Shown piece by piece: positions 1 to 64,000 of a DNA stretch of 64,000 nucleotides. The notes under the pieces are model-generated. The model searched no databases, was not told where the DNA came from, and was given only the letters and a program-made list of their open reading frames with translations. This stretch comes from Saururus chinensis (taxonomy: Eukaryota; Streptophyta; Magnoliopsida; Piperales; Saururaceae). The translations under genes were made by a program, and so were the position numbers. Numbering within the stretch: position 1 is the first letter of the stretch; the number at the start of each line of letters is the position of its first letter. The DNA is taken from NCBI GenBank assembly GCA_035235625.1, contig CP141150.1, positions 26,490,756 through 26,554,755 of the forward strand, in the 5' to 3' direction.

Positions 1-530
1 GTGAAGCATCGAAGCATCTGGGGGCTGATCAGCCCCAAAGGTTGGTATGTATAACTCTTCTGTTCAATTCAATTTGATTAATTGTCTTGTGATCGTTATT
101 GTTGCTTATATATATAATTTTGTATATTCACGTGTAAAGATTTTATATTAAAGTTCTAATTTTTCTCAAGGCACCACTCATAGGGCTCACGTCATCACCG
201 TGCTTCTACCAATATGCCACTCTACATCGGCATTATAACAAAATATTCCAAGTTAGACGATTTAAGCTGGGAAATCCATGCAATGACAATGACTTAGCAC
301 TGTGTGACCCCTCAAACACACTATAGTAGATCAAATTAATTGCCCAACATTAGGTAAGAAATGAAGATGCAACTAATCAACCTAGCTTAACCACATCAAG
401 AGCACAAGGAAGAAACTAGTGAGGGAGAAAGGGAAGGGGGAGACTACGATGAAAAAAAAAGGGAGAGGGTGATTTTTGTTTTTAAAAAATGAAGAAAAAA
501 GACCACAAAAGGCATTGCCTCAAAAATAAT
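1..530. other. AT-rich stretch, no gene seen
   Basis: No coding pattern or recognised element. It ends in a purine-rich tract (about 420-490) just before a sequence that starts like an LTR. Confidence 0.5.
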
Positions 531-2460
531 TGTGACACCCCGTATGTCCGAAAGAAATTTATTTATTTTATTCCTTTGAAAAGTTATTTTCACTCACCAG
601 CAAGCTCCCAATATGTCGGTGCCCTATCAACAAAACAATGTAATGCTACTATCAACAAGCATCGACACACCAACGGCCTATCAATGATAATTGCATGCAT
701 CGATTATTTTGGTAAATTAAGCAGTTTTATCGTTTTGAGACCTTAAGTGGTTACCTTAGTATAAAAGGGAGTGTTAAACTAGGAATGAGAGAGAAAAGGA
801 AGTTCTTGAGGAGTCCTAGCACTTGTGAGAGTGTCCGATAGTAGTTTGGGAGGAGAAATTTCTTTGGAGAGGAAAAACCTCACTTTGGTTCAAGTTGGAT
901 TGCAATCTACTCTTTGAAATAGTAAAAAGTATTTGTAGAATTCTGATTTTCTTCATGTTCTTGATGATCTTGAATGTGTGCATTTTTTTTAAAAGTTATG
1001 CAATGCTTGATTATGCTATAAAGGTAATTTAAAATTATAATGGGTTTAATGCTTGATTTATGACCCAAATGGTTTAGAACTTTGATTTGAAAGGATTTCA
1101 ATAAGTTGTTACTTGGGAAAATGTCTTTGGAAAGGTTGTAGGGTCTCTGATCACTCTCTCCTGACATCGGTGAGGTCACCAATACAGTAGTGGCTACACC
1201 GGTGAAAAGAGGAAGATGAACAATACCCTTGCATGCATGCATCACTATGCATGTTAATTGGTCATCAACTGTGAGACCGAACATTAGTGAGGTGAGCAGC
1301 TAACCTACTATTAGTGGAGGTTTGACACGTTGAAGGGATTACCGATAGTCATCGGTGTCTTGATCGACACGTCAGTAAGGTTTCCAATGGTGCCTGTAGA
1401 TAAAAGATTTTTGTTATAATTTATCAATAATTATGCCATATAGTAAGTTATATAATTATGTGATTTTCAAAGAATTATGGATGCATGATTTGGATGATGA
1501 ATAAACATGTATTAAGTATGGGTTAGTAAACTCTAATGCATGTATATGAGACTTTCTGATGCAATGATTATCACCCGTAATTAATGAATTGCACTTAAGG
1601 ACAAAAGATCCTAATGTCAGATTAACTCTTTAAGTGAGTCATTTAGCCATGTAAAATAAATTGCTATAGTATGAAACAAGATCATGGTCTTCTAGCTTCC
1701 CAAGGGTGAGAATTATGTACAACCGCTCCCTTGACCTAGGATATGGGTTCGAATGTACTAGACTGGTATTTAAAAAATGACTAGTCCCACGAGCACAATA
1801 TAGGAGATTTGGACGATCATGGTCATCAGGATCTTACCACTAGGGTCTATGACCCCTAGTGGGCTTTTACTTCATGGTGTGGATGGTGCGGGGCGGGCTT
1901 CAGGTAAAGACTGAAGTTGAGTTTATGGTAGTCTAGTATCTAGTTGAGTGGGAACTATTAGATGAGGTTGTCATGTCTAGTGAACCCAGAAATAGAGTCC
2001 TCTGTTGTAAGTATGTTTGACATGGAAATATATATATATATATGAATCTAGTTTTTCTAGTTTATGCAAATATTTTGTTAGCAAACTCTTTCGCAGTATG
2101 TTTGTCGAAGTATTTGTTTTCAATTGGTTGAAAATCCATTGAGTATACCCATATACTCATCATCTTTCGTGGTGCAAGTTTATCATGTAGAATATTGTTT
2201 AGCCGTAGAGTGGAACCTACCTTCTCAGTTCATTGATTAATCACCTTTAGACATGATAGTGTCATTTGTCTTTTTTATTAGCTTGTGCATATATAACGGA
2301 CAAGTGCCCCATTGTAGATTGTTTGACTATTTTAATGTATATAATTAGATTTTTAATTATAGTATTATCACAACTAAGGTTTGTGAAAGATATGACTTTT
2401 ATTATATAGCACATGAGCATTAGGAAAACCATTTTGGCAAAGTTTTCAAACAAAGACTTT
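531..2460 (+). repeat. Dispersed LTR-like repeat, copy 1
   Basis: It begins TGTGACACCCCG, a common start of plant gypsy-type LTRs. The part from about 1430 to 2010 is alignable by eye, in the same orientation, with 45700-46230: both have 'TTTAGCCATGTAA', 'ATCATGGTCTT', a 'GGTTCAAATG'-like block, and a stretch with 'GGGTC(T/C)ATG' followed by 'TCATGG' and 'GATGG'. No protein-coding domain is visible, so this is non-coding repeat, probably LTR or internal spacer of an old retroelement. Ends not determined. Confidence 0.4.
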
Positions 2461-3177
2461 AATTCAACAGAGAATCTTTAAATGCCAAATATGCATCTAG
2501 AATGTATCCTTCGCACATGGGAGACTAGCAATCAGTCTCTAAGCATAGGAAACACTAAAAAATCTACTGCTTTGTTAGTTTATAAACTATATGATTTACA
2601 ATAAAAATAGAGGAAAAATAATACTTACATATAAAAATAAATATATATATACACCCTAATAATCTCCTCAGCACCCCAATAACTTCATAAAACCCCATCA
2701 TGAATGTTATGAATAAAACATGGTACTAAGATGATTAGTGAGGTGTATATATAAAAACTCATGAGTTTTATTTGGATATGTGCTCAAGTTAACTTTATGT
2801 GATTACGATGTGAATACCACTATCTATAAAAAAAGGGTAATTTACAAAGAGTAAGGATGACGTGTATCCAACGTAGTCTCTTCCGGGAAATTTCACTTCA
2901 GAAGTGTTCTCCACCGGATCACCGCTCTAATGGTTTCCAGCTTATCTCCTCCGCCCAGTCACGTGCAGCACCACCTGCCCGTTGCCATGTTCGGCGCAAT
3001 ATAATAAAGAAATACCATTTAAAAATGAAATCATAAAGTATACTCCACATGGTGTGTCCCTTACGGCCTTAGCCTGCCCCTGCCCATGATTAAACCTGCA
3101 TATTTTACAACGTGAATATTGATAAACCCAACAAGATTGTCAAACTATAGACTGCTACTCTAAGGAATTCCTGATCC
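2461..3177 (+). promoter_or_regulatory. Upstream region of the sulfotransferase gene, with a G-box
   Basis: Non-coding sequence before the start codon. A palindromic G-box CACGTG lies at 2960-2965, about 215 bases upstream of the ATG; such ACGT-core sites bind bZIP and bHLH factors and are common in stress- and hormone-responsive plant promoters. A TATA-like AATATAATAAAG lies around 2998-3009. The transcription start is not determined, and assigning these sites as functional is inference. Confidence 0.35.
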
Positions 3178-4173
3178 ATGGCTACTCCATCTGTTGATGC
3201 TATTCAATCAAGCTTCGGTGAGGAAAGTCTGAGCCAGGAATCAAGAGAACTCCTCTCAAATTTCCCCAAGGAAAAAGGATGGGCCACCCGATATCAATAC
3301 AATTACCAAGGCTGCTGGTTCGTACCCAAATGCTTATTTGCAACGATGGCCTTTCAGGAACACTTCCAAGCTCGAGACACCGATCTGCTCATCGCCACCC
3401 CTATGAAGTCAGGTACAACATGGTTGAAATCACTTGTCTTCTCCACCATGAACAGGTTCAAATACTCTCTCAGTGGCCACCCCTTGCTTCAAAACAACCC
3501 ACATCAGTTGGTTCTTATGTTTGAGTTTGAGTACTATGCAAATGATGAGACACCGGACCTAGACAGCCTTCCATCGCCTAGGCTGTTTGGGACGCACCTC
3601 CCATTCCATTTGTTGCCCAATTCGTTGAGGGAATCCAAGTGCCGAATTGTGTATTTGTGTAGAAACCCTAAGGATAATTTTATCTCCATGTGGACGCAAT
3701 TCGAGAAGTTGAGGCCTAAAAGTCTTGGGCCCTTTACATTGGAGGAGGCGTTAAAGTCCTTCTGCAACGGGTCCTCATTGTTTGGTCCATATTGGGAGCA
3801 TGTGCTGGGGTACTGGAGAGAGAGCCAGGAAAACCCAGCAAAGGTGTTGTTTTTGAAATATGAAGAGATGATGAACGACACAACATCTCATTTGAAGAGG
3901 ATTGCTGATTTCTTAGGCTTCCCATTTACTGCAGAAGAGGAGGCTGAAGGGACGGTGCATGAAATAGTCAAATTATGTAGCTTTGAGAATTTGAGCAGTT
4001 TGGAGGTGAACAAAACTGGGTTTCTTCCGTCTGGTGTCCCAAACAGTACGTACTTTAGGCTGGGCAAGATCGGAGACTCGGCTAATTATCTTGAGGCAAA
4101 TATGGTAGAGAAACTGGATCAAATCATGGATGAAAAGTTACAGGGATCAGGGCTCTCTTTGGATGGGTCTTAA
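3178..4173 (+). CDS. Plant cytosolic sulfotransferase (SOT family)
   Basis: A complete 331-residue intronless reading frame, the usual length and structure for plant soluble sulfotransferases, which move a sulfonate group from PAPS to hydroxyls of small molecules (flavonoids, brassinosteroids, hydroxyjasmonates, desulfo-glucosinolates). All core motifs are present: the 5'-phosphosulfate loop TPMKSGTTW (residues 74-82, Lys77), the catalytic His of FGTHLPF (His140), the 3'-phosphate motif YLCRNPKDNFIS (159-170, Arg162 and Ser170), and the C-terminal RLGKIGD (294-300). No signal peptide or membrane segment, so cytosolic. Odd point: the residue after GD, usually Trp in the consensus RKGxxGDWKN, is Ser here, and Lys of RKG is Leu. 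The substrate cannot be read from sequence. It stands alone, with transposons on both sides, and looks functional. Confidence 0.93.
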   Translation: MATPSVDAIQSSFGEESLSQESRELLSNFPKEKGWATRYQYNYQGCWFVPKCLFATMAFQEHFQARDTDLLIATPMKSGTTWLKSLVFSTMNRFKYSLSGHPLLQNNPHQLVLMFEFEYYANDETPDLDSLPSPRLFGTHLPFHLLPNSLRESKCRIVYLCRNPKDNFISMWTQFEKLRPKSLGPFTLEEALKSFCNGSSLFGPYWEHVLGYWRESQENPAKVLFLKYEEMMNDTTSHLKRIADFLGFPFTAEEEAEGTVHEIVKLCSFENLSSLEVNKTGFLPSGVPNSTYFRLGKIGDSANYLEANMVEKLDQIMDEKLQGSGLSLDGS

Positions 4174-5199
4174 TGGCCATTCGTTCAATATATATACGTA
4201 AGTAGATGATCTGGCCATGATGTTCATGAGTGTGTTATGATTGTGTAGTCTCACTATCGCAAGGCAATGGAAGTTGCCTGACTTCTATCTTCTATCTTGT
4301 AATTCCTCAGCTGGACCATATATTCATATCTTGTAATAATCGTTGCAAGTGTGTGTGCTTTTAGACATCTAGTAGATTAGTACCAATGTGGTTGGTTAAA
4401 ATAAAGTTTCCATGAACTTTAGGTCATCGACTGTTATTTTATATATACACACACTCTGATATTAAAATGTCTAAGCTGAAAATCACTTGTCCGGTATCTT
4501 TTCCCCTTTGACTATTTATTATCCAATTTGTAAGTCAGTATTTATCGTGCTGATCAAAGCGGATTGTCCCAAATCTCTGTTTGTGTAGTTTTCTCTCTCT
4601 GTCTATATTTTTTATATTATAATTTTTCTTTTTGTCTTACACATCAAAGGCATGAATACTTCCAAAAAGGATGTATACGTGTAGCATGGCTGGGCTTCAT
4701 GACCACGCTTTTGACCAAGTTAGATAAGGCTCTTAATATAGTACATTGAGGCTAATACGGCTTCTATGTATTGCGTTAAGAGCCATATGTAGCATTGTCA
4801 AATAAGGGCCTCTATGTATTATGTTAAGAGCACTATGTCTTATGTCAAATGCACTAGTCGTAGAGCTGGTCATATTATATATTTATAGGTTACTGCTGGC
4901 AATTACGGAACTAGCACGAAAAATATAATAATTGTTCACTTGAAACAATTATTAGTATCTTTTTCCCAGTTCTCCCTTCCCTTTAATTCAGGACCTGTCC
5001 AGCTTTTTCCCGTCTCACATACACTAAAAATTAATAAGCAGAAATTACTTTTTCAATGATGTTAATGCCCCACAATAAAGACTCAATATTCACCCTATTA
5101 CTTGCTTTTCGTTTAACATTTTTTGAGGGATATATTTTGTCTTTATTGGGAGGGAAATAGCAGCATTTATTCTTTTTGCTAGACTGAAAATTTTTCCCA
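4174..5199. other. Sulfotransferase 3' flank and AT-rich spacer
   Basis: The stop codon is followed by AT-rich sequence with an AATAAA-type poly(A) signal at 4400-4405, about 230 bases after the stop. Beyond about 4450 there is no coding pattern; 4740-4860 has short imperfect direct repeats of 'TATGTATTGCGTTAAGAG' type. Confidence 0.4.
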
Positions 5200-6207
5200 C
5201 CAATAACTTAAAAAGTCAGGTTTTTTAAAATGTTTACAAGGGACCATTGTGAGTTTTGGAAAGATCGTTGTGCCTGGGTAATCAAATGCCCCCTTGTTCG
5301 GGGAAGTAGCAGATTGTTGGGGCGATCAATCATAGTCAGGGTGATCGATCGACATCCAAATCAGCTACATACAAAACGAGGGCGAGAGTTGGGCAATTGA
5401 TCACTCTGTTTTTTATTACATAAGAAAATAGGCCAAGAGTTTGGTGATCAATCAGCACTAAAAGTGATTAATTGCTTCCAAGTTCAAAATCGGCAAAGAC
5501 GAAGAACGATTGATCATCAGTCCATAGTTCGATTACTTGGCATGATAGAATCCAGAACAATCCGATTTGGTATCTTTCTGATTAGCTACTTCATAATATC
5601 ATTTTCCAAATAAATAGATATGAACTTGTACGTCCCTAAGGTGCATAGAAGACTCTTCTTCTTCCTTCAGACTAAAAGGTTGGCCATTGATGAAACTTTA
5701 AAAAGCTTATAAATATGTTGTAATTGTTCTCCTAAAAACCATGTGATTCTGTGGACGTAGGCACCATTATCAAACTACGTAAAACCTTATATAGTCTCTA
5801 TCTCTCTTTCTTAACCGTCTTTCTAGTTCGATCTCTATTCCTCATAAATATCTCACCGCAACGTAGATTATATGCTAGATTAATTCAAAAATATAATCCA
5901 CAACAACCATTAGTTTGATCAATAGTTTATTTATTTTTCATGATCAATAGAACAAAGGTCTCAAGTGAAATTCCTAACATAAGAAACTTTGTAAATTGTC
6001 TTCTTTGAAATGAGTGTTTCTCATGTTTTCTCGGGAAGGAAGAGATGCTTTGTAACCAAAGTGTTTTCACAATTTAGTGAAAATATTTCTTATCGGGTAC
6101 CTTGACAGACCCTGTACAATTTGTTTATGAGTTTCTTGTTTTATTAGCTCTCACACTTTTACTTTTATTTGTGTTTCTCCTTAAGTTGGTCGTCGCAGTA
6201 TTTCTAC
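5200..6207 (+). mobile_element. Probable Ty1-copia LTR remnant
   Basis: Repeated GATCAATC / GATCGATC words (5320-5540) are followed by a leader-like block: 'GTGGACGTAGGC' near 5752, then 'AAACTACGTAAAACC' near 5774. That order resembles the R-U5 part of plant copia LTRs, which typically read GTGGACGTAGGC..CACGTAAA. No pol sequence is attached. The PIF-like element is inserted right after it at TAA (6208-6210). Family assignment rests on motif recognition only. Confidence 0.4.
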
Positions 6208-6210
6208 TAA

Positions 6211-9200
6211 GGGTCCATTTGTTTGGTCTACTTCAGACCTGAATCTGAATAAGTTATCAAAAAGCCACTTTTAAATGGCTTTTCAGTGCATTTGTTTAAG
6301 ACTGAATTCATATACTAAATCAGTCAATAAATTAGACGTACGTTCAAAAATGTCAATCAACGATCAGATGAATTTCAACCACTTACTGCCTCTGAAAGCC
6401 TAAAACGCAACCCCGACCTTCGTCTCTCCTCTCCCGATCGCAGCGGCAGCCAGTTTCACTCCTCGTCTGCTTCCCGTCGGCCTCCACTCCTTCCATGTGC
6501 TTTCCCCGAGTCGCATCCCCATGGTCGTCGCCCAACCGCTTTGACTCCGCTCATCTATTCTGATTCCGGCAAGTGAGCTTCGGATTATCAGGACGCGGCC
6601 AGTACTCTTCTCACCCTGCTCCTCGCTTTGTCTCTTTTTCCCCTTTTGTTTTTATTTTTTCCACCTTCGGAACCTTCGTTGCGTCGGTTGAAGTGCCCGC
6701 CGCCACCGCCATTTCTTGTCGGTGAGTTTCCGCCGGTTCCTCTGCTTCATGTTGGTGGTTTTGCTCTTTGATGCTTTCTATTTTATTTTGTCATCAGTTT
6801 TTGGAATTTTGATGAGAACCTAGATTGAATAGGTGGGTTTAAATCCGATTTTTGTGGGATCTGATGATGGGATTTTTTGTTGGTTGTAATTAGTTTGATA
6901 CAATGTGTTTTCCCCCTCTGTTTTTCATGTTCTTTTGATTTTTTTGCTCATTTGGGAGGGGAAGGGAAGCGATTTGGGTTGCTTAATCTAGTTTAATTTT
7001 TTTATTATGTACAGAAAGGTTCTTTGATATGTTCTCGTATATGGGTTTTCTGTTTTTTTGGATCGCAATTTCTAGCCATCCCCGTTTCACAGGATTTCCA
7101 TTTGATTGTGAACATTTTCACTCCTATTCCCATCTGATTGACTTGCTATATCTTGCGTTCCTTTGATTTTGATATGCTTTGATGTTGTTTTAATTCTATT
7201 TTTTCTGTAAATGAGGTGCTTATTTCAATGCCTTTAAATTGGTTGCTCCATCTGATTTATTGGGTTTTTTTTGTTTTCTGTTGTTGATCAGGTTTATAGA
7301 TTTCCATAGAAGCTATATAAGTTTGTCTTCCTCTGGTATTGATTTCATGAAAATTCTTCCCCCTGGTATTAGAAAGTGTTTGATTGGTTCGACTCTCACC
7401 CTGGTATAAAACCTCGTCTAGATTCTGGAAAGTCTATGCGTAGAAACTCGTCTTTTCCAATCATGCCTAGTTTTGATCAATAAGTCTGTGAATTTTGTTT
7501 GTCTAGTCAATAGTCACCTGCAATTTTCACTTGTAGTTTTCCAGTTGTCATGTTTATGTATCTATGAATTTTAATACCATATAAGTTTTTTGCTTATGAT
7601 ATTTTTTGCATCTAACATGATTCGGTTAGTTAATTTGGAAGATTGACTGGTAATTATCTTTCTGTTAGTTGATTTCTTACTTGGCACATTTCAGCGATCT
7701 CATATGTTATAGACAATTACAACCCCGTCAGAATCTCTTCTCAGTGAGCTACGGACAGTTGAGGTTTGCTCTCTTTATAATGAAAGCTGCTGGAAGCGGC
7801 TGTTAAATTTTGATGCTCTATAATATCTAGTTGTTTTGTTTTCTGATTTGGCGTATTAGTTTATTTCATTAAAATGCTCTGCCACATTATCTACCTTCCA
7901 AAACAATTATATTTTTTTTATTTGGAACAATCACTAGAAAATATTCTATACTCACCGGTCCTTGAATTTTCCATCTACAGATCAGTTAGTTGCCTGAAAT
8001 TTTTCCAAGGACCAAGAGAGGAAGACAAGAAAATCAGACATTTAACACTCTGAGACAAGTGGTGCACACTGTGAACTATCAATCAACTGGACTAATGTTT
8101 TGAGCTCCGAGAAAGACAGAGGTGAATTCACTTTTTCCTTGTTGATCTTTTCCTAGTTCTTGTGTCAGTTCAAATAAACAATTTTTATCACTTGAATTCA
8201 CTTTTTTCCTCACATTTTCTTTCCATGTTTTGCTAATGACCCACATAGTGCTTCAATTTACATATTTTTATCAAGTAGAAGATTATCTCAACGTTTTCTT
8301 GAAGTTTTAGGCTTGAGAAAAATGTATGATTTATCCATGAGCACGTACTTTGTAGTAAAATAAGATCGAATTTGAAAATTCCAATATTGGTTGCAAGGCA
8401 TAGTTAAGTTTTGACTCACTTTTCTGTATGGTTGTTTAAATATACGACTATTGGTTACCTTATACTTCCATGGAACTTCAGGATGACAAGTCCCTCAGCT
8501 TGTTGCGCAAGAAGCTCGGCTCGTTTCTAGACCCTCTCTCGGACGAAGAGTTTGAGGTCGATGACTGAGGCACGTTTCCATCAACTACCATCTTTGTTGG
8601 AGAAACACATCGCTAAAGGGAACCCTTCTTCAGTGATTTTGCATCTCGATGATCACACTAAATCTTACGTTCTTTGAGAGAAATAAAATAGGTGAAATCC
8701 ATGGTTATTTTAATAGATAATGCTGTAAAAAGAATTTCTAAGAAGTCGAAGAGTGTTAATATTCTTCAATAGGCAGATGGTTATATACTTGTTTAGATGG
8801 ATTTATACTTGGAGCTCAAAGAGACATGACATTCATATATCAGTAGACTGGGGCCACCTTGACAGAAATACCATTTTGGATCGTAATTGGTCTTTCTTTT
8901 ACGTTTATACTCCTAAAAACCTAACCATTAGAGAACGCTGAACAGGTATATTGATGCATTCTTCTTGATGATGCATACGTTAGTATATGTTAGCACTAGT
9001 ATTATAGTGCTAACTTATATTAGTGTGTACCATCAATCTCAAATATTGAAGGGCTCTTGTGTATTTTTCATATTGGGCTCTACATGGAATACTCTTCCAA
9101 GATTGATATGCAAACCCACGTCATAAGAAGAGTATTTTATGTTCCTAAGTGACAATGAGCCCAATGTAAGTTATGTATAAGAGGTGTTTATCTACGAGAT

Positions 9201-9765
9201 TGACAGTGTACACGCTAACACATGTTAGCATAAGTGATACGTTAGTGTACACTAGCGTATGCGTGCTGATCTTATATATCTATGACTCATATTTATACTG
9301 GCTCATTGTCATAGAGGAGTATAAAAAATTCTTCCTACATCGTGAGCCTATCTAAACCCCAATCCATGTTACAATCGTGAAAAAAAGGTGAACAAACACA
9401 AAAAAAATTATTTTTTGAGATAAGATTAATGATATTTAATGAAATAAATAATAAAAATAATTTTTTATTTGGTTGGAGTGTCAACCACGAACACCATAGT
9501 AATGTGGATTTAACTCAAGAAAATAGTTAATTTGAACTTTTTTATACATATGATCTTTACTACAAAAGTTTTTTGATACAAATTTAAAAATTATTTATTT
9601 TATTTTTAAAAAAAATTGAATGTATTCAGATTCATATTTAGATTTAGAATCAGATTCAGATTCAAATCTGATTTAGATTCAAATTCAGTGTGAAATTCAG
9701 ATTGTGGGCTTTTCAGAATTTTTAGTTGGCTTTTCAGATTCAGTTTTAGACAAAACAAATGGACC
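6211..9765. mobile_element. PIF/Harbinger-like DNA transposon, non-autonomous, TSD TAA
   Basis: The left end reads GGGTCCATTTGTTTGGTCTA; the reverse complement of the right end reads GGTCCATTTGTTTTGTCTA, giving a matching terminal inverted repeat with one G fewer on the right. Both ends are flanked by TAA (6208-6210 and 9766-9768), the 3-bp target duplication expected for PIF/Harbinger/Tourist elements. Length about 3.55 kb. The interior has a GC-rich leader-like part (about 6410-6740), long AT-rich intron-like sequence, and a short coding-like piece around 8467-8680 that I do not recognise. No DDE transposase or Myb-like ORF is seen. The right end is rich in GATTCAGATTCAAAT-type simple repeats (about 9620-9690). 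Confidence 0.65.
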
Positions 9766-9768
9766 TAA

Positions 9769-10520
9769 GTAGTAGCTGAAGAAGGGTCTAATCGTTTTGG
9801 CGATGGTCTCAAGGGGAAGCTTGTTAAATGTGTAGTACTGAAAATTGAAGGAGCTGGAAATAATGAGTGGTAATATATATGTGACATACAAGTTCGAGCA
9901 TCGCTCATTGCTTGACCTTGATGGGCTGTCATAACTTGTTGAAGGCTGCATTGGACCCGGATGGAGTGCGGGCACCTAGATAGGCTGAAGGAGGCTTCTT
10001 TTAATAACGAATATACACAAAAACTTCCCTATTAACGAAGTTGAAGCCATCCCATTATCCCCTATCTTCCCCAGTAGACCTCCTTGTCACCAGCAACTTC
10101 AAGTTGAAGAACTGCTCGGCAAAGTGGAATGCGCACAATGAGCAACATGCAGGGCAATGGGCGATTCGATCGCTCTACTTCATCGTTGCTTCCAACAGAA
10201 AAAGTACACGTCGTATAGGCCTTGACCTTGACAAACCAAGGCTCTTAACACTGGTACTCGTCGTATAGGAGGGAAGGACTGCATGGAGGCACTTTTGCTC
10301 TCGAATAGGGAGGCAATGTTTCTCTGCTTGGACGTGGACAAGGAGAGAATTTTAGTTACCGAGAACGTATCAAAGATTCAAAGTAATATATGTTCAGTGT
10401 ACACATGTATGGACGCTGATACAAACCATGCACATTTTTGGCAGATAGATGCGGATAAACCTTCGTTAGCGTTCGTATCCGCCCGTGAACAGAGCTTGCC
10501 AGTAATTATACTTTCTTTTT
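9769..10520. other. Spacer between PIF-like element and inverted repeat, no recognised gene
   Basis: Two overlapping short reading frames (10041-10268 and 10283-10564) have mixed composition and no recognised domain. This is the left outer flank of the Mutator-like complex. Confidence 0.35.
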
Positions 10521-10813
10521 GCTTCACGGAATCCAGCCCCAAAACTCCCGCTCCTCTTCGGTGACCAAAGGTGAGGTGATCGACACCGGAGAAAATCTCT
10601 CAGGCTGCAACTTTCTCAGGGCGACGCCAGCGGAATTCAAAAAATTTCTCAGGCTACTCTTCTGCCGATCGATGACCAAAGACAGGAACATCCACCCGAC
10701 TCAAGGTCCTCCCCATTGCAACTAGAAGCTCCAAAGCTTAAAGCTTCCTCTGACCAGAGCCATCCGGCTCTTCCAATTGTGACCAGAGACTCCTCCTTCC
10801 TCAGGGGACCGCG
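10521..10813 (+). repeat. ~290-bp inverted repeat R, left copy
   Basis: From GCTTCACGGAA to GGGGACCGCGGAG this block matches the reverse complement of 32931-33218 nearly base for base, including 'AGGTGAGGTGAT', 'CTCTCAGGCTGCAAC', 'CCTCCCCATTGC' and 'TGACCAGAG'. Similarity stops abruptly outside both outer ends. It may be the outer part of a long terminal inverted repeat of a very large MULE, or two copies of the 5' region of a duplicated gene (a Rab7 fragment follows this copy). No matching 9-bp duplication was found outside the two copies. Confidence 0.75.
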
Positions 10814-11030
10814 GAGTGTTCCTCTTCAGTCCTCATTTGAACAGTTCGTGCCGTAGCTCCCTCTCTCAAGTCTCGACTCAATTCTGAAGGTTTATTCTCT
10901 GCAGTTTGGGGTTTATTCTGAAGGTTTCTTTCTCTTGGGTTCAGCAGGCTGAAAGTTGCACCCTTGAAGGTGTAGGTGGCTGGCCTGAGGTAAATATGAG
11001 GAGGAGCTTAGTTTTAGAGGAGGGGTTGAA

Positions 11031-11363
11031 ATACAATAAGAAGTTCAGCACCTTCATAGTATAAAGCTACTATTGGTGCTGACTTTGTGACGAAAGAGCT
11101 CCGAATTGATCACAAGCTTGTAAACTTGCAGGTGAGTCTCCATTATGGTTTTTTTATTTATTTTGAAGAAAGTTATCTAATGCTCGTTTTGGATCTTATT
11201 CCTTTTCTCTTGGTAGTTTTGGGACACAGTAGGGCAGGAAAGGTTTCAAAGTCTTGGGGTTGCATTTTATCGAGGGGCAGATTGGTGTGTCCTTGTTTAT
11301 GATGTTAATGTGCTAAAGTCATTTGATAACCTTGACAATTGGCACGAAGAGTTTCTCACCCAG
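11031..11363 (+). pseudogene. Rab7 small GTPase fragment (two exons)
   Basis: Exon-like block 11031-11131 encodes NKKFS.., then after a one-base frameshift YKATIGADFVTKELRIDHKLVNLQ, ending at a GT donor (11132). The second block, 11217-11363, starts after a TAG acceptor and encodes [19 protein letters not shown] followed by a VLVYDVN segment and [12 protein letters not shown], again ending at a GT donor. Both match plant Rab7 (late-endosome/vacuole GTPase) across switch II and the G3 motif, here DTVGQ instead of DTAGQ. The N-terminal P-loop exon and the NKxD and C-terminal exons are missing, so this is a broken genomic fragment that kept an intron. It sits between repeat R and a palindromic array, consistent with capture by a transposon. 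Confidence 0.8.
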
Positions 11364-11668
11364 GTACGTAAACCATTTTTCTGGCATGACATATTCTTTG
11401 ATTTTTGGCCCCAAAAATTTTATTTGCTTGTGTTAATACTTTCCTGTCTGTTTAAAACTTAGTTTGTTCAACTTTTACTGACATTTGACTCTTCGGCATT
11501 GTATTACGATTCATGGAATTCTATTTTGCCACTTGAACAAATATGATTGCATAGTCATAATTTTTTTTTATATCCTTTCACCTTTTAGAAAAAATAAGTC
11601 CTATTCTTCTGCATTTGATTTGTAATAATATGATAGGGATTTAGTATATTCCACAAATGTTGATGTAA

Positions 11669-11975
11669 TATTGCTCCAAAGGTGGAGCAATATTGCTCCA
11701 ACCTTACAACAATATTGCTGCAGGGTTCGAGCAATATTGCTACACTGTTGGAGCAATATTGCTCCAACCTTAGAGCAATATTACTACATTGTTAGAACAA
11801 TATTGTTATATTGTTGGAGCAATATTGCTTCAAGCTTGCAACAATATCGCTACACAGTTGGAGCAATATTGTTACACCGTTGGAGCAATATTGCTACACC
11901 GTTGGAGCAATATTGCTCCAACCTTGCAGCAATATTGCTGCAGGGTTCAAGCAATATTGCTACATTGTTGTGATT
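11669..11975. repeat. 22-nt palindromic tandem array 1 (GCAATATTGC units)
   Basis: About 14 degenerate units. Each joins the 10-bp palindrome GCAATATTGC to a 12-bp block TCCAAYRTTGGA that is itself palindromic, so the array reads alike on both strands. Overlapping open frames here are artefacts of the repeat. Degraded AATATTGCT words continue to about 12330. Confidence 0.85.
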
Positions 11976-12465
11976 CCATATTGTAAATTATAAATGCTAA
12001 TAATTCTTGACAACATTATAACTTTTTCAATGTGCTTTTTGAGGTTTCAGGAATAATGTCTTCACTATAGTCGGGCTTCCCTTTGTTGAATACCTATTAT
12101 AGCGAATAAATCAAGTAGTTTTTTTTTAATCCCTAAGTTTAAAATGCTTGTGGATGTTTTTGATGTACTAATATTATTGCTTATGCATTAGGATTATTGC
12201 TCTTGTTATAGCAATATTTCAAATGTTAATCCTATTATCAATAATTGAATTATATGCGACATTTTAAAAACATTATTGCTATAACATTTTTGCATTATTG
12301 GTAATGTTATAGCACACTAGCTAAAAACATTGTAGCATTATTTCAGCTATACTCATACCATCTTGAATTTGATGCCAATGTATATTTTAAATATGGTTAT
12401 GTTATTCATGGGGTTATATTTAACACTTTTATTATACGTCTATGTACCTTCTTACTAATACTTAG

Positions 12466-15400
12466 ATGTGTATTGATGCAGAAGTTCTTGAATTGAAGAA
12501 GAGGGGCTCAGACCTTGTAGGAGGATCAGGAAGAAATATGCGAGTCACTGAAAGTCCCTTGTTTCCCCTCGGGACTAGCAAAGCCAGTCAACATACTCTC
12601 TACCTTCCCAGAGGTGAAGATCTTGTTGGCCAAACCCACTTCATCAAATTGTTGGATGCCAGTGACATCGTTTGTCAGGCATCACTCTTCAATGTCATTT
12701 TGGGTTATTCGACTAAGGCCCAACCTGGGGTCACATTCAAAGGATGTAGAGTGGACTTCATCGTGGAGAATGTGGCCCACATAACTGGCCTAAAGATGGG
12801 GGGCGATCGGGTGGTCTTCACCACAGAACAGGAGGAGAGGGGTGCTTTTTGTAAGCGTCGTTTTGGGAAGAAGCAGGTTACAAGGTCCGAAATTGAGAAG
12901 ACCATGGACGTGTTAACTGCCACGACCGACCCTAAATTGGTAGAGGATTGTGGAAGATTGATCATTTTACACATTTTCTCATGCCTCCTATTTCCTCAGA
13001 CCCACACTGTGGTTAAGAACGCGTTAATTGACCTATTGGAAGACATGGGCAGCCTCCATTAGTATGACTGGCCTCAGGTTGTTTATGACCTTTTAGTAGT
13101 CTCAACCTCAACCCTCTATAGGAATATTATGTCAAAGGAGGTAGGCAAGTCTGAGGGCTATGGATCATTGATTGGAGTAACATTTGTCCTACAGGTCTTT
13201 TATACTTGGTACATAATTATATTTACATGATTATATGGGAGCTACAAAATACTAGTTTTTATCTTTTATATGTTGTAGGTTTGGATGTTTGAGCATTTTA
13301 AGATGTTCATATCCCCTGTGCCGCAGAAGCTGCCCTGATGTGCCAAGTGGCCAAATTGTGGCCTGATAAAGGGGAGAAAAGAGGCTAAGCACCACAGGTC
13401 GGTGGGCAAATACGCAAAAATGTTTAAATTTTTGAGACCACAAGAAGTAATTGGGACACTATTTTTTATATTGAATTGTTTTGAGTTTTTAAAATCTATT
13501 CAACTTTTTAGTTTATTGAATTTTGCATGTTAAATAATTGTGCATATGTTGAACACATGTTGTGTCTATGTTGGTTCCTGCTACGAATGAGGCATATCTC
13601 ATTGAAGGGGCAGGAAAGGCTTTGAAAAAAAGGAAGGTAGGAATGGAAGTTGAGGAGCAGGTGAAGGCGAGTGGGGGAGGATTGTTGGTCTTGAAGTTAG
13701 CACTAGATAATATGGCTTCTGCACTTGGAGTTGTGCATATTGCCATGTATTTATTGGAGGAGGAGAGCTACGCTACTGACCATCTACATGGTGTCATGGA
13801 CACCATTTCGAAAAAAAATTGACATTTAAAAATATGGACAATCATTTGGTTAAGAGGCTAGCAAAGAAGATGAGGCATACCTCCCCTGTAGTTGCGGACG
13901 AGGAGGAAGGTGGCGAAGTAGTTGATGAAGATGATGGAGATAATAATGATGATATTGGAGGTGAGGGTGAGGAGGAGGGAGGGGAAGAGGGAGAAGAGGC
14001 AGAGGAAGAGCAAGGAGATGGGGAAGAGGGGGGAGGAGGAGAGGAGGCAGAGGGGGGAGAAGAATGAGAGGAGGTAGAGGGGGAGAAGGAGGAAGAGGGG
14101 GAGAAAAATGAGAGGAGGCAGAGGGGGAGAAGGAGGAGAGGAGGAAGAGGGGGGAGGAGGGGGGAGAGGAAGGAGAGGAGGGGAGAGAGGATGAGGGAGA
14201 GGCGGATGAAGAGGAGGGGGGAGAGGAGCAAGGGGAGGATAAGAGAGGGGAGGGACCAGATGGAGAGGAGAAAACGAATGATGAGGAGGGAGAGGGGGAG
14301 GGAGATAAAGAGGGTCTCACTTCTAAAAGACCTGTACAGTTAAGATATAAAAACAAGAAGTACGAGACCCCTTTTATGTAAAAGACAAAGAGGACAAGGA
14401 GGGAGAAGAAGGAAATGACCGCAGACAAGGAGGCCGCAACCATTTTAGTTTCTTCCCAAGCCTCAGCCAAACAAGCATCCCTTACCATCCCTCGCTAGCC
14501 ATTGAAGGTTAACTTATGCAGTCCTCTATCTAATTTGTGTAAGCAAGTTCAAGAAACTATTGAAAAATTTGTTACATATAGGAGTCATTCTATGGCGGGT
14601 GTCGGTGTCGCTGACAATGACTTAGAGAATATGTTGAAAGCAGAGTACTTCTCTTCTAATTTAAGGCTACAATTTCTATCTATTTAAATCTTTAAATTCA
14701 ATATTGATTTTATATTAAGTGTATGCTTCGTTGTATGTAGGTAATAGATGCTTACATGTATATGCTACAACAAAGAGCCTCCAGGTCTACTAGAAATGCC
14801 TTCCCCAAATGCCACTTTAGGAGCTTTGCGTTGCAATTTTATTTTGCCCAGGTATGGTCTAAAGTCTAATATTTATGCATGGGATTAACTTAGAATATGG
14901 ACTAAGTCAAGTCCTTGCCAATTGCAATTGAAGGATATGGCAGAGGATGTAATGAAGGACCTCGCAACCACTTGTTTTGGAGCGGATAAAGAATGTCCTA
15001 ACTTCATCTTTATACCAATGTGTGACAATGCACATTTTCACTTGTTGGTCGTAGATGTTGACAAGACTGAAGTGAAATGGTTTGATTCAATGCCTGGGTA
15101 TGGCCATAAGAAACGGCAACCTAATGTGAGAAAATTGGCGAGTAATTGTATGATTTAGTGAAACTTTTTTTTTTTTAACAATTGCTTTGAAACTAATTCA
15201 GTAAATATGTGAATTATAGATTGATAACATTGGAATATTGCTTGAGGAGCACCTTAAGGTACCTTATGCTAAAAAGTAGAAGATCATTAGTAAGAAGGGA
15301 CCATACCAATCCACAGGGTTGATTGTGGGTTCTTCCTCATGTGTACTGTATATTACATTAGTTTTGGTTTGCCAGTTGATTATACTCACGTATAATGAGG

Positions 15401-15568
15401 TTAATAAGATATATGAGCCAATTGCAAGTTTTTTTTTTTATTTCTTTTTTAATCCTTCAGTAAAAATGGGTTACTAAAAGAATTATTTGTTTCAACTATT
15501 TTAGGAAGATATTTGTCAGCGTTTGAGACTTGGAATGACTGCAGAGATCCTAAAAGGCTCTATTGATT
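12466..15568 (+). pseudogene. Transposon-associated Ulp1/C48 cysteine protease gene, decayed
   Basis: A multi-exon gene remnant. The 198-residue N-terminal exon (12466-13062) resembles the helical domain that precedes Ulp1 domains in plant transposon-encoded proteins, including GCRVDFIVENVAHITGL and a basic FCKRRFGKKQ. It ends at a stop, but similar coding continues to about 13195 and again at 13279-13440 (VWMFEHFKMF). An acidic Glu/Gly tract follows (13819-14300). The protease part comes in exons at 14740-14850 (VIDAYMYMLQQR), 14922-15150 (HFHLLVVDVD and WFDSMPG, giving the catalytic His and Asp), 15220-15420 (DCGFFLMCTVYYIS with the catalytic Cys) and 15505-15568. The triad is therefore present, but in-frame stops and shifts break the gene. 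Such proteases ride on some MULE and CACTA elements; their role there is not established. Confidence 0.7.
13895..14310 (+). repeat. GAGGAG-rich low-complexity tract
   Basis: Purine-only GA/GGA-rich sequence that encodes the acidic linker of the Ulp1-type gene on the plus strand. The long Ser/Pro-rich frames on the opposite strand are shadows. Confidence 0.85.
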
Positions 15569-15716
15569 GAATATGAGTCTTTATGGTGATGGGGAGAACC
15601 TTAAATGGTATGTATTACTGATTCAAATGTTTCCTAGGTCCATAGGTCTGTATATATGAAAAGGGTGAATCTAACACTTGCTTAGGCTTTTCTTTTTATT
15701 CATCAGGCATGCTGGG

Positions 15717-16290
15717 TGTACTACAAAAGAAAATCGAGGAGAATGCCTTGGAGCCTTGGGCATAATCAATGTGTGGAATTTTCATGTTTCAAACACTCAG
15801 TACAGTAATATGTGCGTGAAACTCATGAGCTGGGATGGAACAATTGATGATCGAACAAATACTAAAGTGGTACAAGCTGGATGGACTCTAGGTAACTGTT
15901 AGTGTTTTTAGAAGTTTCCAATAATTTTACTTCATGACAATTTAATGCGAAATTTATTTAAATCCACCCTCTGAAATTCTTATGTCAGGTTGATCCATTG
16001 GAGTATGGGGATAGTATAACACGAATTTTCTGCATATTGGACAGTAAGATATTATTTTGTTTCATAAAAGAACAGCCTTTTTGTTAATAAAATGCTCAAT
16101 CTGTCAGTTACTCATCTAGTCTATGCAGTTGTATGGTCTGGAACTACTTACAACCAATCATCAAAGGAGAACTTTCCAGCAATGGGAAGTGGCCACTTTG
16201 CATTTGAAGGGTTTGGCAAGGCAGTTTTTTTAATTATTTCTGAGTCTTGTCTTACTGCTTGGCAACTTTATGATGATTTCATCTATTGAG
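15717..16290 (+). pseudogene. Neprosin-domain (DUF239) gene fragment
   Basis: Three exon-like pieces in order match the neprosin domain. 15717-15891 encodes CLGALGIINVWNFHV and VVQAGWTL, matching the 'A.a.iNVW.P.v' and 'iEaGW' signatures. 15989-16043 encodes VDPLEYGDSITRIF ('VnP.lyGD..TRiF'). 16090-16260 encodes PAMGSGHFAFEGFGKA, matching the C-terminal 'MGSGhF.eeGfgKA'. The middle exon with the catalytic and cysteine-rich part (YWT.D.Y..TGCYN) is missing or unrecognisable, and the joints are out of frame. Neprosins are secreted glutamic peptidases that cut after proline. It follows the Ulp1 remnant by about 150 bases and looks like another captured genomic fragment. Confidence 0.72.
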
Positions 16291-17987
16291 TCAAAATTTT
16301 CCAATCAATAATGTTGAGATTGAGAAAAAAAAATTCATCCCTTCTTCATCAAATGGCACCGAGAATCAATTGGATTCATCTCAGAAGCTTGCAAGACCAG
16401 TTGGTGTTTCTAAAAGAACATTATAACTGGAGTGGATCAGAGGAGAGGAATTTTTCTGTGAAATCATATTAGAAAGACTTCACATTAGAGCGAGATGATA
16501 ATCTTAGTTTAGTGTGTTCATTTTGATCACTCTTTGGCAATTTTGTGTTGAATTCATCGGATTTTTTATGTTTAGGTTGGATTTGTGTCGAGTCCAGCAA
16601 TTAATAATGAGGATTCTCATCTCAAAGTTGGTGTGCCCTTGCGGCTGGAGAGGCTTCTGGGCAGCATATTCTTTGATCCATAGTATGATGCTATGATTAC
16701 TTGGATTGTGGATTGTGTATAAGGACCATGATTTTCATTAGCATGTATGTTTATGATATGGACGAAAATATTAAAACCATGGTAAATGATGTCTTGCCTC
16801 TTCATCCTGTTCCCCGCCTTCTTTCTATCAATTGCATCATACATCTTGTTTGTAGTTGATGCGCAATATATTGTTTTCTCTGACATACGTTTCTGTGTTT
16901 AAGGAGCCCAATTGTTTAATAATTTTAACTTTTTGGACTACAGAATATGCCCCATTGTTTCTAAAAGAGTTTAACAGCTTTACCTGAGTCATGGAGCAAG
17001 TTCGTTTTTGGTCATACTGCCACCAGCCACGGTTCTTATCTTTCCAGGAAGTTCTTGACTGGCAGTTTCTTATTCTCCGACAATATCTTGTTTCCTTTGC
17101 CAACTCTACCTAGTTGGATGTTTCTCTTGGATGACCATCAAGGAAGGCCTAATGCAGATTTCTTTTAAAATTCGTGTTGGTCATATGTTGCCCTTTGGCA
17201 TGTAAGTTTCCCTTTGTTTTCCTTCTCTTGAAAAGATATCTGCTTCTACCGGCTTCTTATATGCTCCTCCATCCTGTAGCAGTGCATTACCAACACATTT
17301 TTGGATTAATATCAGTGTGAGGTCTGCAAGGATGACACTGTTGAAAGATTTTCAAGTGGGTATAGTTTTCCATTTTTTGTTTTGCATAGTCAATAATTTG
17401 GAACATGGCTCTTCATCTATAACTTTCTGAATCAACTCTCCTATTTCCTCATTTTTGGTTATATGCTTTCAGATCTAGGTTGTCAGGAGGATGGGAGAAG
17501 ATCATTTGATTTTCCACAATTTTGTTGGGAACATGGATGCTGTTTCTGTTTGACATTGATACTGTAGGCTTGATAAGTTTATCTTTCCGTTCAGAGGATG
17601 GATGTAGGATAAGGCATCTGAAGCAGACTTGCGTAGTTTTAGTAAAAAAATTCCTGTGGTGAAGGGAAGAAGCTTCCAGTGAAATCTCAACTACCAGCTA
17701 CTTAATGGATATTGAAACCATTGTGTTCTTCAAATTGAATGATTAAATACACAGTCAGAAGGTGAGAAGAATGGTGTCAAGTTGTACTCCAGCCTGGAAT
17801 ACGAACGTCTTTCTTCGCCATATGTGGAAGTAAATGGTAAATAAGGCTTTGAAGCCAACTGTAAAGTAGATTGGGATGTTGTGATGATTCAAATCTAATG
17901 GTGGATTCAGCTGAAAGCTTCTTTGCGTTTTCTAGTTTATATAGTCGGACCAATTTTTAGGACCATATATCTGAAGGAACTTATACC
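16291..17987. other. Unassigned sequence between neprosin fragment and Pack-MULE
   Basis: No confident gene. Short coding-like pieces occur (for example AINNEDSHLKVGVPLRLERL at about 16596-16655), but I cannot assign a family. The last part should be the 5' flank of the kinase remnant that resumes at 24427, because the Pack-MULE interrupts a continuous sequence here. Confidence 0.35.
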
Positions 17988-17996
17988 TATATTTGT
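17988..17996 (+). repeat. 9-bp target site duplication, left copy (TATATTTGT)
   Basis: TATATTTGT lies directly before the left terminus and is repeated without mismatch at 24418-24426 directly after the right terminus. A 9-bp duplication is the hallmark of Mutator-superfamily insertion. Confidence 0.9.
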
Positions 17997-20115
17997 GAAA
18001 AATTTTCAGAAATAGACTCAACAAATGTCGGAAATACACTTTTAGGCCAGGAAAGTTGATTTTGCACAATTAGACTTACGCACGTTTGAGTTTCCCACAT
18101 GCGCACTGGAAATACTGAAATAACCCCTCCATCATAATAGAGGTGAAAAACTTCATCATTTCTAACACGATGGTTTCTTCCCGGACAAGCTGCCTCCCTC
18201 TTCTCTGATGCCCTCATCTCCTCTATCGTCTTCTCCCTCATCTGCTCGTCTCTCATCTCCTCCGCCGGCGTTTTATCCCCATAAAGTGGAGAGGTTCAGT
18301 GAGTATTCTTCCCGGACAAGCTGCTTCCCTCTTCTCCTCCGCCCTCATCTCCTCGTCCCACCCTCCTCTTTCTCGTCATTCTCTCTGTCTTCCTCACCAC
18401 CAACCCCACCGTCGTCCAGTATCAAGTAAGAGCCTTTGCATCCCCATGTTCTCCGTGGTTTTTGGTTTACAGTTGCGAGTTCTAATCGCCCCCTATTTCT
18501 GATTTTTGTCGAATTTGCAAACTCCCCATTCAGGCCCTGTTCGCACCTACGTGAGTCGCACATTCTTAGCTTTGAAATCCAATGCACTAAAGACCCGGAT
18601 GGATCTCATTCACAAGCAGGCCACCGACCACATCGGGCTCATCAACGCTTACACGACATACACCCGGAAGTTGCAACTGAACAACTCGAAGCAGCTCAAA
18701 ACCTTTGAAGATTTGGCACAAAATTTCTCCGATCTCACCTTGCGGGCCCAAGACAGGAAGTCCCTTATTGAGACTAATGACTGCCATTTCATCTAACATT
18801 GGAGAGTATTTGTCGCTACATGTTCTGTAAGAAAGTTTATTTTTTACTTGCATGACTAATGTGAGTGCTTGGGCCAATGAAAGATATGGGGCAAAATGAC
18901 TCCATGCCCAAACATTTATGGTCAACTGTGAGTGCTTGGGCCAATGAAAGATATGGAATGCTATGAGTAGTTAGTTCCAGAAATCACCTTCTGTGGATTA
19001 GCATTCTCGTACTCAATAAACTCCACATATTTAGTTTGCTACCAGTTTATTTCAACAACCACTTGATTTAAGGTCAACTGTGAGTGTAGTTAGTTCCAGA
19101 AATCACCTTCTGTGGATTGGCATTCTCGTACTCAATAAACTCCACATATTTAGCTTGTTGCCAGTTTGCTCTGTACTCTATTCATTTTCCTCTGTGCATT
19201 GTTCGTTAAATTGGAGTGTCCATTTTTTTCTTGCACTTCAAAAAGTGAGTGATGGGAGGTTACATAAGAACAATATATATCATTTGTTTTACCCATATTT
19301 TGAAGGTTGTGATCTTATTTCTAGCAAGGAGGAGACCATATACAGTAGTTTATTTAGATAAAAAAAGTTTACTGATAGGGCCTAACTGTTGACTAGTAGA
19401 TGTAATGAGGCTTTTTTTTTTTGCAAAGTGTATTGTGTGGTCATTAGATTTTATTAAGTTAGGTATATACATAGGTAGATAAATAAGCATGTATGCGAAT
19501 TATATTGCCAAATATATTTAATGTGTTTTGTGATTAGTATGTATGTCTTTGATAGATAATAATAAATGCAAAGTAATTAACCGTGAATGCATTTTTTGTG
19601 GTTAGGCTAAGTAAGAACAATATATATCATTTGTTTTACCCATGTTTTGAATGATGTGATCTGATTTTTATCAAGGATATCATATACCTTAGTCTATATG
19701 GATAATTATAAGTTAACTGATAGGGCCTAATTGTTGACTGATAGATGTAAGGAGGTTTTTTTTTCAGAGTACATTGTGTGGTCTTTCGATTTGATCATGT
19801 TAGGCTTATATATGAGTAGATAAATAAACGTGTATATGAAAAAATATATCATTAGTTTTACCCATGTTTTGACTGATGTGATATGATTTATAGCAAGGGG
19901 GAGACCATATAACCTAGTTTGTATAGATTAGAGGAAGTTAACTGATAGTGCTTAATTGTTGACTGGTAGATGTAAGGAGGCTCGTTTATTTGAAAAGTAC
20001 ATTGTGTGGTCATTAAATTTGATCAAGTTAGGCTAATATATGTGTAGATAAATACGCGTGTATGTGAGTTATATTCTCAAACATATCTTGTGTGTTTGGT
20101 GCTTAATATGCATGC
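17997..20115 (+). repeat. Left terminal inverted repeat of the Pack-MULE
   Basis: It pairs with 21846-24417 in reverse complement. The inner edge is the shared GCTTAATATGCATGC (20101-20115 and 21846-21860). The left arm is about 450 bp shorter because it has fewer of the ~345-bp internal units. Confidence 0.9.
18340..18796 (+). pseudogene. GAUT9-like galacturonosyltransferase N-terminal fragment, left TIR copy
   Basis: An exon-like piece ending at a GT donor (18426) encodes a hydrophobic anchor (LLFLVILSVFLTTNPTVVQY). After a ~108-base intron the next piece, about 18534-18796, encodes RTYVSRTFLALKSN, TRMDLIHKQATDHI and INAYTTYTRKLQLNN, then KQLKTFEDLAQNFSDL, and stops. This matches the N-terminal membrane anchor and stem region of GAUT8/GAUT9-type Golgi galacturonosyltransferases of pectin synthesis. 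The GT8 catalytic domain is absent, so no enzyme can be made. The same fragment lies inverted in the right TIR. Confidence 0.75.
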
Positions 20116-20470
20116 CCTTTGGGTGTTCCTATGTTATATGATTGAATTCACCTCGAATTTATTTTGTTGTTGCCCTTTGGGTGTTCGTATAGATGAAAAA
20201 TTGTTGATCAGGCTATATAACCTAGTTTATATGAATTAGAGGAAGTTAACTAACATGGCTTAATTGTTGACTGGTAGATGTAAGGAGGCTTGTTTATTTG
20301 CAAAGTACATTTCGTGGTCATTAGATTTGATCAAGTTAGGTTTATATATGTGTAGATAAATAAGTGTGTATGTAAGTTATATTGTCAAATATATCTTGTG
20401 TGTTTGGTGCTTAATATACATGCCCTTTGGGTGTTCCTATGTTATATGATTGAATTCACCTCGAATTTAT
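19240..20470 (+). repeat. ~345-bp tandem subterminal units, left arm and adjacent unit
   Basis: Repeating blocks share 'TTTACCCATGTTTTGA', 'GTTGACTGGTAGATG', 'ACATTGTGTGGTC' and 'GTTTGGTGCTTAATAT'. Copies start near 19267, 19612 (partial), 19838 and, beyond the TIR edge, 20200. A direct duplication (about 20102-20208 versus 20411-20520) also carries the start of the GST exon ('CCCTTTGGGTGTTC'), so part of the captured gene was duplicated with the unit. Confidence 0.75.
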
Positions 20471-20750
20471 TTTGCTGCAGCCCTTTGGGTGTTCCTACAG
20501 ATGAAAAAATGTTGAACAGAGCAAAGATAAGCTGACCAAAGTGTTAGACATTTGTGAAGAGTGGCTCTTGAAGAGCAAATACATGGCTGGGCAATTCTAC
20601 AACTTAGCTGATCTTACCCATCTCCCCTTCACTCAGTTTGTTGAAAATGACATTGGATTGGCTTACATGATAAAGGACAAGAAACATGTGAAAACATGGT
20701 GGGAGGACATTAGCAACAGGCCATCTTGGAAAAGAGTTCTTGAGCTTTAG
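20470..20750 (+). pseudogene. Phi-class glutathione S-transferase, C-terminal exon fragment
   Basis: The intact 3' part (20541-20750, ending in TAG) encodes a GST C-terminal domain: KVLDICEEWL, KSKYMAGQFYNLADLTHLPF, YMIKDKKHVKTWWEDISNRP and SWKRVLEL. This is the typical GSTF end, including the 'S.ADL.HLP' helix and the 'W..RPAWK' box. The 5' part (20470-20540) shows VPTDEKML and EQSKDKL in two different frames, so there are frameshifts, and the N-terminal thioredoxin fold with the catalytic Ser is absent. Lying in the unique centre of the Pack-MULE, it is a captured exon. GSTs conjugate glutathione to electrophiles; this piece cannot. Confidence 0.85.
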
Positions 20751-21845
20751 ATGTTCATTTTACTTCGCTGAAACTTTGGTGAAAAATGGTGCTTCATTAC
20801 TGCAGTGAATATGGGGCATTATTTTGACCGATTTCGTTTCTGTAACTCCTTTTTGTTTTCTGTGAATTGATGAATATTGGGAGATGCTGCAACTTCATGG
20901 ATTGTTCAAGATGTATTTTGATTGACATAATATAATCAAAAGAGGATTTGGTTCAATAAATGATATGCCTTTTATTATTGCCTTTTGAAATAAAAGTACA
21001 TGTTCTTGAGCTTTTCATTGCGTTCTAGGAACACAAATCGACCAAGAGTAATGCTAATTGCACCAGCAGCCTGCGAATGCCTCCAGCAGGAGCAATAATG
21101 AGATCATGCATCACTGCACAGATGCAATGAGCGCTCATGTGTGCTAACCAAAGTAACATTTTCAATTGAGAAAAACCAAATAGCCTTGTCCAACGGCACC
21201 AGCAAGCGGACTATTAAATTGATGTTTCTTGATCACAAGAAGAGTTAATTTATACCGAAATTCTCATGCCTTTTGTAGCAATATCCTGATAAACAAATAT
21301 GAAATTAAAATAAATTTATGTATCTTGACCATGAATTAAGAAATTACTGTACAAATATTCATTTTTTTACTTTTTATTTTTTGCACTAACATTTCTCAAA
21401 TTCTAGGACCATCGCTTTTGTCGAAGCTTGGAGATTGATAGATCTGCTCCTCCAAATCCATCCATGATTGCACTAGCTGAAGGAAACTCAGCTATGGAAG
21501 TAAAACTGCAAAAACACACGAAACAATAAAGCGCAAAACAATCTCAAGTAGAGAATCTGGTGGTAAAAATTAACCCCACACCGAGTGTGATCCTGAAAAT
21601 GCACGTACATCTTAATGAATCTAACTCATAACGCTTGTACGAGGCCTTGCCCACCAACAACTGCATCTTATTGGGATCACAATAGTTGCGAGAAGTATAG
21701 CAGCATATATAGCCTTGAAAATATCTCATTCCCTTCAGCCCAACAAAAACGTTGATTGGAAACTATTCAAACAAGGTACAAAAGACATGAATATTGGCAC
21801 ATACCTACTCCTAAGAATACAAAGACAAAATGTAGTATATCAATT
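20751..21845. other. Pack-MULE centre after the GST exon
   Basis: It begins with sequence that looks like the GST 3' UTR. A minus-strand frame at 21544-21729 (with NYCDPNKMQLLVGKASYKRYELDS) is protein-like but not recognised. It could be a further captured piece of 5' or unknown coding sequence. Confidence 0.35.
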
Positions 21846-21855
21846 GCATGCATAT

Positions 21856-23240
21856 TAAGCACCAAACACACAAGATATGTTTGACAATATAACTCACATA
21901 CATGGTTATTTATCTACACATATACAAATGTAACTTGATCAAATTGAATGACCACACAATGTATTTTGCAAATAAACAAGCCTCCTTACATCCACCAGTT
22001 AACAGTTAAGCCCTATCAGTTAACTTCCTCTAATCCATATAAACTAGGTTATATGGTCTCACCCTTGTTATAAATTATATCACATCAATCAAAACATGGG
22101 TGAAACTAATGAGCTATATTCTTCTTACTTAGCCTACCAATAAAAAATTTATTCATAGTTAATTATTTTACATCTATTAATATCTATCAAAGGCATACAT
22201 ACTAAGCACCAAACACACAAGATATGTTTGAGAATATAACTCACATACACATGTATTTATCTACACATATATAAGCCTAACTTGATCAAATCTAATGACC
22301 ACATAATGTACTTTGCAAATAAACGAGCCTCCTTACAGCTACCAGTCAACAATTAAGCACTATCAGTTAACTTCCTCTAATCTATACAAACTAGGTTATA
22401 TGGTCTCCCCCTTGCTATAAATCATATCACATCAGTCAAAACATGGGTAAAACTAATGAGCTATAGTTTTCTCACTTAGCCTAGCAATAAAAAATACATT
22501 CATAGTTAATTACTTTACATTTATTTATATCTATCAAAGGCATGCATACTAAGCACCAAACATACAATATATGTTTGACAATATAACTCATATACACGCT
22601 TATTTATCTACTCATATATAAGCCTAACATGATCAAATCGAAAGACCACACAATGTACTCTGAAAAAAAAACCTCCTTACATCTATCAGTCAACAATTAG
22701 GCCCTATCAGTTAACTTATAATTATCCATATAGACTAAGGTATATGATATCCTTGATAAAAATCAGATCACATCATTCAAAACATGGGTAAAACAAATGA
22801 TATATATTGTTCTTACTTAGCCTAACCACAAAAAATGCATTCACGGTTAATTACTTTGCATCTATTATTATCTATCAAAGACATACATACTAATCACAAA
22901 ACACATTAAATATATTTGGCAATATAATTCGCATACATGCTTATTTATCTACCTATGTATATACCTAACTTAATAAAATCTAATGACCACACAATGCACT
23001 TTGCAAAAAAAAAAAGCCTCATTACATCTACTAGTCAACAGTTAGGCCCTATCAGTAAACTTTTTTTATCTAAATAAACTACTGTATATGGTCTCCTCCT
23101 TGCTAGAAATAAAATCACAACCTTCAAAATATGGGATATATTGTTCTTATGTAACCTCCCATCACTCACTTTTTGAAGTGCAAGAAAAAAATGGACACTC
23201 CAATTTAACGAACAATGCACAGAGGAAAATGAATAGAGTA
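21856..23240 (-). repeat. ~345-bp tandem subterminal units, right arm (4 copies)
   Basis: The block 'AAGCACCAAACACACAAG' and its variants recur at about 21856, 22206, 22552 and 22893, a period of 341-350 bases. These are the same units as in the left arm, inverted. Confidence 0.8.
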
Positions 23241-23617
23241 CAGAGCAAACTGGCAACAAGCTAAAAATGTGGAGTTTATTGAGTACGAGAATGCCAATCC
23301 ACAGAAGGTGATTTCTGGAACTAACTACACTCACAGTTGTCCTTAAATCAAGTGGTTGTTGAAATAAACTGGTAGCAAACTAAATATGTGGAGTTTATTG
23401 AGTACGAGAATGCTAATCCACAGAAGGTGATTTCTGGAACTAACTACTCATAGCATTCCATATCTTTCATTGGCCCAAGCACTCACAGTTGACCGTAAAT
23501 GTTTGGGCATGGAGTCATTTTGCCCCATATCTTTCATTGGCCCAAGCACTCACATTAGTCATGCAAGTAAAAAATAAACTTTCTTACAGAAGATGCAGCC
23601 ACAAATACTCTCCAATG

Positions 23618-24070
23618 TTAGATGAAATGGCAGTCATTAGTCTCAATAAGGGACTTCCTGTCTTGGGCCCGCAAGGTGAGATCGGAGAAATTTTGTGCCA
23701 AATCTTCAAAGGTTTTGAGCTGCTTCGAGTTGTTCAGTTGCAACTTCCGGGTGTATGTCGTGTAAGCGTTGATGAGCCCGATTTGGTCGGTGGCCTGCTT
23801 GTGAATGAGATCCATCCGGGTCTTTAGTGCATTGGATTTCAGAGCTAAGAATGTGCGACTCATGTAGGTGCGAACAGGGCCCGAATGGGGAGTTTGCAAA
23901 TTCGACAAAAATCAGAAATAGGGGCCGATTAGAACTCGCAACTGTAAACCAAAAACCACGGAGAACATGGGGATGCAAAGGCTCTTACTTGATACTGGAC
24001 GACGGTGGGGTTGGTGGTGAGGAAGACAGAGAGAATGACGAGGAAGAGGAGGGTGGGACGAGGAGATGAG
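23618..24070 (-). pseudogene. GAUT9-like fragment, right TIR copy (inverted)
   Basis: Reverse-complement copy of the left-TIR fragment, with only a few substitutions (for example TDQIGL instead of TDHIGL, and YMSR instead of YVSR). With the left copy it forms a long inverted duplication of host coding sequence. A read-through transcript could fold into double-stranded RNA matching GAUT genes; that is inference. Confidence 0.75.
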
Positions 24071-24417
24071 GGCGGAGGAGAAGAGGGAAGCAGCTTGTCC
24101 GGGAAGAATACTCACTGAACCTCTCCACTTTATGGGGATAAAACGCCGGCGGAGGAGATGAGAGACGAGCAGATGAGGGAGAAGACGATAGAGGAGATGA
24201 GGGCGTCAGAGAAGAGGGAGGCAGCTTGTCCGGGAAGAAACCATCGTGTTAGAAATGATGAAGTTTTTCACCTCTATTATGATGGAGGGGTTATTTCGGT
24301 ATTTCCAGTGCGTGTGTGGGAAACTCAAACGTGCATAAGTCTAATTGTGCAAAATCAACTTTCCTGGCCTAAAAGTGTATTTCTGACATTTGTTGAGTCT
24401 ATTTTTGAAAATTTTTC

Positions 24418-24426
24418 TATATTTGT
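24418..24426 (+). repeat. 9-bp target site duplication, right copy (TATATTTGT)
   Basis: Identical to 17988-17996; it flanks the right terminus of the Pack-MULE. Confidence 0.9.
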
Positions 24427-24477
24427 TGTGAATAAGGGACAGTCGCTAGCTAGTGGAAGTAATTGGGTTACTGAAAG

Positions 24478-25690
24478 AGCAATGGATCAGTGAGTTGGTT
24501 TTACTTTTTTCAAAGATTTTATAATTCTGTTCTTGTAAGTACTTATGTGCTGACACTATATTTTTACCTTTACAGGTATAGGTGATTAGGGAAGTTGGTT
24601 ATGGTATATTTGGGAGTGTGTGGCTAGCAATGGATAAGCAGTCTGGTGAAATTGTAAGTGTCCTAGTCATGGACATTTTGATTGGTATATGTCAAATAAC
24701 ACTTTATCTTTATAATTATTGGTCATAAATTTTACATGTTGCAATCAAGATAATGAAGAAGAAGTATTATTTGTGGGAAGAGTGCATGAATCTGGGGGAA
24801 ATGAAGGTATAAAGCTGTTGATTCATTCTTTAAGTAGTAAATATGGGTTTCAATTATTTTACATAAATTTTTTTTCTCGTGCAGTCCCTATGGAAAATGA
24901 GCCATCCTAACATTGTGAAGCTCAAGGAGGCCATTAGAGAAATTGATACTTTGTATTTCATATTCAAGTACATGGTGAGTTGAAGAAAGCTTTTACATCT
25001 GTTATGCAATTTAATCACTTATGAAAAGAATTTACATAGAGATTCTTTTTTTTCCATTTGCTTTTGAATCTGCTTGATTTTGGATCATCAATTCAGGAAT
25101 GCAACCTCTACCAGCTAATTAAGAATTGATGCAAACTATTTTTGGAGTCAGAGGTGAGAAATTGGTGCTTCTAGGTGTTTCATGCTCTTGCCTACATGCA
25201 CCAGAGGGGATATGTAGAATATGAAGTAAGGATTATTTAAAGGTCTTTTTGCTAGTTCAGATGTTTTTCCTTCTTTCTTTTGTTTTTATTTTTGTCTTTA
25301 GTGTGAGCTATTTGTTTGGTTCAATTCCTAGGAACTTGTTTTGTACCTATTTTCTTCATGATGATTTAGGAATTATGTTCATGAACTTGTATGCATATTG
25401 TACTGAATATTGATTATTTTTTGATGTAGAAGAAATTAATCCATTTATTTTACATGTCATAGATGGTTTCATTTTAATGTTTTAAATCATATTGATGCTT
25501 CTTACATGCGAGTTTTGCTTCGCAGAGAATCTATTGGTGACATATGATATAATCAAGATTGCATATTTTGGTCTTGCATAAGAAGTCGGCTCTGAGCCTC
25601 CATTTATAGAATGCTAAACTCATGATCTCCATTTTGGGGCTCTCCAACTTTTTTCATCGCCATCTTGTTGGGAGCGAGTGTGAAAGGGTG
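24478..25690 (+). pseudogene. CDKF/MHK-type protein kinase gene fragment with introns
   Basis: Six exon-like pieces in order match plant MAK-like kinases (CDKF-4/MHK type). A first exon ATGGATCA at about 24482. 24576-24653 is the glycine loop, VIREVGYGIFGSVW, after a one-base loss. 24739-24806 has the VAIK-type Lys exon (KIMKKKYYLWEECMNL), with its acceptor AG mutated. 24885-24974 has [19 protein letters not shown]. 25097-25214 has ECNLYQLIKN, a stop, then VRNWCF and ALAYMHQRGY. 25526-25690 has ENLLVTYDIIKIAYFGLA, where the DFG Asp is Tyr. The HRDLKPEN exon is incomplete. Several stops, shifts and the lost DFG make it dead. Introns are retained, so it came from genomic DNA, not mRNA. Confidence 0.82.
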
Positions 25691-25920
25691 AGACCTCTTT
25701 TTTAATTCTTGATCCTTACTTAGCTAAAAAGCTTTAGTTGAATGTCTATAGTTTAAGAGCCACAACCTCTGTTTTTTTCATAAATGTGAATGTAAAGGTG
25801 AATTTGTGGTGGTAAATGTGAATGTAGTGGCTACTGTCTATTAGCTGTGTTTGGATTAACTTGAAGACTGGGTACTTTTCCAATCAAATTCAAGAAACTG
25901 ATGCCTAAGGGATGAACTTG

Positions 25921-26570
25921 TTGGAGCAATATTACTCTAACTTTACCAAAATATTGCTCTAATGTTGGAACAATATTACTCTAACCTTGCTGCAATATCA
26001 CTCTAATTTTTGAGCAATATTGCTTCAACCTTGCCGCAATATCGCTCCAATATTGGAGCAATATTACTCCAATGGTGCAGCAATATTGCTCCAAACTTGC
26101 CACAATATTGCTACTGTTGCAGCAATATTGCTCCCATGTTAGAGCAATATTGCTCCCATGTTGGAGCAATATTGCTCCAACCTTACCGCAATATCGCTCG
26201 AATTTTGGAGCAATATTGCTCCAACCTTGCCGCAATATCACTCTAATGTTGGAGCAATATTGCTTCAACATTGCAGCAATATTGCTCCAAAGTTACAGCA
26301 ATATTGCTCCAACCTTGCCGCAATATTGCTCCAACCTTGCGCAATATCGCTCCAATGGTGGAGCAATATTGCTCATAACATTGCAGCAATATTGCTACAA
26401 TGTTGGAGCAAGATTGCTCCAATGTTGCAGCAACATTGCTCGCTCCAATGTTGCAGCAAGATTCATCTAACCTTGCCGCAATATCACTCTAATGTTGGAG
26501 CAATAGCAATATTGCTCCAACATTGCAGCAATATTGCTCCAATGTTGGAGCAATAATGCACCAACAATGT
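25921..26570. repeat. 22-nt palindromic tandem array 2 (longest)
   Basis: About 29 units of the GCAATATTGC plus TCCAAYRTTGGA type, period 22 nt, with variants CCTTGCC in the spacer and ATATCGC or ATATCAC in the core. All long open frames here on either strand are products of the repeat and should not be called genes. Confidence 0.9.
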
Positions 26571-28345
26571 AGCATTATTTTACAATTGCAATTATTAAAT
26601 TGAGTGTAATAAATGACAAATATAGTTGATGATTCCTTACTATTAATTTGTTTCATATATTTACAATTTTAATAGTGGAAGTCAGCACATTAAAATGGTT
26701 GGTATAGCAATAGTCATATTGAACCTTTTGAAAAGGATTAATTTGTTTCATATGAAGTGTTTTCAAGTGATAATTTACAGATGGAACTTTTAAATTAAAT
26801 TTCAAAACCAGAGTTAGTTAAAGCTTTGATGATCACGCTTAAATCATCTTTTGACATCCTCTTGTTCCATTCTTCAACATTTGTTTGCTTCTATGTACCA
26901 ATTCTCCACCATGTGAATAAACTTTTTCCTAGAATGTGGGTTCAAGAAACAAGAGTACTTAAAAATGATTTAAGGCTTTCTTCATGCTATAGATGAGGCA
27001 GCAGTTCATGCACATGCACAAATATGCTAGATTAACAAGTATATTACATATATTTCATGAAACTACAATTGTGCTTTAATATAATGCAAGTTACAAAATT
27101 GTGCCACAATTGACTCCAGTAAAAACTATTTTACATATTTAACCCGAGAAGAACATCAGCATAACCCCTCTAACCCTCAAGCAACTTCATATTTTGAACT
27201 CTTTGCCTTTAAACTTTGTATTGATCTGATAAAAAATAACTTAATCACAATATTGTTAATTGCAGAAGTAGCGGCACTAGAAATCTTGGTGTCATTCCAA
27301 ACAATATCACATATTGATGGTAGAATTAATGGGATATTATAAAAACAACATGTAAATTGGTGTCTTCTTTGCTCAAACCATTACCATTCCCTATAACCTG
27401 TTCGGCTATTTCAACCTACAAAGGAGTCCTCCCAAAACCGGCAATTAGAACCAATATTTATAGCAGATATTTACAGTTTTAATTGTGGAAATCATTGCAA
27501 AAAAATTCATCATAAATGGTCAGTTCAGATAAGAAATCTTTGTGCAATTCATCAGACAATGAATGATGACATTGTAAAATTTGGCAAGTCTAACCTACAA
27601 CACACACTTTAGAGCCGAATTCCAATGCTTAGAGGGAAAAAAGTAGGGATGTGGACAGATCTACATAGGTTCTGAAGGAGCTCATTGAGTTTGAATATAG
27701 CTTTGTCAAAGTTCTGCACAAGGCATAGGGTCACTGTAAATAGAGGATATACCCTGGTTAATTCAAATGGATGTCACAGTTCAATTGAAATAGTTTATTG
27801 TAACACAAAGAAAGCACAAAATGACAACCTCATAAAGCCTTAGAAACAAGTTCAGTTGAGAAAATAAGAAGCTTCATATCAATAATTTTCTAAACAATAT
27901 TTCTGCGAATCAAGCTAATAAATTATGAAAAAAAATCAAATATCTTATGGTCCAAATTAAGTCTGCCTCAATTTCCCAACTGCATAAGTATTAGTACTTG
28001 CTTATATCTGTTCCACATACATTTCAATTTTAACCCAATGAAACAAATAGTACTATAAAAATCTGGTCTTATTCTGCAGATTGCTTCTTGTCCTGGTCTC
28101 TTCCCAAAAATTAAATTTTCATGCATGTCACCTTCAATGATAATTCAAAAAGTGGGACAATTAAAGGTTAAAAGAAAATTCCAACAAGGGCAATTCTATA
28201 GTTCTATAACACAGAGCAGATCACAATGTTCCTAAGTTCAAAAAGTGAATATCAGTATAAACATAAATGGTGGATCACACAAAAACACCTAAAAAGGTTT
28301 CAAAAATCTCAAGAATATATAATAGCTGATGGAATAAGAACTCCT
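26571..28345. other. MULE interior, no recognised gene
   Basis: AT-rich. The first ~220 bases are the inner TIR block paired with 32600-32725. Further exons of the importin fragment would be expected here on the minus strand, but I could not identify any. Confidence 0.35.
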
Positions 28346-28349
28346 TCAA

Positions 28350-28760
28350 AGTACCTGTTCATCTGTCATATGCAGGTAAGCAACAATATAATAAACTAGC
28401 TCTTTGACGTAATTCCCAATGATCTGGAACGGATTGAAAAAAAATTCAATAAAAACTCTAGAAGAAATTGATCTCAAACACAACTTCCAGTGAAGGAAAC
28501 CACATATATAAAGTTGGCTTACATCTAATAGTTTGGAGCAACCCACTATGGTCAAGAGACGACCAAATAACTGCACATTGTTGCAAGAAAGAATAAGTAA
28601 TTATCTAACTTAATCTTTTGGTTAGTCTTCACATAAAAAAAAACTTTTCGTTCTATAGTACACCTGTATTGTAAAGGCCCCAAGGCTCTGTTCTGAACCA
28701 TCTGAGTCGACTCTTCTGCCACAAAGGTTCCAGGATTACTGCATCATATATTGAACAAAT
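28350..28760 (-). pseudogene. Importin-9 (karyopherin beta) gene fragment
   Basis: Read on the minus strand, three exon-like pieces join in order. About 28740-28665 encodes GRRVDSDGSEQSLGAFTIQ. 28575-28527 encodes LFGRLLTIVGCSKLLD. About 28420-28350 encodes IIGNYVKELVYYIVAYLHMTDEQ, followed by a GT donor. This matches one stretch of plant importin-9-like nuclear import receptors ('DSDGAEKSLDSFVIQLFEFLLTIVGS' and 'NVKELVYYTIAFLQMTEQQVH'). Only about 60 residues of a ~1000-residue HEAT-repeat protein are present, with introns, so it is a captured genomic fragment inside the MULE, on the same strand as the transposase. Assignment is by remembered family pattern and should be confirmed. Confidence 0.62.
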
Positions 28761-29567
28761 CTTACCACCTTGAAAACTCAAAATGTGTATCAATTTTTAT
28801 GGGAAAAAAAGTAATAGCTCTACTTCATACAAGTACTGACCAGCAAATTCTTTGTGCCGAAATAAAAAACACAAGCAGTTTAAATTTAACAAATAAAAAG
28901 TAGAAATAAGTACACAAATAAAAAACTTGACAGCAGTTTAGAATCAAATATTATTCCCAACTTTAACAATAAATATTTTAGCATTGAGAACAACATGGGC
29001 AAAAATAGAACTCGATTCCAAAGATTATATACAATACAAACAGTTGCAAAACTCCCTCAGATGCTAATGAAGGCAAAGAAAAACTGGTTGTGGACCTTTT
29101 AGTCCTCAGCAATCGTGCATATTGTATAGTGGTTTCGGATCCAACAACAAATACAATAATTTATAAATTTTCTAAACTAAGGAGATCAAAAGTTACTGAA
29201 TTATTAAAGAAAAAATATCACATTATAAATTTGATATATGCAGAATTCTTTCCATAGAAAAATGATTTCTATGTCAATATATTGAAGGTATTATGATATA
29301 CAAAATGTAAAACTAACAAGATTTATGTGAAGTATTTAAACACAAATAAACAATAACATATGGCTCTACAAACATGAAACATATTACCATTGTTTGCCAC
29401 CAAAACATCAAGCACATATCCCTTTTTATTCAATTCTCCACAACCCCTCTGAAAATAACTATCCAACCTTCATAATTCATATATGAAACATGTAGTCAAA
29501 TTCCACGTATAAAATGAATTAAAATAACAACATAGCATCATCCAAGAAAAATTACCTCATCTCTGTA

Positions 29568-29780
29568 GCAAATCGTACAAATTGTCTTCAACCTTCCAAG
29601 ATTACATATAACATGACTTAACAAAATGGTACAAAATGTTATCAACCTTCTGCTATAGCATATAACCTTACTTAGGAAAATTGAACAAAATGTTTTCAAC
29701 ATTCTGCGATTGCATATAGCATCACTTAGCAAAATCGCAAAAAATATTTTCAACCTCCTACATAAAACATCACTTGAAAT
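29568..29780 (-). repeat. ~62-bp tandem repeat, about 3.5 copies
   Basis: Units share 'TTCAACCTTC', 'GCATATAACAT' and 'ACTTAGCAAAAT'-like words at regular spacing. Because the unit keeps one frame open, an 83-residue repetitive frame appears on the minus strand; I consider it non-genic. Confidence 0.7.
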
Positions 29781-30176
29781 TTTAATCAATCAAAGTTTAT
29801 AAAAACTTAAATAAAACTTCATGTTCAATTAATAATATTAAATTAATATCTACTTTTACCTAAATTGGCTTCAGCTGAACCTCAATTGAGGTTTATGAAT
29901 CTTCAAGTGGCTTGATTGTATGGGAGACATACTGACTTGTTGCTGCACATTCTAATTAAATTTACAACATCATATTTTGCTAAAACTATCAAAGAAAATG
30001 CTAGAGTTAAAGCAAATGATTGAACTTACCTCAAGTAAGTTGGAAAAATTTTCGATACCTCTAGGATTATCTTCACAAAAAAATGAATCCTATAATACAT
30101 GCCAATAATTTAGAATTATATAGAATAGGAAAAGACATGTGATAGTATCTATAACACAGTAAATAAATATATTAAC

Positions 30177-32350
30177 TTGAGGTGGCTGAAACATTGGGAT
30201 ATGAGGTCCAAGCTGCAATTGAGTAAATGAGGCAGGAGATTGTTGAGTGATTGGACTTGATTGCTTTTTTTGCTTTCTATGTCACTCAAGGCAAGCCCTC
30301 TTCCTCGCAGCTGCTTTACCACCACGAGCACGTTTCTCCCGTATTTTTATCCCTGATGCAGCTACCTCAATATTTTTTTCATTGATATCCTTTTCTACTT
30401 GGGTCTCATGCATATTTGCAGCATTAGCTTGAAGCTCATTTTGATGAGTTTGCTTCAATTCCTCATCTATTACTTGGGAATCAATATACGTGACAACTCC
30501 ATGAAGCTTGTTCCCATAGCCTTATGTGGGTCGGTGTCACTAGCTATTGAAGTTGAATTCGTTATATCCTGAACTTTTGCATCTCTTGACCACCGTCTAA
30601 TTATGTATTGAGGAGGGAGCATCTTCACACATCTATTATCAAACACTTTCAATGAATGGCTGCATAATATTCCTGAAAATCCAAACTTCTTACAACTGCA
30701 AACAACCGTGTGATCTTGTAAATCAAATGTGACATTGTGTTGACCATGTTTTCCTACAACTTTGAACTCCATTGTTGTTCCTTTCTCTATATATTCATAA
30801 ATTTCACAATCCAAGTGATCTTGATACTCAATTAAAAATATTTCAAAAGCTATTGGGGTATATATTTTTGTCGCTTGTGCTAACATTTTAGAAAACAAGA
30901 GTAATCTAGGAGTTCTATCCAACATTTTAAAGTCAGCTTGCAACTCTTGAAATAGTCGATCATCTACTAATCTATCAAAATGATGAAGAAACCCCATGGG
31001 GTTTATTTTAGAAGTTACATACCTCCTCAAAATATTGTTCATAGATTTATTGTGTTGTGTGGACTTCATTCCCACACAAAAATGATGTCGACCATACGCC
31101 ATAGCCCATTTATCTTTCTCATGAAATAACTGAAGCAACCAAGGATGATCTTGAAGTGTATATTTTTAAATCATCATATTCCATCTCTCTAAGAACTCGT
31201 CCTTTGTTTCAAACTCAAATATGCATTGTTTTAGATCTCTTGCAAATGACTAAAACTTTTCAAAAACATGGCTGAGATGTTTAGCTGCATTCTGATATAT
31301 ATGCCATATACATAAGCGATGATGGCTTTCTGGCATAACAACTGGAATAGCTTTAGCCATTGCTGCACATTGGTCTGTAATGATAGTAATCAGTTTCTTA
31401 CCAAACATTGCCACAAGAAAAGTCTCAAGTAACCAAATAAAAGAATCAGCAGTCTCATCATATAGCAAGGCAGCCCCAAACATGGTATTTTGTCGATGAT
31501 GATTTGCACCAATGAACAATGCACGTGGCCAATTTATGTTATTAGTTCTATACCTGGTATCAAAGCTGATCACATCCCCAAAATTCTCATAGTCTACTAT
31601 CATCCTCGCATCTGCCCAAAAGATATTAGTTATCAGACTATCTTCATCTAATGCATTGAGTAGAAGAAAAATGGATTATCCTTTTGTTTTCTTTTAAAGT
31701 ATTCTAACAAAGCCACTGCTTCTCCTTTTTCCATCACCTTTTGATGCTTAGTACGTAAATAATTTTTCAGATCCAATGCAAGAAACCCTACATTTTGTTG
31801 ACCACCAACTTGGCTTGCTTGCAAAGCTATAGAATCTATGGGTGGAATGCCTACACTTGCCGCTGAATCAGTCAACACAGATTGAGACGTACTCATGCGT
31901 CTATGTGAATTCAAGAATGGAACCTTTGTTGGGGTCACAACCATGTGATTATGACTTGGCTCAAATTCTACGATTTTATATATGTCACCTACAAGCTTGA
32001 TAACCATCAAAGCTAAACAACCAATTCTTGTTTCTCGATGAGGATTCTTCACGACTCTATTTCTTTTATCTTCAACTCTTTTACCTTCTTTTGAACAACA
32101 AAAGCTTCGCATCCTAATTATGCCATCTTTTTTCCATTTCCATCCTCTTCGAATGCTAAATCCAATTTTTGCACTATAATCATTGTAGAATTTGTAAGTC
32201 ATCTCCTCTGTTGCAAACTCCATTCCAATATTTGGTACTCTTTCTTCTACTTCATGAAAGTCTAATTTCCGACAAGCAAAGTTTACTTAGGTCCCTATTT
32301 GAATGTCATTTTGTCCATCACCTTCATCATGCCCATCACATCAAGACTTG
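30177..32350 (-). pseudogene. FAR1/FHY3-type Mutator-like (MULE) transposase, decayed
   Basis: Reading down the minus strand: the FAR1 N-terminal DNA-binding domain (32223-31990; MEFATEEMTYKFYNDYSAKI and the Cys/His residues in RSFCCSKEG, RIGCLALMVI and PSHNH). Then, after one frameshift near 31655, NIFWAD followed by the DDE domain (31603-31160): catalytic Asp of ISFDTRYRTN, second Asp of IITDQCAAMAKAI, HRLCIWHIYQNAAKHL, and Glu of DEFLERW. Then a SWIM zinc finger, CSCKKFGFSGILCSHSLKVF (about 30711-30652). A C-terminal tail continues in another frame to about 30177. Two in-frame stops (TAG at 31250, TAA at about 31165) plus two shifts make it a pseudogene with all catalytic residues recognisable. 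It would have mobilised MULEs with 8-11-bp target duplications. Confidence 0.9.
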
Positions 32351-32459
32351 ACCCCTCTCTTGACATTGCCCTACTCAAGTAAGATTATGACGAAAAGAAG
32401 GGAATATTTTGAAAATTTTGATATTAAGACATTTTATTAGTGTGTAACAAAATACTATA

Positions 32460-32600
32460 GGGCAAGGTTGTTGCAATAATGCTCCAATAGTGTAGCAATA
32501 TTGCTGCAATGTTGGAGCAATAATGCTCCAACAGTATAGCAATATTGCTCCAACAGTGTAGCAATATTGTAGCAGGGTTGGAGCAATATTGCTCCATTTC
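32460..32600. repeat. 22-nt palindromic array 3a
   Basis: About 6 units of the GCAATATTGC family, just inside the right inner TIR block of the FAR1-type MULE. Confidence 0.8.
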
Positions 32601-32726
32601 TAAATTATCACTTGAAAACACTTAATATAAAACAAATTAATCCTTTTCAAAATTAATGATGAAGAACATCAATTATATTTGTCATTTATTGCACTGAATT
32701 TAATAATTAAAATTATAAAAATCTGC

Positions 32727-32935
32727 TCCATTGTTGGAGCAATATTGCACAAATACATTGGAGCAATATTGCTCCAACATTGGAGCGATATTGCGGCAAG
32801 GTTAGAGCAATATTGCTACAATAGTAGCAATGTTGTTGCAATCTTAAAGCAATATTGCTCCAACATTGGAGTGCTATTGAGGCAAGGTTAAAGCAATATT
32901 GCTCCAACATTAGAGCAATATTGCTGCGCGGTCCC
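32727..32935. repeat. 22-nt palindromic array 3b
   Basis: About 9 units. It abuts the right copy of repeat R exactly: the last unit runs into GCGCGGTCCCC. Confidence 0.85.
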
Positions 32936-33218
32936 CTAATTGGCAAAAAAGTCTCTGGTCACGATCAGAAGAGCCGGATGCCTCTGGTCAGAAGAAGCTC
33001 TAAGCTTCGGAGCTTCTAGTCGCAATGGGGAGGACCTTGGGTTGGGTGGATGCTCTTGTCTATGGTCACCAATCGGCAGAAGAGTAGTCTAAAAAATTTT
33101 TGGATTCCGCCGGCGTCGCCCTAAGAAAGTTGCAGCCTGAGAGATTTTCTCTGACGTCAATCACCTCACCTTTCATCACCAAAGAGGAGCTGGAGTTTAG
33201 GGCTGGGTTCCGTGAAGC
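32931..33218 (-). repeat. ~290-bp inverted repeat R, right copy
   Basis: Reverse complement of 10521-10813. Inner edge GGGGACCGCG lies next to the palindromic array; outer edge GCTTCACGGAA matches the left copy, after which the flanks differ completely. Confidence 0.75.
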
Positions 33219-34139
33219 ATTCTCCACTAGATCGGCTCTGATAAAATAGCTTCGATCGGTCGCCGACAAACCCGAGCCGATCCGAAGCGCACTTCACCCG
33301 GGTTGCTGGTTAACCCGGTCTCCTCAGATCTGAAGCGATGTGTCCTATTTTCATTGGGCACTCCCACTTGATCGGGTGGGAGTGCTTCATAGCCGATCCA
33401 AAGCGGGTTAACAAACCCAACACTAATACTCCGGAGTCCGGACTTGCCCCTCATGTAAGGACAAAAAAACTTCTCCTCATCTCCTCTCGTTCTACCTTGT
33501 GTCCAAATTACAAGGGCTGATCCGGACTCTCAAAAGGCCGTTGCCTCACGAGGTCATGACCCGGCCCCCTGCAACATGGTCGAGCCATCATCTCTATGTG
33601 TCTTTACTAGTTCTGCGTTGCCAAACTACGAGAGCGCTCGATCATTCTGCATGGGGCTGATCCGAACTCGGTGGCGTGGCTTTGCACTAGCAGGAACATG
33701 CGAACAAGCCCTCCTTGAGCGATGTGACTTCCTTGCAGGAAGCCATGCACAAGTGGAAGATGCATGGTGGAGCGACCTTGGGAAGGGATGAGGGTGGCGG
33801 TAGGATTAGTCCTCTCTAACGCAAGCAAATTGCGGATACATGAAAAATAAAAAAAAAACTTCATGTTGGATACCTCCACCAGACTCAGCCCTTTCTCTCC
33901 CAGGGGAACAACACTTCGCTATTGGTCCTAGCAGAACCCCACCAACTTGCTCATGCCCCTCCTCTCCAGCTCTTCCCTATCGGATGGCAGCAATGGAAGC
34001 TTGGTGGTAAGCTCGGCATGTGGATGTGCAAAAATTAAACATTTATGTCCCTCACAATCAATTTACTTGCAATCAAAATAAGAATATGTACATAAGCAGT
34101 AGATCAATTCAAAAATATTCAAGATTAACAATAATCAAA
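33219..34139. other. GC-richer spacer right of repeat R, no recognised gene
   Basis: The composition is clearly more GC-rich than the surroundings, with several GGATCGG / CCGATCC and GGGTTAAC words (33220-33420). Short open frames on both strands have no recognised domain. Confidence 0.35.
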
Positions 34140-34755
34140 TTATGAAATAAGAGATATTTACCTTTAAGGGCGAAGCCCTAACGATGTAACCAATCACCCA
34201 ATATCAAGCATAACCTTTTCTTTGTTTCAATTATAAATAATGAGACTCGAAATTACCTCTTTAATGTATTCATTATCTTAAGACTAAGAGAAAACCCTTC
34301 GTTCCTTAGCTAATTTGCCAGGATGATTTGGCTTAGACAAGGCTCCAAGGAAGATGAAAACTAAAAAGGGTATGAGAGAGATTGAGTGCACAGCCTTGAA
34401 GAATAAACCTCCTTTTCACTTTGATCACCACACACAAAAAACAAGAGAAAACTACTGGCTTGTCTCTTGTTCTCGTTGGAGAGGGAGAGAATTATGCCAA
34501 CACAATCTTCTGTATTTTGCCTTTCACGTGAGAGAGGACTATATGGGTAGAAGTGGGAGAATCTATCTCCCACTCACCATATAACTGAAATCCCAACGTG
34601 ATGGGGTAGGACTTGACTAAGTCCTACCCCCTTCCACGTCACGTAGGTGGGGTCCACCTAACTTCTTCCCCTCTTATGTTACTCTCTCAAACCGGCTCTC
34701 TCTATGCTCTGTTTTGTTGGTACGATGAACCCACGTGACCCAACACCCCCCACTT
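34140..34755 (-). mobile_element. Probable 3' LTR and polypurine tract of a copia element
   Basis: On the minus strand the RNase H region is followed by a polypurine tract, AAGTGGGGGGTGTTGGG (34757-34741), the usual copia junction into an LTR that starts TGTTGGG. The LTR end is not located precisely. No second LTR was seen. Confidence 0.45.
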
Positions 34756-35049
34756 GGGTGAAGTGCCCATGGACTAGACAGTAACTCATGCACATAGTTC
34801 TATCATAGTTTAACCTCTAGGCGAAATGTTCATACTGAACTCAACAAGAGTTGGCGCCCTAGCCCTGTCGAAGTCCCATACTATGAACAAGACATACAAA
34901 CTAATCCATCATTAAGGCCTTAGTTAACATATTTGCCAACATCTCAGAAGTAGGAAAATGGTTTACCACCAACTTTTCTTTTTTGTAGCATGTCAAATAC
35001 AAAGTAGTAATGTACTTCGATGTGTTGACATTTGGCGTTGATTTCTCCA

Positions 35050-37212
35050 TTTTTTAGTGTCAACACAGTTTCCAGATTCTCACAGAACATGTGGACGGGA
35101 GAATCAGCCCAACTCTCTTGCCTAAGCCTGACTAGAAAATCTTTAATCCAAACTTCGAAGCTGCTAAATTGTATGCATAAAATTCAGCTTCTATGGTTAA
35201 CTTTGTTACACTATTTTGCTTCTTACTAGCGCTCAAGCTATAGCACCGCCTCCAAACATGAAAACAAAATATATAGTAGATTTCCTGTCATCTGGGTTTC
35301 CAGCATAGTTCTAATCATTATGACCAGCAAATGACAGATCCTCAACCTGATAGGTGAGTTTCATACCCTTTGTTCCCAAGAAGTACCTAAAAACTCGTTT
35401 CACTACTTTCAAGTGAGGTATACCTAGGCTTTCCTAGTATCTACTCAAGAGCCCTACAACATATCTCAAATCAGGTCAAGTATAGGCCATGACATACATT
35501 ACGTTATAAATAGCCTGTGCATAAATCACTGACTCCATTTTGAGTCTATCCTTGTTAGAGGATAATGTTTGACTTTTAGATAAAATTGTACCCTTATAAA
35601 TAGGAGACTCTATTGTTTTACAACCAATCACATCAAAGAATTTTAGAATGCTTTATATGTATGATTATTGGGATATACAAAGCAACCTTACTTTTCTATA
35701 TTGGTCAATCTTCATACCAAGTATGTAGGAGGCCTCACCCATATCTTTCATTTCAAATTGGGTCTTGAGATACTCCTTTAGATTGATTATTAAGCTCAAG
35801 TCATTTACCATCAAAAGAATATCATCTTCATAGAGGGAGAGTAACATAAATCTATTTTCATCCTTAAAGGAGTAGACACAATGATCATATTCATTTGGTA
35901 TGAACTCATACTCACTAATCACCTTCTGAAAATGAAAAACTATTGCCTAGGAGAGTGTTTAAGCCTATATAAAGACTTTATGAGTTTGCATACCTTGTGT
36001 TCCTCTCTAAGAATAATAAAGCCTCAGGCTATTCCATGTAAATCTCCTTCTCTAAATAACCATTTAGGAATACAACCTTTACATCTATTTGATGTAACTC
36101 TAAATCTAATTGCGCCACTATAGCTAATAGACATCTGATAGATGTGAATCTAGTCACAGTTGAATTGGTTTCCTTGAAGTCAGTACTCCTAATTTGGGTG
36201 AAACCTTTAGCTACCAATCTTGCCTTATATTTATCTATAGACTTATATGCCTTGAGCTTTTTTTTGAAGATCCGCTATGACCAATAGGCTTTCTTTCACT
36301 CGGCAAGTCAACAACTTCTCAGACTTAGTTCTTCATAATGGAATTCATTTCCTCTTGAATAACTGATTGTCATTCCTTGGAATCTGGACTATCCATTGCC
36401 TGCTCATAGGTCAAAGGATCATCAGATAAATGTTCATCTGTTGTTACTTTATCCTCTCCTAACATGGCATAGAACTAAGTCTACTCTTTTAGTAGGAATT
36501 TTAGAGTCTATGTCTTCTTTTAGAAAATAAGCATCCCTAGATTTAATGACCCTCACTGTCCCATTAATATGGTGCACTACAAATTGTACCCCTTAGAGTG
36601 TTCATTGTACCCTATTGTTTTAGGGTCCAGTTTACTTCTATGTTAGTCATGTACTTTTATATGTGCCTTAGATACCCATACTCTAAGATGACATAAGACT
36701 AGACATCTACCTATCCATAACTCATAAGATGTCCCGTTGACAAACTTAGAGGGTACACTTTTAAGTACATACATATAGGTATCTAATGCCTCACCCCAAA
36801 AGTTTATTCCTAGTTTTGAGTAGATTAATAGGATCTAATCATGTCTTAGGAGGGTTCTGCTTCTCCTTACAGTAACTCCATTTTGTTGAGGAGTATAGGG
36901 TAGGGTGTATTGGAATATTATTCTTAGATTGGTGAAATAGTCTTTAAACTCATCAAAGGTGTATTCCCCACATCTAATCCATTCTTATGAATTTAATTAA
37001 CCGACCTAATTGAGTCTCTACTTCAGCCTGAAATTATTTGAATTTCTAAAAAACTTCATACTCCGCTTTAGGAGGTACATATAACCAAACTTATAAAACA
37101 ATCATCTATGAATGTAATAAAGTACATCATCCCTCTATGGGTTTATGTACATTCCAAGACCCACATATGTCTGAGTGAACGACCTCTAAAAGGTCTATGA
37201 CATGCTTACCCA
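35050..37212 (-). pseudogene. Ty1-copia polyprotein remnant (integrase, RT, RNase H)
   Basis: Read on the minus strand. 37210-37020 encodes the integrase start (HVIDLLEVVHSDICGSWNV). 36217-36029 is the first RT block (MVAKGFTQIRSTDF and LHQIDVKVVFLNGYLEKEIYM). 35922-35665 is the RT catalytic region, with YEDDILLMV where copia has Y-V-D-D, and GEASYILGMKI. 35540-35170 is RNase H-like (HLKVVKRVFRYFLGTKG, NPDDRKSTIYFVFMFGGGAIA). Many stops and shifts; no functional protein. The 5' side is cut by the CACTA fragment at 37213. Confidence 0.85.
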
Positions 37213-37543
37213 GTAGCGACGTTTGTAAAAATGCATCATTAATAGTTTTGAATTTTAAAAAAAATTTAAAATATATATCATTTAGTGATGCTTATAAAAG
37301 CGTTGCTAATAACATAAGTAGTAGCGACGCATAAATTAAAGTGTCGTTAAAACTGTAAGTATTAGTGACATATGAAAATATGCGTCGCTAATAGACTACC
37401 AGTAGCGACGCTTAGTATTACGTGTCGCTAATATTGGGTTTTTTTTGCGACGGTTTTTTATATGTCGTTATTATTACTTTTTAGGGACGCATAGTATTGT
37501 GACGCTTATATAAGCATCGCTAACACCCAATTTTGTTGTAGTG
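37213..37543 (-). mobile_element. CACTA (En/Spm-type) terminal fragment
   Basis: In reverse complement it starts CACTACAACAAAATTGGG, the conserved CACTA terminus, followed by many subterminal copies of TAGCGACGC / GCGTCGCTA in both orientations. The other end (37213, CAGTAGCGACG) lacks the CACTAC end, so the copy is truncated or internally deleted. No coding sequence. Confidence 0.75.
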
Positions 37544-38657
37544 AACACAATTTGCATTTGGCAAGTTGGCAGCAGCTCCATTAAAATCCGCTTTGTTTTT
37601 CCTATTTTTCTCTTTGTTTTTTTAGATGCTCAGTGCATATTGTTAATTTGTTATGAGCCCTTGTTAAGAGATTTATAGTAAAATAATCTATGATCCATAC
37701 GATAGATAGGAAAATCATAGAATAAAGTAAGATCATGGAAAGCCCGAGCTAGTGTAAAAACTCATGCAACTACTTTAAGTCAATTAACAAAAGAAGTAAG
37801 AAAGTAAATTCAATACTCCCTTAACCGACCATTTAGCTACCTGCAAGGTACTCCTTGAATTGTGTTATTCCTACTCCACCACTGCTACTTTGTGGCGTTT
37901 TCTTCCGATGCGTGCAAACGAATTCTTCTTCTTGAACTTTAGCAACCAATCTCTTCCTTGGGTGAATTGTGTTGCGTGTTGACAGCTCTCAATCAAATAT
38001 GATAATCCAACTCTCAAAACAATTGTACGAAAATCCCAAGTTAGTAATTCATCAAATTCAATTGGCATCTTAATTATCTAAAAGAAAAAAGTGAACTTCT
38101 CTAAAAAACAAAAACTTCCATTTTTTTATCAAAGAAGAAGCTTTTTTTTTTCTCACATTTAAAAGGATATTATCTAGCTTGGTAAGTTAGTGGGTGTAGC
38201 TGGAATTCTATTTGGAAATCATTCTAACTAAAATGAACTAAAATCGGCAAATCTGGTATATCTAGTAGATCTCATAGGCCGTTTGATAGTGGAAGATGTT
38301 AATCAATCAAAAACACAGAAGAAAGCTTTTATGAACTTCATATGGACAATATTTGATCAATCATAAATTGGGCACTACAAAACTGTGCACTTCACTAGGA
38401 CTATCCCTATCAATCCCACAAAATTTTCCATGAAAATTTAAATTTTGTCCATAAATGAATATGCAATAATTGATTTGCTTCTAAGGATGACATGTCTTCC
38501 ACCCCTTGTTTTAGCCGGCCCACAATGCCTATACATAGATGGTAGATATCCACCAATTGCCTTAAAGGAGGTGTGCTGGCTGAAAGAGGGGGTGGGGGAC
38601 TTCTCATTCTACTTCTAAAACTATATGAAATACCAAATCTAAGTGGCGTGTGTTATT
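37544..38657. other. AT-rich spacer, no recognised gene
   Basis: Short frames only (for example 37871-38068, -). No domain recognised. Confidence 0.4.
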
Positions 38658-40402
38658 AATTTACCATTGATTTACCAAAATGGCCCTAGAATATATCATA
38701 TTAAAGAAAATATCACAATTTTCTATGTACTACTAGAAATGGCCTTGCACACATGCGATCCCCACACACATTTGGTAGAAATTGTAAAGTACCCATCTTC
38801 TATTTTCTTTATTTTTACTTCTCCAACCCACAACCTTCCTTTGACAATGGCTCTGGCTCTGGCTCTGGCTCTGGCTCTACTTCCTTCACCATTGTTTGCC
38901 TCCTCCTTCACCGTCTTCTACTCTTCCCCTCCTCTGCCACTTCCTCTTCCCCTCCCCCTTCTCTTCTTTCTCCTCCTCCTCTTCCTTTACCCCTTCTCCC
39001 CCTTGGCCACTTCCTCCTCCTCCTCCTCCTTCCTTGACTTCGACATGACTAGCACAAACTAGCCAACATAGCTATTCAAAATATATTTTATTCTTCAAGT
39101 TCAAGTCTTAAAAAATGGACTCTTAAACATAAAGTACTCAAAACCAAAACTGGGTTTTATTTTAGCTTGATTTTGAGCCTTTTCCAATCTCAAGCAAACC
39201 TCATACTGGTAGTTGGTAAACGTTAGTTAATACCCGACATGCATATTTATTGTAGTAAAGGAGCATTAAGATATCATTTAGAGTAGAAGTATCTCCCTAA
39301 ATATTTATAATGAACCATCCCAACTAATCAAATAGATAAATAAGAAAATAAAGTATATTATAAACACACAACTATTGACTATCAATTGCCAACTTCTAAC
39401 TATTGAATGCTGTCTATCAATATTTTGACTATTGACTATTAACTGTCAAATATCAGTAAAAGAAGCTACTATAACTGTAGAAGAAGGTCTCCAATGTTAT
39501 TGAGGAGATAGTTCATTGATGGCAGACTCCATATCGTTTGACACCAGGTACCTCAATCTTCTTTTGCATTGGGAAACTTCTTCTCCTGCAATGACGACTT
39601 CTTTTATGGATATGTGATACTTGATAATTGGAGGTTGATAGTCAACAATCAATAATTGTATGGTTAAATTATACTTTATTTTTTATTTATCTAACTGGTT
39701 TGTTGAGATAGTTCATTAAAAATATTGAGGGAGACACTGCCACTCAGAATGTTGTCTTACTTCCCCTTTACTACAATAAATCTATATGTCGATTGTCTAT
39801 TATTGATTTTGAGTACAAGGTATGTTCAGGATTGGGATAAGCTCAAATATAATATGAAAATAAATTGTTCATAGGTCCATTTTTAATATTTATGATTGTA
39901 CATAAAAATAATTTTTTAATAGCTCCGCTAACTAGTTTGTGATTGGTCTTGTCAAATTCTAGAAGGAGGAAGAGGAGATAACTGAGAAGAAGAAAGGGAA
40001 GAAGAAGAAGAAGATAGAGAGGAGGGGAGAAGGAAGAGGAGAGAGGAAGGGAGGAGGAAGTGGTGGAGAAGGAGGTGGGGGTGGGGGAGGGGAGGAAGAG
40101 GTGGTGGTAGCAAAGGGAAGGAGGAGATGCTGGAAGAGGAGGAGAGACGAAGGTAGAGGTAATGTAGTCTATGAGCGAGGCAATGGAGTTGGTGGCAGAT
40201 GTGGTGGAATCGATGGTAGAAGTAGCGGAGCCGGTGGCGGAGGGAATTAGTGAAGTGAAAAGAAAGAAAATAAGAGAGGTACTTTAAATAATTCCCCCAC
40301 ATGCATAGGGGTTCATATGTACGCATGGCTATTTCTAATATTACATAGAAATTGATGAAAATTTTTGTAATACAATATATTCTATGGCTATTGATGTAAA
40401 TT
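38658..40402. mobile_element. 1.75-kb foldback (hairpin) element with ~0.8-kb arms
   Basis: The left half and the reverse complement of the right half match along nearly their full length: 38660-38830 with 40400-40260, the CT-rich block 38880-39030 with the GA-rich block 40250-39960, and 39060-39420 with 39960-39640, including 'TTTATTGTAGTAAAGG', 'TATTTTTAATGAAC' versus 'TATTTATAATGAAC', and 'TAGATAAATAA'. The loop is about 39430-39620. No transposase. Terminal motif and target duplication could not be fixed, so the superfamily (foldback versus MULE) is open. Confidence 0.7.
38849..38878 (+). repeat. Hexanucleotide microsatellite (GGCTCT)5
   Basis: Five perfect GGCTCT copies in the left arm of the foldback element; the right arm lacks them, so the expansion is later than the arms. 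Confidence 0.85.
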
Positions 40403-43142
40403 TCTCTTTCTTCAATCTCATTTTTTAATTTTTACACCTCTTTAATTTCTCTAAGCTATTAATTTTAAGGACTGACTCAACCAAGACACACATATAATCA
40501 ATTTTTCAAGAACTATGCAAGACTCAAAATATAGACATATTGATTGACTTTGGTTTTTCATGAAACATGTCAACACTAATATCTCACCTATACACATATT
40601 GAAGGAAATAGTTGCACAATATATTGAAGTCTAACATTTGTTTGTGCAAAAAGAAACTTCAAATTAAGTAAAAAGAAAGCTCAATATTAATTTTAAGTGT
40701 TTAAAAATATGAATTTATTTTTTAAAGAATGTGTCTATATGCACCGCACCCTAACCCCAATAACCTTATAAAGCCCCTCTCTAACTTATAAGTAAAACAG
40801 GGTACTGAAGATGTGTTCTATTTTAAAATGAGCACTTACAAAGAAAAAAATCAGTTTTTAAATAACTCCACGCCTGGTTCGACTTGGCTGACTCGACTTG
40901 ACAAAGCCGCTGCCAAGTCAATCAATCTGGCGGGACAACTGTGCGCAAACCAAACCTTCAATTGGCCCCAAAAATAGACCAGACCTGAACTTAACTGCTA
41001 TATGTTGCAACATGCTCCAGGACATTGCAGGGATGCAGCGTGCGGTAGTAGACAAGTCACCTTCAGCTGCACGGTAGATAGCACCCAACCAACTCTAGAA
41101 ACCTGACTCCAAATAAACAAGAATAATTACTCGGAGAAAAGGTTTCGTCTTCATTGCATTTTATTAATAATTGCAATTCTTCTGAAAAGATGAGAATCAC
41201 CAAATCCTATGACATGAATACGGCAATAAAGAACTTGCATTTGGTGAGTTGTCCAATGCGATTCCTATTCAAGACTGCATGAGATTTAAGAGATGGAAAA
41301 TCACTTTCAGTCTGTGGAAGAAAATGTTCTTGAGCTTTTATAGAATACGTGCATATTCTTGCATCCCTGTCAGGAAATATTCTTGACCAATCGAGTTCTT
41401 CTGCTTAGACCAAAAAATGTTGTCTGATACTATTAATCGATTATGTCTATCTTTGTCTAAATTCTGGTCCTCCGGAAATGATTTGGAGAAAAGCAACTCC
41501 CCTGAAAGTGCCATTGATGCCGAGATCTGCGTGTCTTACTCGCATTTAGTAGTAAGCACGAGATTCAACTTTTCAAGTACAACTTCAATGTTATTGGTGC
41601 GTTTGGTTGGTCCAGGGCACCCCCCACCTAACCTTGAGAAAACATCTTTATATGGCAAGGTGGTCTATGACGCAGTTAGGTATTATTAAATTTGTCAACC
41701 AACTAAAAAGGTTTAAGTTTATAAGAAGTTTCGTGCTACATGCATCTCAGCTTAATATCTAGGGTTTTTGGGCGTTAATAGCATATATAAGTTAAAAATG
41801 TTAATAATGGCATTAACAAATGATTATTAAGATTAGTTACATTGTTTAGTGAAAAGACTAATATACCATTCACATATAAAAATGTAAACACTGAATTGCG
41901 CATTCTAGATCTGAATCTAGATGCCCTAATCCCGAAATTGGAGGGCGATTTCCTCCTCTCCCGAGCAACCGGAAATCATCGATTGTTGCCGTCCCTCCTC
42001 TGACACTGAGTCTAGAGCTACCGGCAATCCATCCACCATTACATATTTCCCTCATCCTACACCGGAAAAATATTATTATCTCCTAAGCAATCAAAGATTA
42101 GTCCGCAATCATCGTCGTTTCTCCACCTTCACCGGCGACCAAAACTTCTCTCCCTTGCTTATTGAAAGTAGTATATCTACTTATTGAGTATATCCAGACT
42201 GAAAGTAATTTTGAGTATTTTATATTACTTAATGAAAACAAATATCTAGCTATAGAAAAATGTTAAGATTTTGAGCATTTTTTACAGTTATTTTACTGGA
42301 ATTTTAAAAAATGGAGGTGTTATTTTACTTCTAAAATCTTTACAGCATGATATCAACATATTGTGTTTTATTGTGATAAGCAATTAGTACTATTTCTAAA
42401 CTTTATTTTAGATGGATGTATGAAATTTTTAAGTTGGGGTTTTCTCATAGTATTCTATAATTTTGTATAATTTATGTTTTATTATGTCGAGTTATTTTTT
42501 ACCAAATATAAGTTATGCAAAATGCAGAAGTCTTAGAGTTTGATTTAAAGTTGTTATAGTCAAGTGAGATTTGGAATTGACAAACTTGAAAAATAGGAAC
42601 AATATGTTCTTATTGATCAAGGTTTGATTGAAGAATGTGAATAGTTTTATAGCATATCCAAATAACATTGGCATGCATAAATCACTTGGAAAAAGGTTAA
42701 GAAGTGATTATAATAGTTTATAAAAAATTTTAGGTAAAAATGGCAAAATTATAAATTATTAGGTAGAAAGATCGATTGTTGCACATAACTATTGAACAAA
42801 ATAATCAATTGATGGAACATAATTTCAGAATACATATGAATTGAACCCTGATACATGATTGATTTGTACATAATATAGCCTTGTGCAAAACGAAGTCAAG
42901 AGTTATCGATCAATTGCTTTCGATCTCGTGAAAAATTGTGCACATTGAAAAAAATGACCGACGATCGATCATTTCAAGGACTTTTACCTAATTTAAGTCA
43001 TTCTTATTTCTATTTCATTCCTTATTCAAGTAGAAGTCCTAAACCGACTTTTTGAGCTATATAAGGGTTATAAAATCACAAATTTTGAGAGAGAAAACCT
43101 AGAGGAGAAAAGAGATTTACACCTTTGATTATTCTTTTTCGA
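40403..43142. other. Non-coding AT-rich region with a possible LTR tail
   Basis: No recognised gene; the 90-residue frame at 41417-41689 (+) has no known domain. Near 42900-43110 GATCGATC words and a TATATAAGGG box (43059-43068) followed by a leader-like GA-rich block suggest an old copia LTR. Confidence 0.35.
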
Positions 43143-43321
43143 CTCATCGTTAAGAGTCTTTTTCGACTCATCGTTAAGACTCTTAACGATGCAAGTCTCC
43201 AGAAATAGACATCTAACAATGTTTTTAGAATAACATTACTAAACTAAGACTTTAGTGATGATTATTTGAAAACATCTTGAAAAGTTGTGACATATATCTA
43301 CACTTCTCACATTTTGTAGTG
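43143..43321 (-). mobile_element. CACTA terminal fragment
   Basis: The reverse complement starts CACTACAAAATGTGAGAAG and runs into AACGATGAGTCG-type subterminal repeats, including a direct duplication of 'CGACTCATCGTTAAGA' at 43140-43190. No coding sequence. Confidence 0.55.
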
Positions 43322-43479
43322 AACAAGAGGAGGTAGAGAGAATAGTACATGGGTTATGCACATAATTACTTTAGAGCATTAACTATTATACATATGTCTT
43401 TATTGCCCCTACCATTAGGAGGAATCTTATCTCAATTCCCCTCCTCACTAGTAAGGGGTTTGAGACTAGGTTCAAGGGT

Positions 43480-43773
43480 CAAAGGCAATTGTGGGCAAGA
43501 ATAATAAGATTTTATTTACTGCTTCTTTTTGTGATAGTTCATTTATGTTGGATGTAGTGGCTGACTTTTCTATTAATGTAGTAGCTAAGTTTGATTATGT
43601 GGTGTCTTTGTCTGATATTGATTCTTTGATGCGGCACGTACGGTTTTGTCATGTGCATGTTAACAAATTACATAGAATGTCCAACATTGGACTCCTTCCT
43701 AAGTTAGCTAGGGATATGTGTGTGTGTGTGTGTGTGTGTGAAGACTGCTTGGCAGGCAAAATGAGTAGGTAGA
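43480..43773 (+). pseudogene. Ty1-copia gag-pre-integrase fragment with a (TG)12 insertion
   Basis: Encodes a copia GAG-pre-integrase zinc-finger segment: HVRFCHVHVNKLHRMSNIGL, LLPKLARD, then C..C before LAGKMSR (the HHCC-type 'H..lGH.n...l..m...gliP.l...C..C..gK..R'). A (TG)n run at 43717-43740 lies between the conserved positions and has expanded the protein by CVCVCVC. The fragment is cut at both ends. Confidence 0.65.
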
Positions 43774-43859
43774 GGTGAGGGAAGAGAGAGGAATTTTATT
43801 TTGATTTTTTAAAATTTTTTATTAGTTTTTTTTATTTTTGAAATAAAAAAATTAATTTA

Positions 43860-45070
43860 AAATAAAATACTAATAGTGACGCATATACACGTTGCTATTA
43901 GTATATGTATTAGTGACGTATATGGATATACGTCGCTAATATATATACTAATAGCGACATATATATCTATATGTCGCTATTAGTATTTTTATTTAATTTA
44001 ATTTTTTATTTTTAAATTTAATATTAAAGAATAAAAAATCTAAAAATTAGAAATTAGAGGAGAGAAAGATGACAGAGGGAAGAGAGAGAGAGAGGGAGGA
44101 AAGAGAAAGAGAGAAGGGGGAGAGAGAGAGAGGAGAGGGGAGGGAAGAGAGAGAGGAGAGAGAGAGGGGAGGAGATATGAATTTTTTTATAGAAAATATT
44201 AGTATTCGTGATGTATAAAGTATAAGTCACTAAAAGTAATGTATTTAGCGACAAATAGTCTCATACATCACTAAAAGTACTATATTTAACGACATATAGT
44301 CTAAGACATCGCTAAATACAAACTTTTAGAGACGTATGGAAAATACGTCACTGAAACAATCAAATAGCGATGGTCTTAGTGACTGTCACTAATAATGAAA
44401 GTGTTTTAAAAAAACCCAAAAAATGCCTGCGCGGGCAAAATTTCTCTCGCAAGCGAAAATTCACCCGCACCGTATAAATCCCCCCCAGTACATCTGCCTT
44501 TGCATTTCGCCCTCCACCTGTCACCCACTGCCCACCGCCGCAGTCGTGCCGCACTACCGCCCTGTCGCCTCTGCCGCCCTGAGCCCATTCCCCACCGTCC
44601 TCCGCCCCCCCGACCCCCTCCGGATTGCCCTTCTACCCTCTTCTCCTCCCCCCTCCGCAGGGACTGCCCCGTTGGCCTCCGCCATGCAGCCACTCCGCCC
44701 CGTCGCCTCAGCCGCTCCGCTGCCTTTCACCAGTCCTCCGCTCCCCCACCCCTTCCCAATCCCCTCTTCTCCTCCCCCTCTCGTAGTGACCGCCTCGTCG
44801 GCCTCCGCCCCCGCGCAACCACTGCGCCCCGCCGCTCCGTCGCCCAGCTGGCCCCCTCATCTCCTCTCTTCTCCTCCTCTCTCCTCATGGACCACCCCAC
44901 CGGCCTCCACCACAGCTCAGTCGTGCCGCCCCCGTTGCCTCCGCCCATCCCCAGCAGTCCTCCGCCCTCCCTCCCCCAGCCTGCCCCCAACCCTCTTCCC
45001 CGGTGGCTCATCGGCGATTTTTTTAAAAAAAAAATTCGTTATTAGCGACGCATAAAAAGGGTTGCTATTT
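43860..45070. mobile_element. CACTA-type subterminal repeats and GC-rich leader region
   Basis: 43860-44000, 44205-44400 and 45035-45070 are packed with GTCGCTATTAG / CTAATAGCGAC motifs in both orientations, the signature of CACTA subterminal regions. They surround a GA-rich tract (44060-44175) and a strongly GC-rich block (44420-45010) with three degenerate ~140-base repeats around 'CTCTTCTCCTCC' and 'GGCCTCCGCC'. The long Pro/Ser/Ala-rich frames there exist on both strands and follow composition, so I do not call a gene. A small exon-like piece at 45131-45172 (MEFTETFTLPSEKR then GT) may be the first exon of an element gene. Confidence 0.55.
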
Positions 45071-45699
45071 TTTTTAAATAAAAAGGTGGAGGACTAGGGT
45101 TCATCAAAGTCTTGAGAAAGAGTGAAGAAGATGGAATTCACGGAGACCTTTACATTGCCATCGGAAAAGAGGTTAGATTTCTAACCTTGTTACTATGTTT
45201 TTGTTTGGAAGTGAATGTAGGAGTTGGATTATAACTTCACTTGACATGAAAGCATGTATAAAATGATTCTCTATGATATTCTACTATTAGAAATTTGAGA
45301 AATTATGATTTCTATATTTAATGATCATTTGATTACACAAATCATTGTTTGACGTTATCAATAGGTGGTATATGTGTAAACACATTATGACATACTTCTA
45401 AGTTATTTTTGGAAGCTGAGACAGCCTCTACTGTTTCTTCTTGATCGTTGCCACAACCATTGATAGTCGATGACATCACCAATGAAAGGAGGAGATGACA
45501 GTACTGACACTGAGATGCATCAATGCATTGGTGACCAATTGGTCTGTCATTAGCAATGAGGTCGACAAGGCACCGATGAAGAAGGCTATACCATGCCAAC
45601 CTACTATAGATAAGGGTTCTACATATCAGTAGTCATCTTAGCTGGGCTAACACGTTGTGAGTCTACCAATAGTAATTTGGTTTTGGATAAATTTTCAGC

Positions 45700-46230
45700 A
45701 TGAATTGCTATGTTTATAAGCTATTATTATTATGTAATATAATAACATATAATTTGATGCATATTAGTGCAAGAGTATGTAATGATATAATTATTGATGT
45801 TTTGGTGAGTAATTTTGTGTGTAAGAATCCTTGTAATGGATTGTACCCCAAATTGATCTTTAAGGACACATAAGGATAGCAAATCTTAGTGTTTAGCTTA
45901 CTCCTTTGGTGTCTTTTAGCCATGTAATGAAAGTGTTTGGTACAAAATAGAATCATGGTCTTTCAGCTTTTTAAGGATGAGAGTTGTATAAAGTTGCTTC
46001 CTTTAATCGGGATTCAGGTTCAAATGGTCCTATGCAATGTAATACATGAGATTTCTACTATCATAGTAGTTGAGATCTTAGCCACTGGGGTCCATGTGCC
46101 CTTGTCAGCCTTAGCATCATGGATAGATGGAGCGGGGATACTTCAGAATAAAGTTAAATTGTGAGTAGTTCATAATCTAGTGAGAGTGGTTGAACTCCTA
46201 AACATAGCTACCGTGTAATAAATAACATTT
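45700..46230 (+). repeat. Dispersed LTR-like repeat, copy 2
   Basis: Same-orientation diverged copy of 1430-2010 (shared 'TTTAGCCATGTAA', 'ATCATGGTCTT' and later blocks). No coding function. Confidence 0.45.
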
Positions 46231-46659
46231 ATGGCTTACACTTATAGAATAAGCATCTCACAAGTGTGGTTATAGTATTGATTGTAATCATTTGGAAGCA
46301 TTATAATTGAGTATGCTTATTTCACTTATGGATGATCGTCTTATGTTGATAATGGATTATAATAGCTACTTATCATGTGATGATGTGGTGTATTCAAATA
46401 CTTTTATCATTTCATAGTACTTGTTTAACAATCCCAAAAGGTAATTTGTATACTCAGCATCTATATGTTGTAAGTTCATCAAAGTAGGCAAGTTGGGAAT
46501 GTTGTGTTCGAAAAGGACTATTGTAACATCCTGAGCCGAGTCGGGGTCTAGAAATCTTGGATAAAAATTCTCTTCCTTAAACAAGGAAATATCATCTATG
46601 TGCAATAAGTGTAACATTCATTTATGCATTACGGAGCTTCAAAGCTTCATTGCGCACAA

Positions 46660-46808
46660 GACAAAATCTCATAAATCATTAGAATTAGACAAAAATATCA
46701 TAAATCATCGGAGTCAGATAGAAATCTCATAAATCATCAAAGTCAGACAAAAAATCTCATAAATTATGAGAGTCAAATATAAATCTCTTAAATCATCAGA
46801 GTTAAATG
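46660..46808 (+). repeat. ~33-nt tandem repeat, about 5 copies
   Basis: Unit of the form 'AAATCTCATAAATCATC' followed by 'AGAGTCAGACA', with point changes in each copy. Confidence 0.8.
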
Positions 46809-47042
46809 GAAGCTAACAAATTAACGAAATTACTCATCTCTCTCTATCACAGAGAAAAGCAAAACACAACATAGTGGATTGGATTGTATTAGGTCCCATC
46901 TGACCATATTAGATCATAACAGAGTATATCATCATATCATATCATATCAAAATACCTCGGATCATATCGGATTAAAATAGAGCATGACATATATATTATT
47001 TATCATCTTAAGCTAACAACTTAAGATGCACACGCTCTCATA

Positions 47043-47048
<6 letters not shown>

Positions 47049-47118
<70 letters not shown>
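47049..47118. repeat. (TA)35 microsatellite
   Basis: About 70 bases of pure TA. The Ile/Tyr-alternating frame across it is not a gene. Confidence 0.95.
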
Positions 47119-47122
<4 letters not shown>

Positions 47123-47219
47123 CAAAAATGCTTACTCCTTCGAAGTTCCTCAGAAATAGTGGCATTCAGAGTTGCTCCTTCCATCGGGGTGTCCTCTCCA
47201 AGTCTAAAGATGAAAGACT

Positions 47220-47720
47220 GAGCCTCTTCTAGCTTCAACATGTTTCTTTCATTGTGCTTAAAGGCTACAGAAAAACACTCCCTTTTCTCAGGGTTCATAA
47301 CTCTTTACATGCTAGAAGGCATCAAACAGAATCTCCCCTTACCCGGAGAAGCTCCTTACTTTCTGTACCAGTAGGCAATGAATAGAACCTCCTCTTACTC
47401 GAAAATGCTACTCACTTTCTGCGCTCGTAGGCGACAGACAGAATCTCTCCTTACCAGGAGATGCTTCTCACTTTCTATGCCCAGAGGTGTCAGATAGAAT
47501 TGCTCATTACCCAGAGACTCTTTCACCTTTCCATGCACGTAAGTTGCAGACAAAACCTCCCCTTAACCCAGGGATGTTTCTCTCACTGCGTAGCCTTTCA
47601 GTGGAGAACAAAGCCTCCCCTACTCGGGGCCACTTCTCTCATTGTGGCTTGATGATGGATGGAGCCCCACTTTGCTTCGGGCCACTTTTCTTTCTTCAGT
47701 TTTGGAGGGCGATGGGCAGA
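47220..47720 (+). repeat. Degenerate ~60-65-nt tandem repeat
   Basis: Recurring order 'CAGA(C/A)AGAATC', 'CTCCCCTTAC', 'CTTCTCACTTTC' and 'GTAGGC' at about 60-base spacing, seven or so diverged copies. Confidence 0.65.
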
Positions 47721-49735
47721 GCCTCCTCTTGCACCGGGAGGTCTCCCCTTTATATGGTTGCCAAATCAAAGAATGAACCCCTCAATTGCGTAGAGCACAC
47801 TCGACTTAATTAAGAACACCTTTTGAATGGACTAAATCGGACTCACAATGATTAGAAACAAAGAAAATGAAGTCTCCCCTTGCAAAACCCCATGGAGCCC
47901 TTTATATAAGGCAAAAAGCGGCTCCGTGCACACCACCAAAATTGACGGCTCCGCCATTGAAGGGGGTGTACGTCGTGCCTGCACTTTATGTGGGTCACAC
48001 CAATGCGTAATGTGCGTGGCACCCACACATAATGTGCTCGAGGCCCATGCATGACGTGCGCGGTGCCCACGTGTCGCGTTGGAGCATAACATGTGCATGT
48101 AATGCTTCGTGTATGTTGCGTGCTGCACATTTTTTTGAAACCTTTATAACTTCAAATGCCCGTATCTTTTTACCCCGGACTTGGATTTGCCCATTCTTGG
48201 TACCATTGAGTTTGTATCGACAATCCCTACAATACAAGACTCCTTGAGGTAGATTATCTCACCCTTTTTAAGTGGGTCCTTCCATGTGGCATGCTTCCCA
48301 ATGTCGTAACTTCGCTCCCAGCCTCTGTTTCACACGTTCTTTGATTTGTTATGCTCATTTCTTCGAGCTCTATCTATATGCGGAAATTTTATCCTTTGAA
48401 ATCCTTTAAAACTTATATGAGAAATATATAATTAGCCCTAACCCCTCAGTTTAAGTGTAATCGAAAAACAGGTTAGTACAACTATCGAGTCTCTTGTAGT
48501 TGATGTATGATTTCTAATCTTTATTAGCAAACTTTTAGTAATGTGTATATTTGAACCTAGGCATGTGACTACAAATTACTTATGGTTGTGTATATTATGA
48601 ATCATGACATGTACTCTGGCAATGCCCTATGTGTTGTAGTATGATTTGACCTTGTCATATATAATATGTTGGTTTAAATATGTGTATATTCGAAAATGAG
48701 TGGATCACCACCAAGATATTTTTGCAGCATGATTCACAAAAAGTCTTAAAAATTTGTTTCCGCCATTTGAATTATAAGAAAAATAATTTTTACAATCTTT
48801 GGGGATGACAATTGTCCATCGGCAACAACAAACTATAAAAAGTACAAGCTACTATTTATAGAAGTATGAGGTTTATTCATTGCTTGAGAAAGCTCCAAAT
48901 CAAATAAAATTAAAAGTAATTTTCTAATTAAAGTAGTTGAAGATATTTATAAGTTCATTTTTTAATATATGTCTTTATAAAATAAAAAAATAAGTTTAAA
49001 TGGCTTCCATGTCTTGATCGTTGCTAATCTCACCCAATTCTTGGAAGGAGGTGGAGGGGGTGGTGACAATGAAAGATGCATAGGATGAGATATTTCAGTT
49101 CACTCTAAGAGATAAACAAGGAAATTAAAATGATTTTAAACTTGGCAATTGTCAAATTGTGAAACTATAGACAATGCTCAATACGAGCCGTCATTAATAC
49201 AACTTTATTTTAAAAAAAAACTTATTATTCTTTTTATATAGTTGAATATGTTAATTGGCTTATCTTTAAAATTAGAGCCTAAAAAAAAGATTTTACGTGA
49301 TTTTACAAGTAGTTTCGAAATACTTCCATCAAATTTTAGGAAGAAGGAGAAAGAAAAAAAAGAAGGGGAGGAAAATTAGATGGTGGAGGGGAGAAGGAAG
49401 AGAAGGAAGATGAGGTGGAGGATGCGAAGCAAGAAAGGAGGAGGTAACAATGAAGGAGGAAGAGAAGGGAGAAAAAGAGGAAACAGAGGGGAAGCACTTT
49501 CATGTCGTACTTAAAAACCTGGATTGGCCCGGCCGGTTTGACTGGGCGTAGTAAAAAATCCAAATCGAGTCATCTAGGTTACTGGGCAAAAATGACTTGG
49601 GTGGGGGCCAACCGGTCAAACCAGCGATTGGGCCGATCCGGGTTGTGCAACCAGGTTCTGACATTGCTCAGATCCGGATCCCCTAATGAAGTTGGGCGGC
49701 CTTGGCAAGTCCAACTTCTCTAGGTGGGTGGCAAG
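47721..49735. other. Repeat-derived spacer, no recognised gene
   Basis: 48000-48080 holds GTGC(G/A)TGG(C/T)(A)CCCAC word repeats. 49330-49500 is GA-rich. 49500-49720 is GC-richer, without recognised domains. Confidence 0.4.
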
Positions 49736-50038
49736 TAGTGATGCCACCGGGTCGGGTTCTGGTCGGGTTTCGTCAAACCCTAACCCGAACCCACATCACA
49801 AAGCTGTGACCTGAACCCGACCCGAACCCGACCCGTTTGACCCGAATAGATTAAAAAAAAATATTTTTTATATTATTTTTTTATTTTTTTCAATTTTTTT
49901 TTTAAAAATAATATTAAAAAATATATAAAAAATATAACCTGACCCGACCCATTAGGGTTATTTTTTAAAACCAAACCCGACCCATTAAGGTCGGGTCGGG
50001 TCGGGTTTACCATTAACCTGACCCGAGTGGCATCCCTA
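49736..50038. mobile_element. 303-bp hAT-type MITE with 8-bp target duplication
   Basis: The left end TAGTGATGCCACCGGGTCGGG pairs with the reverse complement of the right end, TAGGGATGCCACTCGGGTCAGG. Flanking 8-bp duplications are GTGGCAAG (49728-49735) and GCGGCAAG (50039-50046), 7 of 8 identical. Terminal TAG and 8-bp duplications fit hAT. The interior is built from GGGTCGGGTT / AACCCGACCC words around an A/T-rich core (49850-49940), so it is self-complementary. No coding capacity. Confidence 0.8.
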
Positions 50039-50046
50039 GCGGCAAG

Positions 50047-50780
50047 GGCCATGAGGTCCGATTGTCTTGAAGCTTCTTAGACTGGAAGATGAGGTAGAGA
50101 GGGGGGGACTGGTAGAGGTGGGAAGTGGTGTGGAGGAGGGAGAACTGATGGGTTCACAGGTGGATGTTTCGATGGGTCTCATTGATCTCAAGGAAGACAT
50201 GGCAGATCGAGGACCAGAGGGAGGAGACACCTGATGGGACGACAAAGAGGGTGGCTTCAGCATCCTACCGAGAGGAGGTTGACATCACCAAATGCCAAAC
50301 ACCAATCAGGTCAGGGGCCAGGTTTTAGAACATTACTTCCACAAACAAATAAAGCTTGAGTGGATGAAGAAAGAATTAAGATGATTAAGTTTGGCGGATT
50401 AATTCAGTTCCTCTAAAGTCTAAACCAAACAGAGATTCCACGTGAAACCATGGACTAGTAGAAAAGAGTTCAGTACACCTCCCACGTCACTCACGAGCCT
50501 TCACCGCTCACATATCTTGACGGCAGCGTTAAAGACGACCCAAATGCCTTGACTCCTATCATTTGGTCGTTTCCTACACGGCAGCCATTCAAATGCCGCA
50601 TGCTGACTTGAACAGGCTACCAACAATCAGTGCACAAGAGCAGAAGTTACCAACTGCGTACTTACCAAGAACGACATGCTTGATGAAAATCTGAATACCC
50701 ATTAAAGCTATTGGATTCTAATCTGGTTATTCTAAAGATTTCTGGTTCCCCTGCTCTCCCTACCCCTTTGGAGCCTGGGC
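50047..50780 (+). promoter_or_regulatory. Upstream region of the TMEM8-like gene
   Basis: No gene. A CT-rich leader (50745-50765) lies just before the ATG. A CCACGTGAAACC stretch with a CACGTG core sits near 50440, about 340 bases upstream. Promoter elements are not otherwise defined. Confidence 0.35.
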
Positions 50781-53700
50781 ATGGGTCACCTGAATCTCTT
50801 CCTTTTGGTTTGCCTTTCCTGCTTTTTGTTCCTCTTGGGTCCTTTGTATGGACAGGATGATGCTCAGTATTCGGCCGTCATTTCGAGCTTCAGCTACCCA
50901 GACACCAAGCTCAAGCCATTTGAGTGGCGCTACATGAGAGGTGCGCACCAGTTGGAGGAGTATAGACCCAAAGGAGCTTCTTTTGAGCTTTTCTCTCTCT
51001 TGGCTCTTTTTCTTTTTTAATGTTTTGCGATCGAGTGACTTGGAAGAGTCCCTGTTGAAGAATGGAGATAAGTTCTTTTAGCAATCGGTTAATGGATGGG
51101 TTGGAATTATTGAATGGGGAGAGATGGTGGGTAGTTGTTATTTCATCCTTCAATGTGGAAATTCTGGAAGGATTACGATAGTGGACTATAGTGAGAGAAT
51201 TGGGTTCTCTCAATCTGGCTTGCCTTGTTGTTTCTCTCTTTTTTTCCTCTTCTAATTTCTTTCTGATCATTTTAGGAGTTAAAAGATTAAAGCTGGTGTT
51301 TTTTATTACTCTTGTTATGATTTATGTAGAACTTACAGTAATTCTGTTAATTTTAATATGTTGCTTTGTTTCTTATGGGTCAAATGGATTCCTTAAGAAA
51401 AAAATGGAGCAAACAAATATATTGAATAACAAACATGATTGTTTTCGAGAATATAACTTCTTGTTTGAATGGTGGTGGGTATGATGATACGTGTGGAACC
51501 ATTCAGACCATCTTTGTCGCATTATTGTGGTATGTAGACTGGTACATGGAGTAAATATCCTGTATGCGTTGGCAGCTTGTTTGCTGCACTATATATTTTC
51601 CAGGACTAATTCCTATGTGCATGTATTATTCTTTCCGTCATGTTGGTTGTCATTTTTGCATTTATCTCTTGTGATATGCATTATTCTCTTGAAGTGACGA
51701 AAACTTGACTAATCTCTAAGGCCTTATTTCAGTTGAAGTGCCGCTGTGGTTCTCTACTGTGTCCATAACAATCTTGTCAAGCGTGGATATGGTTTGTATG
51801 CTTCTAACTAGCTATGAAATGAATTTTTTTTCAGTTTTTACCAAGATTGGACTTGGGAGCTAATCAAGAAGGGTGAAAAATTATGCCTTTTTCATTCAGA
51901 TTATTATATTATGGTGTGCATTTCCCAGGATCAAAGGAACGTAGGAAAGCTTTCCAAGGGTGTATTTCCTACCATATGTATCAAAGAAGGGAGTCCTCCT
52001 CTTCCAGATGTATCAGACACATATTTGAGAGATATAGGTACCTAGCGACCTCAATGAGTTTGCTTTTGATTTGGCCATGAAAACTTGACTCTGTTACTAA
52101 GACGAGGCATATTTTTCATTAATGCTTATGTTGTTAATTTGACAATTTAAACTTGTTGAGCGATGTTGTCTGCTCAATATCCTGTTTGGTTTTCATTATT
52201 TTATCGTGATATTGCATTACTTAATTTGCATAACGTGGAGCACGCTTGTTTCTCTGAGATGATCTTTATTATCAAAGCAATCAATCTACAATAACCTTTC
52301 TTGTGCTGTTGCAGAAGTCAACCATTTCTTGAATGGATCTTTCGGAATCTTTGAGCAGTGTGTCGTGCCTAAAAAAAATTTAACAGTAATTTTGACAAGT
52401 GAGCAGGTTAGCAAACTTACTATAATTATCATCAACATGTTCCCTGTATAAGGGATGTACAACTTGAATGGTAGGGATTTTGTAGCCTTGTGTCCTGAAT
52501 TTCTATGGTGAGATATAATTAATTAAAAATCTTAGCTAGCCTGATAGATGTTTAGAAATATTGTAATGTTACATGCATCTTGAATTTCCTACCAGATGAA
52601 CCTATGGGCTTACACATAACCATTGATTTGTGGGGCTCGTGTGTCCAAAACACTTAGGCGATCAAACAGATGCAAAGCGCGTAGGTTATCTAGTAGGCAA
52701 CAACCTGTAAGCTTAGCATTTTTCTTAGCTATAATAATGATTATGTTATATATTAAATCTCCAATTGAGAAACAGAAAGTTCAACTCTACTTTTTGTGTT
52801 CTTTAAGGAAGAAGAGAATTCATAATTAAAAGTTTCATTGTCAACTTTCTATGTGCAAACCAAGAACTTGGTGTTTTAATTCATTTTATTAATCCTTAGA
52901 TCTTTCATATTATGACCATTTCCCATATGCCAATGAGTTGCTTTTATTTGCCTAAGACATACAAGTAATATGATGAATCTTGAGAATTCTAGAGCATAGA
53001 GATATGAATTCCTGAGTATAGTTATTCGCTGAATGTTTAATTACCTGGTATTTTTAATAAAAAGCAATTTCAATGATACTCTTCTCTTACTGAACATGAA
53101 CAATGTAAAAAATGTGTATGTGAGAGAAATGTTATAGAGATAGCAGACCATATGGAAGAATAAATATGGCTTGTTTGGTAGCATTTAATTTATGGAGAAT
53201 GACATTAGAATTCAAACTATCTATCATTCTATGGGTCTTGATTTATCTACTAGGGAGCATGACTTATGGATTTTACAGGTTTCCAGTTTTGCCAGGGCAA
53301 ACACTTTCTGGTCAAGAAAGAATTGTTCTGGCAATAAGATGACCATTTTTTCCAAATCATCTTGTAGGAATATTTTGATGTTTATTTGTCATGTGCCTGA
53401 TAGAATTTTGAACCGCTGTTTGTTTTGTAGGTATCCCCTGGAACATGGTATATTGGATTTTTCAATGGACTTGGGCCTGAAAGAACTCAATCGAAGATGG
53501 TGAAAATCCAAATCTCTTTCTCCGTGAATTCTTTTGAGTGCTTTGGTTTTTGCAGTGCAGTCTATGAATTAAATATGATTGTAAATTTTTTATGATTTTA
53601 AAAATTTAATCTCTAGATCAGTCGGGGTTCATCATACAGATTTAATGCAGAAGTAAGCATAAGAGGATGCAGAGCTCCTCCTATGTGGGGAATATACTGT

Positions 53701-55427
53701 AACCAGACTACTGAATTGCTTTTTTGTACCCAATCGGCTGTCTTTACAATTGGAAGAAATCTGCTAGATCGTCAGATGGACAAGGATGGAGGCAATCATA
53801 GATACAAATCTTATTATGCCCTCCAAGGAGAAGAAAAAAAATTTCAGACAAAATCTGCTGCATCAACAATAGGTAGTTCAGCTATTGTTTGCAAAAGTTC
53901 TACAAATGGTGCCTGTCTTGCAAATGGTGAATCAAAATTTTATTATTTGGATGTATACAATTCTGCATCCAGGTTGAATATCACTGCAACAAATATAAGA
54001 TCGAACATGACTTCAAGATCAAATGATACAACTAACATTCTAATTATGTGTTATGCTCGGTATAATGCAATGCCACTTGTGAACTTATATGATTATTCAA
54101 ACGATATAAGTAGAGCTCCAGTGGTTATTGAGTTCCCTAAAACTGGGCGGTGGTTTATTTTAGTTTATGTTACAAAATGGACAACAAAGAAAGAAATGAA
54201 TGAATCAGATATTATCAAGGGATATCTTTGTTTTTCTTTAGAATGGCATTTGTATGAGTGCCCATACGGAAAGGTGGGGAGCAACTGCTTGTGGGACCAG
54301 CATGTACTCCAGGTAAACCATTTCCCCTAGTTGGAATATCCTTTTTTTTTGTGTTTTAAAAAATGAAATCATTTTTACTTTCCATTTCCCCTGGTTGGAA
54401 GTCGTATTAAATATCATGTTTTAGAAAATGAACCAATTGTCTTGAAATATTTTAGCTTTTTGAAAGACATGATTTTTGATTGATGTGGCCAATGTTTTTT
54501 TTGTGTAGAGGGTTCTCAAAAGAAGCTCATCACTTCCCTACGAGTCTTTGTATTGGCCAACTGAACAGAACATGCTCATTAATTCTGCTGGCTTCCCTGT
54601 CCGGGCTATTTTGACGAACACTTCATATGAGGAAAAAATAAATATTGCATGGACGTATTTTCTTGTGGAAGTTCCACGTGGTGCAGGTGGGGCTAATATA
54701 CACTTCCAGCTAATATCAGATGTAATTGAGACTTTTGGAGTATATGCTCGTTTTGGTGCGGTTGCTTCCCTTGAAGATTTTGACTACTTTGTAAATGGGA
54801 CTCATAATAGCAATGTATCCATGTTCTTGGATGATAGTGATATCAGTCAAGGGAAGATAAATTTCTATATTTTATATGCTAGAGAAGGCATTTGGAATAT
54901 TGGATTGAGACATCCTATTGGTAATTCCATCAAAGATCCCGTGCTGATGACAATTACTCTAGAGGGTTGTCCAAAGAGATGCTCTTCTCATGGGACTTGT
55001 CATTCAGCTGCCGATGAAAGTGGATTGACATTGTACAGGTTATGATTCAAACACTATTCTGATTTCTCAATTTTAAGGTTACAACAGATCGTAAATATGG
55101 AATCCATGTGGAGTACATTACCCAAATTGGATAGGATATAGCCCATCGACCAAAACATTTGGTAACTAGGATTGAGGGTGATGTGCCTGAGTAATTTTCA
55201 GGACTCTGAAACTTCGTCCCTCAAGTTCACCCTTGTAATGCATGTTTGGACATCACCTTACTCAACAATACAGAATTGCAGCAGCAGTCTGGAGAAAATA
55301 AGAAAATTAAGATGCCTATTATATGAATACTTTGTAATATAGTTTCTTTCACCTTTCTTCAGTTTCTGTGCCTGTGACCGCAACCATGGAGGGTTTGACT
55401 GCAACATTGAACTTGTAACACATCAAG
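50781..55427 (+). CDS. TMEM8/PGAP6-like EGF-domain membrane protein (5' eight exons, gene incomplete)
   Basis: Exons 50781-50940, 51733-51791, 51929-52037, 52315-52406, 53431-53499, 53617-54312, 54509-55038 and 55363-55427 all have GT..AG borders and join in one open frame of 593 codons, strong support for the model. It starts with a signal peptide (MGHLNLFLLVCLSCFLFLLG, cleavage near GQDDAQ), then SSFSYPDTKLKPFEWRYMRV and a long extracellular part with many N-glycosylation sites. An EGF-like module spans exons 7-8 (CPKRCSSHGTCHSA..., then FCACDRNHGGFDCNIEL). This matches plant proteins of the TMEM8/PGAP6 (DUF3522) family, which continue into a seven-helix CREST-type domain, a likely GPI-cleaving phospholipase in animals. 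No such exon was found before 64000: intron 8 is over 8.5 kb and full of retroelements, or the gene is truncated. Confidence 0.85.
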
Positions 55428-55739
55428 GTAGTCTACTTTTATGCTTATTTGTGCAATTTTTCTTAGCGCAAAATTTGTTCTAGATCAACATATTCAGGGT
55501 GAAATTTGACAAAACCATCATGACCATTGTGGCAAAACTATCAGCAAAATATGAAGTTTCTGTTAATCTACTGTCAATGTGGAGAGCTTAATTGATTGCT
55601 AGGGTTTAAGAGTTCAGAATTTACTCACCTATTTGAGGAATCAAGTCACATCAGGTCCCAGCTATGTGCAAATTAATTTTTAGGTCTAAGTCAAGTGAAA
55701 TGTTCAATGCACCTTGTTGTGAACAACCAATCTTATATT

Positions 55740-56117
55740 TGCTTATTGGTAGTGCTTAGTAGGGGTAGTACTGTATTAGTTTATGATTTCCTGCATACTA
55801 CCTGTGCTTATTACGCCAACTTATGGCTTATGGAGCCCATATATGTGAGCATTGACACTCGTAACTGAGTTTGGAAGAAGTTATTCTTAATTTCCATAGC
55901 CTTGGAGTTGTGTAGTCAAGGATGCATCCCCCTTGAAAAGAGTCAACATCCATCACCCATATCTGCTAGCCCGCCAGCCCACTGCCGGCTTTCCCCACTG
56001 TACCCCTCTCATCTAAATCATCATCCACCATCTACCTTTTCCCTCACCATGGGAAGGTCTTGTTTTTTTCTGTCCACAATTCCAAGCTGTCATTGGCAAC
56101 CCCATGGGTTCACAATG
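55740..56117 (+). mobile_element. 5' LTR end of an LTR retrotransposon, inside the TMEM8-like gene
   Basis: Sequence just before a primer-binding site, with matching diverged copies at about 61085-61140 ('GCTTAGTAG', 'TAGCTTATGATT') and 62580-62790 ('CCCCTTGAAAAGAG', 'CAACATC'). The left edge is not fixed. It lies in the sense direction in intron 8. Confidence 0.55.
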
Positions 56118-56119
56118 AT

Positions 56120-56131
56120 TGGTATCAGAGC
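56120..56131 (+). other. Retrotransposon primer-binding site (initiator tRNA-Met)
   Basis: TGGTATCAGAGC is the exact 12-base complement of the 3' end of plant initiator tRNA-Met, the standard minus-strand primer site of copia and many gypsy elements; it lies a few bases after a CACA LTR end. Confidence 0.85.
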
Positions 56132-56389
56132 TATGCAGTTTGATTGAGGGAGCCATTTTTCTGATCTGAGTTAGTCGTGTTTGCGCCATAGTTTGCAACC
56201 TTGCAAGATCTTGGTCTTGGTGACTTCACAGGGTCATGAGAACTGTGTAAACTGCTGAAAGCCAAGTTTTTACCCCGTTTTGGTGAGTTCTCGAGAGAAA
56301 ATCATCCCTTAAAAAAAGTAGTCTTCTTGGCTGCTGCTGCTACCTTTCCAGAAAAGCACTTTACAACTGAGTTCTGCTTTTGCTGTTGC

Positions 56390-56460
56390 GTTTTTCAGCT
56401 GCTCTTGCAGGCTGCTGCAAGCTTTTGCAGCAGCAGCTGCTGCATTTGAGCCTCAAAACA
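56390..56460. repeat. CTGCTG/GCAGCAG-rich inverted simple repeat
   Basis: GCTGCTGCAAGC and TTTTGCAGCAGCAGCTGCTGC-like words form a self-complementary trinucleotide tract in the element leader. Confidence 0.6.
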
Positions 56461-57127
56461 GAGTATAGCTGCTGCCTTTAGTTCATCACAAAATGCATTA
56501 AATTAAAATAGCAAGGTGATTAAAAATAGGAATATGTACTGCCTTTTACTGCTAGTAACTTTTTTCTTTGGAGCAACAGCAATTTAGGCCTCAATGGCTG
56601 CTAGGCCTTGTTCACAGCCTTCCTATCATAGGATGAAGGCACCAGCATGCTCATGTAGCGATGAATACAGCCACAAACGAGGGTCACAAACCAATTGTGC
56701 GATGACATGCCCTACAAAATTATGTATCTTTTGTGCATATGCTTTCTGTTGAGTAGGGCCACTTGAGGGACGACCTCAAGATGTTGAAGAGGAGGCACCG
56801 AGGATACCAGTAACACCATGATGGATGTTGCAGCCATTAGACTTACAGCAGAACGAGCAGTATGGGGTAGGAGGGATGGCATGCCAACCAAGCACAGTGA
56901 AGTACCTCAACATGGTACCCTCACCAAATGATGCTGGTCCTGGTCCTGGCAAGGGGAACATCATTGACACTATGCAAGAGTGGAATTTCCTTGAAATAGT
57001 GGTGGCAAGCGATCTCATTGGATTGACAACTAAATGTTCGACAAAAAGTCCTGGACCATTGGTGCAGCTTCGAGAAGATAAAGGGTAGGGTCCGTGGTAT
57101 GGAACACTGCAGCTCTGTTTTTTAAAG

Positions 57128-57298
57128 ATGGATTTTTTTAGTGGAGCCAACCCAACTGATTGGATCAGAAAAATCGATCAATTCATTGCATGTGAAGGTT
57201 CTCCAAACAAGTTGAGGGAATCTATGTCCAATCCTACAGAAGTGCTTTTATGTGTTTGCAGCTGTAGTTATATATCGCTATATAAATGTTATTTGTAA
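57128..57298 (+). pseudogene. Retrotransposon gag N-terminal fragment
   Basis: ATG at 57128 opens MDFFSGANPTDWIRKIDQFI then ACEGSPNKLR, the usual gypsy gag start ('F.G.dP..Wi...e.ff'), about 1 kb after the primer-binding site. It stops after 56 codons; the rest of gag and pol is not recognisable downstream. Confidence 0.6.
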
Positions 57299-59500
57299 GT
57301 GATGCTCAGTTGCACTCCAGAATCAAGCTGTACAAGTAGGGATGGTGGTCAAACCAACGAGCCTTGGACAAGCAATTTCCACAGCCTGCCACGGGGTTGC
57401 ACAGAACGGGGCTGCACAGAAGGCAGTCAATTGTGTGGCACTAGCATGGCAAACAGCCAAGCAAGTCAGTTCATCTCGTCACAGTCCTAGTCTTGTGCCA
57501 TGCAACCGTGTGTCTAGCCCGTGAGCCCAAGCCACAAACTTGCCCCAAAGATAGTCATGCGAATGTGCGAGGACCTTACCAAGCCAGCTAGCCGGAGGGG
57601 ACGTAGCCTTGCCATGTGCACAAACAACTTAGGCAACATGAGTAGTGCAATGGTCATCTCATCACTGCGCTTGCAAAAGGCCACAAAAGTTATGTTATTA
57701 ACATGGCCCGATGGCCAAACAGCCGACCCAAAGGTCGGAGAGCCTCATCTTACATTCGAGGGGCTCCTAGCATGACGTCTAACCCATTACCACACATTTG
57801 TCTTGCATTGGGCTGCAAGGCTAGCAATCATACTAGCAACTCACATTAAGTTCAACTAATCATCCCCTACTTAGCATAGGGGATTTCTTGCATTGTGCTG
57901 GAGTGGCAACTAAAGTGGCTACATGGTGTGCCAGACCAAAATTCATTTAAGTGCACCAAAACACTCCACAAAGTTCCCCTTGGCTAAATAGGGCAGAGGG
58001 GACACTCAGAAAAGGTGTGTAAAAGCCATGATATGTCCGTATTGCCAACCACAGCCCATGTCACGAGTGCAGCTCATGGCCACCTATATGTCAGCCACGG
58101 ATGCAGCCATGAACAATGCGAGTAAGGGGGCGGGATTGGAGTTTGTTTGGCAGGAGGGAGCCTTAATGTGGTGAACATGTGGCATTGGTCATCTTCTCAG
58201 ATACAATGAACCCACATGTGAACAATAAACGAGCGGGAATTCAGATGGACCTAATGCACCCAGTTCAACATCTGAAGAGACGAAGCCTTTTTGTCAGGTA
58301 TGGCAGAAGAAGTTGAAGCTGGGAAAGGTGAAGAAGGAAGGAACTTCAGATGGTGAAGACGGCATGTGACCAGCAAACAGGAATGCAGCGGTTTCATAGT
58401 GATGTTGCAAGTTCAATCCATAAAACCGTCTCCAGTGACAATGGAGATGATGAAAGTGATGTCATTGGAGAATTCATCAACACTCCTGTGTTGATGTCCA
58501 GAAATTGGATCTAGCTGCTAAACAAAGTGAATTGTCTTATGTTGGAGAGGGAGGTGCGCAGGAGGAGGATGCTGGAGGGGTATAGGCGAGGGTGTGGGAG
58601 AAGACGGGCCACTAGAATGATGATTGTCTGGTAGTGAGAAAGGTGTCAGGTGTCAAAGGGCGAGGGTGTTGGGGATAGGCCACAAGCATCCCACCAAGCA
58701 CACACATGAGAAGTGGGTCAAGCAGTGCACGAGTAAGACCTCGCACCACCCACATGAATGAGTAATGTTAACGAAGAAACCAACTAGTAAACAATAAGAA
58801 CCTATGATATGGAGCAAACTAGATCCACATTCCAGCAATTGATGGGATCAACCAAGTCCTTCCTCAACACAAATGGTGCACAGTAACAAGTTGCAGGCAC
58901 AAGGAAGAACTAACCAATATAGCATATGGGTATCAAGTATCACCAAACAAAAGGGCACATCAATCTAATGTGGTTCAGCTGCCACCTAGTACCCCAAATA
59001 CAAATAATTCCCCTATAGGATTTGGAAGAACTTCTTCGTTACATATTCTTATTTTGACTTTGAAGCTTTGTTTAGATATACACCATGTTCTCCACTTAAT
59101 CATTGATATTACCTTCAAACTTGTTCTTCTTTATCATTCTTGATCATGTTTTCCCCTTGATAAATATAATTTATGTTAGTATAGTGTATTCACATGGTGT
59201 TATAATTGTTTGAGATTAATATTAGGGCTTTTTGATGTTAATATAGATTTAGATTAACAAGATACTTGTGAAAACAATTTTTGGTCACCGATATTTTTTC
59301 CCAATATCTCCAATACATATCTTTAGGCCAGCAATATTTCTCCGATAAAAGATATTTTGAACCATGGTGATGTGTGAGGGACTTTTTTTTATTTTAATAT
59401 TTCTCAGACATGGACAATGATGGTCTTTGTCTGATGTGTCTGAGATGTGTGAGGGACTTATAGGTTTTCTTTAACTTTAGAAGTTCAAGAAAATGAGGTT
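57299..59500. other. Decayed retroelement interior, no recognised domain
   Basis: Short frames only. 59190-59370 and 61995-62230 are diverged copies of one repeat ('GTTTGAGATTAATATTAG' followed by a 'GATATCTTTGATATT'-type tract). Confidence 0.35.
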
Positions 59501-60604
59501 CTGGAGATGGAGTAGTTCAATGAAGTGAAGACCTTTGAAGTTCAAGAAAATAGTGCTGGTTATTCACTACTTTTGAAGATCAAAGGACGTATCATATCCA
59601 AATGGGGTTTAACTACTTCAGAGATTCTATTGACGATCCTACTACGATTGGCCATCTGGTGGCTATGCAGAGGTTTTTTGCTTACACTAATTTTTTTCTC
59701 TTCTGGTCTTTGGAAATTCTGGTAATATAAAGGGTCCCTCAGTCACCAAATTTGCCACTGAAGTGGTGAAGAATATTGGAGGTCAAGGATATTAAGTTGG
59801 GGAAGTGGTCTTACAATGGAGATTTAAGTGTCCCTTGAGTTGACTGAAGATATGAGAAAGCGGGTTTATGAGAAAATGGAGGCAGAAATTCAATGTTTAC
59901 AGAATACTTTCTATGTGGAAGTTCTAATGACATTTCAGCTCACAGAGAGGAATTTCTCCTATACCATGGCTCTGATCTATAAGTTTTTTGCCAATGACAA
60001 TTCAATGCCAATGTTCCCATATTTTAAGAGATCACTACCTACGCTTCACTCTGATGGTGGCTTGGAGCAGCCAACAATGAGATGATCTTGCAGAAATCCA
60101 ATTTCCTGACAAGCCGGAGTCATCAAGCCCGAGATAGAGCTCTTCTGGTCCTTGTTCCTAGACTTTTTAGATCTTGGTTGCAGAGCCAAGGATTATTTAC
60201 CAGTGTAACCGCCTGATCCGTTACATCTCTGACCATTTTGACAATTGATAACATCCACAAATCTTCAATACCATGGCAGACCGCTGTATCTTATCTTGCA
60301 GCAGTTCTACCCGGCTTGGTAAGGAAGATGATATTGTTGATCGGAAAAAGTGCTGCGTCCTGACCCTTCTATGGTCCCTCACATACTCATGTTGTAAGAT
60401 CCCAAAATATGGTTATTTGGAATCAAGTTATAGGGGACATACTGGAAATTCTTGACTCTGATCCCTGCCCAAACAATCTGTTCTTCCTGGCCAACACATA
60501 CTGGACATACTGAAGCTGCATTTTACACTTGACGGCCTGATGTATCACTGATATCAGCATAACATAGGCAACATCGCCAGTATTGACGATATATTGAATT
60601 TGAG
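59501..60604 (+). other. Possible coding remnants upstream of the acyl-AMP-ligase fragment
   Basis: Protein-like pieces occur, for example RTYHIQMGFNYFRDSIDD and PTTIGHLVAMQRFFAYTNFF (59587-59701), and ELTEDMRKRVYEKMEAEIQC (from 59834). I do not recognise them; they may be further exons of the same captured gene or transposon protein. Confidence 0.3.
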
Positions 60605-60943
60605 TTGGGGAAACCCATTTTTGTTGATTGGCAAGGCCGAGTTTGCTGTGTGTTCGTGAATTCAGATGATCCAGATGCTGATGTTGTTGATCGAAAAACA
60701 GGCCTAGCAAATGAAAAGCATGGAAAAGAAGGCAAAATATGGATCAACAATACCAGTTCTAGAATTGGGTCCTGGAGTAAGCTAGACTTGAGCCAGAAAT
60801 GTTTTGGCAATATATTCCCAAATTACCCTGGAGAGATATTCACATGAAGTGGAGATCTTGGAAGGGTCATAAATAGGAAGCTTTTGATCACCGGAAGAAT
60901 CATGGACCTCATCATTGTTGGAGGGAAAAATATATACGCCCAG
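60605..60943 (+). pseudogene. Fatty-acyl-AMP ligase (FAAL-like, AMP-binding) exon fragment
   Basis: Encodes GKPIFVDWQGRVCC, NSDDPDADVVDRKTG, GKEGKIWINN, then a stop (TGA, 60847-60849) where family members have Arg before TGDLGR (here SGDLGRVINRKLLITGRIMD, then LIIVGGKNIYAQ). These are the C-terminal hinge motifs of adenylate-forming enzymes: 'GEIWi.sps.g.GYW', 'TGDLG....G.L.i.GR.KDliI..GrNiY'. The match is closest to plant FAAL-type acyl-activating enzymes. The stop and lost residues make it a dead exon, lying between retroelement pieces inside the TMEM8-like intron. Confidence 0.75.
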
Positions 60944-61196
60944 CTGATGTCAAATAACCATCGACATTTTGTCATATTTTGTGGCAGCTGGAAGTCGACA
61001 TCCTTGCCCATTTTCCTCGTCTTTAACCTTGAGGATGAGGTTCATTTCAACAGGAGAGGCATGTTATGAACAATTTATCTTTTGTGTGCTAATTGGTAAA
61101 GCTTAGTAGTAGCAGTAGCTTATGATTAAGACTCACATTTATTTATTTTATTAATTTTGTTAAAAAGGGGTGTTCGATACCTTAAGAACCGGACTC

Positions 61197-61320
61197 AAAA
61201 GGCTAGGGTAACCAGCCTCTTGGAGCACCGTATCTCACCTCCAATCCAAGGAATGACTAATTGTAGGGCAACCGGCATCTTAGAACTCCACATGTCGCTT
61301 CTAATCCAAAGAATACCTAA
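61197..61320 (+). repeat. ~62-bp direct tandem duplication
   Basis: 61197-61260 and 61261-61320 share 'TAGGG(T/C)AACC', 'CATCTTAGAAC' versus 'CCTCTTGGAGC', and 'CTAATCCAAAGAAT' versus 'CCAATCCAAGGAAT'. Confidence 0.7.
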
Positions 61321-61619
61321 TGACTGATATATCGTTATCGCCAGCTTTGGCAATATTTGATATAGTTCCAATTTACACCATATCGGCTGATATATCACTA
61401 ATATTGGCTATTCATTTTTCACTTCGCTCCATGTTTCCCCTCCAGCTGCAGCCCATGGCAGATGTCCGGCTGAGTGCTCTCATTGGGCGACTGGTAATGG
61501 TAAGTACTCCGCCCTGTTCCTCCTTTCCTCTCTTCTTCAATTGTCTGCGGCCACCGGATGTACTTGTCTTCCTTCACCTGGCTAGATCCGTACGGGAAGA
61601 GAAGATGTCAGCAAGGTCT

Positions 61620-61890
61620 GTTCCAGCCAGAAGAAAGAAGAAAACTGCAGAAGGCAGTTGATCAGACTGCCTGCAGCTGTTGGCAGTTATGGAAAGTTCT
61701 TTTCTTTTTAGGGAACAGTTGATACTGGCAGGGATTTGTCCTGATGCTGGTAGGGTATGGAACTGTCGGCAGTTAAGTAAATTTTTTTTTAACTGCCTGC
61801 AGTTCACTGCTTTTAGCAAGCTGCTGGCAGTGAGGATTGCTGCCCCTCATTGGAAGCAGTGATCTGGCAGTGACGGATTCACTGCTGGCA
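61620..61890. repeat. Cluster of CTGGCAGT / CTGCAG words
   Basis: At least ten copies of GGCAGT, ACTGCC or CTGCAG in both orientations within 270 bases; non-coding and unexplained. Confidence 0.55.
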
Positions 61891-62152
61891 GCTAAGATCA
61901 CCTACCAATAGTTGTTCTGGTACTGGCAGTTTTATTCAAATTTATTTTTTAGAACTTATGCCTCTAGTTATAAAAATATTTATTTCATGGTTTATGCTTG
62001 TTTGAGATTAATATTAGTGCTTCTTGTTGTTAACATGCTCAAAGATTATGTGAGCACAAGTGTAAATGCTTTTGTTATACTGATATTAGTACTTATAGAT
62101 GTTTACATATATTTAGATAGTAAAAATACATGTTAAATGACTATTTTTATCA

Positions 62153-62466
62153 CCAATATTATTTTAAACGATATCTTTGATATTTCATATCTTTGGCCGA
62201 CCAATATCTATGATATTCGACACAACAATATTTTCTCCAGTTCCTCAGCCTTCTACAACGCCCTCATATATCATTCGGACCAGGAATGCAGAGATATAAT
62301 CCCTATTATAAATCAATATTATTTGAAACAATATCTTCGATATTTTATATCTTTGGCCGACCAATATCTTTGATATCTGATACAACAATCTTTTCTTCCA
62401 ATTTCCTTGGCCATGTTCAACGCTCTCATATCATATGACCAGGAAGTCAGGGATATAATCTCCATA
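62153..62466 (+). repeat. ~158-bp direct tandem duplication
   Basis: Two copies (62153-62311, 62312-62466) share 'CTTTGGCCGACCAATATC', 'ATACAACAAT', 'ACCAGGAA' and 'GGGATATAATC'-type blocks. Confidence 0.8.
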
Positions 62467-62569
62467 GGTTGACAACAAAGTGGGGTTTCAAACTCAAGAC
62501 CTCCACTTCTTGAGGCATGATCCTAGTCATCCACCAACACCCTTTTGGTTGGTTAAGATTTATGTTTAT

Positions 62570-62790
62570 TATTTATGATTCTGGCATCAACTTATGACCT
62601 ACAGTGCCCACTATTTGCAAGGGTGGACGTCCTAATTGAGTTAGTAGTGACAAAGTTGTCCAGAATTTTCTTGGCCTTAAAAGAGTAATGTATTTAAAAA
62701 GGTGGCTCCCCTTGAAAAGAGCCAACATCTGCCACTTCACCACCAGTCATCAACCCGCTGTATATGAGAAGTCGGGGTCAGTGGAGGGTG
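62570..62790 (+). mobile_element. Diverged LTR copy (3' side) of the retroelement in intron 8
   Basis: Matches 55740-55990 in the same orientation ('TTTATGATT', 'CAACTTATG', 'CCCCTTGAAAAGAG', 'CAACATC'). With the PBS-bearing copy it brackets about 6.5 kb that includes the acyl-AMP-ligase fragment. Confidence 0.5.
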
Positions 62791-63301
62791 ATGCAGCAAA
62801 TAAATGAAAAACAGGAATGGAGCAGCAGGAACCAAATAGAACAGAGAATCCAAATTGAAAACACAGAAATTGAGGAGAAAGAGTAGTGTTTCTATTGAAT
62901 TTTCTGGAAGAACAGAGAGTTACAAGTATGAATCCACAAGCTAAAGTCCTTCAAATCCATGAAGGGATATACAGGATTGAATCTACAATCCTAGCTCAAA
63001 TCTATGAGCAGAGAAGAAATTTTTGGAAAGAAATTATATTCAAATTCGAAATCTGTTTTTCCTTTCACCTTCCCATTACTTATCCTCCCTGTAACTAATT
63101 GATTCTAACACCCTGTAATTAACTGGTGGTCAGATTACAAAAATACCCTTCCCATTACAAATATCTGAAATGCCTTTTAAAGGCTAAGACACAATTACCC
63201 CACTGATCTTTAACTAGAAAACAATGTGTTATTATGCAGAGAATAACTAAAGAGTCTTTACACTGAGCCAGTTGTGCAGAAGACCAAAGTACCCCTCTAC
63301 A
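62791..63301. other. Probable LTR sequence of the minus-strand gypsy element
   Basis: Lies directly after the pol stop codon on the minus strand, where the 3' LTR is expected; the polypurine-like GGGAGGGAGGGCC (63314-63302) supports this. LTR limits not fixed. Confidence 0.35.
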
Positions 63302-64000
63302 TCAGGCCCTCCCTCCCAAAAGAAGCTCGTCCTCGAGTAAGAAAGCTTGTGCACTAGTAGTCACAAGAGGAATTGGACCAAAATAAGTGAACAGATATGA
63401 GACATTAAATGTCTTGGAAATGATGTAATGAGCAGGGAGGTTGACCACATAAGCATTGTTATTAATGCATTGCAAAATCTGAAATGGACCTACTTTCCGA
63501 GGTGTGAGTTTATTGTGATGAACAGCAAGGAGTCTTTCCTTATGTCGGAACACCATAACATAGTCTCCCACCTGAAACAGTTTTTGCCTTTTCTTCTTTT
63601 CAACTGTAGCTTTGTATTGAGCTGTGGCATCAAGTGAATGTTGTTGGACTGCTTGATGGACTGAAATCAAGTCTTGAACAGTTTTATAAGCTGTGCTTGG
63701 CTCTCCTAATTGCTTTGACAGCTGAACTAAATCCAACAAGATGGAACCCATATAGGATTTCAAAAGATGCCTTGCTAGTGGACTTGTTGGGTGTAGGGTT
63801 AAAGGCAAATTCAGCTTGTGAGAAAATGAAGTCCTATTACTTAGGAGCATCACCCGTGAGGCTTCTCTGCAGGTTTCCCAAAGTTCGGTTGACTCCTTTA
63901 GTTTAGCCATTATTTTGGGGTGGCAAGTGTTGTTGAATTGTAAAGAAGTACCCAACCTCTTCTATATTGACTGCCAAAAGTGACTTAGAAACTTGTCCCA
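63302..64000 (-). pseudogene. Ty3-gypsy polyprotein 3' end (integrase C-terminus), runs off the window
   Basis: On the minus strand the last ~115 residues are in one frame: KKRQKLFQVGDYVMVFRHKE, KLTPRKVGPFQIL, NNAYVVNLP and ISKTFNVSYLFTYFGP. This is the C-terminal SH3-like part of gypsy integrases ('F.vGD.V.v....r....KL.pr..GPf.il......aY.v.LP......vFnVs.L..y'). Upstream (63735-63960) the family pattern (FSQAEFAFN, NGxTKGVNRTLGNL, ASFEILYG) lies in another frame, so there is a frameshift, plus a stop in place of Gln. The protein ends LEDELLLGGRA then stop. The element extends right of the window. Confidence 0.85.

Follow-up and report, generated by a model that had tools for sequence, protein, structure and literature searches.

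A 6,421 bp non-autonomous Mutator-like element (MULE) occupies positions 17997–24417 of the window, the 64,000-nucleotide stretch of Saururus chinensis contig CP141150.1 that was analysed. It is a real, once mobile Pack-MULE of a larger family, and it carries one piece of a host GAUT-type gene inside both of its long inverted arms. Very probably, it is a non-autonomous Pack-MULE with GAUT sequence in inverted ends, produced by capture, copying of an end, exchange of ends and mobilization in trans, with the cargo as a passenger.

Ends, target site and relatives of the element

The element is flanked by a perfect (9/9 bp) target site duplication (TSD), TATATTTGT, at 17988–17996 on the left and 24418–24426 on the right, within the 8–11 bp typical of MULEs. 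Two element-free paralogous sites each contain TATATTTGT once; matches in a third paralogue, on C3, are restricted to both sides of the insertion point and are uninformative on the empty site. Downstream lies the start of a broken kinase gene duplicate (24482–24990, forward strand, read by eye), a pseudogene with its old ATG at 24482, 64 bases after the right end of the element; the kinase is presumably CDKF/MAK-like.

The outermost 106 bp of the left end (17997–18102, forward strand) are 83–91% identical, among the listed matches starting at the end, to a class of elements with a methyltransferase piece, which includes transposase-bearing relatives; the corresponding 106 bp of the right end are at 24312–24417 (reverse strand). 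The outer ~100 bp and the inner arm are common to two such relatives, L022 and L023, both of which contain mudrA. The L023 mudrA encodes DBD_Tnp_Mut, MULE and SWIM domains and has at least 42 matches in the genome. Transposase is absent from the 17 ORFs of at least 60 aa checked in the window element.

Across the 516 Mb genome searched, the GAUT fragment occurs in at least 13 element-like places, and eight of these have it in both arms. By eye, TSDs among the eight match at 9/9 positions in two, 8/9 in three and 7/9 in one, and the remaining two (L014, L016) have no recognizable TSD. In L019, the GAUT piece is internal, between short terminal inverted repeats (TIRs), so that GAUT copies are not all terminal. 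The MULE insertion proposed in an earlier note, made from the letters of the window alone, is thus borne out by exact ends, a perfect 9-bp duplication, dispersed copies and two empty sites.

The inverted arms and their captured pieces

The left arm (17997–20119, forward strand, ~2.1 kb) and right arm (21846–24417, reverse strand, ~2.6 kb) have the lengths given in that note if their repeat-rich inner parts are included. The right arm is longer because a ~350-bp tandem unit is repeated more often in it (array at 21838–23135, period ~347, 3.8 copies). Alignment of left-arm positions 1–1843 with right-arm positions 1–1830 gives 98.05% identity, with 23 mismatches in 1,830 ungapped columns. An inner arm segment (element positions 1090–1843; 19086–19839, forward strand) also occurs in the methyltransferase-piece class, in most cases with 91–94% identity and in one with 82% over a longer stretch.

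In the left arm, the captured GAUT-type fragment (18359–18782, forward strand; close to the earlier estimate of 18340–18796) is 424 bp long and consists of 67 nt of exon 1, the 95-nt intron 1 and 262 nt of exon 2. The right-arm copy (23632–24055, reverse strand) is 98.6% identical to it. The doubling of a host gene piece inside the TIRs, as first seen here, holds for all eight two-armed elements and not only for that of the window. The fragment itself has no meaningful match in Pfam or PDB searches; its C10 donor gene, L029, encodes a Glyco_transf_8 domain, and the fragment may be GAUT9-like, as the earlier note called it. In the tree, all 21 element copies of the fragment form one clade (support 100/98) adjoining L029, and the capture edges are the same two junctions in both window arms and in L009 (three copies aligned base by base). 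At the level of sequence, all 21 copies are therefore shown to trace to a single DNA-level capture from the C10 gene, intron 1 included. The fragment is 9.7% diverged from that gene, and the acceptor AG of the intron is lost in 21/21 copies. The exon-2 stretch is stop-free in 17/21 copies, and free of stop, gap or insertion in 12/21.

The core (20452–21846, forward strand) is common to the GAUT-ended elements L009 and L010 and the methyltransferase-ended elements L021 and L027, and partly to L026 and L028. It contains the last exon of a phi-class GST (20541–20750, forward strand; an ORF with a 69-aa frame), as had been read from the letters; the exon matches GST_C (E 2e-7), and its best solved-structure relative is GSTF9. 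The GST donor is probably at C3:50.96–50.99 Mb. The element lacks transposase and contains GAUT and GST fragments of host genes to which donors have been assigned, in agreement with the Pack-MULE status given previously. In Pack-MULEs such fragments usually, although not by strict definition, lie between the TIRs; the GST exon is so placed, whereas the GAUT piece is inside both arms.

Alternative terminal cassettes and the proposed origin

Relatives of the element carry a Methyltransf_29 host fragment at the same terminal position as the GAUT piece. The identity of this fragment comes from its donor gene at C1:58.90 Mb and not from Pfam analysis of the element frames, since in L023 and L025 the frames that resemble a methyltransferase have no Pfam match. 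Five GST-cored places (L021, C3:8.67, C4:32.67, C2:50.15 and C1:21.36 Mb) have methyltransferase pieces at both ends, as judged from paired opposite matches, with termini and TSDs checked in one of the five. In the window element, L009 and L010, the GST core or the GST segment within it has GAUT ends. L015 and L034 are collinear with the methyltransferase-ended transposase element L023 over ~6 kb (~93%), from L023 element position 1270 inward, and yet end in GAUT. The ends therefore behave like exchangeable cassettes. A tree of the core does not separate GAUT-ended from methyltransferase-ended elements, and does not give the order of the swap. Within the stretches read, the mudrA elements have their cargo, either the Methyltransf_29 or the GAUT piece, at one end; in L023 and L034 this is a single match among the matches listed, and their far ends lie outside those stretches. 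With these observations, the idea that the family has a terminal cargo slot, in which host gene pieces taken up near one end are copied to the other, are incorporated into the TIRs, stay alike at both ends and are traded between lineages as alternatives on the same backbones, is evenly balanced between holding and failing.

The preferred origin is as follows. One ancestral element took up the 424 bp of the C10 gene at the DNA level. The cargo-bearing end may have been copied, inverted, onto the other end by gap repair or template switch (cf. maize Mu killer), and ends may have been swapped between lineages through recombination in the shared inner arm. The transposase of a relative would have moved the element in trans into the 5′ part of the duplicated kinase gene copy. 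In the tree, starred support joins the left arm to the right arm in the window element, L016 and L017 (3/8 elements), and pairing is weak in L009 (83/73); it is not settled in L013, L014 or L018, and the C4 element has its arms split at 88/81, against pairing. Copying at birth and later gene conversion both fit the likeness of the arms and cannot be told apart.

Long, near-identical inverted arms could also result from a recent inverted segmental duplication that involves no transposon. This has next to no probability: besides the perfect TSD, copies of the TIRs are dispersed through the genome, elements with TSDs of their own are among them, transposase-bearing relatives have the same outer ends, and the occurrence of the duplicated 9 bp once in each of the two paralogous sites, the pattern that the earlier note had asked for, refutes it. 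Independent entry of the GAUT piece into the two arms is very unlikely, too. No support for it was found, and the shared junctions in both arms and L009 and the single clade of 21 copies argue against it.

Most likely, the captured piece travels as a passenger and has no function for the host. Read-through transcripts might instead fold into long dsRNA and yield siRNAs that silence GAUT genes in trans. Such silencing of pectin genes is possible in that the sequence permits it: GAUT sequence lies inside arms that are 98% identical over 1.84 kb, the window element shares 41 perfect 21-mers with the spliced C10 gene (1 to 28 in the other seven elements, and 64 for all eight together), and 208 of 289 in-register exonic 21-nt windows have at most two mismatches. 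Mu killer, a natural inverted MuDR derivative, silences MuDR, but the account of it consulted in part describes its read-through transcripts as sense and uninvolved in silencing, although longer ones may add via hairpins (PMC3440606). The neighbouring kinase copy is a pseudogene and the fragment has diverged from the C10 gene, and silencing is improbable. Still less probable is a coding role maintained by selection, such as a contribution to a chimeric protein. The stop-free and intact copies would suit it, as would sense-frame omega values of 0.64–0.66 (2ΔlnL 6.8 to 8; 19/21 copies) in a comparison of a free model with a fixed model, the latter run at one kappa and then on a grid. However, one of three antisense control frames gave omega 0.53 and 2ΔlnL 15.4, so that the signal is not specific and purifying selection on the captured exon is rejected; the universal loss of the acceptor AG also speaks against coding.

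Significance and comparison with known systems

This family combines a single capture and known donors with empty sites, one- and two-ended cargo and two cassettes, so that comparison of related species can test the sequence of events: uptake close to one end, copying onto the opposite end, and exchange. If a cargo slot exists, cassette exchange would alter the TIRs, the portion of a transposon that is usually regarded as conserved. Should siRNAs be found, the family would also allow silencing of host genes by transposon arms to be tested in a natural setting.

The element resembles Pack-MULEs in its 9-bp TSD, long TIRs, intron-containing host fragments from more than one donor and absence of transposase, and differs in having one donor piece inside both TIRs rather than between them. 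The suggestion that genes within TIRs depart from what is known went too far. Transposon ends that contain gene pieces are on record, and the window element belongs to a described kind: section 4.2 of Ferguson and Jiang (2012) remarks on them (PMC3310237), and Turmoil-1, a Harbinger element of C. elegans, has host gene fragments inside both inverted terminal repeats (PMC2572040). A literature query pairing galacturonosyltransferase with Mutator-like returned no related title. In the sections of the Turmoil-1 paper used here, one fragment likewise retains an intron, together with an inactive splice site, and a capture hotspot is proposed; the differences are another superfamily, a TSD usually of 3 bp, one full copy with eight fragments, and no description of alternative end cassettes (PMC2572040). 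The mechanism by which MULEs acquire host DNA has yet to be explained, according to the parts of Ferguson and Jiang (2012) cited here; their MULEs also have long, repeat-containing TIRs, but in tandem, whereas in the window element the arm is single and long and includes a gene piece as well as tandem units (PMC3310237). Galileo of Drosophila, as far as the portion of the paper used extends, has TIRs extended by tandem repeats and recruited non-TIR sequence, but belongs to the P superfamily and recruits its own sequence or that of other transposons (PMC4168063). In Mu killer of maize, both TIRs represent one end of a mudrA element, inverted; the window arms are near-identical inverted copies, for which an origin from one end is suggested. 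The inverted part of Mu killer is transposase sequence rather than a host gene, and in the excerpted account it is Mu killer for which silencing is reported (PMC3440606).

Structure and insertion of the element

The Pack-MULE at window positions 17997–24417 has identical termini in opposite orientation at its two ends, and TATATTTGT is present on either side of it, as expected from the perfect 9-bp duplication claimed in the earlier note. From the termini up to position 1843 (left) or 1830 (right), the two arms are 98.05% identical; of 1,830 columns aligned without gaps, 23 differ. The inner portion of both arms is composed of tandem units of about 350 bp, and the TIR lengths of 2.1 and 2.6 kb that had been claimed are explained by the unequal number of these units on the left and right.

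The empty-site check set beforehand, in which both flanks were joined as a query against the 516-Mb genome of the host (11 contigs, with the window at C11:26490756–26554755), yielded paralogous sites on contigs C7 (query 3–700) and C5 (query 171–700) that match at 91% across the junction. In the stretches fetched, both sites are without the element and contain TATATTTGT once each, the outcome predicted for an insertion. A third paralogue, on C3, aligns to either flank but has no match across the insertion point, and so does not bear on the question. The flanking sequence belongs to a duplicated gene, which we take to encode a kinase. The first exons of its C7 copy read through when inspected by eye, and the window and C5 copies have a common one-base loss after the start; the element therefore precedes the start codon of a pseudogene, the old start codon lying 64 bases beyond the element.

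Downstream of this kinase pseudogene, an array of 11/22-bp units is overlain by two long open frames (25950–26579). Elsewhere in the window, an open sulfotransferase frame of 331 aa occupies 3178–4173 (+), and three adjacent frames with FAR1, MULE, and SWIM domains (30470–32223, −) represent, judging by those domains, either a transposase of the FAR1/MULE type or a gene derived from one. The frame at 63302–63955 (−), which has a Tf2-1-like SH3 domain, is probably part of a retrotransposon polyprotein.

Capture and spread of the GAUT fragment

The captured fragment, which we presume to be GAUT9, lies at 18359–18782 (+) in the left arm and 23632–24055 (−) in the right. The left copy matches a GAUT-type gene on C10 (locus L029, with a 391-aa open exon and a Glyco_transf_8 domain) at 90.3% over 424 bp without gaps. 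The captured span runs from the end of exon 1 through intron 1 (95 bases) into exon 2, and its sharp edges are the same in both window arms and in the relative L009. The 21 element copies fall into a single clade (100/98), to which L029 is the nearest outside row. There was thus a single capture event, at the DNA level. The intron acceptor AG is gone in 21/21 copies. Four further GAUT-like places (L030–L033), which branch further out than L029, are other duplicates of a GAUT-type gene; by eye, at least L030 and L031 extend beyond the length of the captured piece and are broken.

Dispersed copies, on which the earlier reading as a MULE insertion depended, are found in at least 13 element-like places holding at least 21 copies of the fragment. 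Family counts are lower bounds, since the four DNA searches scored the best 40 candidates each, out of 945, 83, 374, and 72. Both arms carry the fragment in eight of the 13 places (the window, L009, C4:33.28–33.30 Mb, L013, L014, L016, L017, and L018), and one end carries it in the stretch fetched in four (L010, L015, L020, and L034). In the remaining place, L019, the GAUT piece is internal (3172–3586) and flanked by short TIRs, with a perfect 9-bp TSD; cargo is therefore also possible internally. Read by eye, the TSDs of the eight both-arm elements agree at 9/9 positions in the window and L013, at 8/9 in L009, the C4 element, and L018 (there in an A-rich run), and at 7/9 in L017, with no match in L014 and L016. 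The GAUT-ended C4 element, 12.8 kb long, also holds a Peptidase_C48 (Ulp1) piece (L011, 3442–3783, +).

A tree built from ~800 bp of outermost sequence at each of 20 ends joins an element's two arms with starred support for the window, L016, and L017, and weakly for L009 (83/73). The arms of L013, L014, and L018 have no resolved pairing, and in the C4 element support of 88/81 separates the two arms, against pairing. The ends thus appear to evolve in part as a pair, either through copying of one end onto the other at the birth of the element or through later mutual conversion.

The sequence would allow trans-silencing of the C10 gene: perfect 21-mers shared with its spliced form number 41 in the window element, 1 to 28 in the other seven, and 64 in all eight together. 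Exon 2 is stop-free in 17/21 copies, and 12/21 have no stop, gap, or insertion. Selection on the captured exon was considered and rejected; the sense frame gave an omega of 0.64–0.66, which is not counted as selection because one antisense control frame gave a lower omega (0.53) with a larger likelihood gain.

Alternative terminal cassettes around one GST core

The claim of a GSTF exon in the centre is borne out by a 69-aa frame (20541–20750, +) that matches GST_C (E 2e-7), with GSTF9 as the best match among solved structures. The GST segment occurs in 10 genome places (10/10 candidates scored), eight of them within elements. The other two lie on C3 near 50.96–50.99 Mb, one in a 148-aa open frame, with neither terminal cassette among the matches listed there; this region is the likely GST donor.

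Among the matches listed, relatives with the common outer ~106 bp and inner arm carry a different block of about 800 bp at the GAUT position. This block matches a gene at C1, 58.90 Mb (76% in DNA; 88% over 34 residues), where Methyltransf_29 exons occur at four places, some with stops counted in frame, and that gene is its likely donor. The methyltransferase block is at both ends in at least five places (best 40 of 72 candidates scored): C7:17.94 Mb (L021; TSD 8/9) and, on the basis of paired opposite matches only, C3:8.67, C4:32.67, C2:50.15, and C1:21.36 Mb. It is also found at one end of two mudrA-bearing relatives, L022 (mudrA by DNA match) and L023 (DBD_Tnp_Mut, MULE, and SWIM domains), whose far ends lie outside the stretches read.

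Since the GST segment is present in all five two-ended methyltransferase places, one GST core occurs with both end types, the GAUT ends being those of the window, L009, and L010 (at the single end seen). Core identity to the window is 98% for L009, 94% for L010, 93–95% for L021, and 85–88% for L027, another methyltransferase-ended relative. Similarly, ~6.2 kb of L015 and ~5.9 kb of L034 align to L023 at about 93%, starting at L023 element position 1270 and running inward, and despite this match their termini are the GAUT block; L034 adjoins a full-length mudrA match, and L015 has only part of one. The simplest reading is that the terminal block was swapped by recombination within the common inner arm. 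The junctions of the window group differ from those of L015 and L034, which may reflect two exchanges, or one exchange followed by a deletion.

Relation to known elements

In the literature consulted, Turmoil-1 is described with gene fragments within both inverted ends, one retaining an intron (PMC2572040), and both TIRs of Mu killer derive from a single MuDR end (PMC3440606). A 2026 review of gene capture (PMC13317346) mentions Ulp1-carrying MULEs, which the Peptidase_C48 piece of the C4 element recalls. MULE ends with alternative cassettes of host-gene origin were not met in this literature, which also includes PMC9168764, PMC3276141, and PMC4858842 but few subscription papers, and neither of the sources cited for extended TIRs (Hanada 2009 and Lisch 2002). 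On this comparison, the element belongs to a known kind, gene pieces in transposon ends being already described, and the exchange of cassettes is possibly the new part.
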